Positions 1 through 64,000 of a DNA stretch of 64,000 bases are shown here, in pieces. The notes under the pieces are model-generated. The model did no database searches. It worked only from the letters and a program-made list of their open reading frames with translations, and was not told the DNA's origin. Position 1 is the first letter of the stretch. Every line of letters starts with the position of its first letter. The stretch is taken from positions 7,501,001 through 7,565,000 of the forward strand of contig NZ_CP061379.1 in assembly GCF_015624505.1 (NCBI RefSeq), given 5' to 3'. Made by a program: the position numbers and the translations under genes. This stretch comes from Bradyrhizobium commune. Its GTDB lineage: Bacteria; Pseudomonadota; Alphaproteobacteria; Rhizobiales; Xanthobacteraceae.

Positions 1-793
1 AGAAGGCCGAGGCGATGGTGCCGAGCAGGCTCGCAGCGCCACCGAACACGACCACCAGGAACGTATCGACGATGTAGAGCTGACCCGACGTCGGTCCGGT
101 CGAGCCGATCATGGTGAAGGCGCTGCCGGCGACGCCGGCGATGCCGCAGCCGAGGCCGAAGGTGTAGCGGTCGACCTTCTCGGTGTTGATGCCGACGGCG
201 CCGGCCATGATGCGATTCTGCACCACCGCGCGGACCTGGCGGCCCCAGCGCGACTTGTACATCACATAGGCGACGACGATGGTGATCAGCACGGTGAGGC
301 ACATCACGAAGACGCCGTTGATCGGCACTTCGATGCTGTCGGTGACGTGCAGCGATCCGAGCATCCACTGCGGCAGCTCGACGCCGACCTCGCGCGCGCC
401 GAACACGGAGCGATAGGCCTGCTGGAGCATCAGGCTGAGGCCCCAGGTGGCGAGCAGCGTATCGAGCGGGCGCTTGTAGAGGTGCTTTATCAGCACCCAT
501 TCCACCAGCATTCCCAGCGCACCTGATGCGACAAAGGCAAGGATCATTGCGAGGAAGAAGTAGCCGCTGAAAAGGCTCGGCAAATAGGACTGGAAGAAAT
601 TCGAGGTCATCCAGGTGACGTAGGCCCCGAGGATCATGAACTCGCCATGGGCCATGTTGATGACGCCCATCTGGCCGAAGATGATCGCGAGTCCCAGCGC
701 CATCAGCACATAGACAGAGAACAGGATCAGTCCTGCAAAACCCTGCATGACGAAGATGGAGCCAAGGTCACCAAGCGAGTAGTCGCCGAACAT
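1..793 (-). CDS. urtB: Urea ABC transporter permease UrtB (3' end cut by window edge)
   Basis: Inner-membrane permease of the high-affinity urea ABC importer (branched-chain amino acid permease family, LivH-like). The ATG is at 793 and about 264 residues are visible before the left window edge; the C-terminus is missing. The N-terminus runs MFGDYSLGDLG and is followed by hydrophobic membrane segments and the family stretch around GLAIIFGQMGVINMAHGEF near residues 33-51, with NRIMAGAVGIN and GGAASLLGT further on. It lies downstream of urtA on the same strand, separated by 133 bases that hold a strong hairpin. Gene order and sequence together support urea rather than leucine transport, although the substrate cannot be proven from sequence. 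Confidence 0.9.
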   Translation of the reverse strand, partial: MFGDYSLGDLGSIFVMQGFAGLILFSVYVLMALGLAIIFGQMGVINMAHGEFMILGAYVTWMTSNFFQSYLPSLFSGYFFLAMILAFVASGALGMLVEWVLIKHLYKRPLDTLLATWGLSLMLQQAYRSVFGAREVGVELPQWMLGSLHVTDSIEVPINGVFVMCLTVLITIVVAYVMYKSRWGRQVRAVVQNRIMAGAVGINTEKVDRYTFGLGCGIAGVAGSAFTMIGSTGPTSGQLYIVDTFLVVVFGGAASLLGTIASAF

Positions 794-818
794 CGATGTC
801 CTCCGTCAGGGATGAGGT

Positions 819-848
819 CCCGCGTCGCGAGCGGATTCGCGACGCGGG
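819..848 (-). terminator. Intercistronic hairpin between urtA and urtB
   Basis: A perfect 12-bp inverted repeat (CCCGCGTCGCGA at 819-830 and its complement at 837-848) with a 6-base loop, lying between the urtA stop (927) and the urtB start (793). There is no T-run after it in the direction of transcription, so it is more likely an mRNA-stabilising or attenuating stem-loop than a full terminator. Such structures commonly raise the level of the binding protein over the membrane subunits. Confidence 0.6.
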
Positions 849-926
849 GGTCTTGGGCATGGACTTGCAATCCACGCCAGGGAGCGGTTTTGCCTTCAGG
901 GAAGACGACGACGAACGCCGCGTCTC

Positions 927-2186
927 TTACTGGTAACCCTTCGGGAATGGATCCGGCTCGACGAGATCGGCGGTCTCGTAGATCAGCTCGAATTGGCCAT
1001 CGAGCTTGGCGCGGCCCACGCGGGTCTTCGACCAGAGGTGATGGTTTTCGTGGATGCGCACGTAACCTTCCGGCGCGCCCTTGAACTCGACGCCGGGCGA
1101 AGCCGCCGCGATCTTGTCGACGTCGAAGGAGCCGGCCTTCTCGACCGTCAACTTCCACAACCACGGGCCGAGATAGGCAGCCTGGGTGACGTCTCCGATC
1201 ACGGTCTTCTCGCCCCACATCTTCTTGAACGCGGGCACGAAGGCCTTGTTGTTCGGATTGTCGAGCGACTGGAAGTACTTCATGCAGGCATAGGCGCCCG
1301 CGATGTTCTCGCCACCGATGCCGTCGATTTCGTCCTCGGTCACCGAGATCGTCAGCAGCGCCTGCTTGGAGAGGTCGATGCCGGCCGCCTTGAGCTGCTT
1401 GTAGAAGGCGACGTTGGAGCCGCCGACGACGTCAGTGAAGATCACGTCGGGCTTGGTCAGCTTGATCTTGTTGATGACCGAGTTGAATTGGGTGTTGCCG
1501 AGCGGATAGTACTCCTCGCCGACGACCTTGCCTTTCAGCACGTTCTCGACATGCTTGCGCGCGATCTTGTTCGAGGTGCGCGGCCAGATGTAGTCGGAGC
1601 CGATGAAGAAGAACGACTTGGCGCCCTTCTCCTTGGCGATCCAGTTCAGTCCGGCGAGGATCTGCTGGGTCGCCTCCTGGCCGGTGTAGATCACGTTCTT
1701 GGACTGCTCGAGACCTTCATAGAAGGTCGGATAGTAGAGCATGCCGTTGTACTGCTCGACGACCGGCAGCACCGCCTTGCGCGAGGCCGAGGTCCAGCAA
1801 CCCATGATCGCCGCGACCTTGTCGTTGACGAGCAGCTTCTTCGCTTTCTCCGCGAAGGTCGGCCAGTCGCTGGCGCCGTCTTCCTGGATGAACTTGATCT
1901 TGCGGCCGAGCACGCCGCCGGCGGCATTGATCTGCTCGATGGCAAGCTTTTCGGCCTCGATCGAGCCGGTTTCGGAGATCGCCATGGTACCGGTCGCCGA
2001 ATGCAGGATGCCGACCGTCACCTCGGTGTCAGTGACCGCAAGGCCGGTGGTGTTGACCGCCGAGGTCGCCGGAGCCTGCGCGAATGACGCCCGCGGCAGC
2101 ATCGTGATGGCCGGCACGGCCGCCATTCCCATCAATAGTTTACGCCGGAGCGGCGACAACAGGCCCTTGTTTGCTTCGTCTGACAT
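927..2186 (-). CDS. urtA: Urea ABC transporter substrate-binding protein UrtA
   Basis: Periplasmic binding protein of the urea importer (type I periplasmic-binding fold, UrtA/AmiC-like). I start it at 2186 (MSDEANKGLLSPLRRKLLMG), which places a twin-arginine-like RRKLLMG signal and hydrophobic core (VPAITMLPRASFAQA) at the N-terminus; an in-frame upstream extension to 2282 looks non-coding. The mature protein begins near TEVTVGILHSATGTMAIS and ends with a UrtA-typical tail around HHLWSKTRVGRAKLDG. Length 419 aa is normal for UrtA. It precedes urtB and is divergent from the permease-type sensor kinase, which suggests linked control by nitrogen or urea. Confidence 0.93.
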   Translation of the reverse strand: MSDEANKGLLSPLRRKLLMGMAAVPAITMLPRASFAQAPATSAVNTTGLAVTDTEVTVGILHSATGTMAISETGSIEAEKLAIEQINAAGGVLGRKIKFIQEDGASDWPTFAEKAKKLLVNDKVAAIMGCWTSASRKAVLPVVEQYNGMLYYPTFYEGLEQSKNVIYTGQEATQQILAGLNWIAKEKGAKSFFFIGSDYIWPRTSNKIARKHVENVLKGKVVGEEYYPLGNTQFNSVINKIKLTKPDVIFTDVVGGSNVAFYKQLKAAGIDLSKQALLTISVTEDEIDGIGGENIAGAYACMKYFQSLDNPNNKAFVPAFKKMWGEKTVIGDVTQAAYLGPWLWKLTVEKAGSFDVDKIAAASPGVEFKGAPEGYVRIHENHHLWSKTRVGRAKLDGQFELIYETADLVEPDPFPKGYQ

Positions 2187-2257
2187 GAGCACCCCACTTT
2201 TGTTCGAGGACACGCGATTGGTCCTGTGAGGATGGCTCGAATTTGTGCAGCGCAAGC

Positions 2258-2275
2258 ATACGCAAGATCGCGTAT
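2258..2275. promoter_or_regulatory. Inverted repeat in urtA / sensor-kinase intergenic region
   Basis: Perfect 6-bp arms ATACGC and GCGTAT separated by AAGATC, in the 167-base region between the urtA start and the sensor start. Just outside it lie TGCAG (2246-2250) and CTGCA (2277-2281). The site is about 30 bases upstream of the sigma-54-like promoter of the sensor and about 70 bases upstream of urtA, so it could bind a regulator acting on either side. No known consensus is matched. Confidence 0.35.
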
Positions 2276-2305
2276 ACTGCACCGCAAAATACCGACGTAG
2301 GCTTT

Positions 2306-2320
2306 TGGTACGGGATTTGC
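2306..2320 (+). promoter_or_regulatory. Sigma-54 (RpoN) type promoter for the permease-kinase gene
   Basis: TGGTACGGGATTTGC matches the sigma-54 consensus TGGCACG-N4-TTGC at all but one position. The GG and GC dinucleotides have the required spacing of 10 bases (GG at 2307-2308, GC at 2319-2320). Predicted transcription start is about 2332, leaving a leader of about 20 bases before a GTG start at 2354. This would put the sensor under nitrogen-type control, in keeping with the urea transporter next door. Confidence 0.6.
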
Positions 2321-2353
2321 GAGGGATCCGGCAGTTTCGGAAGTGGGGTTAGA

Positions 2354-5300
2354 GTGGCAGGGCGGCAGCGAATAGACCGCGTCAGGCGCCAGTACAACCA
2401 ATGGGTCGCCAACCAGACGCTGGAAGACTACGCGCTGCGCTTCACCGCCAAGAGCGCGCGCCGCTGGTCCGCCGCCCGTGTCGCCAACACCGCAATCGGC
2501 GCGATCTCCTTCCTGGTGCTTGAAGCGATCGGCGGCACCATCACCCTCAATTACGGCGTCACCAACGCCGCCGCCGCGATCCTCGTCGTTTCCGCCATCA
2601 TCTTCTGCTGCGGCGTACCCATTGCCTATTATGCCGCCAAATGCGGCATCGACATTGACCTCCTCACCCGCGGCGCCGGTTTCGGCTATATCGGCTCGAC
2701 CATCACCTCGCTGATCTACGCCTCCTTCACTTTTATTTTCTTCGCGATCGAGGCGGTGATCCTGGCAACCGCGCTGGAGATGTGTTTGGGCATCCCGCGC
2801 CCGATCGGTTACCTCATCAGCGCGGTCGCGATCATACCGCTCGTGACCTACGGCATCACGCTGATCAGCCGCTTCCAGCTCTGGACGCAGCCGCTCTGGG
2901 TCGTCCTGCACATCCTGCCGTTCGCCGCGATCGCATGGGCCAGCCCGCACTCCTTCACGGAGTGGCACAACTTTGCCGGCGAGCACGGCGACCTCGGTGG
3001 AGGTTTCGATCTGCTGCCGTTCGGCGTCGCGTCCTCGGTTGTGTTCTCGCTGGTTGCGCAAATCGGCGAGCAGGTCGACTTCCTGCGCTTCCTGCCGCGC
3101 GACCGCCGCACCTCGAAGGCGTCGTGGTGGATCGCGCTGATGAGCGCCGGGCCTGGCTGGATCGTGCTCGGCGCGCTGAAACTCATGGCCGGCTCTTTCC
3201 TCGCCTTCTTTGCGCTGAGCCACGGCGTGCCACCCGAAGAGGCCGCCGAGCCCGCGCATATGTATCTCGTGGCGTTTCGCTACGTGCTGTCGGAGCCGGA
3301 CCTCGCGCTGGCGCTGACCGGCTTCTTCGTGATCCTGTCGCAACTCAAGATCAACGTCACCAACGCCTATGCCGGCTCGATCGCATGGTCGAACTTCTTC
3401 TCGCGGCTGACCCATAGCCATCCCGGCCGCGTCGTCTGGCTGGTGTTCAACGTGATGGTGGCGCTGCTGCTGATGGAGATCGGCGTCTACAAGGCGCTGG
3501 AGCAGACGCTCGCGCTCTATTCCAACGTCGCGATCGCCTGGGTCGGCGCGCTGGTGTCCGACCTCGTGATCAACAAGCCGCTCGGCCTGCGTCCGCCGCA
3601 GATGGAGTTCAAGCGGGCGCATCTCTACGACATCAACCCGGTTGGCGTCGGCGCGATGACGCTCGCGATCATCGTCTCGATCGCCGCCTTCTACGGCCTG
3701 TTCGGCCCGACCATGAAGGCGCTCGCCGCCTTCGTCGCGCTGACGGTCGCCTTCGTCACCGCGCCGATCATCGCGTGGCTGACGGACGGCAAGTTCTACA
3801 TCGCACGCAAGCCGAAGCGGAGCTGGGCCAATATCGAATCGATCCAGTGCTGCATCTGCGAGCACCATTTCGAGCCGGAGGACACCACCTCCTGCCCCGC
3901 TTATGCCGGACCGATCTGCTCGCTTTGCTGTTCGCTTGACGCGCGCTGCCACGACCTCTGCAAACCGCATGGACGCGCACAGGCGCAGTTCGCCGACGCG
4001 CTCAGCAAGATCCTTCCGCAACCGATCTACGCGCGGATCAATTCGCAGTTCGGTCACTACATCGGCGTGTTCGTGGTCTCTGCCGGCCTCGTCGCGCTGG
4101 TGCTCGGGCTGATCTACCTCCAGACCTCGGCGAGCGTGCATGGCGATAACATGCTCGTCTCCAACGTGCTGTGGAAGGTGTTCTTCTCGCTCAGCATCAT
4201 CATCGGCGTGGTCGCCTGGCTGTTCGTGCTGGCGCAGCAGAGCCGCCGTGCGGCGGAAGCCGAGACGCGGCGGCAGACCACGCTCTTGATCCAGGAAATC
4301 GACGCGCACAAGCGCACCGACGCCGAGCTTCAACGTGCCAAGGAGGTCGCCGAATCCGCCAACCTCGCCAAGAGCCGTTATGTGGTCGGCTTAAGCCACG
4401 AGCTGCGCTCGCCGCTGAACGCGATCAGCGGCTATGCCCAGCTGCTGGAGCAGGATTCGACGCTGAACACCAAGCCGCGCGACCAGGTCCGCGTCGTCCG
4501 CCGCAGCGCCGATCATCTCTCCGGCCTGATCGACGGCATTCTGGACATCTCCAAGATCGAGGCGGGACGGCTTTATCTCTCCCGCGATGAGGTCCGCTTG
4601 AGCGATTTCCTCGATCAGCTCGTCGGCATGTTCCGCCTCCAGGCCGGCGCCAAGGGCATCGACTTCGTCTTCAGGCGGCCGCCGACATTGCCGACGGTGG
4701 TCTATGCCGACGAGAAGCGGCTGCGCCAGGTCCTGATCAACCTGCTGTCAAACGCGATCAAGTTCACCCAGACCGGCAGCGTCCAATTTGTGGTGCATTA
4801 TCGCAGTCCCGTCGCCGAGTTCGAGGTGATCGACACCGGCCCCGGCATCCAGGGTGACGACCTCGAACGCATCTTCGCGCCGTTTGAACGCGGTGCACTT
4901 GGGGTCTCGCAACCGCATACCGGCACGGGACTGGGGCTCACGATCAGCCGATTGCTCGCCGGCGTGATGGGTGGCGACATCAAGGTCACCAGCACGGTCG
5001 GCACCGGCAGCACGTTCAAGGTGAAGATGCTGCTGTCGGAGGTCACCAATCCCAGGCGCACCGCGCCGGTGGAAGCGCCGGTCTCCGGCTATCACGGCGC
5101 GCGCAAGACCATCCTCATCACCGACGACGATCCAGTTCACCGCGACCTCTTGCGCGAGGTGCTGACGCCACTCGGGTTCATCCTGCTCAGCGCCGCCGAC
5201 GGCCCGGGCTGCCTGGCGCTGGCGCAGCACTGCAGGCCCGACCTGTTCCTGCTCGACATCTCGATGCCGGGCATGGACGGCTGGACGGTCGCGGAGACGC

Positions 5301-5725
5301 TGCGCGCGAGCGGCCATCACCAGGCGCGTATCCTGATGGTGTCGGCCAGCGCGCTCGAAGCCCACGGCGCGCCGCTAGCGCAGCCCTTCCACGACGGCTA
5401 TCTGATGAAGCCGATCGACATCCCGCGGCTTCTGGAAAGCATCCGTCAACTGCTGAAGATCGAATGGCAATACGGCTCTGACGAGATTGCCGTGCCGTTG
5501 TGGCGACCGGACAGTGGCTCGCGTCCACCGGTCAAGCACATCAAGGCGCTGATCGGGCTCGGCCAGATCGGCTACGTCAAGGGCATCCAGTTGAAGCTGG
5601 ACGAGATCGGCGGCGAGCATCCCGAGCATGCCGACTTCGTCGCGGAAATGCGGTCGCTGGTCGATCGCTTCGATCTCGACCAGTACATGGCAACATTGAA
5701 AACACTGCATGCTTATGAGCATTGA
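2354..5725 (+). CDS. NCS1-type permease / hybrid histidine kinase fusion
   Basis: A membrane sensor of 1123 aa. I use the GTG at 2354 because it follows a sigma-54-like promoter; the frame is open further upstream. Residues about 45-480 form a roughly 12-helix permease domain resembling purine/cytosine (NCS1) transporters. Next come a cysteine-rich stretch at 499-536 with nine Cys, then two membrane helices and a coiled linker. The kinase follows, with the H-box SHELRSPLNA (His682), the N-box LINLLSNAIKF and the G-boxes DTGPGIQ and GTGLGLTISR. A receiver domain (LLDISMPGMDGW, Asp968; LMKPI) and an 80-aa tail complete it. It overlaps the next response regulator gene. The permease domain presumably senses or carries a small nitrogenous ligand (inference), and the urea genes lie divergently. 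Confidence 0.88.
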   Translation: MAGRQRIDRVRRQYNQWVANQTLEDYALRFTAKSARRWSAARVANTAIGAISFLVLEAIGGTITLNYGVTNAAAAILVVSAIIFCCGVPIAYYAAKCGIDIDLLTRGAGFGYIGSTITSLIYASFTFIFFAIEAVILATALEMCLGIPRPIGYLISAVAIIPLVTYGITLISRFQLWTQPLWVVLHILPFAAIAWASPHSFTEWHNFAGEHGDLGGGFDLLPFGVASSVVFSLVAQIGEQVDFLRFLPRDRRTSKASWWIALMSAGPGWIVLGALKLMAGSFLAFFALSHGVPPEEAAEPAHMYLVAFRYVLSEPDLALALTGFFVILSQLKINVTNAYAGSIAWSNFFSRLTHSHPGRVVWLVFNVMVALLLMEIGVYKALEQTLALYSNVAIAWVGALVSDLVINKPLGLRPPQMEFKRAHLYDINPVGVGAMTLAIIVSIAAFYGLFGPTMKALAAFVALTVAFVTAPIIAWLTDGKFYIARKPKRSWANIESIQCCICEHHFEPEDTTSCPAYAGPICSLCCSLDARCHDLCKPHGRAQAQFADALSKILPQPIYARINSQFGHYIGVFVVSAGLVALVLGLIYLQTSASVHGDNMLVSNVLWKVFFSLSIIIGVVAWLFVLAQQSRRAAEAETRRQTTLLIQEIDAHKRTDAELQRAKEVAESANLAKSRYVVGLSHELRSPLNAISGYAQLLEQDSTLNTKPRDQVRVVRRSADHLSGLIDGILDISKIEAGRLYLSRDEVRLSDFLDQLVGMFRLQAGAKGIDFVFRRPPTLPTVVYADEKRLRQVLINLLSNAIKFTQTGSVQFVVHYRSPVAEFEVIDTGPGIQGDDLERIFAPFERGALGVSQPHTGTGLGLTISRLLAGVMGGDIKVTSTVGTGSTFKVKMLLSEVTNPRRTAPVEAPVSGYHGARKTILITDDDPVHRDLLREVLTPLGFILLSAADGPGCLALAQHCRPDLFLLDISMPGMDGWTVAETLRASGHHQARILMVSASALEAHGAPLAQPFHDGYLMKPIDIPRLLESIRQLLKIEWQYGSDEIAVPLWRPDSGSRPPVKHIKALIGLGQIGYVKGIQLKLDEIGGEHPEHADFVAEMRSLVDRFDLDQYMATLKTLHAYEH

Positions 5726-6641
5726 GCCAAAAAAGCGCGACGTCGCGCTCGTTGTCGACGACTCTCCGGAGACGCTGCGACTGCTCACCGACGCCCTCGA
5801 CGGCGCCGGCATGACGGTGATGGTGGCGCTCGATGGCGCGGCCGCAATGCGCATCGTCGACCAGATCACACCCGACATCGTGCTGCTCGACGCCGTGATG
5901 CCCGGCATCGACGGATTCGAAACCTGCCGCCGGCTCAAACGCGACGCGGGCCTTGCCAATGTGCCCGTGATCTTCATGACCGGCCTCGCCGAAACCGAGC
6001 ACATCGTGCGCGGGCTGGAAGCCGGCGGCGTCGACTACGTGACAAAACCGATCGTGATCGAGGAGATGCTGGCGCGCATCCGCGTCCATCTCGGCAATGC
6101 ACGGCTGACGCAAAGCGCCCGTGCCGCGCTCGACGTCTCCGGCCGCTTCCTGTTCGCGGTCAACCGCCAGGGCAGCATTCTCTGGGCAACGCCGCAGGCG
6201 CAGAAATTATTGACCGACCACCACGGCGCGCCCACGGGCGAAGAGATCAGACTGCCGCCATCGCTGCTGCAATGGCTGGAACAGGCGCACAAGGGCAAGG
6301 GCGGATCGAAATCGCAGGCCGCCTCGCTCCCCGATAATCCGCAGCTACGATTTTATTACATGGGCGAGCTCGGCCCGAACGAATTCCTGCTGCGGCTCTC
6401 CAAGGAATCCGGCACCGCGCTGCCGCCGGAGTTCACCAGTGAGCTCGGCCTCACCACCCGCGAAGGCGAGGTGCTGGCGTGGCTCTCCAAAGGTAAGACC
6501 AACCGCGACATCGCGCAGATTTTGGGCCTCAGCCCGCGCACGGTCGACAAGCATCTGGAGCAGATCTACGCCAAGCTGGGCGTAGAGAACCGGACGGCGG
6601 CCGCGGCGATTGCCGCGAATACGACGCGGAAGAATTCCTAG
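5715..6641 (+). CDS. LuxR-family response regulator paired with the permease-kinase
   Basis: Two-domain response regulator of 308 aa. The N-terminal receiver (residues about 10-125) has VVDDSPET, the phospho-acceptor in IVLLDAVMPGID (Asp59) and the lysine in YVTKPIVIEE. A linker follows, then a LuxR/FixJ helix-turn-helix at about 235-300 (LTTREGEVLAWLSKGKTN and LSPRTVDKHLEQIYAKL). Starts at 5709 and 5715 are both ATG and both lie inside the 3' end of the kinase gene, whose stop is at 5723-5725, so translation is probably coupled. It is the likely output partner of the hybrid kinase; its targets cannot be read from sequence, but urtAB are natural candidates. Confidence 0.88.
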   Translation: MSIEPKKRDVALVVDDSPETLRLLTDALDGAGMTVMVALDGAAAMRIVDQITPDIVLLDAVMPGIDGFETCRRLKRDAGLANVPVIFMTGLAETEHIVRGLEAGGVDYVTKPIVIEEMLARIRVHLGNARLTQSARAALDVSGRFLFAVNRQGSILWATPQAQKLLTDHHGAPTGEEIRLPPSLLQWLEQAHKGKGGSKSQAASLPDNPQLRFYYMGELGPNEFLLRLSKESGTALPPEFTSELGLTTREGEVLAWLSKGKTNRDIAQILGLSPRTVDKHLEQIYAKLGVENRTAAAAIAANTTRKNS

Positions 6642-6673
6642 CCGCGAATGAGTTGAGGCGCTAACGCGCCCCC

Positions 6674-8173
6674 TCACCCGTACACGAACGCCTTGTCATC
6701 CAGATCCGTCTTCGGGATCTCGTCCTTCTCGGTCCAGTAATCCTGGCTGTGCTGCCATTCCGGCTTGTCGCCGCGCTTCGGCAACAGGTTCATGTCGCGC
6801 ATAATGTAGCCGGGGTTGAAATTTTCCGGATCAATCCAGGGCAGGATCGGCATGTTGTGATCTTCAGGGCGTAACGCGACGGCGACCTTCTTCGTGCCTT
6901 TCGCCTTCATGTGGCCAAGCAGCCGGCACACAAAGTCCGCGACGAGGTCGACGCGCAGCGTCCAGCTCGCGCGGAAATAGCCGAACACCCAGACCATGTT
7001 CGGCACGCCCGTGAACATCATGCCGCGATAGGTGACGGTGTCGCCGAAGGCAAGCGGCTTGCCATCGATCTCGAAGGCGATGTCGCCGAGAGCTGCGAGA
7101 TTGAAGCCGGTCGCGGTGATGATGACGTCAGCTTCGAGCAGCTTGCCCGATTTGAGCTGGATGCCGTTCTCGACGAAGCACTCGATCTCGTCGGTGACGA
7201 CGGAGGCCTTGCCGCTGGCGATGCCCTTGAAAAGGTCGGCATCCGGCACGAAGGCGATACGCTGCCGCCACGGCCGATAGCTTGGCGTGAAATGTGTCTC
7301 GACGTCGTAGTCCGGACCGAGCACCGCGCTGATCTGGCCGATCAGCTCCTTCTTCACCTGCTCGGGCTTGGCGATGCAGAGCTTGGTGAACGCATCCTGC
7401 TCGAACAAAATCTTGCGGCGGACGATCTCGTGGATCCAGGCCTCGTCGACCTGGAGCCGGCGCAATTCCTCCGCGATCTCGATGGCATTGCGGCCGAGAC
7501 GGAAATAGGTCGGCGAGCGCTGAAGCATGGTGACATGCGCGCATGTGTCGGCGATGTTCGGCACCAGCGTGGCCGCCGTCGCGCCCGAGCCGATCACCAC
7601 GACCTTCTTGCCGGCGAGGTCGATATCGTCCGGCCAGGTCTGCGGGTGGACGATGCGGCCCTTGAAGCGGTCGGTGCCCTTCCATTCCGGCGTATAGCCT
7701 TCGGAATGGCGATAATAACCCTGGCACATCCAGAGGAAATTCGCAGTGAAGGTCTTCGGCTCGCCCGTATCCGTCGTCGCCTCGATGGTCCAGAGATCTT
7801 GCTCGCTCGACCAGCTCGCCGAATTGATCCTGTGCTTGTAGCGGATGTGGCGCGCGATATCGTTGTCCTCGATCACCTCGTTCATGTAGGCGAGGATCTC
7901 TTCGGCGGTCGCGATCGGCGGACCGACCCAGGGCTTGAAGCTGTAGCCGAAGGTGTGGAGGTCGCTGTCCGACCGGATGCCGGGATAGCGATGCGTGGTC
8001 CAGGTGCCGCCGAAGGTTGCCTGCGTCTCCAGGATGACGAAGCTCGTCCCCGGCAGCTGCTTCTGGACGTGATAGGCGCTGCCGATGCCGGAGATGCCGG
8101 CGCCGACGATCAGCACGTCGAAATGCTCTGAGGCCTGTCTGGTGGTGGCGCGACTGCGAACAGCGACATTCAT
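6674..8173 (-). CDS. Flavin-containing monooxygenase (Baeyer-Villiger type)
   Basis: NADPH- and FAD-dependent monooxygenase of 499 aa, expected to insert oxygen next to a ketone or oxidise a heteroatom. The FAD dinucleotide fold is at the N-terminus (DVLIVGAGISGIG, residues 19-31). The Baeyer-Villiger fingerprint FxGxxxHxxxWP is present as FKGRIVHPQTWPDD, followed by a second nucleotide fold (VVVIGSGATA). The start at 8173 (MNVAVRSRATT) is preferred over an in-frame upstream extension lacking any conserved feature. It converges on the response regulator gene with 32 bases between stops. The substrate is not identifiable; steroids, cyclic ketones or siderophore amines are all possible. Confidence 0.88.
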   Translation of the reverse strand: MNVAVRSRATTRQASEHFDVLIVGAGISGIGSAYHVQKQLPGTSFVILETQATFGGTWTTHRYPGIRSDSDLHTFGYSFKPWVGPPIATAEEILAYMNEVIEDNDIARHIRYKHRINSASWSSEQDLWTIEATTDTGEPKTFTANFLWMCQGYYRHSEGYTPEWKGTDRFKGRIVHPQTWPDDIDLAGKKVVVIGSGATAATLVPNIADTCAHVTMLQRSPTYFRLGRNAIEIAEELRRLQVDEAWIHEIVRRKILFEQDAFTKLCIAKPEQVKKELIGQISAVLGPDYDVETHFTPSYRPWRQRIAFVPDADLFKGIASGKASVVTDEIECFVENGIQLKSGKLLEADVIITATGFNLAALGDIAFEIDGKPLAFGDTVTYRGMMFTGVPNMVWVFGYFRASWTLRVDLVADFVCRLLGHMKAKGTKKVAVALRPEDHNMPILPWIDPENFNPGYIMRDMNLLPKRGDKPEWQHSQDYWTEKDEIPKTDLDDKAFVYG

Positions 8174-8298
8174 TGTTGCTTCTATGCCTTGCTTGCTTTT
8201 TGAGGCCGCCCTCGATGGGCGGCGCGTTTCCTCCGCGACGGGCATGGTCGCCCACCGCGCCTTCGCTGCAAAATGACATAGATCAGTTCGCGATCAAA

Positions 8299-9057
8299 TC
8301 ACAGAGGTGCACCCCAGCTCCGCGCAGTCTGCAAGATCCAGTCGCGATAGAGGGTGAGCGGCGTGACGCCGGTCAATCCGCCGCAGCCGGCCGCGCCATT
8401 CGGCCCCGTCGACCAGCTGATGAGGCCGACAAGCACGGCACCGTTCGGCTTGTCTTCAAACACGGGGCCACCGGAATCACCGGTGCAGGCGCCGATTCCA
8501 TCGCGAACACCGTTGGTTACGGGATCGACCAGCCGGATCTGCAACGTGCCCGGCTGTCCGGTAGCAACGAGCGCAGCGACACGCGTCGTGCCGCCGCTCT
8601 TGCCATCGCCGCGCACGGTGACGCCGATGCCGGCGATGGTGAAGCGGCTGCCGACCTGGATTGGAATATTCGGCGCGCCGACCGCGGCAGTCGATTTTCC
8701 CTTGAGTGGAATATCGAGTTGCAACAGTGCCACGTCCGCGCTGGCGCGATGCGCCTGCATCGCCTGCATATTGAAATTCGGATGGATGGCGACGCTGCGA
8801 ACGTTCAACAATTGCGGCTGACCGTCAGTGCCGCGATCGACGATCTTGTAGTCCGCGCCGGGTTGCACACAGTGCGCAACCGTCAGAACCAGCTTCGGTG
8901 CGATCAGGCTGCCGGTGCAAAAATTGCCACGTGAGCCGACGATGGTGACGACCGCGCGAGCCACACCGTCCATCTGCGGCGTGCCACCGCCGACGATGGC
9001 ATGAGCGGGCGTGGCGAGCAGCAGTGCGGCTGTGATGAGAATTGCGAGCTTCTTCAT
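8299..9057 (-). CDS. Secreted trypsin-like serine protease (S1 family)
   Basis: Exported chymotrypsin-fold protease of 252 aa. A clear Sec signal peptide (MKKLAILITAALLLATPAHA) is followed directly by IVGGGTPQ, the usual mature start of trypsin-like enzymes. The catalytic triad is intact: His62 in LTVAHC, Asp108 in ADVALLQL and Ser195 in GDSGGPVF. Cysteines near residues 47 and 63 can form the usual disulfide around the histidine. The enzyme probably acts in the periplasm or outside the cell. It is divergent from the HAD hydrolase gene and downstream of the monooxygenase on the same strand. Substrate unknown. Confidence 0.9.
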   Translation of the reverse strand: MKKLAILITAALLLATPAHAIVGGGTPQMDGVARAVVTIVGSRGNFCTGSLIAPKLVLTVAHCVQPGADYKIVDRGTDGQPQLLNVRSVAIHPNFNMQAMQAHRASADVALLQLDIPLKGKSTAAVGAPNIPIQVGSRFTIAGIGVTVRGDGKSGGTTRVAALVATGQPGTLQIRLVDPVTNGVRDGIGACTGDSGGPVFEDKPNGAVLVGLISWSTGPNGAAGCGGLTGVTPLTLYRDWILQTARSWGAPL

Positions 9058-9150
9058 GGGAACACGGCTTAGCGGCGCGATTGCTTCGGACTGGTCCTTG
9101 CCGATAGCGCATGCTAGCCGTCTTGGAAAGCAATTGACGAGGGCGGGACA

Positions 9151-9786
9151 TTGGCGATCGAAGCTGTGATCTTTGATTTTGGCGGCGTGTTGACGAGCTC
9201 GCCGTTCGAGGCGTTCGCGCGGTTCGAGCGCGAGCGCGGGCTACCGACCGACACCATCCGGCGCACCAATGCGGCCAATCATCTCGAAAATGCCTGGGCC
9301 AAGTTCGAGCGCGCCGAGGTCGATATCGACACCTTCGATAAGCTATTCGCCGAGGAATCACGCGCGCTCGGCGCCGAGGTGCGCGGGCGCGACGTGCTGC
9401 CGCTGCTTCAGGGCGACCTGCGCCCGGAGATGGTCGAGGCCCTGAAGCGTATCAAGGCACAATTCAAAACCGGCTGCATCACCAACAATCTGCCCGCCAA
9501 TGCCATCGGCAGCATGACCGGACGTTCGCTCTACGTCGCGGAGGTGATGGTGCTGTTCGATCACGTCATCGAGTCCGCCAAGATCGGCCTGCGCAAGCCC
9601 GACCCGCGCATCTACCGGATGATGGTCGAGACACTGAAGGTCGATCCGAAGACGTGCGTCTATCTGGACGATCTCGGCGTCAATCTGAAGCCCGCGCGCG
9701 AGATGGGCATGACGACGATCAAGGTGACCAGCGGCGCCCAGGCGATTGCGGAGCTCGAGACGGTGACGGGGCTGAAGCTGACATAA
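9151..9786 (+). CDS. HAD-superfamily hydrolase (subfamily IA)
   Basis: Phosphatase-like hydrolase of 211 aa. The start is TTG at 9151, preceded by GAGGGCGGG. The nucleophile motif is FDFGGVLTS (Asp9), motif II is TNNLP, motif III is KIGLRKPDPRIY, and motif IV is VYLDDLGVNLKPAREMGM. The all-helical cap between motifs I and II and the DLGVN region resemble the phosphatase-like domain fused to epoxide hydrolases and acyl-CoA dehydrogenases in other organisms. The substrate is unknown. It is followed by a palindromic repeat that separates it from the convergent mtnA. Confidence 0.85.
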   Translation: MAIEAVIFDFGGVLTSSPFEAFARFERERGLPTDTIRRTNAANHLENAWAKFERAEVDIDTFDKLFAEESRALGAEVRGRDVLPLLQGDLRPEMVEALKRIKAQFKTGCITNNLPANAIGSMTGRSLYVAEVMVLFDHVIESAKIGLRKPDPRIYRMMVETLKVDPKTCVYLDDLGVNLKPAREMGMTTIKVTSGAQAIAELETVTGLKLT

Positions 9787-9798
9787 TTCACAAAGGCC

Positions 9799-9887
9799 GT
9801 AGGGTGGGCAAAGCGAAAAGTGCCCACCAATTCCATTGGCACAAGCAGATGGTGGGCACGGCGCAAGAGCGCCTTTGCCCACCCTAC
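9799..9887. repeat. GTAGGGTGGG palindromic repeat, copy 1
   Basis: Terminal inverted arms GTAGGGTGGGCAAAG and CTTTGCCCACCCTAC enclose an inner pair GTGCCCACCA / TGGTGGGCAC, so the whole 89-base element can fold into a long hairpin. It lies between the convergent ends of the HAD hydrolase and mtnA. Related copies are at 48560-48659 and 57361-57472. Confidence 0.85.
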
Positions 9888-9893
9888 CAGAGC

Positions 9894-11003
9894 CTACTCC
9901 GCCGCGGCGGCGATCCGCTCGGGAAAGGCGGCGGCGAGCGCGGCGCGGTCGGGCTTTAACACACCGCGCTCGGTGATGAGGCCGGTCACGAGACGCGCCG
10001 GCGTCACGTCGAAGGCGTAGTTCGCGACCGGTGATCCCTCCGGCACGATCCGCACCGTCTCCAGTCGGCCGTCCGCGGTGCGGCCGGTCATGTCGGTGAC
10101 CTCCGCGCCGCTGCGCTGCTCGATTGGAATATCCCGGATGCCATCATTCACCGCGAAGTCGATCGTCGGCGACGGCAGCGCGACATAGAACGGCACGTTG
10201 TTGTCGTGCGCGGCAAGCGCCTTGAGGTACGTGCCGATCTTGTTGCAGACGTCGCCATTGGCGGCGACACGGTCGGTGCCGACGATGGCGAGATCGACCA
10301 TGCCATGCTGCATCAGATGCCCGCCGGTATTATCGGGGATCACCGTATGCGGCACGCCGTGATGGCCGAGCTCCCACGCGGTGAGCGAGGCGCCCTGGTT
10401 GCGCGGCCGGGTCTCGTCGACCCAGACATGGACCTTGATGCCGCGCTCGTGCGCAAGATAGATCGGCGCCGTCGCCGTGCCCCAGTCGACGGTGGCAAGC
10501 CAGCCGGCGTTACAATGCGTCAGCACGTTAACGACCTCGCCCGGCTTCTTCTTAGCCATGATCGCCTCGATCAGCTTGAGGCCATTGCCGGCGATGCCGC
10601 GGTTGATCTCGACGTCCTGCTCGACGATCTCGTCGGCACGCGCATAGGCGGCCTCAGCCCTCTCCACCGGATCGATCGGCACGAGCGCCGCGCGCATCTC
10701 GTCCAGCGCCCATTTCAGATTGATCGCGGTCGGCCGCGCCACGACCAGCGTCTCATAGGCCCGCTTTAGACCGGCGTCGGAACTGTCCTCGCGCATCGCC
10801 AGTGCCATGCCGTAAGCTGCGGTCGCGCCGATCAACGGCGCGCCGCGCACCAGCATGTCGCGGATCGCGACTGCGGCATCCTCGCACGAGATCAGCCGTG
10901 CGACCACGAATTCATGCGGCAGCCTGCGCTGGTCGATCGCGCCAACCGACCAGCCGTCGCGCTCGCGCCAGATGCTGCGAAAATGCTTGCCGTCGACTTT
11001 CAT
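9894..11003 (-). CDS. mtnA: S-methyl-5-thioribose-1-phosphate isomerase
   Basis: Cytoplasmic enzyme of the methionine salvage pathway, converting 5-methylthioribose-1-phosphate to 5-methylthioribulose-1-phosphate; homologous to eIF2B alpha. The protein is 369 aa, normal for MtnA. Family signatures visible include [17 protein letters not shown], the catalytic cysteine region [29 protein letters not shown] and the catalytic Asp region [19 protein letters not shown]. It lies 18 bases after mtnP, so the two are co-transcribed and act on consecutive products of methylthioadenosine breakdown. Confidence 0.96.
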
Positions 11004-11021
11004 GGCAATCTGCCTTTCGCT

Positions 11022-11897
11022 TCACGCGCGCAGGATGCGCCCGGCCACCGCGTCGAGCTTCTTCAGAAGTTCCGGATCGCGCGCTTCGGGCGCGGTGATC
11101 AGCGCGGTATCGAGCGCGCGGTCCGAGCCGATCGGACATGGCTCATGCTCGCGCGGAAAATCCTTGGCCAGCCGCGCCACCAGCGCCTTCGCCTTGTCGG
11201 CGTTCGAAGTCAGCACGCGGATGATGTCCTGCACGGTGACGGCGTCGTGATCGGGATGCCAGCAATCGAAATCCGTCACCATCGCGACCGTGGCGTAACA
11301 AATCTCCGCCTCACGCGCGAGTTTTGCCTCGGGCATGTTGGTCATGCCGATCACGGAATAGCCGAGCGTCTTGTAGGTCATGCTCTCCGCATAGGTAGAG
11401 AATTGCGGCCCCTCCATGCAGACATAAGTGCCGCCGCGTGCAATCGCGATGCCCTCGGCTTCGGCCGCCGCCGCAAGATGGATGCGCAGCCGCGGCGAGA
11501 CCGGGTGCGCCATCGACACATGCGCGACGCAGCCCTTGCCGAAGAACGAGCTCTCGCGCTTGTGGGTGCGGTCGACGAACTGGTCGACGAGAACGAAAGT
11601 GCCGGGCGGCATCGCCTCCTTGAAGGAACCGCAGGCCGACAGCGAGATCAGATCGGTGACGCCGGCGCGCTTCAGCACGTCGATATTGGCGCGATAGTTG
11701 ATGTCGGAGGGCGACAGACGGTGGCCCTTGTCGTGGCGCGGCAGGAATACGATCGGCAGCCCCGTGATGGTGCCACGCCGCACCGGTGCCGACGGCTCGC
11801 CCCAGGGGCTCTCGATCACCTCTTCGTGCGCGCCCTCGAGCCCCGGCAGGTCGTAGATGCCGGAGCCGCCGATGATGCCCAATACCGCCTGCGTCAT
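11022..11897 (-). CDS. mtnP: S-methyl-5'-thioadenosine phosphorylase
   Basis: Phosphorolysis of 5'-methylthioadenosine to adenine and methylthioribose-1-phosphate, the substrate route to MtnA. The protein is 291 aa, as usual. It begins LGIIGGSGIYDLPGL, with the phosphate-binding region FLPRHDKGHRLSPSDINYRAN, then ISLSACGSFKEAMPPG and the substrate-binding MEGPQFSTYAES followed by GMTNMPEAKLAREAE. It is first gene of an mtnP-mtnA operon. No SAM riboswitch is visible upstream. Confidence 0.96.
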   Translation of the reverse strand: MTQAVLGIIGGSGIYDLPGLEGAHEEVIESPWGEPSAPVRRGTITGLPIVFLPRHDKGHRLSPSDINYRANIDVLKRAGVTDLISLSACGSFKEAMPPGTFVLVDQFVDRTHKRESSFFGKGCVAHVSMAHPVSPRLRIHLAAAAEAEGIAIARGGTYVCMEGPQFSTYAESMTYKTLGYSVIGMTNMPEAKLAREAEICYATVAMVTDFDCWHPDHDAVTVQDIIRVLTSNADKAKALVARLAKDFPREHEPCPIGSDRALDTALITAPEARDPELLKKLDAVAGRILRA

Positions 11898-12016
11898 GCC
11901 TGCTCCACCCTGTCCGCCACCTGCGACATGGTTAAGCTATGCCAGTTTTGAGGAGGTTTTGGAACGGGGATGGCGGAGAGTGACCGCGTTGGGGCAAGGC
12001 GCTCGCCACATGTTCG

Positions 12017-12048
12017 GTGTCGTCCTGGCTTTCGCCAGGACGACACCG
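12017..12048. terminator. Hairpin downstream of the carrier-protein gene
   Basis: GGTGTCGTCCTGG and CCAGGACGACACC form a perfect 13-bp stem with a short loop (CTTTCG). It begins 4 bases past the stop of the acyl carrier protein gene (minus strand) and so may terminate that transcript before mtnP. The same core (GTCGTCC..GGACGAC) recurs at 24952-24979 and in the arms of 40689-40820, so it is also a dispersed repeat. Confidence 0.6.
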
Positions 12049-12052
12049 AGGG

Positions 12053-12331
12053 CTAAGCCGCGGTCGCAGGCCGCAGCTGCGTCGCGACCATACGCTCCAG
12101 CGTCTCGACCGACTGGAAATTCTCCGGCGTGATCTCGGACTGCGGGATGGTGAAGTCGAATTCGGCTTCGACGCCCAGCATCAGGTTTACCATGTCCATC
12201 GAGGTCAGGCCGACATCGACGAGCTTGGCCTGCGGCGTCACATCAGCTAACAGCGAGTTCTGTTCAAGGATGCCCTTCACCAGCTTGATGATGCGACTGC
12301 GCAATTCGGTATCGAAGGCCTGCATCGGCAA
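12053..12331 (-). CDS. Acyl carrier protein (dedicated aminoacyl carrier candidate)
   Basis: Small carrier protein of 92 aa. The phosphopantetheine attachment site lies in DVGLTSMDMVNLML, with Ser44 as the modified residue; the DSL motif of housekeeping ACP is replaced by TSM. Surrounding residues are acidic (VEAEFDFTIPQSEIT). It is divergent from the dehydrogenase-ligase-GNAT genes. In B. japonicum, stand-alone carrier proteins encoded beside seryl-tRNA-synthetase-like ligases are charged with amino acids, so this is the likely partner of the ligase at 13939-14919 (inference from context and family). Confidence 0.9.
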   Translation of the reverse strand: MPMQAFDTELRSRIIKLVKGILEQNSLLADVTPQAKLVDVGLTSMDMVNLMLGVEAEFDFTIPQSEITPENFQSVETLERMVATQLRPATAA

Positions 12332-12681
12332 ATTCCCATCTGTCTATCGAGGTCGGACCGGACTGCCAGCTACGGTGGGCAGGGGGGCCCGATCCCGCAA
12401 TGGGCGCGACCCTTACTTCGCAATTCTTAGTAAACGATGACTCAGATTGTCTAAAATCGATGCCTCTTCCAAATGGCTAACGCCATACCGGATTTTTCGG
12501 CGACGCAAAAAACTGGGCCTTAACTGTTCGTTCGGAATTTGGCTTCGTTTACCCTCTATTTCATCGACGAATTTGAATTAAATCCGTAGCCTCACTCTAC
12601 AAGCAAAGATGGTCGGATGGCGTGAATGGCATCGCAAATGGTGCCTCTCGGTCTCGAACGGCGAAGCGGAGGCGGACGAGC
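12332..12681. other. Gene-free divergent regulatory region of the carrier-protein locus
   Basis: 350 bases between the divergent carrier protein and dehydrogenase genes, visibly richer in A+T than the flanking genes from about 12420 to 12600. It has to hold the promoters of both transcripts. A short inverted repeat ATGGC-TAAC-GCCAT lies at 12473-12486. A GGAGG ribosome-binding sequence at 12668-12672 serves the dehydrogenase start at 12682. No sigma-54 pattern or convincing -35/-10 pair stands out. Confidence 0.5.
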
Positions 12682-13899
12682 ATGAACGTGCGTGAAGCGA
12701 TCCTCACTGTCGACGAAACGCAAACGAGCCTTCTCGAGCAGGGCCCCTCCTTGATCGAGCGCGCGGCCCGCACCGCCACTGTGGCTGCGGCCGACGCTGA
12801 CGGCGTCGATCGCGACGCCCGCTTTCCCCACAAGGCTTTCGATGCCGCGCGTGAGCAAAAGCTGCTCGGCGTCATGATCCCGGTCGAGCTCGGCGGCTTC
12901 GGCGCCTCGATCTACGACGTCAGCGACATCTGCTACACGCTCGGCCGCGCCTGCGCTTCGACGGCGATGATCTACGCGATGCACCAGACCAAGGTTGCCT
13001 GCGTTATCAGGCACGGCCACGGCATCCCCTGGATGGAAACCATGATGCGCCGGGTCGCCCGCGACCAGTGGCTGCTCGCCTCCTCCACCACCGAGGGCCA
13101 GAACGGCGGCAACATCCGCGCCAGCGCGGCTGCCGTCGACCACGCCGGCGACACCGTCTCGCTGGTGCGCGACGCCACCGTGATTTCCTACGGCGCCGAG
13201 GCCGACGGCCTCGTCACCATCGCCCGCCGCGCCACCGAGGCCGCGGCATCCGACCAGGTGCTGCTGGCGCTCGCCAAGGACGACTATTCGCTGAAGCAGA
13301 CGCAAGGCTGGGAAACGCTCGGCATGCGCGGCACCTGCTCGACAGGTTTCGAGCTGAAGGTCGATTGCCCCACCGACCGCGTCTTCCCGGAAGCGTATGA
13401 CAAGATCCACGCGCAGACGATGACGCCGTTCGCGCATCTGTGCTGGTCATCGGCCTGGGCCGGCATTGCCGCTGCTTCTGTCGCGCGCGCGCAAGCCTTC
13501 ATCCGCAAGGCTGCGCGCTCCTCCGGCGGTCAGATGCCGCCGGCCGCCGCGCACTTCACCGCCGCAAAAATGTCGCTGGCAAAACTCCGCGCGCTGATCG
13601 CTGCCAATCTCGACGCCTTTGCCCGCGCCGAGCACGACGAGCGCGCGCTCGGCTCGCTCGACTTCCAGTCCTCGATAACGCTGCTGAAGGTGCAGGCCTC
13701 CGAGCTCGCGGTCGAGACCGTGATGCATGCGATGCGCACCACCGGCCTCTCCGGCTACCGCAACGACGGCGAGTTCACCATGGGCCGCCATCTGCGCGAC
13801 GTGCTGTCGTCGCCGATCATGATCAACAACGACCGCATTCTGGCCAACGCCGCCACCTCGACGTTGATGAGCGGCATCCCGACAAGCCTTCGCGACTAA
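12682..13899 (+). CDS. Acyl-CoA dehydrogenase-like flavoprotein of the carrier-protein locus
   Basis: FAD enzyme of the acyl-CoA dehydrogenase fold, 405 aa from the ATG at 12682 (MNVREAILTVDETQ), which has a GGAGG site; an in-frame upstream extension is ignored. Visible features are the N-terminal helical domain (VMIPVELGGFGASIYDVSDI), the flavin-binding strand region SSTTEGQNGGNIRAS, the middle beta domain (GWETLGMRGTCSTGFEL) and the C-terminal helices (TTGLSGYRNDGEFTMGRHLRDV). It starts a three-gene plus-strand cluster with the aminoacyl ligase. Its substrate may be an aminoacyl group on the carrier protein rather than a CoA ester, but that is inference. Confidence 0.85.
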   Translation: MNVREAILTVDETQTSLLEQGPSLIERAARTATVAAADADGVDRDARFPHKAFDAAREQKLLGVMIPVELGGFGASIYDVSDICYTLGRACASTAMIYAMHQTKVACVIRHGHGIPWMETMMRRVARDQWLLASSTTEGQNGGNIRASAAAVDHAGDTVSLVRDATVISYGAEADGLVTIARRATEAAASDQVLLALAKDDYSLKQTQGWETLGMRGTCSTGFELKVDCPTDRVFPEAYDKIHAQTMTPFAHLCWSSAWAGIAAASVARAQAFIRKAARSSGGQMPPAAAHFTAAKMSLAKLRALIAANLDAFARAEHDERALGSLDFQSSITLLKVQASELAVETVMHAMRTTGLSGYRNDGEFTMGRHLRDVLSSPIMINNDRILANAATSTLMSGIPTSLRD

Positions 13900-13938
13900 A
13901 TCAACAAGAACAATTTTGAGATAGCAGGACACCATCCC

Positions 13939-14919
13939 ATGAACATTGCCGTCCTCCCCGACTCGCCCGAGACCGCGCCGCAGATCGCAGATCCGCTCGA
14001 TCATCTCGCCGACAAGCTGTTCCACCGCATGGGCTCGGACGGCGTCTACGCCCGCACCGCGCTCTATGAAGGCATTGTCGAGCGTCTCGCCGCGCTGATC
14101 ACTCGTCACCGCGAGGCCGGGACCGAAGTGATGCGCTTCCCGCCGGTGATGAGCCGTGCCCAGCTGGAGAAGTCTGGCTACCTCAAGAGCTTTCCGAATT
14201 TGCTTGGCTGCGTCTGCGGCCTGCATGGAACCGAGCGCGAGATCAACGCCGCGGTGAGCCGCTTCGATGCCGGCGGCGACTGGACCTCATCGCTCTCGCC
14301 GGCCGACCTCGTGCTGTCGCCAGCCGCCTGCTATCCCGTCTATCCGATCGCGGCAAGCCGCGGCCAGCTGCCGAAGGGCGGCCTGCGCTTTGACGTCGCC
14401 GCCGACTGCTTCCGCCGCGAGCCGTCAAAGCATCTCGACCGGCTGCAATCGTTCCGGATGCGTGAATATGTCTGCATCGGCACGCCCGACGACGTCGCCG
14501 ATTTCCGTGAGCGCTGGATGGTGCGCGCGCAGGCGATCGCCACCGATCTCGGCCTGACCTTCCGCGTCGACTATGCCAGCGATCCCTTCTTCGGCCGCGT
14601 CGGCCAGATGAAGGCCGTGAGCCAGAAGCAGCAGCAGCTCAAGTTCGAACTGTTGATCCCGCTGCGCTCGGAAGAGCAGCCGACCGCTTGCATGAGCTTC
14701 AACTATCACCGCGAACATTTCGGCACGACCTGGAGCATCCAGGACGCCAACGGCGAGCCCGCCCATACCGGCTGTGTCGCCTTCGGCATGGACCGTCTGG
14801 CCGTCGCGATGTTCCACACCCACGGCACCGATCTTTCAGCCTGGCCCGCCAAGGTTCGGGACATTCTGGGCCTCCAGCCGCAAGTCGCGGCTGATGCCCA
14901 CGGTGAAGGCTGGCGCTAA
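13939..14919 (+). CDS. Amino acid:[carrier protein] ligase (seryl-tRNA synthetase-like)
   Basis: Class II aminoacyl-tRNA-synthetase-like enzyme, 326 aa, with no tRNA-binding arm. It should activate a small amino acid with ATP and attach it to the phosphopantetheine of a carrier protein. Class II motif 2 is seen in CFRREPSKHLDRLQSFRMRE and motif 3 in CVAFGMDRLAVAMF. Cys131 (PAACYPVYP), Glu176 (FRMREYVC) and Cys279 (HTGCVAFG) fall where I recall the zinc ligands of the crystallised B. japonicum enzyme Bll0957, and the length is identical. Established work on that family reports glycine or alanine as substrate. It follows the dehydrogenase by about 40 bases; the likely acceptor is the divergent carrier protein. 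Confidence 0.92.
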   Translation: MNIAVLPDSPETAPQIADPLDHLADKLFHRMGSDGVYARTALYEGIVERLAALITRHREAGTEVMRFPPVMSRAQLEKSGYLKSFPNLLGCVCGLHGTEREINAAVSRFDAGGDWTSSLSPADLVLSPAACYPVYPIAASRGQLPKGGLRFDVAADCFRREPSKHLDRLQSFRMREYVCIGTPDDVADFRERWMVRAQAIATDLGLTFRVDYASDPFFGRVGQMKAVSQKQQQLKFELLIPLRSEEQPTACMSFNYHREHFGTTWSIQDANGEPAHTGCVAFGMDRLAVAMFHTHGTDLSAWPAKVRDILGLQPQVAADAHGEGWR

Positions 14920-14955
14920 GGCAAGGGGCCGACCATTTCCACGGGCAAGACGAGC

Positions 14956-15831
14956 GTGATCCACACCAAGGTCCGATGCCGCGAGATCACCGAGTCCGAT
15001 GTCGATGGCATCGCGGACTTGCTGACGCGCGGCTTCGTCGGCCGCTCACGCAACTACTGGATCCAGGGCCTGCGCCGGCAGGCCTTCCGGCCGGTTCCGG
15101 ACGGCTATCCGCGCTTCGGCTATATGCTCGACAATGACGGCGAACCGGTCGGCGTGCTGCTCCTGATCTACACCACGCGCAAGGATGGCGAGGAGACCGC
15201 CATCCAGTGCAATCTGTCGAGCTGGTATGTAGAGCCGGCCTACCGCAATTACGCGCCGCTGCTGACCAAGATCGCCCAGCGGCACAAGCACGTGACCTAT
15301 CTCAACATCAGCCCGGCGGTGTGGACCTGGCCGATCATCGAGACGCAGGGCTTTCGCGCCTATTGCCGCGGCCTGTTCTTCTCGGTGCCGGCGTTGTCGC
15401 GCGCCCCGCGCTGGAGCAAGATCGAGGTCATCTCGCCACACGCCAAGCAGGTCGAGGGCCTCTCCGAAGCCGAGACCGAGCTTTTGACACGCCATGCGCG
15501 CTACAATTGCCTGAGCCTGGTCTGCCGCACGCCGAAGGGCACCTTCCCCTTCATCCTGCAACCGGTGCGTATCCGCCGCGGTTTCATCGCACCGCCGGCG
15601 ATGCAGCTGATCTACTGCCGCAGCGCCGCCGAATACGCCGCTTGCGCCGGCCGGATCGGCCGGCTCTTGCTGCGGCTCGGCAAGATTTCCGTCATCGTCG
15701 ATGCCAACGAACCGATCCCCGGCCTGGTCGGCATTTATACCGAGCGCCGCGGCCGCAAATATTTCAAGGGCCCGCACCGCCCGCGGCTGGGTGATCTCAC
15801 GGATACCGAGCTCGTGCTGTTCGGACCGTAG
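14956..15831 (+). CDS. GNAT-like acyltransferase of the carrier-protein locus
   Basis: Protein of 291 aa starting at GTG 14956 (MIHTKVRCREITESDVDGIADLL). The beginning resembles a GNAT N-acyltransferase fold: REITESDVDGIADLL as the first strand and helix, GVLLLIYTT as a central strand, then SSWYVEPAYRNYAPLL as the acyl-carrier binding region. No diagnostic Q/RxxGxG/A motif is clear, so the assignment is tentative. It is 36 bases after the ligase and in the same direction. A plausible job is transfer of the aminoacyl group from the carrier protein to an unknown acceptor, which would complete the pathway, but nothing in the sequence identifies that acceptor. Confidence 0.7.
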   Translation: MIHTKVRCREITESDVDGIADLLTRGFVGRSRNYWIQGLRRQAFRPVPDGYPRFGYMLDNDGEPVGVLLLIYTTRKDGEETAIQCNLSSWYVEPAYRNYAPLLTKIAQRHKHVTYLNISPAVWTWPIIETQGFRAYCRGLFFSVPALSRAPRWSKIEVISPHAKQVEGLSEAETELLTRHARYNCLSLVCRTPKGTFPFILQPVRIRRGFIAPPAMQLIYCRSAAEYAACAGRIGRLLLRLGKISVIVDANEPIPGLVGIYTERRGRKYFKGPHRPRLGDLTDTELVLFGP

Positions 15832-15839
15832 CTTTTCTT

Positions 15840-15873
15840 GTAGCCGCTTGAGCGCAGCGACATCCGGGGCTAC
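15840..15873. repeat. Degenerate GTAGCC...GGCTAC palindromic repeat
   Basis: GTAGCCGCTTGAGCGCAGCG followed by ACATCCGGGGCTAC, just after the GNAT-like gene. It looks like a decayed copy of the element at 34453-34487 (GTAGCCCGGAT...ATCCGGGCTAC). The outer GTAGCC/GGCTAC arms remain paired. Confidence 0.5.
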
Positions 15874-16019
15874 GGGACTGCCTTTTTTGCGCACAACTCT
15901 CCACCGCCAGTCACCCTCCGTAAACTACGGCGCTTAAGGGAATTTTCCCGCCTCTTCGCTAGCCTCGGCATCCCAGTTAAGTTGCATTAAGCCTATTGCC
16001 GCCGAGATCCGCTGATCCC

Positions 16020-18887
16020 ATGACGTCGACCCGCGACAACGAGCCAGATGCTCGCCGCGAGCATGGCCCGCAGGCCCTGCTCGCGCTGAGCCAGCTCGCG
16101 CTCGACGGCATGGAGCAGGGCGTCTGCGTCTACGACGCCGACAACCGGATCGTGCTGGTCAACGCGCGCTATCTGACGCTGTTCAATATGTCGGCCGACG
16201 TCGTGCGGGTCGGCGTCACCTATCGCGACGTGCTCGCCCACAGCGTGGCGCTTGGCAATATCCCGACAAGTGAGCTCGACGCGCTGTACGCTTCGCGGAT
16301 CGCGTTGATCGCGGCCGGCAAGCCATTTCGGACCCGGCAGACGCTCGCAAGCGGCCTTGTCATAACGCTCGAACTGAAGCCGTTTCCCGACGGCGGCTGG
16401 ATGACGATCTGCGACGACGTCACCCGCCTCGCCCGACTCGAGGCCGAGCTGCAACTTCAGACCGAGCGCAGTCAGCACGCGCTCGCCCACATGTCGCACG
16501 GCCTCATCATGTATGACGCCGACAGCCGCGTCGTCGTCTGCAATGAGCGGTTCCTGCAACTCTACGATCTCGATCCGGGCATCGTGAAACCGGGCGCCTT
16601 GCACAGCGACATCGTCGCGCACTGGATGTCGCGCGGCAACTTGCCGGGCATGCCTGGGGACGAATTCCAGTCTCTCCGCGCCAACGACGTGCTGACCCGG
16701 AACCCGCGACCGGTGCTGGTGACGCGCTTCGACGGCGGAAAATTGCAGGCCGTCTCCCGGTTCATGCCCAACGGCGGCTGGGTTACGGTGCATGAGGACG
16801 TCACCGAGCGGCTGCAATCTGAAGAGACGCTGAAGCAGCAGAACCTCATGCTGGATGCCGCGTTGGAGAACATGGCGCACGGGCTCGCCTTCTACGACAG
16901 CGACATGCACCTGCGCATCTGCAACAGCACCTATCGGACGATCTACCGGCTGTCGGAGGAGGAGAGCGCGCCCGGCACGCATCTTTCCGCGCTGATCGAA
17001 CGGTCGATGGCGAATGGCGCCTTCGCCTCCGAATACAGCCCGCAGCAGATCCTGGAAGCCGCCCGCGCCCGGATCGAGAACCGCGACTCCTCGCCGATGC
17101 GACGGAGCATGATGAACGGCACCGTGATCTCGGTTCGCTATTGCGCGCTGCCCGAGGGCGGCTTCGTCGCCACCTACGAGGACATCACCGAGCGCGAGCA
17201 CGCAGTCGAGGAACTGAGCGAGCAATATCGCCGCTTCGACGCCGCACTGAACAATATGAGCCAGGGCCTGTGCATGCTCGATTCGAGCCTGCACGTGATC
17301 GTCTGCAACCGCCGCTACATCGAGATGTACGGCCTGTCGCCCGATATCGTGAAGCCCGGCGTCTCGATGCGCGAGATCATGGAGCACAGCTGCGATCTCG
17401 GCATTCATCCGAACACGACTGCGGCCAAGCTCTATGCCGACTATGTCGAGCGATTGCGCGAGGGCGAGCACACCCTGCACCGCCATCTGGGCGACGGCCG
17501 CATCATCAAGCTCAACCACAAGCGGATGGAGCATGGCGGCTGGGTCGTCACCTATGAGGACGTCACCGAGCGCCACAAGGCCCAGGCCCGCGTCGCGCAT
17601 ATGGCGCGACACGATTCACTCACCGACCTGCCCAACCGCACGCTGTTCCGCGAGAAGATGAGCGAGGGGCTGAACCAGGTCGCGATCGCCGGCGGCGCCA
17701 TGGCGGTTCTGTGCTTCGACCTCGACAATTTCAAGACCGTCAACGACCGGCTCGGCCACGCGGCCGGCGACCGCCTGTTGCGTTGGGTCGCGGCACGGCT
17801 GAAAGAGAATGTCGGCGAGCACGACACCGTCGCCCGCCTCGGCGGCGACGAGTTCGCCGTGCTCCAGCGCGGCCCGCAACCGCAATCGGCCGAGCGGCTC
17901 GCCCGCCGCCTGGTCGAGATCATCGGCCGGCCGCCGCCACTGGAAAGCCAGTCGATCCATATCGGCGCTTCCATCGGCATCGCGATCGCGCCCGATCACG
18001 GGCTCGACGCCGACGAGCTGATGAAATGCGCCGACCTCGCGCTCTATCAAGCCAAAGCGAAAGGTCGCGGCGCCTACCAGCTGTTCGAGCCCGAGATGGA
18101 GGAGCAGGCACGCAGCCGTCATGCGCTGGAGCATGATCTGCGCGGCGCGCTGGAAGCCCGCGAATTCCATCTGGTGTTCCAGCCGCAAGTGCGGCTCGAC
18201 ACGTCCGCGCTCACCGGCTTCGAAGCACTGCTGCGCTGGAAGCACCCGTCGCGCGGCCTGGTGTCGCCGGCCGAATTCATCCCGATCGCCGAGGAGACCG
18301 GCCTGATCGTCCCGATCGGCGAATGGGTGCTGCGCTCGGCCTGCGCAACGGCGGCGTCATGGCCCGACGTCACCGTCGCGGTCAATCTGTCGCCGGTGCA
18401 GTTCCGCTCGCGCGGGCTGGTGGCGATGGTGACGAGCGCGCTTGCGGAAGCCGGCCTGCCGCCGCAGCGGCTCGAGCTCGAGGTCACCGAGACGGCGCTG
18501 CTCGACGACAGCGAGGCGACGATTGAGATCCTGCATCAGCTTCGCTCGCTCGGCGTCCGTGTCAGCCTCGACGATTTCGGCGTCGGCTATTCCTCACTCA
18601 GCTATCTGCGCAAATTTCCGTTCGACCGCATCAAGATCGATCGTTCCTTTGTCGGCACGCTCGGCGAAAGCCCGGAGAGTGTGGCGATCGTCCGCACCAT
18701 TGCGAGCCTCGGCTCGGTGCTCGGCGTCGAGACCACGGCCGAAGGCGTCGAGACGATCGAGCAGCTCGACTTCGTGCGCGAATGCGGCTGCACCGCGGTG
18801 CAGGGCTATTATTTCGGCAGGCCGTGTCCGGCAGCGGAGGTCGGACGCACCATCGAAACCCTGAACGCGGTCCGCCGCGTGGCGTAA
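16020..18887 (+). CDS. Cyclic-di-GMP enzyme: four PAS, GGDEF and EAL domains
   Basis: Soluble signalling protein of 955 aa (ATG 16020; a TTG at 15996 is less likely). Four tandem PAS_7-type units cover roughly residues 24-515. Each begins with a pattern such as ALxxMxxGLxxYDxDxRVVVCN, and the third begins ALENMAHGLAFYDSD. The cyclase domain has an intact GGDEF motif at 608-612 (RLGGDEFAVL). The phosphodiesterase domain has EAL at 735-737 (FEALLRWKHP), NLSPVQF, DDFGVGYSSL and TTAEGVET, so both activities look possible. No membrane segment is seen. It probably adjusts c-di-GMP, and so motility or biofilm, in response to ligands of the PAS domains. Confidence 0.92.
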   Translation: MTSTRDNEPDARREHGPQALLALSQLALDGMEQGVCVYDADNRIVLVNARYLTLFNMSADVVRVGVTYRDVLAHSVALGNIPTSELDALYASRIALIAAGKPFRTRQTLASGLVITLELKPFPDGGWMTICDDVTRLARLEAELQLQTERSQHALAHMSHGLIMYDADSRVVVCNERFLQLYDLDPGIVKPGALHSDIVAHWMSRGNLPGMPGDEFQSLRANDVLTRNPRPVLVTRFDGGKLQAVSRFMPNGGWVTVHEDVTERLQSEETLKQQNLMLDAALENMAHGLAFYDSDMHLRICNSTYRTIYRLSEEESAPGTHLSALIERSMANGAFASEYSPQQILEAARARIENRDSSPMRRSMMNGTVISVRYCALPEGGFVATYEDITEREHAVEELSEQYRRFDAALNNMSQGLCMLDSSLHVIVCNRRYIEMYGLSPDIVKPGVSMREIMEHSCDLGIHPNTTAAKLYADYVERLREGEHTLHRHLGDGRIIKLNHKRMEHGGWVVTYEDVTERHKAQARVAHMARHDSLTDLPNRTLFREKMSEGLNQVAIAGGAMAVLCFDLDNFKTVNDRLGHAAGDRLLRWVAARLKENVGEHDTVARLGGDEFAVLQRGPQPQSAERLARRLVEIIGRPPPLESQSIHIGASIGIAIAPDHGLDADELMKCADLALYQAKAKGRGAYQLFEPEMEEQARSRHALEHDLRGALEAREFHLVFQPQVRLDTSALTGFEALLRWKHPSRGLVSPAEFIPIAEETGLIVPIGEWVLRSACATAASWPDVTVAVNLSPVQFRSRGLVAMVTSALAEAGLPPQRLELEVTETALLDDSEATIEILHQLRSLGVRVSLDDFGVGYSSLSYLRKFPFDRIKIDRSFVGTLGESPESVAIVRTIASLGSVLGVETTAEGVETIEQLDFVRECGCTAVQGYYFGRPCPAAEVGRTIETLNAVRRVA

Positions 18888-18909
18888 GCTTCTTCCCCGC
18901 GTGAATCTT

Positions 18910-18935
18910 CGCGAAAACAACCCCATGCACAGTAG
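18910..18935. repeat. 26-bp dispersed repeat, copy 1
   Basis: CGCGAAAACAACCCCATGCA followed by CAGTAG, identical base for base to 60313-60338. It lies between the convergent ends of two GGDEF/EAL genes. It is not palindromic. Confidence 0.8.
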
Positions 18936-18962
18936 AACGGGGATTGATTTCAAAGGAGAAAT

Positions 18963-20657
18963 TCAGCTTGCCGCAGGCAGGACACTGTCCGGCGACGTCC
19001 CCCACGGACGCTCGGCTGAGGCGAGACCAATCAGCCGGCCCTGGATGTAATCGCAGCCCCAGTCGCGCAGCATGTTGGCGGCCTCCTCGTCCTGCACCCA
19101 CTCGGCGACCGTCTTGATGTCGAGCCGGCGGGCGAGGTCGATCAGGGTCTGCACGAAGGCGCGGTCGTCGGCGGAACGAGTGATGTTCTGCACGAAGGCA
19201 CCGTCGATCTTCACGATGTCAACACCGAGCTTGCGCAGATTGCGGAACGAAGTGTAGCCGGCGCCGAAATCGTCGATGGCGATACGGCTGCCGAAATTCT
19301 TCAACCGCGTGACGAAGCCGCGGACGTCGTCGATGTCCTGGATCGCAACCGTCTCCGTGATCTCGACGATCAAGCGCTCGGCGACGCCGGGATGCGCGCG
19401 CATCAACGATTCGATTCCGGCCCACCAGTCCGGATCCATCGTCGTGTCCGGCGAAATGTTGAGGCTGAGGCGGATGTCGGGCGCTGCCGCAAGCTCGGCG
19501 ACCACGAGCTCGAGCACGCGATGATCGACCAGGCGGATGAGGCCGAGCCGCTCGGCCACCGGCACGATGTCGGGCGCGAGCAGCACCTGGCCGTCGCCCT
19601 GGTCCATCCGCACCAGGCATTCGTGGAACGCGCCCTCGCGCGAGGCGGTCGACACCACCGGCTCATAGGCGAGCTTGATGCGGCGCTCGTTCAGCGCGGT
19701 GACGATCTCGTCGGTGACGCGGATGTTGACGCGGCGCTGCGCATCGCGTGCGGGATCCGGGCGCCATGCGGCGAACGAGCCGACACGCCGGCGCTTGGCG
19801 ACATCGAGCGTCTCATGCGCACGATTGATCGCCTCGTCGGTGTTGCGGGCATAGCGCGGCAGGCTAACGGCGCCGATCGAGACCGTGACCGAGACCGGGC
19901 CGGACTTGGTCGGCACCACCTCGTCGCGAATGCCGACGAGGAAGCGCTCGGCGGCGACGTTCATGTCGTCGACGGTGCAGTTCTTCAGGATCAGGCCGAA
20001 CTTGTTGCCGGAGAAGCGGCCGAGCACGTCGCCGCCACGCAGGCGCGCACGGATGCGTTGCGCCACATCGAGGATCACGGCATCCGCAACGTCGAAGCCG
20101 AAGGCGTCGTTGACGCGGGCGAGATGATCGATGCCGACCAGCATGAAGGCCGCGGTCGAACGGAAGCGCGTCGTTTCCTCGATCGCCTCGGCCAATGCCG
20201 CGATCAGGTGCGAGCGGTTGAGCTCGCCGGTCAGCGGATCGAGCCGGGCCAGCCTGGTCAGCTCCTCGTCGCGGGCGTGGCGCTCGTTGTTGATGCGGAC
20301 CGAGCCGATCGCGCGCACCGGGCGGCCGTCGGCGCCGGCGAACCAGCGGCCGGTCTCCTCGATCCAGAGCACGGGATCGGAGGCGTTCATGCGCACACCA
20401 TATTCGACCCGGTAGGGTGTGCCGTCGGCGCCGTGCACGGCGGAGGTCTGGGCCAGCGCGGCGGTCCGCAGCGTCTGCGCGGGCTCGATCAGCTTGGCGA
20501 ACTCGGCACCGGTCGCCAGCCGTTCGGGAGGGATGCCGGGGAAGATGGCGCCGGCCTGCTCGCCCCAGACGATGGAATCGCCGGCGATATCCCAGACAAA
20601 GACGGCCTGGCCGAGAGCAGCCAGGATGTCGGAGGCGTGCGGCAGTGCAGGGGTCAA
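18963..20657 (-). CDS. PAS-GGDEF-EAL protein with degenerate cyclase site
   Basis: Signalling protein of 564 aa; the start is a TTG at 20657 with GAGG 5 bases before it. A PAS-like region occupies about residues 10-125. The GGDEF domain follows (LARLDPLTGELNR), but its signature is SGNKF at 216-220, so it is probably not a cyclase. The EAL domain has ECL at 345-347 in place of EAL but keeps the catalytic glutamate. It also retains SLNIS, VEITETV, IDDFGAGYTSF, VKIDGAF and TVAEWVQDEE, so phosphodiesterase activity is plausible. It is convergent with the four-PAS GGDEF/EAL gene. Confidence 0.9.
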   Translation of the reverse strand: MTPALPHASDILAALGQAVFVWDIAGDSIVWGEQAGAIFPGIPPERLATGAEFAKLIEPAQTLRTAALAQTSAVHGADGTPYRVEYGVRMNASDPVLWIEETGRWFAGADGRPVRAIGSVRINNERHARDEELTRLARLDPLTGELNRSHLIAALAEAIEETTRFRSTAAFMLVGIDHLARVNDAFGFDVADAVILDVAQRIRARLRGGDVLGRFSGNKFGLILKNCTVDDMNVAAERFLVGIRDEVVPTKSGPVSVTVSIGAVSLPRYARNTDEAINRAHETLDVAKRRRVGSFAAWRPDPARDAQRRVNIRVTDEIVTALNERRIKLAYEPVVSTASREGAFHECLVRMDQGDGQVLLAPDIVPVAERLGLIRLVDHRVLELVVAELAAAPDIRLSLNISPDTTMDPDWWAGIESLMRAHPGVAERLIVEITETVAIQDIDDVRGFVTRLKNFGSRIAIDDFGAGYTSFRNLRKLGVDIVKIDGAFVQNITRSADDRAFVQTLIDLARRLDIKTVAEWVQDEEAANMLRDWGCDYIQGRLIGLASAERPWGTSPDSVLPAAS

Positions 20658-20877
20658 TGTCGCCTCGTTTCGGGACAGCGGGGAGTCCTGAGCCGGTACA
20701 GAATACGGCCAGATGCGTCCCCGACCCTAGGCCAAGTTCATAAACAATTTGGAAACCACGTTCGCAAAGCACCAGGGAACCGGATAGGCTCGTCCGGCAT
20801 AGACCTTGCGAGACCATCACACCGACCGGCGCCAGCGTCCCAAAATGCGCCAGTCAGACCGGATTAGCGGTGTTGCG

Positions 20878-21138
20878 ATGGTAAATACGGATCGAATGGA
20901 AGAGGCCGCGCGGGAAGCGAGCACCGCATTGGTGCCGCTGACGCCGGTCCTGCAACTGGTTCACAAGGTGCCGCTGACGCGCCCCGATCCGAGCTTCGTT
21001 ACCCAGCTGATCGCCAATGCCGAGCACCTGCCCCAGGCCAGCAGGCTGCGCCGCGGCTCTTCCGAGGACGCGCGAACGGCTTATGGCGGCAAGCGCACGC
21101 TCGGAAGCGTCACCGCGCGCACGCGGCAGGTGGCGTAA
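20878..21138 (+). CDS. Small hypothetical protein
   Basis: An 86-aa protein from the ATG at 20878 (MVNTDRMEEAAREASTALVP). No domain is recognised. It has a short hydrophilic start, a central PLTPVLQLVHKVPLTRPDPSFV stretch reminiscent of small conserved rhizobial proteins, and a basic C-terminus (GGKRTLGSVTARTRQVA). It lies 220 bases from the divergent EAL gene and converges on the next membrane protein gene with only 6 bases between stops. It is likely to be real because of codon bias and placement, but its function is unknown. Confidence 0.6.
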   Translation: MVNTDRMEEAAREASTALVPLTPVLQLVHKVPLTRPDPSFVTQLIANAEHLPQASRLRRGSSEDARTAYGGKRTLGSVTARTRQVA

Positions 21139-21144
21139 GGCCGA

Positions 21145-21876
21145 TCAGCGCGGCGCGTCGGGCGAGGACGCCGCGCCATTACCCGGCTGCAAATGCGGCG
21201 AGGGAATTTCCGGCGACGGCGTGATGCTCTGCACGGGCTTCGGCGCAGGGTGATCCATCAGCACGGATTCCGCAACCGATCGTGCTGAGGGCGCCGGTTC
21301 AGGCGGCAGCGGAGCTGGCTGCGGCAACGGCTCGAACCTTGGTTCGGGCATCACATCTTCCGCCGGCGGCTCGGGCTGACGCTTGGCCTTGCGCGGCGCC
21401 GGCACCGTCTCGGCGGCAACGTAGGCGATGCGGCGACGCGTGCGCTGGGCGATGCCGCCGAGGAAATCGGCCATCGCGAGCAGCACCAGAAGGAAGTAAG
21501 TGGAATTGCCGAATTTGGGCCACATCACGAATTCGGCGGCGGCCGCGCCGAACAGGATCAGCGACAGCAAATGGTCCATCAGGAATTTCGCGCCGGGCCT
21601 TGCGCCCTTGACCACTTCGAGCAGCAGCAACAACACGCCGAGCGCAAGCAGAAGGTCGGCGAGCGTCACCGGCCAGGTCTCGCCTGATACCATCGGCACC
21701 TTGAACAGCACGTCCGAGAAGGACACGCTGGGCATCAGGAAGGCGATGATGTTGTAGACCGCGAGCGGAATCAGAAGCAGCGGGAAACCGACCATCGGCA
21801 AAGCGCCTTCTCGATCAAGATGTCCGGGCAAGACAATGCGACGGCGAAGCATTCGCTCCGCCGCCGTCACCGTCAT
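21145..21876 (-). CDS. Four-helix membrane protein with proline-rich tail
   Basis: Hypothetical inner-membrane protein of 243 aa. Four hydrophobic segments are visible in the first 150 residues (FPLLLIPLAVYNIIAFLM; LADLLLALGVLLLLLEVV; LLSLILFGAAAAEFVMW; YFLLVLLAMADFLGGIA). A basic hinge (RTRRRIAYV) leads to a long proline-rich, probably disordered cytoplasmic tail rich in PEP and PAP. No family is recognised with confidence. The gene stands between the small hypothetical and rpmF and shares no obvious operon with either. Confidence 0.75.
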   Translation of the reverse strand: MTVTAAERMLRRRIVLPGHLDREGALPMVGFPLLLIPLAVYNIIAFLMPSVSFSDVLFKVPMVSGETWPVTLADLLLALGVLLLLLEVVKGARPGAKFLMDHLLSLILFGAAAAEFVMWPKFGNSTYFLLVLLAMADFLGGIAQRTRRRIAYVAAETVPAPRKAKRQPEPPAEDVMPEPRFEPLPQPAPLPPEPAPSARSVAESVLMDHPAPKPVQSITPSPEIPSPHLQPGNGAASSPDAPR

Positions 21877-21987
21877 ATCTCATGGATTGGCCGAAATCAG
21901 GCAGGTCACGTCATCCTGATTGAGGATAAGCCTGCCTGACAAGAAGCCGTCTTGAAGCAAAGAATCTTCCTCAGGAAGAATCCTGCC

Positions 21988-22170
21988 TCAGGACTCTTTC
22001 TTCTTCAGGACCTGACGGCCCTTGTACATGCCGGTCTTGAGGTCGAGGTGGTGCGGACGGCGGAGCTCGCCGGAGTCCTTGTCCTCGACATAGGTCGGCT
22101 TCTTGATGGCGTCTGCCGAGCGGCGCATGCCACGGCGCGACGGCGAGGTTTTTCTTCTCGGAACGGCCAT
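21988..22170 (-). CDS. rpmF: 50S ribosomal protein L32
   Basis: A 60-aa ribosomal protein starting at 22170 with [18 protein letters not shown], the universal L32 N-terminus. The remainder ([19 protein letters not shown] and [13 protein letters not shown]) is of the alphaproteobacterial form that lacks the zinc-binding cysteines. The open frame extends upstream to 22236, but conservation begins at MAVPRRK. It is upstream of the membrane protein gene and downstream of mtgA on the same strand; in related genomes rpmF and mtgA are also neighbours. Confidence 0.96.
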
Positions 22171-22333
22171 TTCAGTATCCTCTAGGGATTGGTGTTTCCA
22201 GGCATCGTCCGCGAGGGGACGGCTCAGCACCCGCAATACGAGGCGAGCTGAATGCCGATCAAGGCCGGGCTTATAGAGGAAGGCTGGCCGTAAAGCTAGG
22301 GTTCTTGGACCGGAAAAAACGCCCGAAATGGGC

Positions 22334-23014
22334 TCAAAATCCGCGATTTTCCCGCCAGCAGGTCAAAAGCGAGGAGGCCTGGGCCCTTGCCACGTAGGTC
22401 CCGGACAACCGCCGGACGCCCGGGCCGGGGGTCCGGGCGCTGCGTTTGACCGGATTGGGCAGGATCGACGCCAGCAGCGCGGCTTCCCGGGGGGACAGGC
22501 TGGCGGCCGATTTGCCGAAGGCATAGGCGCTGCCCGCCTCGACGCCAAACTGGCCCTGCGGGCCGAACTCGGCGATGTTGAGGTAAATTTCCAGGATCCG
22601 GTGCTTTGGCAGGACCAAGTCGATCCACAGCGCCAGCGGGAATTCCAGCGCCTTGCGGATGAAATCCCGCCCCTGCCAGAGGAACAGGTTCTTGGCCACT
22701 TGCTGGGTGATGGTGGAGGCGCCACGAAATGGCGTGCCGTCCTCCCGCGCATCGTCGATCGCCTCGCGGAGCGCGCCCCAGTCGATGCCGTGATGCTTGC
22801 AGAAATGGGCGTCCTCCGCCGCCACCACCGAACGCGGCAGATAGGGCGACATCGCCACGAGATCGATCCATTGCCGCTGCATCGGCGCGCCCGTCAGCGA
22901 ACGCCAAGCCATCAGCGTCGAAACGGGATGGCCGGTGCGGTAAAACGGCACGATCAGATACGGCGCGAGGGCTGCGACCGCGAGCATCACCACCAAGATC
23001 TTGACGATGCGCAA
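22334..23014 (-). CDS. mtgA: Monofunctional biosynthetic peptidoglycan transglycosylase
   Basis: Membrane-anchored glycosyltransferase (GT51) that polymerises lipid II glycan strands without a transpeptidase domain. I place the start at a TTG at 23014, preceded by GGAAAGG, giving 226 aa, the normal MtgA length; the open frame runs on to 23356 but carries no signal. The N-terminal membrane helix is followed by the GT51 motif [17 protein letters not shown]. Motif 2 is [18 protein letters not shown] and motif 3 is [20 protein letters not shown]. It is divergent from the prenyl synthase, whose product feeds carrier lipid synthesis. Confidence 0.92.
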
Positions 23015-23175
23015 ATCGACCTTTCCGGCGCAAAATGAAAAGCGGCCCCAAGCCCGGGCATTAAGTCTGTGATAATTCGGGCCTTTTCCAGCACTTTTTA
23101 GGCCTTCCAAACGATTGACTGGGGCCGGCGCATAAAGGATTGTCCGGCCGAATTTTTGCTCTGGAGCCTTTCTTG

Positions 23176-24099
23176 ATGACCGGCACGTCCCCGTTCGATT
23201 TCGCCAAACGCCTGGACAAGACCGCTGATGACACCGAGACCCTGCTCGGGCGCCTCTTGGCGGACGATATCCTGCACGATGAGATCGCCCGGCCCAAGCG
23301 ACTGATGGACGCAATGCGCTATTCGAGCCTGAACGGCGGCAAGCGCCTGCGGCCATTCCTGGTGGTCGAGAGCGCGGCCGTGTTCGGCGTTCCGCGCGAA
23401 GCCGCGCTGCTCGCGGGCGCAGCCCTCGAATGCATCCACTGCTACTCGCTGATCCATGACGATCTGCCGGCGATGGACAATTCGGACCTGCGCCGTGGCC
23501 GCCCCACCCTGCACAAGAAGACCGATGACGCCACCGCGATCCTCGCCGGCGACGGCCTGCTGACGCTCGCCTTCGACATCATCACCCGCGACGAGATCCA
23601 TCGCGACGCCAACGTGCGGCTGCTGCTGACGCGCGCGCTGGCGCGCTGCGCCGGCATCGGCGGCATGGTCGGCGGCCAGATCCTCGATCTCGCCGGCGAA
23701 GGTCGTTTTGGTGACCGCGAGCCGGTCGATGTCGCGCGACTTCAGCAGATGAAGACCGGTGCGCTGCTGCGCTATGGCTGCATTGCCGGCGCGATCCTCG
23801 GCCAGGCCTCGAAGGCGGAATATCAGGCACTCGACGATTACGGTCGCGCGCTCGGCGAGGCCTTCCAGATCGCCGACGATCTGCTCGACGTCGAGGGCGA
23901 TGCGGCGGCGCTCGGCAAGCCGTCGGGCCAGGACGCGGCGCTTGGCAAGACCACCTTCGTGACCCAGCTCGGCATCGAAGGCGCCAAGCAGCGCGTGCGC
24001 GATCTGCTCGCGCGCGCCGACAGTGCGGTCTCGATCTTCGGCGATCGCGCTGCCGTGCTGCAAGCCGCCGCCCGCTTCGTCGCCGAACGCAAGAGCTGA
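23176..24099 (+). CDS. Polyprenyl (farnesyl/geranylgeranyl) diphosphate synthase
   Basis: Trans-isoprenyl diphosphate synthase of 307 aa. The ATG at 23176 has a GGAG site; a TTG 36 bases earlier is possible. The first aspartate-rich motif is [11 protein letters not shown], the substrate-binding region is [13 protein letters not shown], and the second aspartate-rich motif is [22 protein letters not shown] follows near the C-terminus. Residues before the first motif ([11 protein letters not shown]) suit an IspA-like farnesyl synthase, but the length of the product cannot be fixed from sequence. It supplies isoprenoids for quinones, hopanoids and undecaprenyl phosphate. Confidence 0.9.
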
Positions 24100-24109
24100 C
24101 GTTGGTTTT

Positions 24110-24231
24110 CACCTCTCCCGCTTGCGGGAGAGGTCGCGCCGAAGGCGCGGGTGAGGGCTCTCTCCTCTTGGGGGCTCTCGCTTGCGGAGACACCCTCTCC
24201 CCTACCCTCCCCCGCAAGCGGGGGAGGGAGC
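24110..24231. repeat. Compound palindromic repeat (CTCCC-GCAAGC-GGGAG type)
   Basis: Two perfect hairpins bracket the element: CTCTCCCGCTTGCGGGAGAG at 24113-24132, and a 24-base palindrome at 24205-24228 whose arms are CCCTCCCCCGC and GCGGGGGAGGG. The middle contains GCGCCGAAGGCGC. It fills the gap between the prenyl synthase and DUF1345 genes and ends in GGGAGGGAG, which may double as the ribosome-binding sequence for the next start. A shorter hairpin of similar sequence lies at 44354-44377. Confidence 0.8.
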
Positions 24232-24240
24232 GCACCTACG

Positions 24241-24951
24241 ATGGCGCTCGGGCTTGATCGGATGAGCAACATGGAAAAAGAAGACCCCGTCCTCGCCCGC
24301 TTCCGCAAGATGTCGCGGCCGGTGCGGCTGATCTATGCGCGGCCGCGCACTTTCGTCGCGCTTGGGGCCGGCGTCCTGGTCGGCCTGCTGCTGCCGGGGT
24401 CGCACCGACTGGTGACCCGGTTCTTGCTGGGCTGGGATGCGCTGATCGCGGTCTATCTCGTGCTGGTCTATACGATGATGCTGTGTAACGACCACCAGCA
24501 CATCCGCCGTAGCGCCGCGATGCAGGACGACGGCCGCTTCGTGATCCTGCTGGTGACGGCGATCGGCGCGTTCGCCAGCATCGCCGCGATCGTCTACGAG
24601 CTCGGTACGCCGCATCGCGGCGCCATGGAGCTGACGATCGCCATCACCACCATCGCGCTATCCTGGGCCGCCGTGCATACCACCTTCGCGCTGCACTACG
24701 CCCATGACTATTACCGCCATCCGCCGGGCGGATTGCAATTCCCGAGCGGCGACAAGGAAGACCACGCCGACTATTGGGACTTCGTCTATTTTTCGTTCGT
24801 GATCGGCATGACCGCGCAGGTCTCTGATGTCGGCATCACCGACAAGACCATCCGCCGCACCGCCACCGCGCACGGCATCGTGTCCTTCATCTACAACACG
24901 GCGCTGTTGGCACTGACCGTGAATATCGCAGCCAGTGCGATTGCGACTTGA
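24241..24951 (+). CDS. DUF1345 family membrane protein
   Basis: Integral membrane protein of 236 aa. I start it at the ATG 24241 (MALGLDRMSNMEK) because the upstream in-frame residues are encoded by a repeat element; 24262 is an alternative start. Hydrophobic segments include FVALGAGVLVGLLLP, WDALIAVYLVLVYTMML, VILLVTAIGAFASIAAIVY and LTIAITTIALSWAAVHTTF. The pattern HTTFALHYAHDYY followed by FVYFSFVIGMTAQVSDVGIT is characteristic of DUF1345. Function is unknown. It is convergent with the caspase-like gene across a strong hairpin. Confidence 0.87.
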   Translation: MALGLDRMSNMEKEDPVLARFRKMSRPVRLIYARPRTFVALGAGVLVGLLLPGSHRLVTRFLLGWDALIAVYLVLVYTMMLCNDHQHIRRSAAMQDDGRFVILLVTAIGAFASIAAIVYELGTPHRGAMELTIAITTIALSWAAVHTTFALHYAHDYYRHPPGGLQFPSGDKEDHADYWDFVYFSFVIGMTAQVSDVGITDKTIRRTATAHGIVSFIYNTALLALTVNIAASAIAT

Positions 24952-24979
24952 CGTCGTCCCGGCAAAAGCCGGGACGACG
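24952..24979. terminator. Bidirectional hairpin terminator/repeat
   Basis: A perfect 12-bp stem (CGTCGTCCCGGC at 24952-24963 and its complement at 24968-24979) with an AAAA loop, lying between the convergent DUF1345 and caspase-like genes. There is no T-tract. Its core matches the arms of 12017-12048 and 40689-40820. Confidence 0.65.
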
Positions 24980-24987
24980 CCGTGGCT

Positions 24988-26826
24988 TCAGTAACACACC
25001 TCTGCATTGGCGTCGTTGCCGGGGCCGCCGCCACCACGATATTCGAGATGGCAACCACGGTTGACCGGACGGCAACCGGTGCCATTGCAGAAAATCTGCC
25101 CGCTCCCCGAGGCGCGGCTGGAGCCGGCGGCTGCCGCAACGCCGGGACCGCCACCATAACCGGCGGCACCACCGCCCGCCGCTCCGGCAGCCGTGCCACC
25201 GGACTGACGACGCTGCCGCGCAGGACGATCATCGCTGTCGTCGCGCTTGGCGGTTGCGGGCTTGGTCGGCTTGGCGGCACGCTGCTTCTCGCATTCATTG
25301 TCGTCGTTCAGCAGATAGCCATCGCCGCAGACGATCTTGGTGCACTTGTCGCCGTCGGCCTTGAAGCCGTGATCGCACACCAGCGGGCAGACGCGCGATG
25401 GCTTCGACTTCACGGTATCGAGCGCGTCGGAGCTCGCGACCTTCGTGTCGAGCTTGGTGCCGGCATAGCGATTGAACTGCGACAGCGACCGCTGCGAGGA
25501 CGTGCTCCAGTTGCCGTCAGCCTGTCCGGAGAAACAGCCGACACGGCCGAGTTCGGTCTGCACCGAGCGGCTGAGATCGGCCGGCGTGATTGCAGGGGAG
25601 AGCGAGGCGACATTGGTGCCGGTGGGCGCGGCCGTGCTGGCCGGCGCGGTGCTCGGCGCCGTGGCGGCAAGGCTGACGCGCTGCTGCTCGGCGGCCGCCG
25701 CCTGCTGCTGCGCCTGCTCCTTGGCCTTCTGCGCGACAAGCTGGGCCTGCTCGGCGGCCTTCGCATCCGCCTCAGCCCTGGCCTGCGCGTCCTTCTGCGC
25801 GCCAAGCGCCGCAAGTCGATCTCGCTCGGCCTCGGCCTGCTTCGCCTTCTCGATCGCCGCCGCGTGAACCTGCTCTGCCTGGATCTTGTCGAGCTGCAAC
25901 TTCGCAAGGCTCGCATAGAAGCCGTCCGGATGCTGGGCCAGGAAAGCCTCCCACGCCGGCCTGTTGCCGACCTGAAGCGCGAGCTCGTAGTCGCGACGCA
26001 TGTCGACCTGCGGATTCGACGCGGGTGCTGCTGTCGCCATGGCCGTTGCCTTGACGGGCACAAGCGGCACGTCCTCGCCGCCGAGCGAACCGTAGACGAA
26101 CGGCTCCTGCCTGTTGCCAGTCGACCTGAGCACTTCGTCGCGCACGAAGCCGAAGGCGCGGCGAACGTCCAGGCCCGGCGTCGTCAGGTGCTTCGACAGC
26201 GCGATCGTGAACGGGCTGTTGGCGCCATCGCCATCCTGCGCAGTGAAGCCGGCCTTGGCCGAATAGGCGATCAGCGTGTTGGGGCTGGTCGGCTCGACCT
26301 GAGCCAGACCGCGGCCGATGCCGCGCGAGGCGACGGTGCGCTTCATGGTCTTGCCGAACGGATTGTCGCGGCAGGCGTCGAGGATGACAAGACGAAGCTG
26401 CTTTGCCGGCTCGACCGCGACCAGGATACGGTCGAGCGAGAGCGCTTCGTCGTAAACATCGGTGTCGCGCTCGAGCTTGGCGTCGACCGGGATCAGATAA
26501 TTGGAGCCTTCGACCTCGATGCCGTGGCCGGCATAGTAGACGACTGCGATGTCGGCATCGCGGGTCGCATCGGCGAAGTCGCGCAACACGCGCCGCGTAT
26601 CGAGCGCGGTCAGATCGTGGCGTGAATCGACGACATCGAAGCCGGCATCCTTCAGCGTCTTCGCCATCACCGCCCCGTCATTGACGGGGTTCACAAGCGA
26701 GGGCGCGTTCTGATAGGCGGAATTGGCCAGCACCAGCGCGACGCGCTTTCCGGCAAAAGCGGGCCCGGCGCCAAACAGCAGCGCGAAGGCAAGGAGAAGC
26801 GGGCAAAGTCTGAGCAAATTGCGCAT
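24988..26826 (-). CDS. Caspase-like (C14) exported protein with coiled coil and Cys-rich tail
   Basis: Protein of 612 aa with a signal peptide (MRNLLRLCPLLLAFALLFGAGPAFA), so it is likely periplasmic. Residues 27-240 are a caspase-fold protease domain: KRVALVLANSAYQN, the catalytic His101 in VVYYAGHGIE and the catalytic Cys152 in ILDACRDNPF. A region at about 330-395 is a highly charged Ala/Gln/Glu-rich coiled coil. A domain with ELGRVGCFSGQADGNW (peptidoglycan-binding-like) follows, then repeated cysteines (CPLVCDHGF, KCTKIVCGDGY). A Gly-rich segment and a last Cys-containing stretch end the protein. Substrates of such bacterial orthocaspases are mostly unknown. Confidence 0.88.
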   Translation of the reverse strand: MRNLLRLCPLLLAFALLFGAGPAFAGKRVALVLANSAYQNAPSLVNPVNDGAVMAKTLKDAGFDVVDSRHDLTALDTRRVLRDFADATRDADIAVVYYAGHGIEVEGSNYLIPVDAKLERDTDVYDEALSLDRILVAVEPAKQLRLVILDACRDNPFGKTMKRTVASRGIGRGLAQVEPTSPNTLIAYSAKAGFTAQDGDGANSPFTIALSKHLTTPGLDVRRAFGFVRDEVLRSTGNRQEPFVYGSLGGEDVPLVPVKATAMATAAPASNPQVDMRRDYELALQVGNRPAWEAFLAQHPDGFYASLAKLQLDKIQAEQVHAAAIEKAKQAEAERDRLAALGAQKDAQARAEADAKAAEQAQLVAQKAKEQAQQQAAAAEQQRVSLAATAPSTAPASTAAPTGTNVASLSPAITPADLSRSVQTELGRVGCFSGQADGNWSTSSQRSLSQFNRYAGTKLDTKVASSDALDTVKSKPSRVCPLVCDHGFKADGDKCTKIVCGDGYLLNDDNECEKQRAAKPTKPATAKRDDSDDRPARQRRQSGGTAAGAAGGGAAGYGGGPGVAAAAGSSRASGSGQIFCNGTGCRPVNRGCHLEYRGGGGPGNDANAEVCY

Positions 26827-27007
26827 GACACGACTTCCAAGAGTTTGGGGCAGTTCACACCCTCCGGGACTGCCTTAGCAAGATGCGCCGCCCCGGTTTG
26901 TGATGGAGGTCACGAAGACGGCGGCAGCCGCAGGCCGAGGCTTCCCTTTCGTTAGTCGCGCCAAGGCGATGGCGGTTCGCGGCCAAAAGCGCGCGGGTCG
27001 GGTTCCC

Positions 27008-27436
27008 TCAGCCTTTCCCCTTGTGCTCCTGATACTGCGGCAGATTGTCCGTGATCTCGTGCCAGGAGGCCCTGGAGCCGACGAAAATATGAGCGGTCGG
27101 CCGGATCGAGGGGGCATCAACCAGGGTTCCCATGGCGACATGGACCCATTTTCCGTCGCGGACCTGGGAATAAAGCAATGAGCCGCAGCGGGCGCAGTGC
27201 GCGTCATGCGTGGTGTCGTCGCCGAAAATGATCCGCTGGTCCTCGCCTCTGACGATACGCAGCTTGGTTTGCTCGATGCCGGCAAACGGCTTGTAGGCAG
27301 AGCCGGTGGTGCGGCGGCAGTTCGAGCAGTGGCAGTTCATCGCGTAGGAGAACGCGTCCGCCACCTCGTAGCGGACCGTTCGGCAATAGCATTCGCCCGC
27401 AAGGATGCGAGCCCTGGATTTCTCTGATCCGGTCAT
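27008..27436 (-). CDS. GFA family (CENP-V/glutathione-dependent formaldehyde-activating-like) protein
   Basis: Zinc-binding beta-tent protein of 142 aa from the ATG at 27436 (MTGSEKSRARILAGECYC). The family cysteines are all present: ECYC, NCHCSNCRR and AHCARCGSLLY. The motif FIGxxAxWHxI is seen as FVGSRASWHEITDNLPQY. Members are annotated as formaldehyde-activating, but a glutathione/formaldehyde reaction is established for only a few; for this gene the substrate is unknown. It is divergent from the NTF2-like gene. Confidence 0.87.
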   Translation of the reverse strand: MTGSEKSRARILAGECYCRTVRYEVADAFSYAMNCHCSNCRRTTGSAYKPFAGIEQTKLRIVRGEDQRIIFGDDTTHDAHCARCGSLLYSQVRDGKWVHVAMGTLVDAPSIRPTAHIFVGSRASWHEITDNLPQYQEHKGKG

Positions 27437-27531
27437 GACGGTGCCCTTGCGCAAATGGCGGCAGACACCCATAGCGCAATTTGACGAGTGCGACTAAGTT
27501 TCGCGCGCGCCATCATGCAAAGGGATGACCC

Positions 27532-27906
27532 ATGAGCCAGGACCGTTCGAGTGTAGAGGCCGTCGTGCAGGGCTATTTCGACGCGCTTTACGAAGGCGAC
27601 GCCGACAAGCTCGGTGCGGTGTTTCACCCCTCCGCCGATCTGCGCTGGGTGGAAAAGGGCGAATTGAAGATCTTGACCGTGCCGGACTGGCTGGCCTGGG
27701 TTCGCAAGCGAGCCTCCGCCAAGTCGGAAGGCAAGCCACGCGAGGATTTCATCATCACGATCGACCGTTCGGACGACAAGACCGCTTTCATCAAGGTCAA
27801 ATGCCAACTGCCGCCGCGTTTTTTCACCGACTATCTGGTGGCGATGAAGCTCGCTGACGGCTGGCAAATCGTGTCGAAATCGTATCGGTATGACCTAAGG
27901 GAGTGA
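27532..27906 (+). CDS. NTF2-like (SnoaL/lumazine-binding fold) protein
   Basis: A 124-aa cone-shaped fold protein with the ATG at 27532 and AAGGGA ahead of it. The opening helix pattern VEAVVQGYFDALYEGDADKL, then VFHPSADLRWVEKGEL, and the final strands AMKLADGWQIVSKSY are typical of the NTF2-like superfamily. Such proteins bind or isomerise small hydrophobic molecules, and no catalytic residues can be named here. The gene stands alone between the GFA gene and the beta-lactamase. Confidence 0.82.
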   Translation: MSQDRSSVEAVVQGYFDALYEGDADKLGAVFHPSADLRWVEKGELKILTVPDWLAWVRKRASAKSEGKPREDFIITIDRSDDKTAFIKVKCQLPPRFFTDYLVAMKLADGWQIVSKSYRYDLRE

Positions 27907-27957
27907 GGCAGCTCAACCTCTCCCTGCCCCAAATCTGACGCGCTCAGCGTTCATCCT

Positions 27958-28039
27958 CCGTCATCGCGAGCGCAGCAAAGCAATCCAGAGTCTTTCCGAA
28001 CAGACAGACTGGATTGCTTCGCTGCGCTCGCAATGACGG
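27958..28039. repeat. CCGTCAT...GCGAGCGCAGC palindromic repeat
   Basis: Imperfect 80-base palindrome: the left arm begins CCGTCATCGCGAGCGCAGCA and runs into AAGCAATCCAG, and the right arm is its near-complement ending GCGCTCGCAATGACGG. The centre is a short loop around TCTTTCCGAACAG. It lies between the NTF2-like and beta-lactamase genes. This core is familiar from rhizobial intergenic regions. Confidence 0.8.
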
Positions 28040-28097
28040 CGCGGGACCATCGCGCGCCACGCTCCCTCCTCATTCTTCCATCTGCCCAAGGGTCCCC

Positions 28098-28955
28098 ATG
28101 CATCTCGATCGCCGTTCCCTGCTCGCCTCGCTGTGCTGGATGGCCGCCGGCCCCGTGTTCGCCGCCGACGCTCCGCCTGAGCTTGCCTCCTACGAACGGG
28201 AAAGCGGCGGGCGGATCGGGGTCTATGCGGAGAGTCTCGCGACCGAAGCCAAGCTCACCTGGCGGGCCGACGAACGCTTCGTAATGTGCTCGACATTCAA
28301 GGCCTCGCTGGCGGCCTGCGTGCTGGCACGGGTCGATCGCGGCGAAGAGCAGCTGGCGGCCATGATTCCCTATGGCCAGGCCGATCTTCTGGAGTACGCA
28401 CCGGTCGCCAAGCAGAACCTGTCAGCGGGCGCGATGTCGGTGGCCGACATGTGCAAGGCGATCGTCGAGCTCAGCGACAACGCCTGCGCCAATCTGCTGC
28501 TGGCGCGGATCGGTGGCCCCGCTGCGCTCACCACGTTCTGGCGTACGCTCGGAGATACCACCTCACGGCTTGACCACAACGAGCCCGAGCTCAACCGCTC
28601 CCCGCCCGGCGATCCTCACGACACCACGACGCCGGCTGCGATGGCGGGCAATCTGCACCACCTGGTGCTCGGCGAGGCGCTCTCGCCGAAATCGCGCACC
28701 CAGCTCACCGAGTGGATGGTCGGCTGCAAGACCGGCGCCCACCGCTTGCGGGGCGGCCTGCCGGGAAACTGGAAGATCGGCGACAAGACCGGCAACAACG
28801 GCAAGGACGCTTCCGGCGATATCGCCGTCGTCTGGCCCAAGCCTGACACGCCGATCCTGATCGCCGCCTACACCCAGGGCGGCACGCCGAGCGCGGCGCA
28901 GATCGAGACCGTGTTCGCACGCGTCGGACGCATGGTGACGGACCGGCTGGGCTAG
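28098..28955 (+). CDS. Class A serine beta-lactamase
   Basis: Exported beta-lactam hydrolase of 285 aa. The start at 28098 gives a Tat-like signal (MHLDRRSLLASLCWMAAGPVFA). Active-site motifs are complete: Ser65-x-x-Lys68 (CSTFKAS), Ser126-Asp-Asn (ELSDNAC), Glu162 in EPELNRS and Lys230-Thr-Gly (IGDKTGNNG). Cys64 directly before the catalytic serine is also found in class A carbapenemases, but the partner cysteine after the KTG motif is absent here, so that spectrum should not be inferred. The stop codon lies inside a perfect palindrome. No AmpR-like regulator is adjacent. Confidence 0.93.
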   Translation: MHLDRRSLLASLCWMAAGPVFAADAPPELASYERESGGRIGVYAESLATEAKLTWRADERFVMCSTFKASLAACVLARVDRGEEQLAAMIPYGQADLLEYAPVAKQNLSAGAMSVADMCKAIVELSDNACANLLLARIGGPAALTTFWRTLGDTTSRLDHNEPELNRSPPGDPHDTTTPAAMAGNLHHLVLGEALSPKSRTQLTEWMVGCKTGAHRLRGGLPGNWKIGDKTGNNGKDASGDIAVVWPKPDTPILIAAYTQGGTPSAAQIETVFARVGRMVTDRLG

Positions 28956-28998
28956 AGCCCTTTCCGTTCCGATGGAATCGGAACGGAAAGGGCTCTAG
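28952..28998 (+). terminator. Perfect palindrome overlapping the beta-lactamase stop
   Basis: A 47-base palindrome with arms CTAGAGCCCTTTCCGTTCCG and CGGAACGGAAAGGGCTCTAG around a 7-base loop (ATGGAAT, partly pairable). The TAG stop of the beta-lactamase (28953-28955) is part of the left arm. It is followed by a further repeat-like sequence with GACGCGTTTTC and ACGCGAACCGG up to about 29050. It is probably the terminator of the upstream gene and also a mobile repeat. Confidence 0.75.
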
Positions 28999-29106
28999 AT
29001 TCTTGTCTTGACGCGTTTTCTTTACGCGAACCGGTATCCACTTCGCTCGAAAACGCTTTAGCCGCGCCGCATTGACCTCTCGGCCGCTTCCGGGCCAAGA
29101 CAGGTC

Positions 29107-30717
29107 ATGATCGCAGCGAAATTCCAGACCTTTCTCATCCTGCTCACTGTCCTGGCCGGCACCGCGCTCGTCGCACGCCGCTTCAACATGGCGCCGGCCA
29201 TCCTGCTGATGCTGGCCGGCGTCGGCCTCGCTTTCGTGCCGGGCATGCCGCCGGTCGAGCTGCCGCCGGAACTGGTGCTGCTGATGGTGCTGCCGCCCCT
29301 GATCTACTCGGCGAGCGTCGCCATGAGCTGGCGCGAGTTCAAGAACAACCTCCGCCCGATCGTGCTGCTCGCGGTCGGCGCAGTGATCTTCACCGCGGCG
29401 ATGGTGGCCGCCGCCACGCATTATCTGATCGGCCTGCCCTGGACCATCGGCTTCCTGCTCGGGGCCATCGTCGCGCCGCCCGACGTGGTGGCGCCACTTG
29501 CGATCGCGCGACGGTTGAACATTCCGCGCCGGCTCCTGGTCATCCTCGAAGGCGAAGGGCTCGCCAATGACGCCACCGCGCTGATCCTCTACCGTTTCGC
29601 GCTGGCCACGATCATGATCGGGCATTTCTCGCTGCCGCTGGCGGCCGGTGAATTTTCCCTCATCGTCGCCGGTGAGATCGCCTTCGGCATCGGCGTCGGC
29701 TGGCTCTCTCTGCGTTTGCGCAAATGGTCCTGCGAGCCGCGCGTCGAGCTGACGCTGTCGCTGATCACGCCCTACGTCTCCTATTGGCTGCCTGAGCATG
29801 TCGGCGGCTCCGGCGTGATCGCGACCGTGGCCTGCGGCCTTTATGTGAGCTGGAACGGGCCGCTGCTGATTTCGGCGTCGACGCGCCTGCAAGGCATCTT
29901 CTTCTGGGACCTCATCATCTATCTGATCGAGGGCCTGCTGTTTCTGCTCACCGGCTTCCAGATGCGGGCGCTCTACGAGAAGTCGAAGGCGTTCCCGCTC
30001 GACGACATCATGATCGCGACCGCGGTGGTGCTGATGATCATCGTCATCGCGCGCTTTGCCTGGCTCTATCCCGCGACCTATCTGCCGCGAATCCTGAGCA
30101 AGAGCCTGCGCGCGCGCGACCCGTCGCCGCCCTGGCAATGGCCGTTCACGCTCGCCTTCACCGGCGTGCGCGGCGCGGTGTCGCTCGCGGCCGCGCTGGC
30201 GCTACCATTCACGCTGCCGGATGGCGATGCCTTTCCGTATCGCGACCTGATCCTGTTCGTCGCCTTCGGCGTCATCTTCGTCACGCTGATCGGCGTCGGT
30301 CTCACGCTGCCGCCAGTGGTGCGCTGGCTCGGCGTCGCGGAAGCCGGTCGCAATGAACATGTCGCCGAGCACGAGGCCGAAATCGCTGCCCGGCGTCAGG
30401 CGCTCGACGCCGCACTGCGCTCGCTCGACACCCTGACCGAGGAAAAGGACGTGTCCGACGAAGTGATGCAGCTTTTGCGCGCCCGTCACGAGATCCGCGT
30501 CAACCAGCTCCCGGATTCGCTCGATCCCGCCCACCACGACGTTTCCGCCGCCGGCACCGTCCTGACACGCGAGCTGATCGCGGCGGAGCGAAAATTCATC
30601 CACGACCTCCTGCGCGACGGCCAGATCACTGACGAAACGCGGCGACGGATCGAACGCGATCTGGATCTGGAGGAGGCGAGTTTGGCGAACAGGGAGTATC
30701 AGGGGGCACCGCTGTAA
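29107..30717 (+). CDS. Na+/H+ antiporter, CPA1 family
   Basis: Inner-membrane sodium/proton exchanger of 536 aa with about 12 membrane helices. Family signals include the PPLIYSASVAMSWREFKNN stretch near residues 63-80, GAIVAPPDVVAPLAI with the conserved acidic ion-binding aspartate, EGEGLANDATALILYRFAL, and TGVRGAVSLAAALALPF. The last 120 residues are charged and helical (cytoplasmic), with EERK and DEVMQLL type segments. The protein probably supports pH and salt homeostasis. The gene is monocistronic or followed loosely by the toxin-antitoxin pair. Confidence 0.9.
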   Translation: MIAAKFQTFLILLTVLAGTALVARRFNMAPAILLMLAGVGLAFVPGMPPVELPPELVLLMVLPPLIYSASVAMSWREFKNNLRPIVLLAVGAVIFTAAMVAAATHYLIGLPWTIGFLLGAIVAPPDVVAPLAIARRLNIPRRLLVILEGEGLANDATALILYRFALATIMIGHFSLPLAAGEFSLIVAGEIAFGIGVGWLSLRLRKWSCEPRVELTLSLITPYVSYWLPEHVGGSGVIATVACGLYVSWNGPLLISASTRLQGIFFWDLIIYLIEGLLFLLTGFQMRALYEKSKAFPLDDIMIATAVVLMIIVIARFAWLYPATYLPRILSKSLRARDPSPPWQWPFTLAFTGVRGAVSLAAALALPFTLPDGDAFPYRDLILFVAFGVIFVTLIGVGLTLPPVVRWLGVAEAGRNEHVAEHEAEIAARRQALDAALRSLDTLTEEKDVSDEVMQLLRARHEIRVNQLPDSLDPAHHDVSAAGTVLTRELIAAERKFIHDLLRDGQITDETRRRIERDLDLEEASLANREYQGAPL

Positions 30718-30755
30718 GGCGTGCAAAGCGCTCAATCATCTGCTACAATCGTCGG

Positions 30756-30986
30756 ATGACAAAACAGGCGCTCGAAATCCTGCTGGAACGCGTATCAGCC
30801 TGGCCCGAAGAAGCCCAGGAGGAACTGATGCGGTCCATGACTGACATCGAAAACAGGCATCTCGGCATCTATCGGCTCAGCGACGACGAGCGAAATGCGG
30901 TGCGCCGCGGCCTCAAAGACATGCGCGACGGCAGGCTCGCAAGCGACGAAGCGGTTGCCGCTGTCTTCGACCGCTACAGCGCATGA
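30756..30986 (+). CDS. Antitoxin of a ParDE/RelBE-type pair
   Basis: A 76-aa acidic protein: MTKQALEILLERVSAWPEE, then the Asp/Glu/Arg-rich DDERNAVRRGLKDMRDG stretch and a short VFDRYSA tail. It is like antitoxins found directly before ParE/RelE-family toxins. It overlaps the next gene by 4 bases (ATGA at 30983-30986), so synthesis of both is coupled and antitoxin comes first. No clear DNA-binding domain can be named from sequence. Confidence 0.75.
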   Translation: MTKQALEILLERVSAWPEEAQEELMRSMTDIENRHLGIYRLSDDERNAVRRGLKDMRDGRLASDEAVAAVFDRYSA

Positions 30987-31267
30987 GAGTACGCTGGTCC
31001 GAGAGCGCGCTTTCGGACATCGACAACATCTTCTCCTATATCCACGAACGCAATCGCGCGGCCGCGGCCGCCGTAGTCGAGCGCATCAAAGCTGTCGCCG
31101 ATCTCTTGCAGGATTTTCCTGAGGCCGGGCATCTCACAGATGAAGCCAGCGTTCGCATGTTCCCGACCGTTCGCTACCCTTATTTGATCTTTTATACGAT
31201 CAACTCTGCCGAAGCCGAGATCGTGATCCTCCATGTCCGTCATGGAGCTCAGGATCGTCAATCCTAG
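30983..31267 (+). CDS. ParE/RelE family toxin
   Basis: A 94-aa toxin of the RelE/ParE superfamily. The start MRVRWSESALSDIDNIFSYI is typical, followed by VVERIKAVADLLQDFPEAG, then FPTVRYPYLIFYTI and the closing strand EIVILHVRHGAQDRQS with the family's His-x2-Gly-Ala-Gln-Asp-Arg end. It may target gyrase or mRNA; sequence does not decide. Together with the preceding gene it forms a type II toxin-antitoxin module. Confidence 0.87.
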   Translation: MRVRWSESALSDIDNIFSYIHERNRAAAAAVVERIKAVADLLQDFPEAGHLTDEASVRMFPTVRYPYLIFYTINSAEAEIVILHVRHGAQDRQS

Positions 31268-31283
31268 CTTTCACCGGGGCCAT

Positions 31284-32105
31284 CTATCGCCTCTCGCAAA
31301 ACTCCCGCATCGCCGCGGTCACGGCCGTGGCAATCAGCTCCTGCCGCTCCGGTGAGTTCATCGCCATCTCTTCGTCGCGATTGATGATGGAGCCGGCTTC
31401 GAGCAGCACGGCGGCGCTGTTCGTTTGCGACAATACGACCAGCCCGTCATAGCGGTAGACGCCGACATCCTTGTCGAGCAGCTGATGCCGGTAGCGACCC
31501 ATCAGCGGCAAGGTGTATTGGGTCGCATATTGCAAGCCTTCGTCCTTCAGCTGCTTGCCGAGCAGGCGCGCGAAAGCGAGGCTGGCGCCAAAGCGCGGAT
31601 TGCGCTCGGACACGAACAGCGAATGGCCGCTGAAGCGGTCGCTGAAGAAGCTCTTGGCGCCCTCGAACTCCCATGCCTCCAGCATCTGGTCCGGCACGGA
31701 ATCGTGGTGGATCGACAGGAAGAAATCGGTACGGGCCGCGTTGGCGGCGCCGACGCGCTTGAGCAGGCTCGCGCGCGCCTTGCCGTCGGTCACGAGCACG
31801 CGGGTCGCGGCAAAGCCTGCCGATTTCAGCCGCTCGCCGATGAGCTTCGCCAAGTGCAGGTTGAAGCCGAATTCCACGTCGTTGCGCGCGCTGGTCGCGC
31901 CCTGCGATTCCGAGGTGTGGCCGACATCGAGGATGATGCGGAATATGCGCGGCTCGCAGGTCTCCGGCGCCAACGGCTTTGGCTTGGTGTTGGCCCTGGC
32001 TCTGGCGACCTTCCGGGCCGGCGCGGCGCCCACATCGATCGACGCCAGCAACAATGCGACAAGCGACACCACAACGACTGCGACGATGCCCCAATTCCGC
32101 GACAA
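31284..32105 (-). CDS. N-acetylmuramoyl-L-alanine amidase (Amidase_3)
   Basis: Zinc amidase of 273 aa that cleaves the amide bond between MurNAc and the peptide. An uncleaved or signal-type hydrophobic N-terminus (WGIVAVVVVSLVALLLASIDVGA) is followed by a basic linker. The zinc ligands are visible as IILDVGHTSESQG, DVEFGFNLHLA, LSIHHDSVPD and the catalytic glutamate in VLLEAGSIIN. It is a periplasmic cell-wall remodelling enzyme. Its start is 3 bases from the stop of the Rieske oxygenase gene, an unusual pairing which suggests read-through transcription rather than shared function. Confidence 0.9.
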   Translation of the reverse strand: MSRNWGIVAVVVVSLVALLLASIDVGAAPARKVARARANTKPKPLAPETCEPRIFRIILDVGHTSESQGATSARNDVEFGFNLHLAKLIGERLKSAGFAATRVLVTDGKARASLLKRVGAANAARTDFFLSIHHDSVPDQMLEAWEFEGAKSFFSDRFSGHSLFVSERNPRFGASLAFARLLGKQLKDEGLQYATQYTLPLMGRYRHQLLDKDVGVYRYDGLVVLSQTNSAAVLLEAGSIINRDEEMAMNSPERQELIATAVTAAMREFCERR

Positions 32106-32108
32106 GCC

Positions 32109-33446
32109 CTACTCCGCTGCCGCGACCTTGGGACGGCCGACGAAGCCTGCAACGTCGCCAAAACGTTCCAGCATCACTGCGGGCAGGTCCTTGGCCTTGT
32201 TCGTGACGCAGGCACCGGAGCGCACCGCGCAGCGATCCTGATGCGCGGCCTGCGGCGGCGGCTCGCCTTGCTGAAGCGCACGCGCCAGCTCCATCACGAC
32301 TTTGCGGAAATGCATGATGCCGAGATCGGTCGGGCCGAGATGCTCGCGGGTGCGGTCGGCGATCGGGCCCTGGCTGTCCTGCACGGCGGCGTCCTGTTCG
32401 GAGACGCCCTTGATGCCGGTGTAGCTCCGGGTCTTCTGGAGCTTGCGGTCGATCAGATAGTCGTTGCCCTTGTGGCGCAGCGGCACGTAATTGTCGTCGA
32501 CCTCCGAAATCACGCCGTTGCCGCGGTCGTAGGCGTCGCGCTCTCCTTGCGTCAGCGGCCGCTCCGGATTCCAGGCATAGGTGTAGATCCAGCAATTGGT
32601 ATCGGTCACCGGCACGAAGGTCTGGCCGAAGATGTTCTCACCGGGCATCGCGCTCGGCGCATAGGCATGGAACGGCATCAGGAACTGGGCGATGCGCCAG
32701 TAGATGTTCTCGCTGCCGGTGAGCCGGCCGCCGGCAATGGTCAAGCCTGCGTCATGCGAGGTGACCTTGATCACGGGACGCGGGTCCTCGGCAATCCAGC
32801 GCATGTGGTCGCTCGACATCCGCGCAAGCGGATTCACAAAATGCTTCTTGATGTCCAAAATCTCGTTCTCCTCCTTGTCGAAGGAGAGATGGGCGAAGGT
32901 GAAATGCGCGGTGTCGATCGAACCTTCCAGCGCCTGTACCCAGTTGCAGTCCTGCCACTTCTTGCTGACGTAGCGGTGCGAGGCCGGCAGCAGCGCCATC
33001 TCGAGATCGGGCAGCTCCGGCATGGCCTCGGCCGGGCCCATATAGGCCCAGATCATCTCACCCCATTCGCGCACCGGATAGGATTTGATGCGGGTCAGGT
33101 CCTTGGCGTTGAGATCGGGGTACGAAGTCGGCATGTCGACGCAAGCCCCGTCGGTGTCGAACTTCCAGCCGTGATAGACGCAGCGGATGCCGCATTCCTC
33201 GTTCCGCCCAAGCCAGAGATTGGCGCCGCGATGCGGGCAGTACTGGTCGACGATGCCGACGACGCCGCGCGTGTCGCGAAAGGCGAGCAGCTCCTCGCCG
33301 AGCACGATGATCTTTTTCGGCTCACTGTCGGGCTCGGGGAGTTCTTCGGACAGCAGCACGGGAATCCAGAACCGGCGCAACAGCTCGCCCATCCCTGTTC
33401 CCGGGCCTGACTCGGTCAGGAATTTATTATCCTCGGCGCGGAGCAT
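32109..33446 (-). CDS. Rieske non-heme iron oxygenase (phthalate-dioxygenase-like)
   Basis: Terminal oxygenase subunit of 445 aa that hydroxylates or demethylates an aromatic. The Rieske cluster is bound by Cys70-Pro-His72 (YCPHRGANLWLG) and Cys89/His92 (RCVYHGWKF). The mononuclear iron site is near EGSIDTAHFTFAHL, with two histidines. The C-terminal region has PTDLGIMHFRKVVMELARAL, like phthalate 4,5-dioxygenase-type oxygenases. No ferredoxin or reductase partner is beside it, so electrons must come from elsewhere. The next upstream gene on the same strand is a TauD-family dioxygenase 73 bases away. Confidence 0.9.
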   Translation of the reverse strand: MLRAEDNKFLTESGPGTGMGELLRRFWIPVLLSEELPEPDSEPKKIIVLGEELLAFRDTRGVVGIVDQYCPHRGANLWLGRNEECGIRCVYHGWKFDTDGACVDMPTSYPDLNAKDLTRIKSYPVREWGEMIWAYMGPAEAMPELPDLEMALLPASHRYVSKKWQDCNWVQALEGSIDTAHFTFAHLSFDKEENEILDIKKHFVNPLARMSSDHMRWIAEDPRPVIKVTSHDAGLTIAGGRLTGSENIYWRIAQFLMPFHAYAPSAMPGENIFGQTFVPVTDTNCWIYTYAWNPERPLTQGERDAYDRGNGVISEVDDNYVPLRHKGNDYLIDRKLQKTRSYTGIKGVSEQDAAVQDSQGPIADRTREHLGPTDLGIMHFRKVVMELARALQQGEPPPQAAHQDRCAVRSGACVTNKAKDLPAVMLERFGDVAGFVGRPKVAAAE

Positions 33447-33455
33447 GGCTGATCC

Positions 33456-33473
33456 TCCCGAATATTTTCGGGA
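33456..33473. promoter_or_regulatory. Inverted repeat in the Rieske oxygenase leader
   Basis: TCCCGAATATTTTCGGGA with perfect 7-bp arms lies 10 bases before the Rieske start at 33446 and partly covers its likely ribosome-binding sequence (GGGAGGATC on the coding strand). It could be a regulator site or an mRNA stem that hides the ribosome-binding site; alternatively it ends the transcript of the TauD-family gene. Confidence 0.45.
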
Positions 33474-33519
33474 AGTTTGGCGCGGCAGCGCAACGACGTC
33501 AACGCAAGAACGGAGGCGC

Positions 33520-34416
33520 CTAGACCGGCCTCTCCCCCTTCACCGTCACGCGCGTCCCTGAACGCGTATGCGGCCAGTAGTCCCACATGGCGCGGTGCTG
33601 GGTGCAGCGGTTGTCCCAGAAGGCGATGGCGTTCTCGGTCCAGCGGAAGCGGCACTGGAACAGCGGGTTTTCGGCGTGCTGGTAGAGATAGGCGAGCATC
33701 GCGTCGCTCTCGTCGCGGGGGATGCCGTTGATGTGGCGGGTGAAGCCGCGGTTGACGTAGAGCGCCTTCTTGCCCGTGACCGGATGCGTCCGCACCACGG
33801 GATGTTCGGCGTTCGGATAGGCCGGACGGTCGGCGACACCGTAATTCGCGTAGAGCCCACGATAGATCGGCTCCCCATCGTGCAGTGCGGTGAGGCCATC
33901 GAGATAGGTTTTCATGCGATCGGACAGCGCGTCATAGGCGGCGTACATGCTGGCGAACAGCGTGTCGCCGCCGCGCGGCGGGCATTGCCTGATGTGGAGG
34001 ATCGAGCCCATCGGCGGCTCCTGATCGCACGACACGTCGGAATGCCAGCCCTCGCCGTTGGCGCGCGGTGAGTTCTTGTCGGCGTAGATCTTCATCAGCG
34101 CCGGGTCTTCGTCCTCGTGCGGCGCGGCAGGATGGAAATGCAGTTCGCCGAACTTGCGGCCGAAGGCGAGATGCTGCTTTGGCGTGATCGTCTGATCGCG
34201 GAAGAAGATGACGAGGTTTTCGGCAAGCGCGCGATGGATCTCGTCCATCTGCCGGTTGGAGCGCGAATCGTCGGAGACGAGTTGGCCGATGTCGACACCG
34301 GTGATTTCCGCGCCGATGATCGGGGTGAGCTTCTCGACAGCGATAGTTTCGTACGGCGCGCCGTCGTCAGCCGTGTGGCGATAGCGCGGGCCCTGCTTGC
34401 CGGCGAGTGAGCTCAT
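33520..34416 (-). CDS. TauD/TfdA family Fe(II)/2-oxoglutarate dioxygenase
   Basis: Oxygenase of 298 aa starting at 34416 (MSSLAGKQGPRYRHTADD), with GGGAG eight bases upstream. The iron-binding facial triad has His125 and Asp127 (GEGWHSDVSCDQEPP) and a distal histidine in CTQHRAMWDYWPHTRSGTR, with the arginine for 2-oxoglutarate. The family features ITGVDIGQLVSDD and IHRALAENLVIFFRDQ are present. Substrates in this family include taurine, chlorophenoxyacetates and alkyl sulfates; no sulfate-starvation genes are adjacent, so the substrate is open. Confidence 0.9.
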   Translation of the reverse strand: MSSLAGKQGPRYRHTADDGAPYETIAVEKLTPIIGAEITGVDIGQLVSDDSRSNRQMDEIHRALAENLVIFFRDQTITPKQHLAFGRKFGELHFHPAAPHEDEDPALMKIYADKNSPRANGEGWHSDVSCDQEPPMGSILHIRQCPPRGGDTLFASMYAAYDALSDRMKTYLDGLTALHDGEPIYRGLYANYGVADRPAYPNAEHPVVRTHPVTGKKALYVNRGFTRHINGIPRDESDAMLAYLYQHAENPLFQCRFRWTENAIAFWDNRCTQHRAMWDYWPHTRSGTRVTVKGERPV

Positions 34417-34452
34417 GGGCGTTGCTCCCAATCATTGTTGATTGGAGCCATC

Positions 34453-34487
34453 GTAGCCCGGATGGAGCGAAGCGCAATCCGGGCTAC
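34453..34487. repeat. GTAGCCCGGAT palindromic repeat
   Basis: Arms GTAGCCCGGAT and ATCCGGGCTAC around GGAGCGAAGCGCA, making a near-perfect hairpin between ispG and the TauD-family gene. This is a well-known type of small intergenic palindrome in alphaproteobacteria; a degraded copy may be at 15840-15873. Confidence 0.8.
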
Positions 34488-34513
34488 ACTCGCGCCACAA
34501 ACAGCGGAGCAAA

Positions 34514-35797
34514 TTACTCCGCCGCCGTCACCGGCACCTTGGCGCCCTGGCCGTAGCGCTGGTCGATATAGTCGATCACCAGCGCCTTGAAGTCGGCGGA
34601 AATGGTCGGGCCGCGCAGCGTACGGAACTTCTTGCCGTCGACGAAGACCGGCGCGGCCGGCGCTTCGCCGGTGCCGGGCAGGGAGATGCCGATATTGGCG
34701 TGCTTGGATTCGCCGGGGCCGTTGACGATGCAGCCCATCACCGCGACGTTGAGCTCCTCGACACCGGGATACTTGCTCTTCCAGTTCGGCATCTCGTCGC
34801 GGATGAAACTCTGGATCGAGCTGGCCAGCTCCTGGAACGTGGTCGAGGTGGTGCGGCCGCAGCCGGGACAGGCCGCGACGAGCGGCACGAAGGTGCGGAA
34901 GCCCATGGTCTGGAGCAGTTCCTGGCCGACCTGCACCTCGCGGGTACGATCACCGCCGGGCTCCGGCGTCAGCGAGATGCGGATGGTGTCGCCGATGCCC
35001 TGCTGAAGCAGGATGCCAAGCGCAGCCGATGAGGCGACGATGCCCTTGGTGCCCATGCCGGCTTCGGTGAGGCCGAGATGGATGGCGTAATCGGAACGCG
35101 ATGCGAGATCCTGATAGACCGCGATCAGATCTTGCACCGCCGAGACCTTGGCAGAGAGGATGATGCGATCCTTGGGCATGCCAAGCTCTTCGGCGCGCGC
35201 GGCCGAGAGCAGTGCCGACTGCACCATGGCCTCGCGCGTCACCGCGCGCACGTCGCGCGGATCGGCCGACGCCGCGTTCTCGTCCATCAGCTTGGTCAAC
35301 AGCTCCTGGTCGAGCGAGCCCCAATTGGCGCCGATGCGGACCGGCTTGTTGTTCTTGTTGGCGATCTCGATGATGTCGCCGAACTGGGTGTCGCGCTTGT
35401 CCTTGAAGCCGACATTGCCAGGATTGATGCGGTACTTGGCGAGCGCCTCGGCGCAGGCCGGATAGGCCGCAAGCAGCTTGTGGCCGATATAGTGGAAGTC
35501 GCCGATCAAGGGCGTGGTGATGCCGCGCTTGGCGAGGCCGTCGCGGATATGCGGGACGGCGGCGGCGGCCTCCTCGCGGTCCACGGTGATGCGGACCATT
35601 TCGGAGCCGGCGCGCGCGAGCGCTGCGACCTGAGCGATGGTGCCGTCGATATCGGCGGTGTCGGTGTTGGTCATCGACTGCACGACGATCGGCGCGCCGC
35701 CGCCGACGGCAACGTTGCCCACCTTCACTTGGGTGGTCTTGTGCCGGGGCGCGGGGCCCGCGATGTCTGAATCGAGAGGGTTTTCGAGCTTGTTCAT
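34514..35797 (-). CDS. ispG: 4-hydroxy-3-methylbut-2-en-1-yl diphosphate synthase
   Basis: Penultimate-step enzyme of the MEP isoprenoid pathway (IspG/GcpE), reducing methylerythritol cyclodiphosphate with a [4Fe-4S] cluster. The protein is 427 aa from [11 protein letters not shown] at 35797. The cluster cysteines are seen in [12 protein letters not shown] and [13 protein letters not shown]. The TIM-barrel end has [17 protein letters not shown] and [14 protein letters not shown]. It lies 12 bases after the DMT transporter gene, so it is probably co-transcribed with the zur-DMT pair. Its product leads to the prenyl synthase encoded at 23176-24099. Confidence 0.96.
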
Positions 35798-35809
35798 GGG
35801 GTCCAAATA

Positions 35810-36763
35810 TCAGGTTTTGGTGACGTTCAGCAATGCATCGCTGGGCGCCGCAGCGGTTTGGCCGGGACGGTTAACCAGAAAAAGCCCAGCAATTACAAGG
35901 AGGGCGGCCGCCCCGAAAGTCAGGCTCAAGGTGTCGTGCATGATGAAATAGCTACCCACCACGCCAAACAAAGGGGTGATGAAGGTGAAAGCCGACAATT
36001 TGCTGGCCGAATAGGCCTTCACCAGCGCGAACCAAAGCGTGAACGTGGTTCCAACCACCCAGATCGCCTGGAAGGCCACCAATCCGATGGACTGCGGCGA
36101 CGGCGTGTGGGGGATGGTCTCGCCGAACAGCCAGGCGGCGAACCCCAGGATCGGGATCGAGGTCGCGACCTGATAGCCCAGCGCCTTCTCGGGCGCGACG
36201 AAGCGCAGCCGACTGCTCTTGGCGACAAGCGTGGTGGCCGCCCACAGCGCGGCACCGCCGACGATCATGAGGTCGCCGAGCAGCACCTTGGCATCGACAT
36301 CCGGCTGCGGCACCCCGATCGCGAGGGCGACGCCGGCAAAGCTCACGGCCAAACCCAGCCATTGCGTGCCACTCAGCCGCTCGCCAAGCACCTGGTAGGC
36401 GCCGAGCGCGACGAAGAACGGCGCGGTATAGAGGAACACCACGGCACGGGACGCCGGCGTGAAGCGCAGGCCCTGATAGATCAGCACGAACTCGATGCCG
36501 AACATCAGGCCAGCGATGAGACCGGCCTTCCAGGTGCCGTCACGTTCGAAGAATCTGACGCCGCGTAAAGTGCCGATGATGAAAATCACCGGCAGCGCGC
36601 CGATCGAGCGGATCGTCGCCTGGACCATTGGCGGAATTTCCGGCAGCACCAGCTTCACCGCGATCTGGTTGAAGGCCCAGGTCAGGCACAGCATGAGCAT
36701 CAGGGCGATGGCACCGGCGCTGAGGGGACGCGCGGCGGACGGTATGGCTTGAGGTGAGGACAT
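35810..36763 (-). CDS. DMT family (EamA) transporter
   Basis: Ten-helix inner-membrane exporter of the drug/metabolite transporter family, 317 aa. Two EamA repeats are visible: the first begins ALMLMLCLTWAFNQIAVKL and has RSIGALPVIFIIGTLRG and YTAPFFVALGAYQVLGERL; the second begins LLGDLMIVGGAALWAATTLV and ends with FTFITPLFGVVGSYFI. Substrate is unknown. It sits between zur (35 bases upstream) and ispG (12 bases downstream) in the same direction. Confidence 0.9.
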   Translation of the reverse strand: MSSPQAIPSAARPLSAGAIALMLMLCLTWAFNQIAVKLVLPEIPPMVQATIRSIGALPVIFIIGTLRGVRFFERDGTWKAGLIAGLMFGIEFVLIYQGLRFTPASRAVVFLYTAPFFVALGAYQVLGERLSGTQWLGLAVSFAGVALAIGVPQPDVDAKVLLGDLMIVGGAALWAATTLVAKSSRLRFVAPEKALGYQVATSIPILGFAAWLFGETIPHTPSPQSIGLVAFQAIWVVGTTFTLWFALVKAYSASKLSAFTFITPLFGVVGSYFIMHDTLSLTFGAAALLVIAGLFLVNRPGQTAAAPSDALLNVTKT

Positions 36764-36798
36764 GTCTTCCCGAAATCCGGCTTTCCGCCGTTGTTGCT

Positions 36799-37293
36799 CT
36801 AACAGGCTTTCTGACAGTGGGTGCAGACGCCCGTGATCTCGACCACGGACAGTTTTGGCGCAAAGCCTGAGGCTCGCGCGGCGGCATTGAGGTCCTTGGC
36901 GAAGGACGCCGACGGGATCTCGCCGACCAGGCCGCAGCGTTCGCAGATCAGGAACGCGACCGCCGAGGTCGCATCATGGTCGTGGGCGGCGCAGGCAAGA
37001 TAGGCGTTGCGGCTTTCGATGCGGTGCACGAGGCCGTTGGCCATCAAAAAATCGAGAGCACGGTAGACCGTGATCGGCGCGGGCCGCGGCATCGATTTTG
37101 CCAATTCGTCGATCACCTCATAGGCGCCGAGCGGACGGTGGCTGGAGAGCAGCGCGCCCAGCACCTGGCGCCGTATCGGCGTGAATTTCTGCGTGCGAGC
37201 CTCGCAAACCGCTTCCGCATGCGCCAGCGCGTCCGCAGTGCAGCGGCCGTGATCGTGGTCGGGCGCGGGAAATGCCGGCTTTGCGAGGGTCAT
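36799..37293 (-). CDS. zur: Zinc uptake regulator (Fur family)
   Basis: Metal-dependent repressor of 164 aa. The winged helix is at FTPIRRQVLGALLSSHRPLG and ITVYRALDFLMANGLVHRI. The zinc site cysteines form two CxxC pairs (ICERCGLVGE and GVCTHCQKAC), and the dimer/sensor site has CAAHDHDATSAVAF. The spaced His-rich start (DHDHGRC) fits Zur rather than Fur. It is divergent from the MarR-type gene with 157 bases between starts, and probably the first gene of a zur-DMT-ispG operon. Confidence 0.9.
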   Translation of the reverse strand: MTLAKPAFPAPDHDHGRCTADALAHAEAVCEARTQKFTPIRRQVLGALLSSHRPLGAYEVIDELAKSMPRPAPITVYRALDFLMANGLVHRIESRNAYLACAAHDHDATSAVAFLICERCGLVGEIPSASFAKDLNAAARASGFAPKLSVVEITGVCTHCQKAC

Positions 37294-37406
37294 GGGATCG
37301 GCGTTCTAGCATTTCAACGGTGGAACCCAAAGCACGACCGGGGACGCGGCGGTCAGCCATGCTTTTGCTGCGGGACAGCGTCCCGTTAACCCGCCATGAA
37401 ATAATC

Positions 37407-37420
37407 ATAAGCTTGCTTAT
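37407..37420. promoter_or_regulatory. MarR-type operator: ATAAGC-TT-GCTTAT
   Basis: Perfect 6-bp inverted repeat with a 2-base spacer, 30 bases before the marR start, followed by two further AAGCTTAT half-sites at 37429-37436 and 37446-37452, the second spanning the start codon. The region is unusually A+T rich for this genome. This arrangement suggests autoregulation of the MarR-efflux operon. Confidence 0.6.
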
Positions 37421-37450
37421 TATATGCCAAGCTTATTGGAGACAAAGCTT

Positions 37451-37933
37451 ATGACTCGCGGGTCGGTCGACCAGAACTTCCTGTTCACGCTCGGTGAGCT
37501 CTATCGCCTGCTGCGCGTCTATGCCGACAAGGAAGCCTCACGCTTCGGCATCACCCGCGCGCAATGGGCGGTGCTGTCCAAGGTCGAGCGCAGCGAGGGC
37601 ATGAAACAGTCGGAACTCGCCGAGCTCCTCGAGATGCAGCCGATCACGCTGACGCGCCTGATCGACAAGCTCTGCGACAATGACTGGATCGAGCGCCGCA
37701 GCGATGCCTCGGACCGCCGCGTCAACCGCCTCTATCTCAAGAAGTCCGGCCGTGCGCTGCTCGGGAAGATGAGCGGCCTGAAGTCGGAACTCACGGCGAA
37801 CGCACTCGACGGCATCAGCCCGGCGGACGCTCACCGTCTCCTCACCCAACTCGAATCAATCAAAGAAAACGTGCGTAACGCGATCCAGACGTCCGGAGCG
37901 GAGCAAGCGCGTAAGGAGCAGCGCTATGGCTGA
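37451..37933 (+). CDS. MarR family regulator of the efflux operon
   Basis: Winged-helix repressor of 160 aa; the ATG 37451 has GGAGA nine bases upstream and is preferred over an in-frame ATG at 37424. The DNA-binding region is MKQSELAELLEMQPITLTRLIDKL, with the wing RRSDASDRRVNRLYLKKSG. Its last 8 bases overlap the emrA-like gene. It most likely represses the following pump genes and itself through the AAGCTTAT sites, until an aromatic or phenolic ligand is bound. Confidence 0.9.
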   Translation: MTRGSVDQNFLFTLGELYRLLRVYADKEASRFGITRAQWAVLSKVERSEGMKQSELAELLEMQPITLTRLIDKLCDNDWIERRSDASDRRVNRLYLKKSGRALLGKMSGLKSELTANALDGISPADAHRLLTQLESIKENVRNAIQTSGAEQARKEQRYG

Positions 37934-39089
37934 TCAGGTTCTCAAGTTCCAGCCCGAACAGAAGATCGACAGCGGCAAGCCGACCAAGAAGGCCGGCACC
38001 GACCCGCGCCGGCGCTTCGTTGCCGGCTTGCGCCGCTATCGCCGCTTCCTGCTGATGGTCGTGCTGCCAATCGTCGTCGCCGTGGTCGGGCTCACCTTCT
38101 ATCTCAATGGCGGCCGCTATGTCGGCACCGACGACGCCTATGTCGGCGCCCAGAAAGTGCTGGTGACGCCCGACATCTCCGGCAAGATCGAGAAGGTCGT
38201 CGTCAAGGAGGGCCAGTTCGTCAAGCAGGGTGACGAGCTATTCGAGATCGACCCCGTGCCGTTCCGCCTCGCGGTCGACGAGGCCAAGGCGCAGGTCATG
38301 CAGGCGCAGTCCACCTATGACAATCTCCGCGCCAACATCAAGATCTACGGCGACATGCTCAACCTCGCCCAGCAGGGCGTCGACCTGAAGCAGCGTGACG
38401 TCGAGCGCAAGCAGGCGCTGGTGAAGAACAGCTACGGCTCGCAGCTCGATCTCGACAACGCCTCGAACGCGCTCGTCACCTCCGGCTCGATCGCGCAATA
38501 CGTCAAGCAGCAGATCTCGACCGCCAAGACGCAGCTGCTCGGCGACACCGATCTGCCGCTCGATAAGTTCCCACCCTACGCCCAGGCCAAGTCCAAGCTC
38601 GACAATGCCGAGCGCAACCTCGATCACGCCGTGGTGCGCGCCCCGATGAGCGGCGTCGCGACCCAGGTCGAGCAGATCCAGCTCGGCCGCTACGTCGCCG
38701 CGGGCACGGCGGTGTTCTCCATCATCGACGTCGCCCATCCCTGGGTCGATGCCAACCCGAAGGAGAGCGACCTCACCTATGTCACCGAGGGCCAGCCGGT
38801 CACGCTCGAGGTCGACGCGTTCCCGAACCATATCTTCAAGGGCAAGATCGGTTCGCTCTCGCCCGGCACCGGCGCGCAATTCGCGATCCTGCCGCCGCAG
38901 AACGCCACCGGCAATTTCGTCAAGGTGGTGCAGCGCGTGCCGATCCGGATCTATTTCGACGAGACCGACAAATACGTGAAGAAGCTGAAGGCCGGCATGA
39001 GCGTCTATGCCACCATCGACACCGGCCATCAGCGTTCGCTCGCCGGCCTGCTCGGCCTGTCGGCGACCGCGAGCCAAGATAAAGACTGA
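37926..39089 (+). CDS. HlyD/EmrA family membrane fusion protein
   Basis: Periplasmic adaptor of a tripartite efflux pump, 387 aa. One N-terminal membrane helix (FLLMVVLPIVVAVVGLTFYL) is followed by the lipoyl half-motif GTDDAYVGAQKVLVTPDISG, a long coiled-coil hairpin (about 115-215) and the second lipoyl half with APMSGVATQVEQIQLGRYV. Beta-barrel sequences follow (VDANPKESDLTYV). It overlaps the MarR gene by 8 bases and lies 16 bases before the EmrB-like transporter. Confidence 0.92.
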   Translation: MADQVLKFQPEQKIDSGKPTKKAGTDPRRRFVAGLRRYRRFLLMVVLPIVVAVVGLTFYLNGGRYVGTDDAYVGAQKVLVTPDISGKIEKVVVKEGQFVKQGDELFEIDPVPFRLAVDEAKAQVMQAQSTYDNLRANIKIYGDMLNLAQQGVDLKQRDVERKQALVKNSYGSQLDLDNASNALVTSGSIAQYVKQQISTAKTQLLGDTDLPLDKFPPYAQAKSKLDNAERNLDHAVVRAPMSGVATQVEQIQLGRYVAAGTAVFSIIDVAHPWVDANPKESDLTYVTEGQPVTLEVDAFPNHIFKGKIGSLSPGTGAQFAILPPQNATGNFVKVVQRVPIRIYFDETDKYVKKLKAGMSVYATIDTGHQRSLAGLLGLSATASQDKD

Positions 39090-39105
39090 GACGAGGACTG
39101 ATCCG

Positions 39106-40662
39106 ATGTCGGGCCCCAATGCCCACCTGATGGTCCCCGGCCTGCGCCGGAACATGGTGACGATCTGCGCCATGACCGCGACCATCATGCAGGCGCTGGA
39201 CACCACCATCGCCAACGTCGCGCTGCCCTACATGCAGGGCACGCTGTCGGCGTCGCAGGACCAGATCAACTGGGTCTTGACCTCTTACATCGTCGCCGCC
39301 GCGATCATGACGGCGCCCGTGGGCTGGATCGCCAACCGTTTTGGTCGCAAGCGCATCTTCATCATCTGCTCGGCCGGCTTCACCATCGCCTCCGTGCTGT
39401 GCGGCCTCGCGCAGGACATCAACCAGATGGTGCTGTTCCGCCTGCTGCAAGGCGTGTTCGGCGCTGCGCTGGTGCCGCTCTCGCAAGCCGTCATGCTCGA
39501 CTATTACACGCTCCAGGAACGCGCCACCGCGATGTCGATCTGGGGCATGGGCGTGATGATGGGCCCGATCATGGGTCCGTCGCTGGGCGCCTGGCTGACC
39601 GAGACCTATTCCTGGCACTGGGTGTTCTTCGTCAACCTGCCATTCGGCGCCATCACCGTGCTCGGGCTCGCCATCTTCATGGACGAGACGGACAAGAATC
39701 TCAGCCTGAAATTCGACTGGTTCGGCTTTGCCGCGCTCGCGGTCGGGATCGGCGCGCTCCAGCTGGCGCTCGACCGCGGCGAGCAGCTTGACTGGTTCGA
39801 ATCGGCCGAGATCGTGACCGAATTCGTCATCTCCGGCATCGCGTTCTATTATTTCTTCGCCCACTCCTTCACGACATCGCGGCCGTTCATCCAGTTCGCG
39901 TTGTTTCGGGATCGCAACTTCGTCACCGGCTGCGTCTTCATGACGGTGATGGGCCTCGTGCTGTACTCGACCATGGCGCTGGCCTCGCCCTACCTGCAAA
40001 ACGTGATCGGCTACCCCATCATGACCGCCGGCGGTCTCTTGGCGAGCCGCGGCTTCGGCACTTTCTTCGCCATGATGATGGTCGGCCGCATCATGCGCTA
40101 CATCGAAGCGCGCACGCTGATCATCTGCGGCCTGACGCTGACCGCGGCCTCGCTTTTCCAGATGACCGGCTGGACCGACCAGACCCAGGCGCCGGAGATC
40201 GTCATCGTCAGCGTAATCCAGGGCTTTGGCTTCGGCCTCGTCTTCGTGCCGCTGTCGACGGTCGCATTCCTGACGCTGCCGAATAATCTGCGCACCGACG
40301 GCACCTCGATGCTGACGCTCCTGCGCAACGTCGCAAGCTCGGCCGGCATCTCCATCGTGATCGCGCAGCTGACGCAGGGCACGCGCAAGACCTACGCAAT
40401 CCTGTCCGAATACATCAACCCGTTCAACCACGCGCTCCAGATGCCGGACGTGCGCGGAATGATCAACCTGTCCACCGACGCCGGCCGCGCCATGGCCGAC
40501 CGGATGGTCGGCGTGCAGGCGCAGATCATCGCGTTCGCGCACGACTACATGTTGGTAATGATCTTCATCGTCTGCACCATCCCGCTGGCGCTGATGATCG
40601 GCTCGACCAAAGCCGCGCTGCGCAAGCAGGCTGCGGGGCCGGAACACGCGGTGATGGAGTAG
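39106..40662 (+). CDS. EmrB/DHA2 family multidrug MFS transporter
   Basis: Fourteen-helix drug:proton antiporter of 518 aa from the ATG at 39106 (MSGPNAHLMVPGLRRN). Signature motifs of DHA2 transporters are visible: LDTTIANVALPYMQGTLSAS, then TAPVGWIANRFGRKRIFI and PIMGPSLGAWLTETYSWHWV. It functions with the EmrA-like adaptor next door and an outer-membrane protein encoded elsewhere. The substrate is probably a hydrophobic antimicrobial or plant phenolic; this is inference from family. Confidence 0.94.
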   Translation: MSGPNAHLMVPGLRRNMVTICAMTATIMQALDTTIANVALPYMQGTLSASQDQINWVLTSYIVAAAIMTAPVGWIANRFGRKRIFIICSAGFTIASVLCGLAQDINQMVLFRLLQGVFGAALVPLSQAVMLDYYTLQERATAMSIWGMGVMMGPIMGPSLGAWLTETYSWHWVFFVNLPFGAITVLGLAIFMDETDKNLSLKFDWFGFAALAVGIGALQLALDRGEQLDWFESAEIVTEFVISGIAFYYFFAHSFTTSRPFIQFALFRDRNFVTGCVFMTVMGLVLYSTMALASPYLQNVIGYPIMTAGGLLASRGFGTFFAMMMVGRIMRYIEARTLIICGLTLTAASLFQMTGWTDQTQAPEIVIVSVIQGFGFGLVFVPLSTVAFLTLPNNLRTDGTSMLTLLRNVASSAGISIVIAQLTQGTRKTYAILSEYINPFNHALQMPDVRGMINLSTDAGRAMADRMVGVQAQIIAFAHDYMLVMIFIVCTIPLALMIGSTKAALRKQAAGPEHAVME

Positions 40663-40688
40663 AACGCGGTTGAGCCGCAATCTCCACT

Positions 40689-40820
40689 GTCGTCCCGGAC
40701 AAGCGAAGCGCAGATCCGGGACCCATAACCACAGGGAGAGGTTTGGCGAAGACTCGGAGCTGCCGGCTCGCGCGACAACTACTCCCCGGGGTTATGGGTC
40801 CCGGCCTTCGCCGGGACGAC
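40689..40820. repeat. 132-base palindromic repeat between convergent genes
   Basis: The outer arms are GTCGTCCCGG and CCGGGACGAC, with inner arms GGGACCCATAACC and GGTTATGGGTCCC, so the whole element can fold into one long hairpin with a loop of about 50 bases. It lies between the EmrB-like gene (plus) and the phosphotransferase (minus). The outer arm core matches the hairpins at 12017-12048 and 24952-24979. Confidence 0.85.
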
Positions 40821-40862
40821 ACTGAGAATGTGGGACGGTCGTCGCGCCTCATTCCCGCTGCG

Positions 40863-41954
40863 TCACCCCAACAACTCCTCGCAGCCCAAATCCTCGACCG
40901 CCATCATCACGCGCTCCAGATTATTCCACCAGATCAGCGGCGGGATGTTGATGCTCCATTGCCAGACCGGCTTGGTGATGTGCCAGAGCACCGACCAGCG
41001 ATAATCCCGATCGAGTGCACCGCGGGTATAGTCGGTGATGCCGCTTTCGATCAGCGTGTCATGGTAGAGATTGAGCAGCAGGCGTTCGAATGCCTGCCTC
41101 CTCTCCGGGTACCAATGCATCGCCATCATGTAGGCGAGGTCGCCGGTCGGCACATTGATGCCCCACAGGTCGAAATCGAAGATGCGCACAGTATCGGCGA
41201 CGCCGGCGCGCGGCAGCAGAAAGTTCCAGGTATGGGCATCGCCATGGGCGATGCTGAGATGACGGCGCGAATGATAGCGCTCGGACAGCCGGGCCGACTG
41301 ATCGATGAGGCGGCGATAGAGGATGCGGCGCTCCTCGCTGAGGCGGTCGCCGAGCAGATCGGCGAAGCGATCGTAATGGCCGGCGAAGGTCTCCATGCGT
41401 TGCGCGCTGTCTTCGGTGCTCGCCCAGGTGCCGACGGTGTCGCCAAGATCGGGATGGTCCCACCAGGCCGCGTGCCAGCGCGCGAGCGTCGTGACAATCG
41501 CGATCATTTGCTCACGCGACGGCGGCAGCGGCCATTGCGTCGCGATCTCATGGCTGTCGGTGAGATCCTCGAGCAGCAAATGCCAGGTGAGGTTCCCCTC
41601 ATCGAAATGTCCGTCGAAGCACCGCGGCACGAGCTGAGGCGGCATCTTTGGGGCCAGTTTCGTGTAGTAAGTCACCTCATGGCGGCCGCCATTGGCCAGC
41701 GTCTTGGCAAAATCGGCGTGCGGTGTCTTGAGGATCAGCGATTGCGGCGCGCCGGTGGATTCGCCGACATAGCGCAGGCCGAGCCGGGTGATGTGCGACA
41801 CCACGGTGTCACGCTCATGCAGCACCTTCACCTCGCGAACGGCGCCCGCGTCCAGCGCGCCGGCCTTGCGTAGCGCCGCCGTCAATCGGGCGGGCTCAGT
41901 GACCGCAGGCAGTTGTGGAGGTGTCATGCAGAGCGCCCCGGGTGCCGCAGCCAT
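40863..41954 (-). CDS. Phosphotransferase (aminoglycoside-phosphotransferase/EcK-like fold)
   Basis: Kinase-fold protein of up to 363 aa; ATGs at 41954 and 41927 are both possible starts. The Brenner motif is complete (SIAHGDAHTWNFLLPR), with the metal-binding DFDLWGIN and a following DLAYMMAMHWYPERR typical of the ecdysteroid-kinase-like family. An ATP-site lysine lies in SLILKTPHADF and a glutamate in LLLEDLTD. The substrate is unknown; small hydroxylated compounds are likely. It sits downstream of pcaG, 66 bases away, in the same direction, so it may be carried on the pca transcript. Confidence 0.82.
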   Translation of the reverse strand: MAAAPGALCMTPPQLPAVTEPARLTAALRKAGALDAGAVREVKVLHERDTVVSHITRLGLRYVGESTGAPQSLILKTPHADFAKTLANGGRHEVTYYTKLAPKMPPQLVPRCFDGHFDEGNLTWHLLLEDLTDSHEIATQWPLPPSREQMIAIVTTLARWHAAWWDHPDLGDTVGTWASTEDSAQRMETFAGHYDRFADLLGDRLSEERRILYRRLIDQSARLSERYHSRRHLSIAHGDAHTWNFLLPRAGVADTVRIFDFDLWGINVPTGDLAYMMAMHWYPERRQAFERLLLNLYHDTLIESGITDYTRGALDRDYRWSVLWHITKPVWQWSINIPPLIWWNNLERVMMAVEDLGCEELLG

Positions 41955-42020
41955 ACTGCATGATCACACCAGGAAGCGCCAGCCGCACGGAAGCCGCCTA
42001 CACAGGAAGGCGGCCAGACG

Positions 42021-42623
42021 TCACACGTCGAAGAACACCGTCTCGCTGTCACCCTGCAAATGCAGGTCGAGCCGATAGACCGGCTTGCCAGCCTCGCGCA
42101 CGGCGATCAGCGTGGCGCGGCGGTCGGACGGCACAAGCGCCAGCACCGGATCCGCGGCATTGCCGGCCTCGTCGCTGAAATAGATGCGGGTATAGAGATG
42201 CCGCAGCATGCCACGCGCGAACACCGCCAGAACGATGTGCGGCGCCTGCGGCTTGCCGTCGGGATCGGGCACGACGCCCGGCTTGATGGTATCGAAGGAG
42301 TAGTTGCCGTCCTTGCCGGTGCCGCAGCGGGCGAAGCCGCGGAAGCTCGCATTCGGCAGCGCGCGCTTGTCCTGCGGATCGGCGAAGCGGCCCTGCGCGT
42401 CCGCCTGCCAGATCTCCAGCATGGCGTCAGGCACGACGACGCCATCGCCGTCGAACACGCGGCCCTCGATGCGGATGCGGTCGCCGGTGAGGTCAGGCGT
42501 CAGCGTCGAGTTGGTGAAGGCGTCGTTCCAGGCGTAGTCGCCGGTCGGCGTCAGGCCGTATTTGAAGAACGGACCGACGGTCTGCGATGGCGTGATACCG
42601 TTGGGCTTCACAGCGTCCTGCAC
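42021..42623 (-). CDS. pcaG: Protocatechuate 3,4-dioxygenase alpha subunit
   Basis: The 200-aa alpha chain of the intradiol dioxygenase that opens protocatechuate to beta-carboxy-cis,cis-muconate. The start ITPSQTVGPFFKYGL, the central VPDAMLEIWQADAQGRFADP and the region IVLAVFARGMLRHLYTRIYF are typical. Iron ligands are supplied by the beta chain. It follows pcaH by one base. Confidence 0.95.
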   Translation of the reverse strand: MQDAVKPNGITPSQTVGPFFKYGLTPTGDYAWNDAFTNSTLTPDLTGDRIRIEGRVFDGDGVVVPDAMLEIWQADAQGRFADPQDKRALPNASFRGFARCGTGKDGNYSFDTIKPGVVPDPDGKPQAPHIVLAVFARGMLRHLYTRIYFSDEAGNAADPVLALVPSDRRATLIAVREAGKPVYRLDLHLQGDSETVFFDV

Positions 42624-42624
42624 G

Positions 42625-43326
42625 TTACTTGGTCTCCATGGGGGTGGCGCTCTTGCCGCGCAGCACGATGTCGAAGCGGTAGCACAGCGCCCATTCGGGC
42701 TTGGTATTCTCCAGGTCGAACGACGAGACCATCCGCATCCGCGCTGTCTCGTCCGGCACCGAATTGAAGATCGGATCGAACGGAAACAGCGGATCGCCGG
42801 GGAAGTACATCTGCGTCACGAGGCGCGTGACGAAGGAATGGCCGAACACCGAGAGGTGGATGTGCGCCGGACGCCAGGCATTGTGGTGATTGCCCCAGGG
42901 ATAGGCGCCGGGCTTGATGGTGACGAAGCGATAATAGCCCGAGGCATCGCTTTGGGTGCGGCCGGCGCCCGTAAAGTTCGGGTCGAGCGGCGCCGGATGC
43001 TGGTCGCGGACATGGACGTAGCGGCCGCAGGCATTGGCCTGCCAGATCTCGACCAGCGTATCAGGCACACCGCGGCCATCCTCGTCGCGGACATGGCCGT
43101 GCACGATGATGCGCTCGCCGAGCGGCTCGCCTGTGTGCTGGGTGGTAAGGTCATTGTCGCCGTCGCGCACGGTCTCGTGGCCGTAGACCGGACCGGTCAA
43201 TTCCGAGAGCGTGTGGCGCATCGGGATCAAGGGCTTGTTCGGCGCGCGCTTGATCGAGCTCTTGTACTCGGGCGACAGCGGCAGCGGATGCGCCTTGTTG
43301 CTGTCGACGGGATAGATGAACGTCAT
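42625..43326 (-). CDS. pcaH: Protocatechuate 3,4-dioxygenase beta subunit
   Basis: The 233-aa catalytic beta chain. The ferric iron ligands are expected at the tyrosines in ACGRYVHVRD and PGAYPWGNHHN and the histidines in RPAHIHLSVFG. The N-terminal DSNKAHPLPLSPEYKSSIKR is also typical of PcaH. It is the first gene of a pcaHG pair, with an A+T rich palindromic operator-like sequence (43376-43401) about 50 bases before its start. Confidence 0.96.
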   Translation of the reverse strand: MTFIYPVDSNKAHPLPLSPEYKSSIKRAPNKPLIPMRHTLSELTGPVYGHETVRDGDNDLTTQHTGEPLGERIIVHGHVRDEDGRGVPDTLVEIWQANACGRYVHVRDQHPAPLDPNFTGAGRTQSDASGYYRFVTIKPGAYPWGNHHNAWRPAHIHLSVFGHSFVTRLVTQMYFPGDPLFPFDPIFNSVPDETARMRMVSSFDLENTKPEWALCYRFDIVLRGKSATPMETK

Positions 43327-43375
43327 GGGCGAACTCCTCCACAGCCATTCTGGTCCGGCCGGTCAACGCTTTCTC

Positions 43376-43401
43376 GGATTATTATAGGTTATAACTAATC
43401 C
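43376..43401. promoter_or_regulatory. Nested palindrome upstream of pcaH
   Basis: The outer arms are GGATTA (43376-43381) and TAATCC (43396-43401), and the inner arms TTATA / TATAA surround GGT. The sequence is A+T rich and stands out in a GC-rich genome. It contains ATAACC on the minus strand, one half of the published PcaQ site of Sinorhizobium (ATAACC-N4-GGTTAA), but the other half does not match. It is probably the operator and promoter core of pcaHG. Confidence 0.5.
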
Positions 43402-43442
43402 AGGAAAGCGATTTAGCGCGCCCCGCGCCCGACGGAGCGCCA

Positions 43443-44336
43443 CTATTTGATCGGTGGACGCGGCAGCACGGCTTCGCCGGCCTCGAGCCGGTAGGTGTGC
43501 TCAAGCGAATACCAGGGCATCGCGACGCCGTGCGCGGTCGGATGCGGTGCATCGTGGCGCAGGAACTTGCCGATCAGTGCTTGCGTCACGCCGAACTGCA
43601 CGTCGCTGTCGATATGCGGATCGGCGGGGTCGTAGACCTGCGAGATCAGCACCTTGAACCCGGGCTTGAAGATCAGGGCGTGCAGATGCGCCGGACGATA
43701 CGGGTGACGGCTCTGCGCCTCGAGCAGGCGGCCGACCACACCATTGGTCGGAATCGGATAGCCGATCATCATCACCGAGCGGAACGAGAAACGTCCATCC
43801 TGGTCGGTCGTGAACTTGCCGCGCAGGTTCATGTCCGCCTGATCAGGATCCTGGTTCTCGTACAAACCAACTGGCGAGGCGTGCCAGACATCGACCTCCG
43901 CGCCGGCGACGGGACTGCCATCCTTGTCCACAACGCGAGCGCTGACGAACAGCGGCGCTCCCGGCGTATCGGAGCGGACGATCGAGCCGCCATTCTCGAC
44001 CCGCGGCGAGTTCAGGCGCCAGAACGGTCCGAGCAACGACTGATCGGTTTCCGTATTGCCCTGATCGCCATTGTTGAGCAGGCACACCAGCGGCGAGACG
44101 CCGAGCGAGCCCGCCATCAGCACGACTTCGTTGTGCGTGTCGGTCGAAAGCTTGCCGAGCTCGGCAATGATCGCCGTGGCGTCGCGGAATTCCTTCTCGG
44201 TCAGGCGCACGTCACGGACAAAGCCATGCAGATGCTTGACCAGTGAGACCATGATCTGCCGCATCCGCGGATCGGACGTCCGCTCCATCACCGCCAATGC
44301 GGCGGCCGTGACGTCCTGCTCGCGCTCGATGATCAT
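43443..44336 (-). CDS. Intradiol ring-cleavage dioxygenase (catechol/hydroxyquinol type)
   Basis: Dioxygenase of 297 aa from the ATG 44336 (MIIEREQDVTAAALAVM), preceded by AGGGA. The N-terminal dimerisation domain has THNEVVLMAGSLGVSPLVCL, which resembles hydroxyquinol and chlorocatechol 1,2-dioxygenases. The catalytic beta-sandwich has GAEVDVWHASPVGLYENQD, GYPIPTNGVVG and the iron histidines in RPAHLHALIF. It lies between pcaF and pcaHG on the same strand, and provides a second ring-opening route. Confidence 0.88.
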   Translation of the reverse strand: MIIEREQDVTAAALAVMERTSDPRMRQIMVSLVKHLHGFVRDVRLTEKEFRDATAIIAELGKLSTDTHNEVVLMAGSLGVSPLVCLLNNGDQGNTETDQSLLGPFWRLNSPRVENGGSIVRSDTPGAPLFVSARVVDKDGSPVAGAEVDVWHASPVGLYENQDPDQADMNLRGKFTTDQDGRFSFRSVMMIGYPIPTNGVVGRLLEAQSRHPYRPAHLHALIFKPGFKVLISQVYDPADPHIDSDVQFGVTQALIGKFLRHDAPHPTAHGVAMPWYSLEHTYRLEAGEAVLPRPPIK

Positions 44337-44353
44337 GGCACGGTCCCTGAGAA

Positions 44354-44377
44354 CCTCTCCCCTCAAGCGGGGAGAGG
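44354..44377. terminator. Hairpin between pcaF and the intradiol dioxygenase
   Basis: CCTCTCCCCTCAAGCGGGGA continuing GAGG forms a perfect stem of ten pairs with a four-base loop between two minus-strand genes. No T-run follows on the coding strand. It is similar to hairpins within the element at 24110-24231. Confidence 0.55.
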
Positions 44378-44390
44378 AAGAGGAGAGCGC

Positions 44391-45599
<1,209 letters not shown>

Positions 45600-45815
45600 C
45601 GTTGTTCTCCCTGAATGCCGCGACCCGGCCAGAATTCTTCAATGTCCGCGGAGTTTTAGGAGGGCGCCCGCGGCAGGTCAATTGACGGTTTCTTGCGTGT
45701 TCCGAAGAGGGCACACGCCGCCAGCGCATGCCGCAGTGCGGACAACGTGGAAAACCTCCTCTCCCCGGCCAAAGCGATAGGAGCAGGAGGCGAAATTTTG
45801 TAGGTTGCGCCGCCC

Positions 45816-48554
45816 ATGACACTGCAACAGCCGATACCAGCGCCGCCCCCCGACGAAGCGTCCGCCCCGCAGGCCGAGGCGGCGGCGCGCGTGACCCCGA
45901 TGATGGAACAGTACCTTGAGATCAAGGCCGCGCATCAGGGCCTCTTGCTGTTCTACCGGATGGGCGACTTTTACGAGCTGTTCTTCGAGGACGCCGAGAT
46001 CGCCTCGAGGACGCTCGGCATCGTCCTGACCAAGCGCGGCAAGCATCAGGGCGCGGACATCCCGATGTGCGGCGTGCCGGTCGAGCGCTCCGAGGACTAT
46101 CTGCATCGGCTGATCTCGGCCGGCCACCGGGTCGCGGTGTGCGAGCAGACCGAGGACCCCGCGGCCGCAAAGGCGCGCGGCAACAAGAGCGTGGTGCGCC
46201 GTGGCGTGGTGCGGCTGGTCACGCCGGGCACACTGACCGAAGACACGCTGCTCGACGCGCGCGCCAATAATTACCTGCTGGCAATCGCACGCGCCCGTTC
46301 GTCGGCCGGCGGCGATCGTTTCGGGCTGGCCTGGATCGACATCTCGACCGCCGAATTCATGGTGACGGAGTGCAGCGGCGGCGAGCTTGCCGCGACGCTC
46401 GCCCGCATCAATCCGAACGAAGCCATCGTCACCGACGCGCTCTATAATGACAGCGAACTCGGACAGACCCTGCGCGAGCTGCCGGCCGTGACGCCGCTGA
46501 CCCGCGACGTCTTCGACGGCGCCACCGCCGAGAAACGCCTGTGCGATTATTTCGCGGTCGCGACTATGGACGGCCTGGCTCAACTCACGCGGCTGGAAGC
46601 GACCGCTGCGGCGGCCGCCGTCACCTATGTCGACCGCACCCAGGTCGGCAAGCATCCGCCGCTGTCGCCGCCGGCGCGCGAGGCCGCCGGCGCGACCATG
46701 GCGATCGATCCGGCCACGCGCGCCAATCTCGAACTGACGCGGACGCTCGCGGGCGAGCGACGCGGCTCGCTGCTCGACGCGATCGATTGCACCGCAACCT
46801 CGGCGGGCTCGCGCCTGCTAGCGCAGCGGCTTGCCGCGCCGTTGACCGATGCACCGGCCATCGCGCGCCGGCTCGATGCCGTCAGCACCTTCGTCGCGGA
46901 TTCGGCGACGCGCGAGGACATCCGCAGCATCTTGCGCGGGGCGCCCGACATGTCTCGCGCGCTCGCCCGTCTTTCAGTCGGCCGCGGCGGCCCGCGCGAT
47001 CTCGCGGGCCTGCGCGACGGCATCATGGCAGCCGATCAGGCGTTGGCGCGGCTCTCCGAACTCGACCAGCCGCCACAGGAAATCACCGCCGTGATGACGG
47101 CGCTGAAACGGCCATCGCGCGAACTTGCGGCGGAATTTGCCAGCGCGCTCGACGAGCAGCTACCACTAATCAAGCGCGATGGCGGCTTCGTTCGTCAGGG
47201 CTACGAGCCCGCGCTCGACGAAGCCCGCAACCTGCGCGACGCCTCGCGCTTGGTGGTGGCCTCGATGCAGGCGCGCTACGCCGACGTGACCTCCGTCAAG
47301 GGCCTCAAGATCCGGCACAACAACGTGCTCGGCTATTTCGTCGAGGTCACCGCGCAACATGGCGACAAGCTGATGTCGGCGCCGCTGAACGCGACCTTCA
47401 TCCATCGCCAGACGCTGGCGGGCCAGGTACGTTTTACCACATCCGAGCTGGGCGAGATCGAAGCCAAGATCGCCAATGCCGGCGACCGCGCGCTTGGGCT
47501 CGAGCTCGAGATCTTCGAGCGGCTCTGTGCCAATGCGCTCGACATCAGCGACGATCTGCGCGCCGCGGCGCAAGGCTTTGCGCTGCTCGACGTTGCGACG
47601 TCGCTCGCCAAGCTCGCTGTCGACGAGAATTATGTCCGGCCCGAAGTCGATGGCTCACTCGGCTTCGCGATCGAGGCCGGCCGTCATCCCGTGGTCGAGC
47701 AGGCGTTGAAGCGCAACGGCGAGCCCTTCATCGCGAACGCCTGCGACCTGTCGCCGGCGCCCGCACAAAAATCCGGCCAGCTCTGGCTGCTCACCGGCCC
47801 GAACATGGCCGGCAAGTCGACCTTCCTGCGCCAGAATGCATTGATTGCGCTGCTGGCGCAGATCGGCAGCTTCGTGCCGGCCACGCGCGCGCGGATCGGC
47901 ATCATCGACCGCCTGTTTTCGCGCGTCGGCGCCGCCGACGATCTCGCGCGCGGCCGCTCAACCTTCATGGTGGAGATGGTCGAGACCGCCGCGATCCTCA
48001 ACCAGGCCGGCGAGCGCGCGCTCGTGATCCTCGACGAGATCGGCCGCGGCACCGCGACCTTCGACGGCCTCTCCATCGCCTGGGCCGCGATCGAGCATCT
48101 GCACGAGAGCAACCGCTGCCGCACGCTGTTCGCCACGCATTATCACGAGCTCACCGCGCTCTCGGCCAAGCTGCCGCGGATGTTCAACGCGACCGTGCGG
48201 GTGAAGGAATGGCAGGGCAATGTCGTGTTCCTGCACGAAGTGCTGCCGGGCTCGGCCGACCGCTCCTACGGCATCCAGGTGGCGAAGCTCGCCGGCCTGC
48301 CGCCGGCCGTGATCACGCGCGCCAAATCAGTGCTCTCCAAGCTGGAGGCACAGGACCGCGGCCAGACTGCGCGAGTGCTGGTGGACGATCTTCCGCTGTT
48401 CGCTGTGCCCTCGCGCGCGGCGGCCGAAGCCGCGCCGCCGACCGAGGCCGAGCTGCTGATGGATGCGGTCAAGGCACTGCACCCCGACGAGATGTCGCCG
48501 CGCGAAGCGCTGGACGCGCTCTATGCATTGAAGGCCAAGCTGCCGAAGCCGTGA
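45816..48554 (+). CDS. mutS: DNA mismatch repair protein MutS
   Basis: The protein (912 aa) recognises mismatches and recruits MutL. The mismatch-binding Phe-x-Glu is in [14 protein letters not shown], near residue 50. The ATPase has Walker [14 protein letters not shown], Walker [18 protein letters not shown], and the signature [11 protein letters not shown]. The lever and clamp region is intact ([14 protein letters not shown]). The first 25 residues are rich in Pro/Ala and probably disordered. It is divergent from pcaF and followed by a palindromic repeat before the convergent chemoreceptor gene. Confidence 0.98.
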
Positions 48555-48559
48555 AGGTG

Positions 48560-48659
48560 CCGTAGGGTGGGCAAAGCGTAGCGTGCCCACCACGTCACGG
48601 CGAATTCGCAGACGGATGGTGGGCACGGCGCGAAGTGCGCGCCTTTGCCCGCCCTACGG
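48560..48659. repeat. GTAGGGTGGG palindromic repeat, copy 2
   Basis: CCGTAGGGTGGGCAAAG at one end and CTTTGCCCGCCCTACGG at the other, with inner GTGCCCACCA / TGGTGGGCAC. It fills the gap between convergent mutS and the chemoreceptor. It is a close relative of copy 1 at 9799-9887. Confidence 0.85.
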
Positions 48660-48670
48660 TTCTGGACCTG

Positions 48671-50347
48671 CTACGCCCGTGCCGCGATCGCAGCCGCTTC
48701 GGCGGCCGCGCGCTGCATGCTGGTCGACATCTCGTTCGTGACCGTGCTCTGCTCCTCGACGGCGGCAGCCGTCGACGTCACGTATTCGCTGACATTGTTG
48801 ATCGCCTGCTTGATCGAGCCTAGCGCGCTGACGACGTCGCCGGAAATGCCGTTGAGGCTGCCGATCTCCTGGCCGATCTTGTCGGTGGCCTGCTTGGCCT
48901 GGTTGGCGAGGCTCTTCACCTCGGAGGCGACCACCGCAAAGCCGCGACCGGCTTCGCCGGCGCGGGCGGATTCGATCGTGGCGTTGAGCGCCAGGAGGTT
49001 GATCTGCCCGGTAATGCTGTTGATCATCTCGACGATGCCGCTCATGGCCTGCGCGGCCTCGGTGAGGCGCTGCGCCTGGGCGTCGGCGGCGGCGACCTGG
49101 TCCACCGCGCCCATCGCGGTCTCGCGCGATTTGGTCATAGCCGCGGAGATCTCCCGCACGGAGGCGTTGAGCTCCTCGGAGCCGGCGGCGACCGATTCCA
49201 TCATGCCGCGGACGCGCTCGTTACCCATGCGGACCAGGACCTGCCGCGTGGTATCGGTCGCATATTTCACGACCTTGAACGGCTTGCCGTTGAGATCGAG
49301 GATCGGGTTGTAGGAGGCCTGGATATAGACCTCGCGGCCACCCTTGCCGATACGCTTGTACTCTGCCGCCTGGTACTGGCCGCGATTGAGCGCGGCCCAG
49401 AAGTCGCGATAGGCCGCGCTGTCGCGCTCCGCCGGCTCGACGAACATGCTGTGATGATGGCCCTTGATCTCAGCCAGCGAATAGCCGAGCGCGCCGAGAA
49501 AATTGTCGTTGGCGGTGATGATCGTGCCGTCCATGTTGAACTCGATCACCGCCTGCGCCTTGTCGATCGCGGAGATCTGGCCGGCGAGATCGACGTTCTT
49601 CAGCTTCTCCGCAGTGACGTCGGTTGCGTATTTGACCACGCCGAACGGCTTGCCGTTCTCGTCGAGCAGCGGATTGTAGGAGGCAAGAATCCAGACCTCG
49701 CGGCCGCCCTTGCCGATGCGCTTGAACTCGCCGGCCTGGTATTCGCCGTGGTTGAGCTTGGCCCAGAACTCGCGATAGGCCGCGCCATCGCGCTCGGCTT
49801 GGGCTACGAACATGCTGTGGTGCTTGCCCTGGATCTCGGCCAGCGAATAGCCGAGCGCCTTGCAGAAATTCTCGTTGGCAGTGACGATGGTGCCGTCGAG
49901 CTTGAACTCGATCACGGCCTGGGCGCGGCTGCTGGCGGACACCTTGGAGGCTTCCGTCATGGCGTGGATCTTCTTGGCGGTGATGTCGGTCGCGATCTTC
50001 ACGACCTTGACCGGCTTGCCGGCATCGTCGAGCACCGGATTGTAGCAGGCCTCGATCCAGACCTCGCGGCCGCCCTTGGCGATCCGCTTGAATTCGGTGC
50101 ACTCGGCCTCGCCGCGGTTGAGCTGAGCCCAGAACGCCTTGTAGGCGGCGCCGTCGCGCTGATCGGCCGGCATGAACATCACGTGCTTCTTCCCCTTGAT
50201 CTCGTCGAGGGAATAGCCGAGCACGTTGAGGAAGTTCTGGTTCGCGGTGAGAATCGTGCCATCCATGGCAAACTCGATCACGGCGTGTGAGCGACTGATG
50301 GCGGCGAGCTGTGCGTCCGCATCACCGCGGGATCTGCGACCAAACAT
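48671..50347 (-). CDS. Cytoplasmic methyl-accepting chemotaxis protein with three PAS repeats
   Basis: Chemoreceptor of 558 aa starting at 50347 ([13 protein letters not shown]) with a GGAG site; the upstream extension is not used. Three PAS domains recur with a 122-residue period (about 22-123, 144-245, 266-367), each with a GxIxxANxNFLxxLGYSLxEIxG core and an [14 protein letters not shown] type segment. The MCP domain follows (368-558) with the hairpin tip [20 protein letters not shown]. There is no membrane segment or HAMP domain, so it should sense a soluble or redox signal in the cytoplasm, perhaps through heme or flavin. Confidence 0.93.
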
Positions 50348-50596
50348 CAAACAATCTCCATCTCGAAATAACGCCGATGGGACACGCCCATCTGAACCAA
50401 GGGGATATGACCGCGCGGCAACATTGCCGTATTCCAATCCACGATCCCGTAGGTCCGGGGCGATCAAATCGCCAATCCGTCATCATGACGCACGGATCGA
50501 AGCCGAGATGGGCACGCAATATAATTCGTAAAGGAAAAGCTCGAATAAAGTTCTAACGGACCTGTCGAAATTCGGCAGCGACCGATGTCCGCGCTC

Positions 50597-51406
50597 TTAC
50601 GGCCCCTGCTGCGCCTTGCGCACTGCACGCCGGCCGATCGCCCAGAGCGTCAGGTTCCACGTCACGCAGGCGGCGAGCGCCAGACACAAACCGATGGCGG
50701 AGCCGAACCACACCACCCCAAGATGCAGCACCACGATCGCCATCCCGAATCCGAGCAGGCCCCAAGCCGAATTCGCCAGCACGGCGGCGGTCGGCGGACC
50801 ACCGATGCGCGGATGCAGGATCACCATCATGCTGGAGAACACCACGGGGAACAGCGCGATGATGCCGCTGATGCGGGGGCCGACCCAATTCGACGTCGAG
50901 ACCACGATGGCGACGAGGGTCGCGACCAGTGCAGCGCGCATCGGCACGTCATACCAGCGGCGTCCCACCAGCGGCATCTTCACGTGGCGATAGCCCGCGA
51001 GCAGCGGAATGCAGATGCCGAACGCGATCAGATTGGCGGCAAGCCCTGCGGCGAGCGACCAGTCGAACTGGCGGATGACCGAGGCAATTGCAATCCACAC
51101 CGCGAAGGCGCTAGCGCAACTCACCACCATGCCGTGCCGCTGCGCCAGCACGACATAGATGAGGCACATGAAGATCGTCGCCGCATTGACCGGAAGACTC
51201 GCCAGCGCGCCTTGCGCGATGAAGGCAGCGTCATGGTCGATTGCGAGGAAGGCGTAGGACGGACCGGCGGAGATCGGCAGGGTGGCAACCAGCGCGCCGA
51301 TCACCGGCCCCGAGCGCTCGGCGATGATCGAGGCCGTGACCACGAACGTCGCCGCGATCGCCATGCGCAGAAGGAGGAAGAGGATGAAGTGAAGGTCGAG
51401 GGACAT
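50597..51406 (-). CDS. Hypothetical multi-pass membrane protein
   Basis: Inner-membrane protein of 269 aa with about eight hydrophobic segments, for example ILFLLLRMAIAATFVVTASI, LAAGLAANLIAFGICIPLL, MRAALVATLVAIVVSTSNWV and GLLGFGMAIVVLHLGVVWFG. A conserved-looking motif IGALVATLPISAGPSYAFLA sits in the first third. I do not recognise a family with confidence. It lies downstream of the OsmC gene, 46 bases away with a hairpin (51419-51442) in between, on the same strand. Confidence 0.75.
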   Translation of the reverse strand: MSLDLHFILFLLLRMAIAATFVVTASIIAERSGPVIGALVATLPISAGPSYAFLAIDHDAAFIAQGALASLPVNAATIFMCLIYVVLAQRHGMVVSCASAFAVWIAIASVIRQFDWSLAAGLAANLIAFGICIPLLAGYRHVKMPLVGRRWYDVPMRAALVATLVAIVVSTSNWVGPRISGIIALFPVVFSSMMVILHPRIGGPPTAAVLANSAWGLLGFGMAIVVLHLGVVWFGSAIGLCLALAACVTWNLTLWAIGRRAVRKAQQGP

Positions 51407-51418
51407 TTTTTCTTGTTA

Positions 51419-51442
51419 CCCTCCCCTGGAGGGCAGGGGAGG
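51419..51442. terminator. Hairpin between OsmC-like and membrane protein genes
   Basis: CCTCCCCTGGAGGGCAGGGG followed by AGG: CCTCCCCT pairs with AGGGGAGG around GGAGGGC. On the minus strand it lies directly after the OsmC-like stop at 51453, and so may attenuate into the membrane protein gene. No clear T-run follows in that direction. Confidence 0.5.
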
Positions 51443-51452
51443 ATAAGTGAAG

Positions 51453-51962
51453 TCACATCCGCTGCATCGATACCGAAACCTTCGGGCCGTTCTTGATGGT
51501 CTGGTAGACCACACAATAGCGCTCGGTGAGTTTCAGCAAGAGATCGAGCTTGTCCTGCGGCGCCGGCGTGTCGACCTCGAAGCGCAGGCGGATCTCGGCG
51601 AAACCGACCGGGGTCTCCTTGTCGACGCCGAGCGTGCCGCGGAAATCGAGATCGCCTTCGGCATAGACATTCCCGGTCTTGAGCGGCACCTCGATCGCGG
51701 TCGCGACCGATTTCAGCGTGACGCCGGCACAGGCGACGAGCGCCTCGAGCAACATGTCGCCGGAGCAGAGCTCGAGGCCGGAGCCGCCGGTGGCGGGATG
51801 GAGGCCAGCCATTGCGATGGCGCGACCGGTCTCGACCTTGCACGCGATGCCTTCGCTGTCGGTGGAACCCTTGGCCTTCAGCGTGATCATCGCGGCCGTT
51901 GGATCAGTCTTGTAGCGCTCCTTGATCGGGGCCTGCATCTGGCGCAGCTCTGCGGCGTCCAT
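51453..51962 (-). CDS. OsmC/Ohr family protein
   Basis: Protein of 169 aa from the ATG 51962 (MDAAELRQMQAPIKERYK), preceded by GGGAGAGATC. The core TGGSGLELCSGDMLLEALVACAGVTL holds the first redox cysteine, and a second cysteine lies in LTERYCVVYQTI. Ohr and OsmC enzymes reduce organic hydroperoxides through such a cysteine pair. It probably protects against peroxide stress, although other OsmC-like branches have unknown roles. It is divergent from glnD with 251 bases between. Confidence 0.87.
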   Translation of the reverse strand: MDAAELRQMQAPIKERYKTDPTAAMITLKAKGSTDSEGIACKVETGRAIAMAGLHPATGGSGLELCSGDMLLEALVACAGVTLKSVATAIEVPLKTGNVYAEGDLDFRGTLGVDKETPVGFAEIRLRFEVDTPAPQDKLDLLLKLTERYCVVYQTIKNGPKVSVSMQRM

Positions 51963-52178
51963 TCTTGATCTCTCCCGGCATGTCGTTATCTGACGAGCGG
52001 TATAGAGGGCGACGCGTTTCATGTCAGCCCATGATTGATGGAAGCAGCCATGAGCGGCCAGGCCGCAGAGCTTCAAAAGCCAGAAAAATCATGATGTTAT
52101 GGCCGGGACTGAGACAGGTCTCGCGGGCATCCAGCGCGGCTGGCCGAGCCGTCCACGGCTCATTCCGCGAATGTCTCG

Positions 52179-52193
52179 TGACAGCGCCTGTCA
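52179..52193. promoter_or_regulatory. Perfect inverted repeat upstream of glnD
   Basis: TGACAGCGCCTGTCA, 6-bp arms with a CGC centre, ends 20 bases before the glnD start at 52214. It is a possible operator or a 5'-leader hairpin. No known consensus is matched. Confidence 0.35.
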
Positions 52194-52213
52194 CCTCTTA
52201 TATCCGATGAGAC

Positions 52214-55003
52214 ATGGACAGCGTCACGACTGAGCACAGGCCAGAGGCGGATGATCGCTTCGACACCGCGCGGATCACCGCCGCGGTCGACGCGCTTGCC
52301 GAAAAGCACGAGGGGCGCGAGGACGCGTTCCGCACCGCGACCGCGCAGCTGCTCAAGGCCGAGCTGATCGCGGCGCGCGCAGCCGCGCAAGCGATCCTGC
52401 TGAAGGACCGCCACGGCCGCCGCTGCGCCGAGCGGCTGTGCCATGTGCAGGACGAGATCATCCGCATCCTGTATTCGGCGGCGACCCGTCATCTCTACCG
52501 CTCGCCGATTCCGAGCGGGGCCGAGCGCATGGCGGTGGTCGCGACCGGCGGCTATGGCCGCGGCCTGATGGCCCCCGAGTCCGATATCGATCTGCTGTTC
52601 ATCCTTCCCTACAAGCAGACCGCCTGGGGCGAGCAGGTCGCGGAAGCCATCCTCTATTGTCTCTGGGACATGGGGCTGAAGGTCGGCCACGCCACCCGCT
52701 CGGTCGATGAATCGATCCGGCAGGCGCGCGGCGACATGACGATCCGCACTGCAATCCTGGAGACGCGCTTCCTCACCGGCGACCAGCCGCTCTACGACGA
52801 GCTGGTCGACCGCTTCGACAAGGAGGTCGTGCAGGGCACTGCGTCCGAGTTCGTCACCGCCAAGCTCGCCGAGCGCGAGGAGCGGCATCGCCGCGGCGGC
52901 CAATCGCGCTATCTGGTCGAGCCCAATGTCAAGGACGGCAAGGGCGCGCTGCGCGACCTGCACACGCTGTTCTGGATCGCGAAATACGTCTACCGCGTCC
53001 GCGATACCGACGAGCTGGTCGAGCGCGGCGTGTTCGACGCGCAGGAATACCGGACCTTCCGCCGCTGCGCCGATTTCCTCTGGTCGGTGCGCTGCAATCT
53101 GCATTTCTACTCCGGCCGCGCCGAAGAGCGCCTGTCCTTCGACCTCCAGCGCGAGATCGCGATCCGGCTCGGCTATACCTCGCATCCCGGCATGCAGGAC
53201 GTCGAGCGCTTCATGAAGCATTACTTCCTCGTCGCCAAGGAGGTCGGCAACCTCACCGCCATCCTCTGCGCCAAGCTCGAAGACCAGCAGGCCAAACCCG
53301 CACCGGTGCTGAGCCGGATGATGGCGCGGCTGCGCCCGATCCCGGTGAAGCGGCGCGTGCCCGACAGCGACGACTTCATCGTCGACAACAACCGCATCAA
53401 CGTCGCCGCGCCCGACATCTTCAAGCACGACCCGGTCAACCTGATCCGCATCTTCCGCCTGGCGCAGAAGAACAACCTCGCCTTCCACCCCGATGCGATG
53501 CGCGACGTGACGCGCTCGCTCGGCATGATCAATGCGAGCCTGCGCGAAAATCCCGAAGCCAACCGGCTGTTCATGGAGATCCTGACCTCCGACAACGCCG
53601 AGATCGTGCTGCGGCGGATGAACGAGACCGGCGTGCTCGGCCATTTCATCCGCGCCTTCGGCAAGATCGTTTCGATGATGCAGTTCAACATGTATCATCA
53701 CTACACCGTCGACGAGCATCTGATCCGCTGCATCGGCTTCCTCCAGGACATCGAGCGCGGCGGCATCGAGGAGTTCGCGCTCGCCAGCGACCTGATGCGC
53801 AAGTCTCGCCCCGAGCACCGCGCGGTGATCTACATCGCCACGCTGCTGCACGACGTCGCCAAGGGCCGGCCCGAGGATCACTCGATTGCGGGCGCCAAGG
53901 TGGCGCGTCGGCTCTGCCCGCGGCTCGGCTTCAGCCCGGCCGACACCGAACTCGTGGCGTGGCTGATCGAGGAACACCTCACGATGTCCACCGTCGCGCA
54001 GTCGCGCGACCTGTCCGACCACAAGACCATCGAGAATTTCGCCGCCGTGGTGCAGTCGGTCGAGCAGATGAAGCTGCTGACGATCCTCACCACCGCCGAC
54101 ATCCGCGGCGTCGGCCCGGGCGTGTGGAACGGCTGGAAGGCGCAGCTTCTGCGCTCGCTTTATTATGAAACAGAGCCGGTCCTGACCGGCGGCTTCTCGG
54201 AAGTCGATCGCGGCAAGCGCCTCGCCGCGGCGCAGACCGAGTTCCGCATGGCCTTCGCCGAATGGCCGAAGGACGAACTCGATGCCTATATCGGCCGGCA
54301 CTATCCGGCCTATTGGCTCAAGGTCGAGCTGCCGCGAAAAATCCGGCACGCCCGCTTCGTCCGCTCCAGCGAGCAGGCCGGCCACAAGCTCGCGATCAAT
54401 GTCGGCTTCGACGAGGTGCGCGGCGTCACCGAGCTGACCATCTTCGCCGCCGACCATCCATGGCTGCTCTCGATCATCGCGGGTGCCTGCGCCTCGGCCG
54501 GCGCCAACATCGTCGATGCCCAGATCTACACCACGACCGACGGCCGCGCACTCGACACGATCTCGATCTCGCGGGAATACGACCGCGACGAGGACGAGGG
54601 CCGGCGCGCCACCCGGATCGGCGAAATGATCGAGGACGTGCTCGAAGGCAAGCTGCGCCTGCCGGAAGTGGTGGCGCGGCGCACCGTGCGCAGCAAGGCG
54701 CGGCCATTCGTGATCGAGCCGGAAGTCACCATCAACAACCAATGGTCCGACCGCTACACCGTGATCGAGGTGTCCGGCCTCGACCGCCCCGGCCTGCTCT
54801 ACGAGCTGACCACCGCGATCTCGAAGCTCAACCTCAACATCGCCTCCGCGCACGTCGCGACCTTCGGCGAGCGCGCCCGCGACGTGTTCTACGTCACCGA
54901 TTTGCTCGGCGCGCAGATCAACGCCCCGACCCGGCAGGCCGCGATCAAGAGCGCGCTGACCCATGTGATGGCGGGTGATAAGGCGGTCCAGCCGGCAGCG
55001 TGA
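52214..55003 (+). CDS. glnD: [Protein-PII] uridylyltransferase / uridylyl-removing enzyme
   Basis: Bifunctional nitrogen sensor of 929 aa that uridylylates PII under nitrogen limitation and removes UMP when glutamine is high. The nucleotidyltransferase site is GGYGRGLMAPESDIDLLFIL, and the HD hydrolase site is IYIATLLHDVAKGRPEDHS. Two C-terminal ACT domains bind glutamine (ELTIFAADHPWLLSIIAGAC and YTVIEVSGLDRPGLLYELT). The length and domain order are standard. Its action on PII would govern the nitrogen genes, including the urt system at the left of the window. Confidence 0.97.
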   Translation: MDSVTTEHRPEADDRFDTARITAAVDALAEKHEGREDAFRTATAQLLKAELIAARAAAQAILLKDRHGRRCAERLCHVQDEIIRILYSAATRHLYRSPIPSGAERMAVVATGGYGRGLMAPESDIDLLFILPYKQTAWGEQVAEAILYCLWDMGLKVGHATRSVDESIRQARGDMTIRTAILETRFLTGDQPLYDELVDRFDKEVVQGTASEFVTAKLAEREERHRRGGQSRYLVEPNVKDGKGALRDLHTLFWIAKYVYRVRDTDELVERGVFDAQEYRTFRRCADFLWSVRCNLHFYSGRAEERLSFDLQREIAIRLGYTSHPGMQDVERFMKHYFLVAKEVGNLTAILCAKLEDQQAKPAPVLSRMMARLRPIPVKRRVPDSDDFIVDNNRINVAAPDIFKHDPVNLIRIFRLAQKNNLAFHPDAMRDVTRSLGMINASLRENPEANRLFMEILTSDNAEIVLRRMNETGVLGHFIRAFGKIVSMMQFNMYHHYTVDEHLIRCIGFLQDIERGGIEEFALASDLMRKSRPEHRAVIYIATLLHDVAKGRPEDHSIAGAKVARRLCPRLGFSPADTELVAWLIEEHLTMSTVAQSRDLSDHKTIENFAAVVQSVEQMKLLTILTTADIRGVGPGVWNGWKAQLLRSLYYETEPVLTGGFSEVDRGKRLAAAQTEFRMAFAEWPKDELDAYIGRHYPAYWLKVELPRKIRHARFVRSSEQAGHKLAINVGFDEVRGVTELTIFAADHPWLLSIIAGACASAGANIVDAQIYTTTDGRALDTISISREYDRDEDEGRRATRIGEMIEDVLEGKLRLPEVVARRTVRSKARPFVIEPEVTINNQWSDRYTVIEVSGLDRPGLLYELTTAISKLNLNIASAHVATFGERARDVFYVTDLLGAQINAPTRQAAIKSALTHVMAGDKAVQPAA

Positions 55004-55013
55004 AGGCGGCGGG

Positions 55014-55544
55014 CTAAACCTCGACCCCCTCGTGCCGGAGCAGCCAGCGCTTGCGCGCGAGGCCGCCGCCATACTTCACCAGCGAACCATCGGCACCGAT
55101 CAGCCGATGGCACGGCAACACCACGCTGATCGGGTTGGAGCCGTTGGCGTGGCCGACGGCGCGGATGGCCTTGGGCATCTCGATCTTTGCCGCCAACGCG
55201 CCGTAGCTCATCGTGGTGCCGGCGGGGATCTTCGCGAGCGCCGTCCAGACCTTTTGCTGGAACGGCGTGCCGGCGATACGCCATGCGATCGCCGCGAGCT
55301 GTCCGAGATCACCTGCGAAATAATCCGATAGCGCAGTCCTCATCGCAGCCGGCGCGGAGCGCTCGCGCAGATCCACCGCGCCGTATTGCAGCCGCAAGAG
55401 CTCGCGCATCCGATGCTCGTAATCTTCCCAGTCGAGCGCGCGCAGCGCGCCCTCGGCATCGGTGACGAGCAGGGCGATGCCGATCGGCGTCTTCAGACGA
55501 TCGAGGCCAAAACTTTCGGGCGCGCTGGTTGATCGAGCGGGCAT
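55014..55544 (-). CDS. Methylated-DNA-[protein]-cysteine S-methyltransferase
   Basis: Suicide DNA repair protein of 176 aa (start MPARSTSAPE at 55544; an ATG at 55568 is possible). It removes O6-alkyl groups from guanine onto the cysteine of ISVVLPCHRLIGADG (Cys145). The DNA-binding winged helix is FQQKVWTALAKIPAGTTMSYGALA and the asparagine hinge is VGHANGSNP. The protein lacks the Ada metal-binding domain, so it resembles Ogt. It converges on glnD with 10 bases between stops. Confidence 0.93.
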   Translation of the reverse strand: MPARSTSAPESFGLDRLKTPIGIALLVTDAEGALRALDWEDYEHRMRELLRLQYGAVDLRERSAPAAMRTALSDYFAGDLGQLAAIAWRIAGTPFQQKVWTALAKIPAGTTMSYGALAAKIEMPKAIRAVGHANGSNPISVVLPCHRLIGADGSLVKYGGGLARKRWLLRHEGVEV

Positions 55545-55626
55545 GCGGCACCACGGCAAACGAAACACACCATCGCACTTGCCACGCCGGCCATGCTAAC
55601 GTCCACCCGAAAGCTGGGGGGCTCAA

Positions 55627-55989
55627 TTGATCCTGATCGCGAATGTCCTGGTGGCGCTGGTCGCCGCACTGCACGCCTACTTTTTGATTCTGGAGATGTT
55701 TCTCTGGGACAAGCCGCTTGGCTTGAAGACATTCCGCAATACGCCGGAGAAGGCCGAGATCACGAAAGTGCTGGCTGCGAATCAGGGGCTCTATAACGGC
55801 TTCCTGGTCGCCGGCCTGATCTGGGGCCTGCTGCATGGCAACCCGGTCTTCGCGTTCCAGATCAAGGTCTTTTTCCTGATCTGCGTGATCGTGGCCGGCG
55901 CCTATGGCGCGGCGACCGTCAGCACACGCATCCTGATCGTGCAGGCGCTGCCGGCGGCGATCGCGCTGGGTGCACTGTTTCTCGCCTGA
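55627..55989 (+). CDS. DUF1304 small membrane protein
   Basis: A 120-aa protein with four predicted membrane helices: ILIANVLVALVAALHAYFLI, LYNGFLVAGLIWGLLHG, FQIKVFFLICVIVAGAYGAA and LIVQALPAAIALGALFL. The start is a TTG at 55627 after a GGGGGG run. The motif MFLWDKPLGLKTFRNTPEKA, then NQGLYNGFLVAGL, is characteristic of DUF1304. Function is unknown. It stands between the Ogt-like gene and the binding protein gene, divergent from the former. Confidence 0.88.
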   Translation: MILIANVLVALVAALHAYFLILEMFLWDKPLGLKTFRNTPEKAEITKVLAANQGLYNGFLVAGLIWGLLHGNPVFAFQIKVFFLICVIVAGAYGAATVSTRILIVQALPAAIALGALFLA

Positions 55990-56123
55990 GACGCTACGGC
56001 GCAGCGCCGCGATCCTTGCGCGGCGCGCGCCCTTCCTCCACAATCTTCGGCAGCGATGGCGACCGTTGCAATCAACGGAAAAAGACCGTCGGCCGGAAAT
56101 TCCGTCAGGAGGAACAACCCAAC

Positions 56124-57350
56124 ATGAGCAATCGCAGAGTCTTTCTAACTGCCACGGCGGCGCTCGCCTTCGCGCTCTCCGCCAACCAGGCCCTCGCCCA
56201 GAAGAAATATGACACCGGCGCGAGCGACACCGAGATCAAGATCGGCCAGACCGTGCCGTTCTCCGGCGCCTATTCCGTCTACGCCAATATCGGCAAGACC
56301 CAGGCCGCCTACTTCAAGATGATCAATGATCAGGGCGGCATCAACGGCCGCAAGATCAACCTGATCCAATATGACGATGCCTATTCGCCGCCGAAGACGG
56401 TCGAGCAGGTCCGCAAGCTGGTCGAAGGCGACGAGGTGCTCTTCACCTTCCAGATCATTGGCACGGCCGCGAACGCCGCAGTGCAAAAATATCTGAACAG
56501 CAAGAAGGTGCCGCAGCTGTTGGCCTCCACCGGCGCCGCGCGCTTCAACGATCCGCAGAACTATCCCTGGACCATCGCCTACAATCCCAACTACATCTCC
56601 GAGGGCCGCATCTACGCCAAGTACATTCTCAAGGAGCATCCGAACGCCAAGATCGGCGTGCTCTACCAGAATGACGACATGGGCCGCGACTATCTTGCAG
56701 GCCTGAAGAGCGGCCTCGGCGACAAGGCCGCCAGCATGATCGTCGGCGAAGTTTCCTACGAAGTCACCGATCCGACGGTGGACTCGCAGGTGGTCAAGCT
56801 GAAATCGATGGGCGCCGACCTGTTCTATGACGCGTCGACGCCGAAGTTCGCGGCGCAGGCGATCAAGAAAGTCGCCGAGCTCGGCTGGACGCCGGTGCAT
56901 ATCGTCGACATCAATGCGAGCCCGATCTCGGCGACGCTGAAGCCGGCCGGCCTCGACATCTCCAAGGGCATCATCTCGACTCAATATGGCAAGGAGCCGG
57001 GCGATCCGCAGTGGAAGGACGATCCGGGTGTGAAGGCCTTCTTCGCCTTCATGGACAAGTATTTCCCCGAAGGCGACAAGCTCAACACCGTCAACACCTA
57101 CGCCTATTCGGTGGCCGAGCTGCTGACGCAGGTGCTGAAGCAATGCGGCGACGACCTGTCGCGAGAGAACGTCATGAAGCAGGTCGCCAACATCAAGGAC
57201 TTCACCCCGAGCTTCGCGCTGCCCGGCATCAAGATCAACACCGGGCCGAACGACTATCGCGTCAACAAGCAGATGCAGATGATGAAGTTCAACGGCGAAC
57301 GCTGGGAGCTGTTCGGCCCGATCATCGAGGACTCGGGGCCGTCGGGTTAG
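56124..57350 (+). CDS. Branched-chain amino acid type ABC transporter binding protein
   Basis: Periplasmic substrate-binding protein of 408 aa starting at 56124 after GGAGGAACAACC. A signal peptide is clear (MSNRRVFLTATAALAFALSA, ending QALAQ). The mature protein has TEIKIGQTVPFSGAYSVYAN and NDQGGINGRKINLIQYDDAY, typical of the Leu/Ile/Val or aromatic-compound family. No permease or ATPase gene is adjacent, so it must join components encoded elsewhere. Aromatic acids, amides or amino acids are possible ligands. Confidence 0.9.
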   Translation: MSNRRVFLTATAALAFALSANQALAQKKYDTGASDTEIKIGQTVPFSGAYSVYANIGKTQAAYFKMINDQGGINGRKINLIQYDDAYSPPKTVEQVRKLVEGDEVLFTFQIIGTAANAAVQKYLNSKKVPQLLASTGAARFNDPQNYPWTIAYNPNYISEGRIYAKYILKEHPNAKIGVLYQNDDMGRDYLAGLKSGLGDKAASMIVGEVSYEVTDPTVDSQVVKLKSMGADLFYDASTPKFAAQAIKKVAELGWTPVHIVDINASPISATLKPAGLDISKGIISTQYGKEPGDPQWKDDPGVKAFFAFMDKYFPEGDKLNTVNTYAYSVAELLTQVLKQCGDDLSRENVMKQVANIKDFTPSFALPGIKINTGPNDYRVNKQMQMMKFNGERWELFGPIIEDSGPSG

Positions 57351-57360
57351 GCACAACTGA

Positions 57361-57472
57361 GTAGGGTGGGTTAGCCGGGCGGCTGCGCGAAGCGTAGTGC
57401 CCCGGCGTAACCCACCTCTTCTGCGTCGGAGCCATAGACAGTGGTGGGTTACGCTTCGCTAACCCACCCTAC
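57361..57472. repeat. GTAGGGTGGG palindromic repeat, copy 3
   Basis: GTAGGGTGGGTTAGC and GCTAACCCACCCTAC at the ends, with inner GCGTAACCCACC / GGTGGGTTACGC, making a long hairpin between the binding protein and the DUF1330 gene. It shares the first ten bases with copies 1 and 2 but has TTAGC where they have CAAAGC, so it is a variant subfamily. Confidence 0.8.
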
Positions 57473-57491
57473 AAAGCTACAAATCGCGAAC

Positions 57492-57917
57492 TCAGGAAGG
57501 GATCTCCCCAAACGTCTTCCCGACCGGCAGCACGGCGTGCCGGATCAGGCGCGAATCCTCGACTCCGGCTTGCCGGTGCTTCACGGCCTCCCGATAGACG
57601 GGGTCGCGGATCATCTCGACGAAGGCGGCGACGCTCGGGTATTCGGCGATGAAGCAATGGTCCCAACGCTCCTCCCTCGGGCCGATCAGCATCAGCTCGA
57701 ACCTGCCTTGCCAGACGATGCGGCCGCCGAGGCGCTCGAACACCGGACCGCTCTCGCGGCCATAGGCCGCATAGGCTTCGGCACCGCTGGCTTTCCTCCC
57801 ATCCGGATAGGCCGCCTCCTTGCGCAACCGCACCAGATTGAGCATGTGAATCGGGCCCGGGCGGTCGTTCTCCCGGAATTGCGCAAAGATCTCCTTGGTC
57901 GGATCGATATGGCCCAT
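57492..57917 (-). CDS. DUF1330 family protein
   Basis: A 141-aa small alpha/beta barrel (ferredoxin-like) protein. The start MGHIDPTKEIFAQFRENDRP, then MLNLVRLRKEAAYPDGRK, and WDHCFIAEYPSVAAFVEMI with DPVYREAVKHRQAG follow the DUF1330 pattern. Function is unknown. Members resemble stress-responsive dimeric barrel monooxygenases, but no catalytic residues are known. It converges on the binding protein gene across the palindromic repeat. Confidence 0.87.
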   Translation of the reverse strand: MGHIDPTKEIFAQFRENDRPGPIHMLNLVRLRKEAAYPDGRKASGAEAYAAYGRESGPVFERLGGRIVWQGRFELMLIGPREERWDHCFIAEYPSVAAFVEMIRDPVYREAVKHRQAGVEDSRLIRHAVLPVGKTFGEIPS

Positions 57918-58091
57918 GCGGGTTCCCTCTTCTTTATATGATATGCCGGCGATCCTAGCGCCACGGCCGGACGGGCGGAACTGCGGCAGGCGAATGCCGC
58001 ACCTCCTAATCGCGCGTTAAGGTCTGCGTAACCGGGCCTTAAACAGCCGCCGCTAGCGTGCGGCGGGGCGGGGTGACCGGGCGTTTCGCGT

Positions 58092-60296
58092 ATGGGGTCG
58101 GCAAAGAAAAAGGGTGGGCGGAAAGAGCCGCTGTTCGGCTTGCCCGCGGCGCTCGCCGATCTGCGCCTGACGGCGGCGGACCGCATTCCCAACGCCGAGG
58201 ACAAGCCGAAGAAGTCGGCCAAGCGCAAGACCGAAACGTCCGACGACGAGCCGCCGCGCGAAAGGAAAGCGCCCGTGAGCCGCAGCAGTGCCAAGCGCCG
58301 GTCAAAGTCGGGGGGCGGCTTCGGCCTTGGCCGCCTGGTTTATTGGGGCGCGGTCGCGAGCCTGTGGGGCGTGATCGCCGTGATCGGCGTGGTGATCTGG
58401 GTTGGCGCCCATCTGCCGCCGATCCAGTCGCTGGAGATCCCCAAGCGACCGCCGACGATCCAGATCGTCGGCATGGATGGCAGCATGCTGGCGCAACGCG
58501 GCGAGATGGCCGGCGCCAATGTCTCGCTGAAGGACCTGCCGCCCTATCTGCCCAAAGCCTTCATCGCCATCGAGGACCGCCGCTTCTATTCGCATTTCGG
58601 CATCGACCCGATCGGCATCCTGCGCGCGCTCGTCACCAACGTGCTCCATCGCGGCGTGTCGCAGGGCGGCTCGACGCTGACGCAGCAGCTCGCCAAAAAC
58701 CTGTTCCTGACCCAGGAACGCACCATGGCGCGCAAGCTCCAGGAGGCCGAGCTCGCGATCTGGCTGGAGCGCAAGCATTCCAAGAACGAGATTTTGGAGC
58801 TCTATCTCAACCGCGTCTATTTCGGCTCCGGCGCCTATGGCGTCGAGGCTGCCGCGCAAAAGTATTTCGGCAAGCCGGCGAAGAACGTGACGATCGCCGA
58901 GGCCGCGATGCTGGCCGGCCTGGTCAAATCGCCCTCGCGCCTGGCGCCGAACCGCAATCCCGAAGGCGCCGAGGAGCGCGCGAAAATCGTGCTCGCGGCG
59001 ATGGCGGACGCCAAGTTCATCACCGACGCGCAGGCGCAGGCCTCGATCGGCCATCCCTCCTACAATGTAAAGCCGGCCGGCGCCGGCACGGTGAACTACG
59101 TCGCCGACTGGATCGGCGAGGTGCTGGACGATCTGGTCGGCCAGATCGACGAGAGCATCAAAGTCGAGACCACGATCGATCCAAAGCTCCAGAGCGTCGC
59201 GGAAGCCGCCGTCATCGACGAGCTCGCGGCCAAGAGCGTGAAATTCAATGTCAGCCAGGGCGCGCTGGTGGCGATGACGCCCGACGGCGCGGTGCGCGCC
59301 ATGGTGGGCGGGCGGAACTATTCCGACAGCCAGTACAACCGCGCGGTCACCGCCAAGCGCCAGCCTGGCTCCTCGTTCAAGCCGTTCGTGTACCTGACCG
59401 CGATGGAGCAAGGGCTGACGCCCGACACCATCCGCCAGGACGCGCCGATCGAGGTCAAGGGCTGGAAGCCCGAGAACTACACCCATGAATATTTCGGCGC
59501 GGTCACGCTGACCCAGGCGCTGGCGATGTCGCTCAACACGGTCGCCATCCGCCTCGGCCTCGAGGTGGGACCGAAGAACGTGGTGCGTACCGCACACCGG
59601 CTCGGCATCTCCTCAAAGCTCGAGCCGAACGCCTCGATCGCGCTCGGCACCTCCGAGGTCTCCGTGGTCGAGCTGGTCGGCGCCTATGCCCCGTTCGCCA
59701 ATGGCGGCTTTGCAGCTACCCCGCATGTGGTGACGCGGATCAAGACGCTCGACGGCAAGCTGCTCTACATGCGGCCTGCCGACGAGCACAACCAGGTGAT
59801 CGAGCCGCGCTACGTCGCGATGATGAACACGATGATGCGGGAGACGCTGATCTCCGGCACCGCCAAGAAGGCGGAGATCCCGGGCTGGCCGGCGGCCGGC
59901 AAGACCGGCACCAGCCAGGATTATCGCGACGCCTGGTTCATCGGCTACACCGCCAACCTCGTCACCGGCGTCTGGCTTGGCAATGACGACAACTCGCCGA
60001 CCAGGAAGGCGACCGGCGGCGGCCTGCCGGTGGAAGTCTGGACCCGCTTCATGCGCACCGCGCACGAGGGCGTGCCGGTGGCGGCCTTGCCGAACGCGCA
60101 AGGCAATTGGGGCCTATCGAACCTCGCGCAGGCGGCGTCGCAGGTGTCACCGCCAGCGCCCGGACCTGCACCCGCTCAGCCGTCGTACAATGGCGGCTAT
60201 CGCGCCCCGCCACCCACGCGCACCAATGTGCGGCCGGAGGCAGCCGCAGGACTTGATGGCTGGCTGATGGACCGGCTGTTTGGCGGGAATCGGTAG
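58092..60296 (+). CDS. Penicillin-binding protein 1A family (bifunctional transglycosylase/transpeptidase)
   Basis: Class A PBP of 734 aa that makes and cross-links peptidoglycan. A basic cytoplasmic start of about 80 residues precedes a membrane helix (LWGVIAVIGVVIWVGAHLP). The GT51 domain has FIAIEDRRFYSHFGIDPIGI, GGSTLTQQLAKNLFLTQER and LNRVYFGSGAYGVEAAAQKY. The transpeptidase domain has SxxK in PGSSFKPFVY, SxN in AMSLNTVAI and KTG in AGKTGTSQDYRDAW. The C-terminus is Pro-rich. The family contains PbpC/Pbp1a forms; a precise symbol is not assigned. Confidence 0.94.
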   Translation: MGSAKKKGGRKEPLFGLPAALADLRLTAADRIPNAEDKPKKSAKRKTETSDDEPPRERKAPVSRSSAKRRSKSGGGFGLGRLVYWGAVASLWGVIAVIGVVIWVGAHLPPIQSLEIPKRPPTIQIVGMDGSMLAQRGEMAGANVSLKDLPPYLPKAFIAIEDRRFYSHFGIDPIGILRALVTNVLHRGVSQGGSTLTQQLAKNLFLTQERTMARKLQEAELAIWLERKHSKNEILELYLNRVYFGSGAYGVEAAAQKYFGKPAKNVTIAEAAMLAGLVKSPSRLAPNRNPEGAEERAKIVLAAMADAKFITDAQAQASIGHPSYNVKPAGAGTVNYVADWIGEVLDDLVGQIDESIKVETTIDPKLQSVAEAAVIDELAAKSVKFNVSQGALVAMTPDGAVRAMVGGRNYSDSQYNRAVTAKRQPGSSFKPFVYLTAMEQGLTPDTIRQDAPIEVKGWKPENYTHEYFGAVTLTQALAMSLNTVAIRLGLEVGPKNVVRTAHRLGISSKLEPNASIALGTSEVSVVELVGAYAPFANGGFAATPHVVTRIKTLDGKLLYMRPADEHNQVIEPRYVAMMNTMMRETLISGTAKKAEIPGWPAAGKTGTSQDYRDAWFIGYTANLVTGVWLGNDDNSPTRKATGGGLPVEVWTRFMRTAHEGVPVAALPNAQGNWGLSNLAQAASQVSPPAPGPAPAQPSYNGGYRAPPPTRTNVRPEAAAGLDGWLMDRLFGGNR

Positions 60297-60312
60297 TCCT
60301 CAAAACAAAAAC

Positions 60313-60338
60313 CGCGAAAACAACCCCATGCACAGTAG
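60313..60338. repeat. 26-bp dispersed repeat, copy 2
   Basis: Exact match to 18910-18935 (CGCGAAAACAACCCCATGCA, then CAGTAG). It lies 16 bases past the PBP1A stop, between convergent PBP1A and Old Yellow Enzyme genes. The remaining 160 bases to 60502 show no convincing gene. Confidence 0.8.
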
Positions 60339-60502
60339 CCGCCGCATTCCGGCGGGATGCCCGGCGGATTGTCGGAAGCCATTGACGCGGCGCTGCAAAT
60401 CGGGAGCCGACGCAAGCGCCTCAATGAATCGGGCGAAGCGCACCCGTGTCGCTTCGCCCTCCCGTCACCGCCCGCGAAAGCGCGCCGCCGTGATGCGCGA
60501 GG

Positions 60503-61612
60503 CTACGAGCCTGCCTCTGCGGTAGCCTCCTTCAGGGCTGGATAATCGGTGTAACCCCTCGGCCCCACGCCGTAGAACGTCGCCGGATCCGGTTTGTTGA
60601 AGCCGCGATCGGCTTTGAAGCGCGCGACCAGATCGGGATTGGCGATGAAAAGCGTGCCGTAGGCCACCGCGTCGACCTGCCCCTTCTCGATCGCTCGGGT
60701 CCCCTTGGCCTTGTCGAAGCCCGTATTGGCAATGAAAGGCACCGACGTCATGGGGCGAAACGTTTCGGCCACGTGGTCGATCGCCACGCCTTTTGCCTGC
60801 TCTTTCTGGTTCGGCTCGAGCATCGTCAGATAGCCGACGCCTCGCGCGTCGAGCTCCCGTACGACGTAGCCGAACGTCGCGAGCGGATCACTGTCGCCCA
60901 TGCCGTACAACGAGGTCGATGGCCCGAGGCGAATGCCGACCCGATCGAGCGACCAGGAAGCGGTCATCGCATCAAGCGTCTCAAGCAGAAGTCGCGCGCG
61001 GTTTTCAATCGAGCCGCCCCAGCCGTCAGTCCGTTTGTTGCTGACATCCTGAAGGAACTGGTCGTGAAGATAGCCATTGGCGCCGTGCAACTCGACCCCG
61101 TCGAAGCCGGCGTCGCACGCGTTGCGGGTCGCCTGCGCAAAGTCGGCGATGATCGCCGGAATTTCGGCGGCGGCGAGTTCACGCGGGACGGGAAAATCCA
61201 CCTCCCGGTCCGGAAACTTGAACTTGCCTTGCGCCGGTAGCGGCGAGGGAGCAACCGGGAGCGCGCCACCGCGCATGTCGGGATGGGCGACACGGCCGCA
61301 ATGCCAGAGCTGGCAGTAAATGCGGCCGCCGGCGGCGTGAACTGCATTCGTCACCTTTCGCCAGCCTTCGATCTGGTCGGCGCGCCAGATCCCGGGGCCG
61401 TTGATGACACCCTTGCCCTGTTCCGAGACGGCCGTGCAGTCCGTCACGATCAGGCCGGCCGCGGCGCGCTGGGCAAAATACTCCGCCATCAGCGCCGTGG
61501 GCACATTGTCTTGCGTGGCGCGGGTCCGCGTCATCGCCGACATCCAGATGCGATTGGGCAGAGCCAATCCGTGAAGATCCATTGGCGTGAAGAGGTCAGT
61601 CATTTCGTTCAT
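60503..61612 (-). CDS. Old Yellow Enzyme family alkene reductase
   Basis: FMN-dependent ene-reductase of up to 369 aa (ATGs at 61612 and 61603; MTDLFTPMDLHGL is the family-like start). The N-terminal FMN site is ALPNRIWMSAMTRTRATQ, the substrate-binding histidine and asparagine are in GVELHGANGYLHDQFLQD, and QLWHCGRVAHP plus RTDGWGGSIENRAR are conserved. It reduces activated C=C bonds or nitrate esters with NADPH. The true substrate is unknown. Confidence 0.94.
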   Translation of the reverse strand: MNEMTDLFTPMDLHGLALPNRIWMSAMTRTRATQDNVPTALMAEYFAQRAAAGLIVTDCTAVSEQGKGVINGPGIWRADQIEGWRKVTNAVHAAGGRIYCQLWHCGRVAHPDMRGGALPVAPSPLPAQGKFKFPDREVDFPVPRELAAAEIPAIIADFAQATRNACDAGFDGVELHGANGYLHDQFLQDVSNKRTDGWGGSIENRARLLLETLDAMTASWSLDRVGIRLGPSTSLYGMGDSDPLATFGYVVRELDARGVGYLTMLEPNQKEQAKGVAIDHVAETFRPMTSVPFIANTGFDKAKGTRAIEKGQVDAVAYGTLFIANPDLVARFKADRGFNKPDPATFYGVGPRGYTDYPALKEATAEAGS

Positions 61613-62026
61613 CCATCACAGGGTTCGCAGCCGGGGATCGCGCGGCACCGAAGGCTTGCTGCACATTCCGACGCCATCGGGGCAAGCGAGCACGGGACGC
61701 ATACGCAATCCGCGCGCAGGCGCGACATCGCCTTTAAGTCTTCCGGACCTGCGAGACTTCCAGACGCGCCAACGACCGGAATGGACGAATTTGCCTTATC
61801 CGCCACGCTCCATGCTGCCTTGCAGGTCAACAGACAGGACGCGGTTGGGATCGATCGACGGGATGAACTATTCGTGTAGAGATTGGAACAGCGGGACCGG
61901 CTCGCGGCGCCAGGAGGCGCCGACCGATCTTGCGATATATCAGATTATCAAAAATGCCGGATCGCGGTGCTTGCCCAGGCCCCGATCGTCGCGCGTCTAT
62001 CGCTGCGGACGACCGGGGTGCTTGCC

Positions 62027-62782
62027 CTAATCCTCGACGCCGTACCGGTGCAGATCGTTGCCGTAGGTGTCGAGCCACTTCTTGGCGCGCTCCATCGACG
62101 GGCAGACCTTGCCGCAGACGCGCCAGAACCGCGCCGAGTGGTTCATCTCGACGAGATGGGCGACCTCGTGGGCGGCGAGATAGTCGAGCACGAAGGTTGG
62201 CGCGAGGATCAAGCGCCAGGAGAACGACAGCGAGCCGGCCGAGGTGCAGGAGCCCCAGCGGCTGGACTGATCGCGGATCGAGAGCCGCTTGACCCGAACA
62301 TTGAGCTCGTCGGCATAGGCCTCGGCCGAGCGTTGGAGATCGCGACGCGCCTCGCGCTTGAGAAAATCATGAATGCGACGGTCGGCATGTTCGACGCCGC
62401 CGGCGACGCAGAGAATGCGTTCGCCGCTGTCCCGCGTCTCCGTCCACACCGTGCCGCGGCTGCCCGCGCGATGAACGATGCGATGGGGAACGCCGCGCAG
62501 AGGTATCACTGTGCCAGGCTGGAACGGCGCGGCCTTCGGCAGACGACCGAGACGCGCTGCGATCCACGCGCCATGACGCTGCGCGAAGTCTTTTGCTTCG
62601 GCAAGCGTGCCACGCGGCGGCATCGTCAGGATGGCTTCGCGATCGCTCGGATGAATTCGCAGCGTATAACGGCGCGCGCGGCGGTGTCTTCGCAAGCGAA
62701 TCGCAAAATATTGCGACCCATGGGCGATCAGGAGGGTCTTTGGTTCGTGGGGCCGACGATAGAGGAGCGCGCGAGTGGCCAT
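62027..62782 (-). CDS. YgjP-like (DUF45/M48-type) zinc metallopeptidase
   Basis: Protein of 251 aa from the ATG 62782 (MATRALLYRRPHEPK); earlier in-frame starts exist at 62866 and 62983. The zinc motif HExxH is seen as LAAHEVAHLVEMNHSARFW, with the third ligand in the same stretch. The YgjP features RWGSCTSAGSLSFSWRLILAP and RRARRYTLRIHP are present. Members are often encoded near restriction systems or act in cofactor or nucleotide metabolism, but nothing near here fits. Start choice lowers confidence in the 5' boundary. Confidence 0.85.
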   Translation of the reverse strand: MATRALLYRRPHEPKTLLIAHGSQYFAIRLRRHRRARRYTLRIHPSDREAILTMPPRGTLAEAKDFAQRHGAWIAARLGRLPKAAPFQPGTVIPLRGVPHRIVHRAGSRGTVWTETRDSGERILCVAGGVEHADRRIHDFLKREARRDLQRSAEAYADELNVRVKRLSIRDQSSRWGSCTSAGSLSFSWRLILAPTFVLDYLAAHEVAHLVEMNHSARFWRVCGKVCPSMERAKKWLDTYGNDLHRYGVED

Positions 62783-63094
62783 GTCTGTCAGTCCGGGGAG
62801 CAAGAGTTCGCCCGGATTCTGCCATAACCGCCGCCAGGGAAAGCGCTCGGCGCAAAAACAAATCATTTGCCCAATATACAGGGGTTCTGTGGTCCGGGAG
62901 ACCCTACAGACTGGGGTTGGAACCCCAATTTTTCGCCCCCGCCGGACGCATGTGGCACCCCCAAGGGGTGAGGGGGGACTCACTCCTATAAAGCTACCTA
63001 ATTACCCCGAATCTGGCGGGAACCAAGCCCCGCCCGAGCCTCCGGCAGGACCGAAATTTTCGACGGGAAAGCCGAAAAACGCGATTAAACGCGA
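62783..63094. other. Gene-free region with a cluster of hairpins
   Basis: 312 bases between the metallopeptidase and PHA depolymerase genes, both on the minus strand. Contents: TCTGT...ACAGA flanking GGTC/GACC at about 62885-62910; TGGGGTTGGAACCCCA (62912-62927) followed by A, then five T's, a classic intrinsic-terminator shape on the plus strand; CACCCC-CAA-GGGGTG at 62956-62970. No protein-coding gene is evident; a small RNA on the plus strand or a terminator structure is possible. Confidence 0.5.
62912..62932 (+). terminator. Orphan intrinsic-terminator-like hairpin on the plus strand
   Basis: TGGGGTT-GG-AACCCCA forms a 7-bp stem with a two-base loop and is followed at once by A and five T's. 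It points in the plus direction although neither neighbouring gene is on that strand, so an unannotated plus-strand transcript, perhaps a small RNA, may end here. Confidence 0.4.
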
Positions 63095-64000
63095 TTATTC
63101 CGCTGCGAGAGCCTGCAACGAGCTCGGATTCGCCGCCGAGACCATGAAGTCATGAATCCGCGGCACGATTTCGGACTTGAAGCGCGAGCCGTTGAACACG
63201 CCGTAATGCCCGACGCCCTTCTGGACGTAATGAACGCGGCGATGATCCGGAATCTCGCTACATAATGTGTGCGTTGCTTCGGTCTGACCGAGACCTGAGA
63301 TGTCGTCGTTCTCGCCTTCGACCGTCATCAACGCAACGCGCGTGATCTTGGAGGGATCGACGCGGGTTCCACGATGGGTCATCTCACCCTTCGGCAGCGA
63401 GTGCTTCACGAACACGGTGTCGACGGTCTGGAGATAATACTCGGCGGAGAGGTCCATCACCGCGAGATATTCGTCATAGAAGTCGCGATGCTTGTCGACG
63501 AGGTCGCCGTCGCCCTTCACCAGATTGGCAAACAGACGCTTGTGGGCATCCATGTGACGGTCGAGATTCATGCTGATGAAGCCGTTCAGCTGCAAGAAGC
63601 CCGGATAGACGTCGCGCATCATGCCGGGATGCGGGAACGGCACCTTGGTGATGACGGTGTTGCGGAACCAGTCGATGCCGCGCTCCTGGGCGAGCTTGTT
63701 CACCCCGGTCGGATTGCGGCGGGTGTCGATCGGGCCGCCCATCAGCGTCATCGAGGTCGGCACGAAGGGATCGCGCCGCGCTTCCATGATCGAGACGGCG
63801 GCGACGACGGGCACTGACGGCTGGCACACCGCGATCACATGGGTGTTGCCGCCGAGAACATGCAGCATCTCGATGACGTAATCGATGTAATCGTCGAGAT
63901 CGAAGCGGCCTTCGCTGAGCGGCACCATGCGGGCGTCAGCCCAATCGGTGATGTAGACCTCATGCGCCGGCAGGAAGGCCTCGACCGTGCCGCGCAAGAG
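63095..64000 (-). CDS. Intracellular polyhydroxyalkanoate depolymerase (5' end cut by window edge)
   Basis: Intracellular PHB/PHA depolymerase; the last 302 residues or so are visible and the N-terminus runs off the right edge. The Cys-type lipase box is seen as VIAVCQPSVPVVAAVS, the catalytic aspartate is likely in ALMTVEGENDDISGLGQ and the histidine in QKGVGHYGVFNGSRF. The stretch SMTLMGGPIDTRRNPTGVN is highly typical of PhaZ. It releases stored 3-hydroxybutyrate from granules when carbon is scarce, which fits rhizobial physiology. It ends near the hairpin cluster. Confidence 0.92.
   Translation of the reverse strand, partial: LLRGTVEAFLPAHEVYITDWADARMVPLSEGRFDLDDYIDYVIEMLHVLGGNTHVIAVCQPSVPVVAAVSIMEARRDPFVPTSMTLMGGPIDTRRNPTGVNKLAQERGIDWFRNTVITKVPFPHPGMMRDVYPGFLQLNGFISMNLDRHMDAHKRLFANLVKGDGDLVDKHRDFYDEYLAVMDLSAEYYLQTVDTVFVKHSLPKGEMTHRGTRVDPSKITRVALMTVEGENDDISGLGQTEATHTLCSEIPDHRRVHYVQKGVGHYGVFNGSRFKSEIVPRIHDFMVSAANPSSLQALAAE

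Follow-up and report, generated by a model that had tools for sequence, protein, structure and literature searches.

A four-gene carrier-protein locus of Bradyrhizobium commune as a possible arm of a larger, partly dispersed pathway

Introduction

That synthetase-like ligases can charge carrier proteins has been clear since 2010. Mocibob and colleagues are said to have described, in 2010 and 2013, two such amino acid:[carrier protein] ligases, Bll0957 of B. japonicum and a relative from A. tumefaciens, together with their carriers. Which further enzymes act on the loaded amino acid, and to what end, is the question raised by a locus of Bradyrhizobium commune; the biological role of the loading was still described as unknown in a 2022 review (PMC9437257). 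In the window analysed here, a stretch of 64,000 nucleotides, positions 12053-15831 hold genes for a carrier protein, an acyl-CoA dehydrogenase (ACAD)-fold flavoprotein, an amino acid:carrier-protein ligase and a GNAT protein, all four where an initial annotation had placed them. The reading we favour, with a probability of roughly 0.45, is that they form the amino-acid arm of a larger pathway of free-standing carriers and enzymes, with the steps and the product proposed below.

Conservation of the four genes in Bradyrhizobium

The four genes occur together at 80 of 80 Bradyrhizobium loci, which are close relatives by choice because the best 80 of 157 confirmed loci were kept. Purifying selection acts on all of them, the median dN/dS being 0.132 for the carrier gene, 0.085 for the flavoprotein gene, 0.073 for the ligase gene and 0.132 for the GNAT gene, against 0.049 for mtnP (77 loci). 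This last gene and mtnA adjoin the carrier gene in the window, and a reading in which LuxI-like SAM chemistry is coupled to MTA salvage was judged unlikely because a perfect 16-bp inverted repeat with a 4-nt loop (12014..12049, directly 3' of the carrier gene), terminator-like by its position, separates the carrier gene from mtnP, and because mtnP-mtnA also occur away from all four genes. None of the four was found within about 9 kb on the fetched side of mtnP-mtnA in 18 of 18 genomes checked, namely 16 genomes without the ligase plus G753 and G765, both of which have their ligase loci elsewhere. A search for RNA families and tRNAs across the window returned none.

The ligase and its carrier protein

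The ligase (13939..14919, plus strand, 326 aa) is a class II SerRS-like protein orthologous to Bll0957. With 486.4 bits it exceeds the cut-off of 357 for NCBIfam PRK07080, and it matches PDB 3mey/4h2s (Bll0957) over its full length (E 4.2e-218); relatives scoring under the cut-off showed 27-33% identity where full-length matches were scored. Cys131, Glu176 and Cys279, which we take to be the zinc ligands, are present as first described. The carrier gene (12053..12325, minus strand) is divergent from the other three and likely starts at the ATG at 12325, giving a stand-alone protein of 90 aa with Ser42 in GLTSMD, the residue numbered Ser44 in the earlier 92-aa translation. Its match is to 'Aminoacyl carrier protein 1' of PDB 4h2s-4h2v (chain 4h2s_C; E 2.6e-48), and a cognate carrier of this kind lies next to the ligase at all 80 loci. 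A tblastn search with the carrier found no match on plasmids despite the carrier genes that lie beside the ligase there, and is therefore blind to diverged carriers.

Both proteins are thus orthologous to the B. japonicum and A. tumefaciens pairs (PDB 3mey, 4h2s-4h2v). Amino-acid loading on the adjacent carrier, as initially proposed, is supported by this orthology, and it is known rather than new because Bll0957 and its carrier, to which the two window proteins are closely orthologous, were solved together, the carrier chain being present in 4h2s-4h2v. By analogy with its orthologue, the window ligase probably loads glycine or alanine; the preferred substrate of the orthologous enzyme is, we presume, glycine.

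Two architectures beyond the genus

Conserved linkage, whose absence the initial annotation had named as grounds for rejecting its reading, held in part: flavoprotein and ligase genes are linked at 25 of 27 loci outside Bradyrhizobium, and the GNAT gene accompanies them throughout the 80 loci within the genus (with a GNAT match in 95 of 96 ligase-bearing genomes) but at only 2 of the 27 outside it. Clade I, accounting for 18 of these 27 loci, carries DUF1839 and mostly a GH2 glycosidase as well, and no GNAT gene was found in the approximately 20 kb around any of the 18. Clade II, the architecture of the window locus, is recovered as a single group in the ligase tree (98/71) as well as in that of the ACAD proteins (100/100). 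Just two of its seven loci outside Bradyrhizobium have a GNAT, and these two group with GNATs of Methylocystis, Shinella and Rhizobium plasmids, not with those of Bradyrhizobium. The flavoprotein-ligase linkage outside the genus, in two architectures, is new here, clade I having been partly noted in print in 2010.

The GNAT protein itself (14956..15831, plus strand, 291 aa) had no match in Pfam even at E<=10, and its tandem GNAT fold is seen in an AlphaFold model (mean pLDDT 92.5) whose full-length matches include N-myristoyltransferases and double-GNAT glucosamine N-acetyltransferases, making it a putative acyltransferase or aminoacyltransferase. In GNATs the pyrophosphate-binding loop reads R/Q-x-x-G-x-G/A; the window protein has R97-N-Y-A-P-L, and the majority consensus of 73 sequences, FRxYAxxL, likewise departs from the pattern. 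Because the loop is not canonical, use of acyl-CoA by this protein is uncertain.

These observations bear on a rather unlikely alternative, in which an amino sugar in a polysaccharide of the cell surface would be the acceptor for the oxidised, carrier-bound amino acid, the transfer being made by DUF1839 in clade I and by the tandem GNAT that replaces it in clade II. For a glycosidase-type neighbourhood of the same ligase family, a proof note in Iyer et al. (2010; PMC2922099) suggested that the amino acyl group is mono-oxygenated and ligated to a cell-surface sugar, with Atu2574, which is probably DUF1839, as the amide ligase. The initial statement that the downstream reactions are undescribed is therefore largely true but overlooks this proposal, made for a neighbourhood that resembles the window in its carrier, redox enzyme and ligase. 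Another study (PMC10318531) counts DUF1839 among papain-like proteins, its catalytic triad being retained, and suggests a role with cell-wall glycans. The GNAT homologues of Methylocystis and Shinella lie among glycosyltransferase, GumC and flippase genes, the glucosamine N-acetyltransferase matches of the GNAT model point the same way, and polysaccharide-export-like genes were noted by eye near three clade II loci (L155-L157). Beside the window's own four genes, however, no polysaccharide genes were seen by eye, and in place of a GH2 or alpha/beta hydrolase gene there is the GNAT gene. DUF1839 gave no match in the window genome whereas it was matched in 3 of 3 positive-control genomes, and what accompanies the clade II genes in their cluster is instead a pair of AMP-forming ligases with a second ACP.

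An extended cluster and a remote operon

In eight sister Bradyrhizobium loci, the genes of the locus are contained in an extended cluster of about twelve genes, largely present also in two distant genomes (L106 and L158), that adds two AMP-forming ligases, a second ACP, an SDR, MetY/MetA, an aminotransferase and often a ThDP enzyme. The two gene sets are contiguous in 8 of the 8 sister loci fetched and in L106 and L158, with ACS only a remnant in L181; L177 and L178 also have a GNAT paralogue, encoded on the opposite strand, between ACS and AMPL. The window genome has an intact ACS-ACP2-AMPL-SDR operon at C1:6,968,137-6,972,432, about 0.54 Mb from the locus. Since the window thus covers one part of the larger cluster and the remote operon a second, the description of the four genes as a complete locus or four-gene pathway is doubtful. 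The window genome also has MetY-MetX and EST-AT4, at about 0.595-0.606 Mb; they could be further dispersed parts of the pathway, but ordinary genes of methionine or amino-acid metabolism are just as plausible. A rhizobitoxine-like pathway, which the MetY, MetA and aminotransferase genes of the extended cluster had brought to mind, found no support in the portions of the literature searched.

Among 146 Bradyrhizobium genomes, counted by hand, 93 have both ligase and AMPL, 3 the ligase only, 3 AMPL only and 47 neither (Fisher p 7e-31, with phylogeny not controlled). The extended cluster, the remote operon and this co-occurrence are, like the linkage outside the genus, new here. Of 16 ligase-negative genomes checked, 14 carry a more distant mtnP (84-87%), so that few independent events probably underlie the co-occurrence. 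It is accordingly conceivable, if unlikely, that the four genes are autonomous, as initially proposed, and that the remote operon is found in the same subgroup of Bradyrhizobium solely through common descent; the distant mtnP genes fit this idea, as do the stability of the four-gene block at all 80 loci and two genomes, free of decay, that have one side without the other (G772, with ligase and GNAT but no AMPL; G790, which keeps AMPL, carrier and GNAT but neither ligase nor dehydrogenase). Some of the other discordant genomes show decay, with a stop in AMPL, a partial GNAT and no ligase in G744, a partial ligase match, a split GNAT match and no AMPL in G765, and a partial AMPL in G832, and this, with the physical joining of both sets in the sister loci, L106 and L158, argues against autonomy.

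The flavoprotein

The flavoprotein gene (12682..13899, plus strand, 405 aa) most likely starts at ATG 12682, not 12622. Its product contains the ACAD domains PF02771 and PF00441, would bind flavin as its family does, and carries invariant His101, His252, Trp255, Trp259 and Asn383. The catalytic Glu of acyl-CoA dehydrogenases sits in a YEGT motif; in the column aligned to IYEGT of 3pfd this Glu is absent, replaced by Ile/Val in 34 of 34 aligned sequences. PltE, PigA and AnaB, which act as prolyl-carrier dehydrogenases, share with the window protein the ACAD fold and a carrier-bound amino acid, but their substrate differs, and the window protein has no Glu in the IYEGT column. Among its closest solved sequences are KijD3, DnmZ and ORF36, ACAD-fold N-oxygenases (nitrososynthases) that act on sugar nucleotides, not on a carrier protein; the likeness is one of sequence, including a W-x-x-LGMR stretch common to KijD3. 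Classical alpha,beta-dehydrogenation of carrier-bound alanine or an acyl group, for example to a dehydroalanyl-carrier, in line with the alpha,beta-oxidation first suggested, is very improbable despite the fold and Pfam domains, the preponderance of ACADs among the solved relatives listed and a weak NCBIfam similarity to the prolyl-carrier dehydrogenases PigA and RedW, because the Glu is missing and glycine, the presumed substrate, has no beta carbon, and the PigA and RedW scores lie far under their cut-offs (36.5 of 500 and 25.4 of 650).

An operator-like repeat

An operator-like inverted repeat, GGCATC-N6-GGTGCC with one mismatch (12628..12645, plus strand), lies 54 nt before ATG 12682. The predicted PhaR boxes listed for B. 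diazoefficiens include GGCATCGCGAAT, at -52 of bll0958, and a phaR mutant of that species is listed with raised transcript and protein levels of bll0957 and bll0958. As a 12-mer with up to two mismatches the repeat is not above chance in the window (16 found against 18.1 expected); 51 of 80 loci have GGCATCGC at -52 to -54, against a background of 0.025 per 150 bp, and this fixed place supports the operator-like repeat, though shared ancestry can also give a fixed place. The repeat was not found upstream of the remote ACS-ACP2-AMPL-SDR operon, nor between the carrier and ACAD genes in six sister loci checked, which speaks against a joint pathway under PhaR.

A proposed pathway

In the joint pathway that we favour, the ligase would first make Gly-AMP and transfer the glycine to the phosphopantetheine of the carrier, whose gene is divergent, a step established for the orthologous pair with glycine as the presumed substrate. 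The flavoprotein may then oxidise the carrier-bound glycine at N or the C-alpha-N bond, by N-oxygenation or imine formation rather than alpha,beta-desaturation. Finally, the tandem GNAT could acylate the (modified) glycyl-carrier at its amine, with an acyl group activated by a second module, which would consist of the fatty acyl-CoA synthetase ACS, a second ACP, a second AMP-forming ligase and a FabG-like SDR, contiguous in the sister loci and distant in the window genome. Such a pathway would yield a small derivative of glycine, N-acylated and oxidised; PhaR may repress its formation, which would link it to carbon storage and microoxia.

These steps are favoured by the match of ligase and carrier to the solved pair, the missing Glu, the tandem-GNAT fold and the rise of bll0957/bll0958 in the phaR mutant. 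A joint pathway is favoured by the contiguity of both gene sets in the sister loci, L106 and L158, the co-occurrence of ligase and AMPL, the single clade II grouping in the ligase and ACAD trees, and the GNAT paralogue between ACS and AMPL. It is disfavoured by the absence of the GNAT from clade I and its rarity in clade II outside the genus, and by the discordance of G772 and G790 without decay.

What this would mean for the family

It is tempting, if tentative, to regard the whole as a type II NRPS-like pathway, contiguous in some alphaproteobacteria and split in the window's lineage, with a new ACAD-fold glycine oxidation, GNAT coupling to a second carrier- or CoA-activated acyl group, and a metabolite under PhaR control. 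Assigning the ligases to a larger gene set that is partly dispersed brings candidate partner enzymes into view and points to a culture condition (microoxia, phaR mutant), and the relatives' larger cluster suggests a route to finding the system's product. If the split is real, genome mining for contiguous clusters would miss the pathway in Bradyrhizobium of the window type.

The four-gene locus and its conservation in Bradyrhizobium

The genes for a carrier protein, an acyl-CoA-dehydrogenase-fold flavoprotein (ACAD), an amino acid:carrier-protein ligase and a tandem-GNAT-fold protein (GNAT) are present in the window at 12053-15831, where the initial annotation had placed the locus, and the residues it named as zinc ligands, Cys131, Glu176 and Cys279, are all in place in the ligase. 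This ligase scores above the PRK07080 family cut-off, aligns end to end with the B. japonicum orthologue Bll0957 (E 4.2e-218) and is the one ligase of its kind at E<=0.001 in its own genome (7.62 Mb, single contig); PDB entries 4h2s-4h2v, which contain the ligase, also include a carrier chain, and it is this chain that the window's carrier matches. Gaps of <40 bp separate the ACAD, ligase and GNAT genes, which therefore look like one operon; the carrier gene is divergent from them, and a perfect hairpin of 16 bp lies between it and the adjoining mtnP. Elsewhere in the window, at 30756-31267, two overlapping small ORFs resemble by eye a ParD/ParE-type antitoxin-toxin pair.

The best 80 of 157 confirmed loci, by record title 78 from Bradyrhizobium and one each from Bradyrhizobiaceae and Frankia, all carry the four genes in identical arrangement, and all four are under purifying selection. 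The nearest loci by ligase sequence are titled Bradyrhizobium except the first, 'Frankia sp. RB7', a Bradyrhizobium-type locus with a 98% identical ligase that perhaps reflects a mislabelled or contaminated assembly. B. japonicum SZCCT0153 holds two copies of the locus on one contig, whose rounded identities to the window agree gene by gene.

Across 146 Bradyrhizobium genomes, the ligase occurs in 96 and a GNAT match in 101. Such a match is found in 95 of the 96 ligase-bearing genomes (a fragment in G863 and a split hit in G765), the sole exception, G753, having a DUF1839-type locus, and in 6 of the 50 ligase-negative genomes (73% identity in G790, a partial 65% in G744 and 25-29% in four others). 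In G790, carrier and GNAT lie close together with the ligase and dehydrogenase missing between them, apparently a natural partial deletion; a second AMP-forming ligase (AMPL) lies elsewhere in that genome. None of the four genes was found within the ~9 kb fetched alongside mtnP-mtnA in 18 genomes (16 without the ligase, plus G753 and G765).

A candidate PhaR box

In a B. diazoefficiens phaR mutant under microoxia, bll0957 and bll0958 are listed as up at both transcript and protein level (PMC10888616); each has a fold change of 3.0, and the adjoining column gives log2 values of 2.5 and 1.7. Both genes have predicted PhaR boxes and, in the parts of that paper covered here, are absent among the gel-shift-tested promoters; the consensus, NGCN3GC[GA]N3, is loose. 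A candidate box in the window, GGCATCGCAAAT, lies at 12628, 54 nt upstream of the ATG at 12682. The 12-mer at <=2 mismatches is no commoner in the window than chance. Among the best 80 of 157 loci, GGCATCGC occurs at -52 to -54 in 51, and 60 of 77 hits to the inverted repeat at <=1 mismatch fall in two 100-base bins there. The repeat was not found in six loci of a sister Bradyrhizobium clade.

Two architectures outside the genus

Outside Bradyrhizobium, the class and phylum samples yielded 27 loci whose ligase exceeds the cut-off; all were searched for linked genes by tblastn over stretches of up to 20 kb, and five plasmid loci were fetched in addition. ACAD is linked in 25 of the 27 (exceptions L103, L108), the carrier in 25 (exceptions L107, L159), DUF1839 in 18 and GNAT in 2; a GH2 glycosidase accompanies 17 of the 18 DUF1839 loci. 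Plasmid records of Azospirillum, Rhizobium, Phyllobacterium and Mycetohabitans are annotated in the order carrier, ACAD, ligase, DUF1839, GH2 (a beta-mannosidase in Mycetohabitans), and three of the four also have an alpha/beta hydrolase.

Neither DUF1839 nor GH2 occurs in nine loci: L103 and L108, also without ACAD, and L106, L107 and L155-L159, with ACAD. The latter seven form one group with the window-type and sister Bradyrhizobium rows in both trees (clade II; support 100/100 in the ACAD tree of 47 rows and 98/71 in the ligase tree of 50 rows, where clade I, the DUF1839 loci, is itself not resolved). By type, none of the 18 clade I loci has GNAT, against 2 of the 7 clade II loci from outside Bradyrhizobium.

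Iyer et al. 2010 (PMC2922099) described a neighbourhood of carrier, redox enzyme, conserved ORF and glycosidase and proposed that an amino acid is ligated to a surface sugar, and a 2022 review (PMC9437257) describes the role as still unknown. We found no account of the clade II cluster in the open-access library searched, though print beyond it may differ.

A larger cluster and its possibly dispersed counterpart

Eight loci of the sister Bradyrhizobium clade (ligase identity 78-84%; L169-L173 and L180-L182) carry, on one strand, a FabG-like gene (SDR), AMPL, a second ACP (ACP2), a fatty acyl-CoA synthetase (ACS) and the carrier and, on the other, ACAD-ligase-MetY-MetX-GNAT-AT4, the last an aminotransferase. 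ACP2 was found in 6/8, a ThDP enzyme in 5/8 and a cupin in 4/8, at the other end of the cluster in L169; L181 keeps just a remnant of ACS and L182 a fragment of GNAT, and AT4 is broken in L171. In L172, ACS matches PRK08279, a long-chain acyl-CoA synthetase (741 bits, cut-off 625), and MetX (homoserine O-succinyltransferase MetA, PRK05368), AT4 (PRK13356), ThDP (PRK08199) and MetY (TIGR01326) each exceed their cut-offs; family matches of AMPL, best to MenE, all fall far below. L106 and L158, which come from other families, hold MetY, MetX, ThDP, ACS, ACP2, AMPL, SDR and GNAT; L156 and L157 hold AMPL and SDR, and L107 and L159 hold MetY and MetX.

On a simple reading, the window type descends from the larger cluster by reduction or dispersal. 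However, the GNATs of L106 and L158 group with Methylocystis, Shinella and Rhizobium plasmid GNATs (tree support weak to middling), so GNAT may have joined the gene set more than once. GNAT homologues on Methylocystis and Shinella plasmids (L166, L167) sit inside polysaccharide gene clusters, and no Pfam domain appeared in window-GNAT relatives among the matches listed.

The window's genome has an intact ACS-ACP2-AMPL-SDR operon ~0.54 Mb from the ligase (6,968,137-6,972,432 of its chromosome contig; 65, 77, 72 and 79% identity to L172), upstream of which the inverted repeat was not found; G361 has the same arrangement. At E<=1e-100, AMPL is present in 96 of the 146 genomes: 93 have both ligase and AMPL, 3 the ligase only (G753, G765, G772), 3 AMPL only (G744, G790, G832) and 47 neither, a co-occurrence (Fisher p 7e-31) for which phylogeny is a serious confounder, because, of the 16 genomes without the ligase that were checked, 14 have a more distant mtnP, at 84-87% identity to that of the window; window-type rows, among the matches listed, reach 92-97%. 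Decay is seen in the discordant G744, G765 and G832; G790 and G772, which show none, do not fit. G774 and G848 each carry, in a stretch without the ligase, a GNAT paralogue that is encoded between AMPL and ACS but on the other strand; it physically links GNAT with the ACS-AMPL module.

Homologues of MetY, MetX and AT4 (71, 45 and 80%) lie within ~11 kb near 0.6 Mb of the window's genome and are candidate members of the set. By eye, that region (0.588-0.608 Mb) has an ACC-deaminase-like gene and an Lrp-type regulator between MetY-MetX and AT4, and a hydrolase gene adjoining AT4 that resembles one adjoining the carrier in L106.
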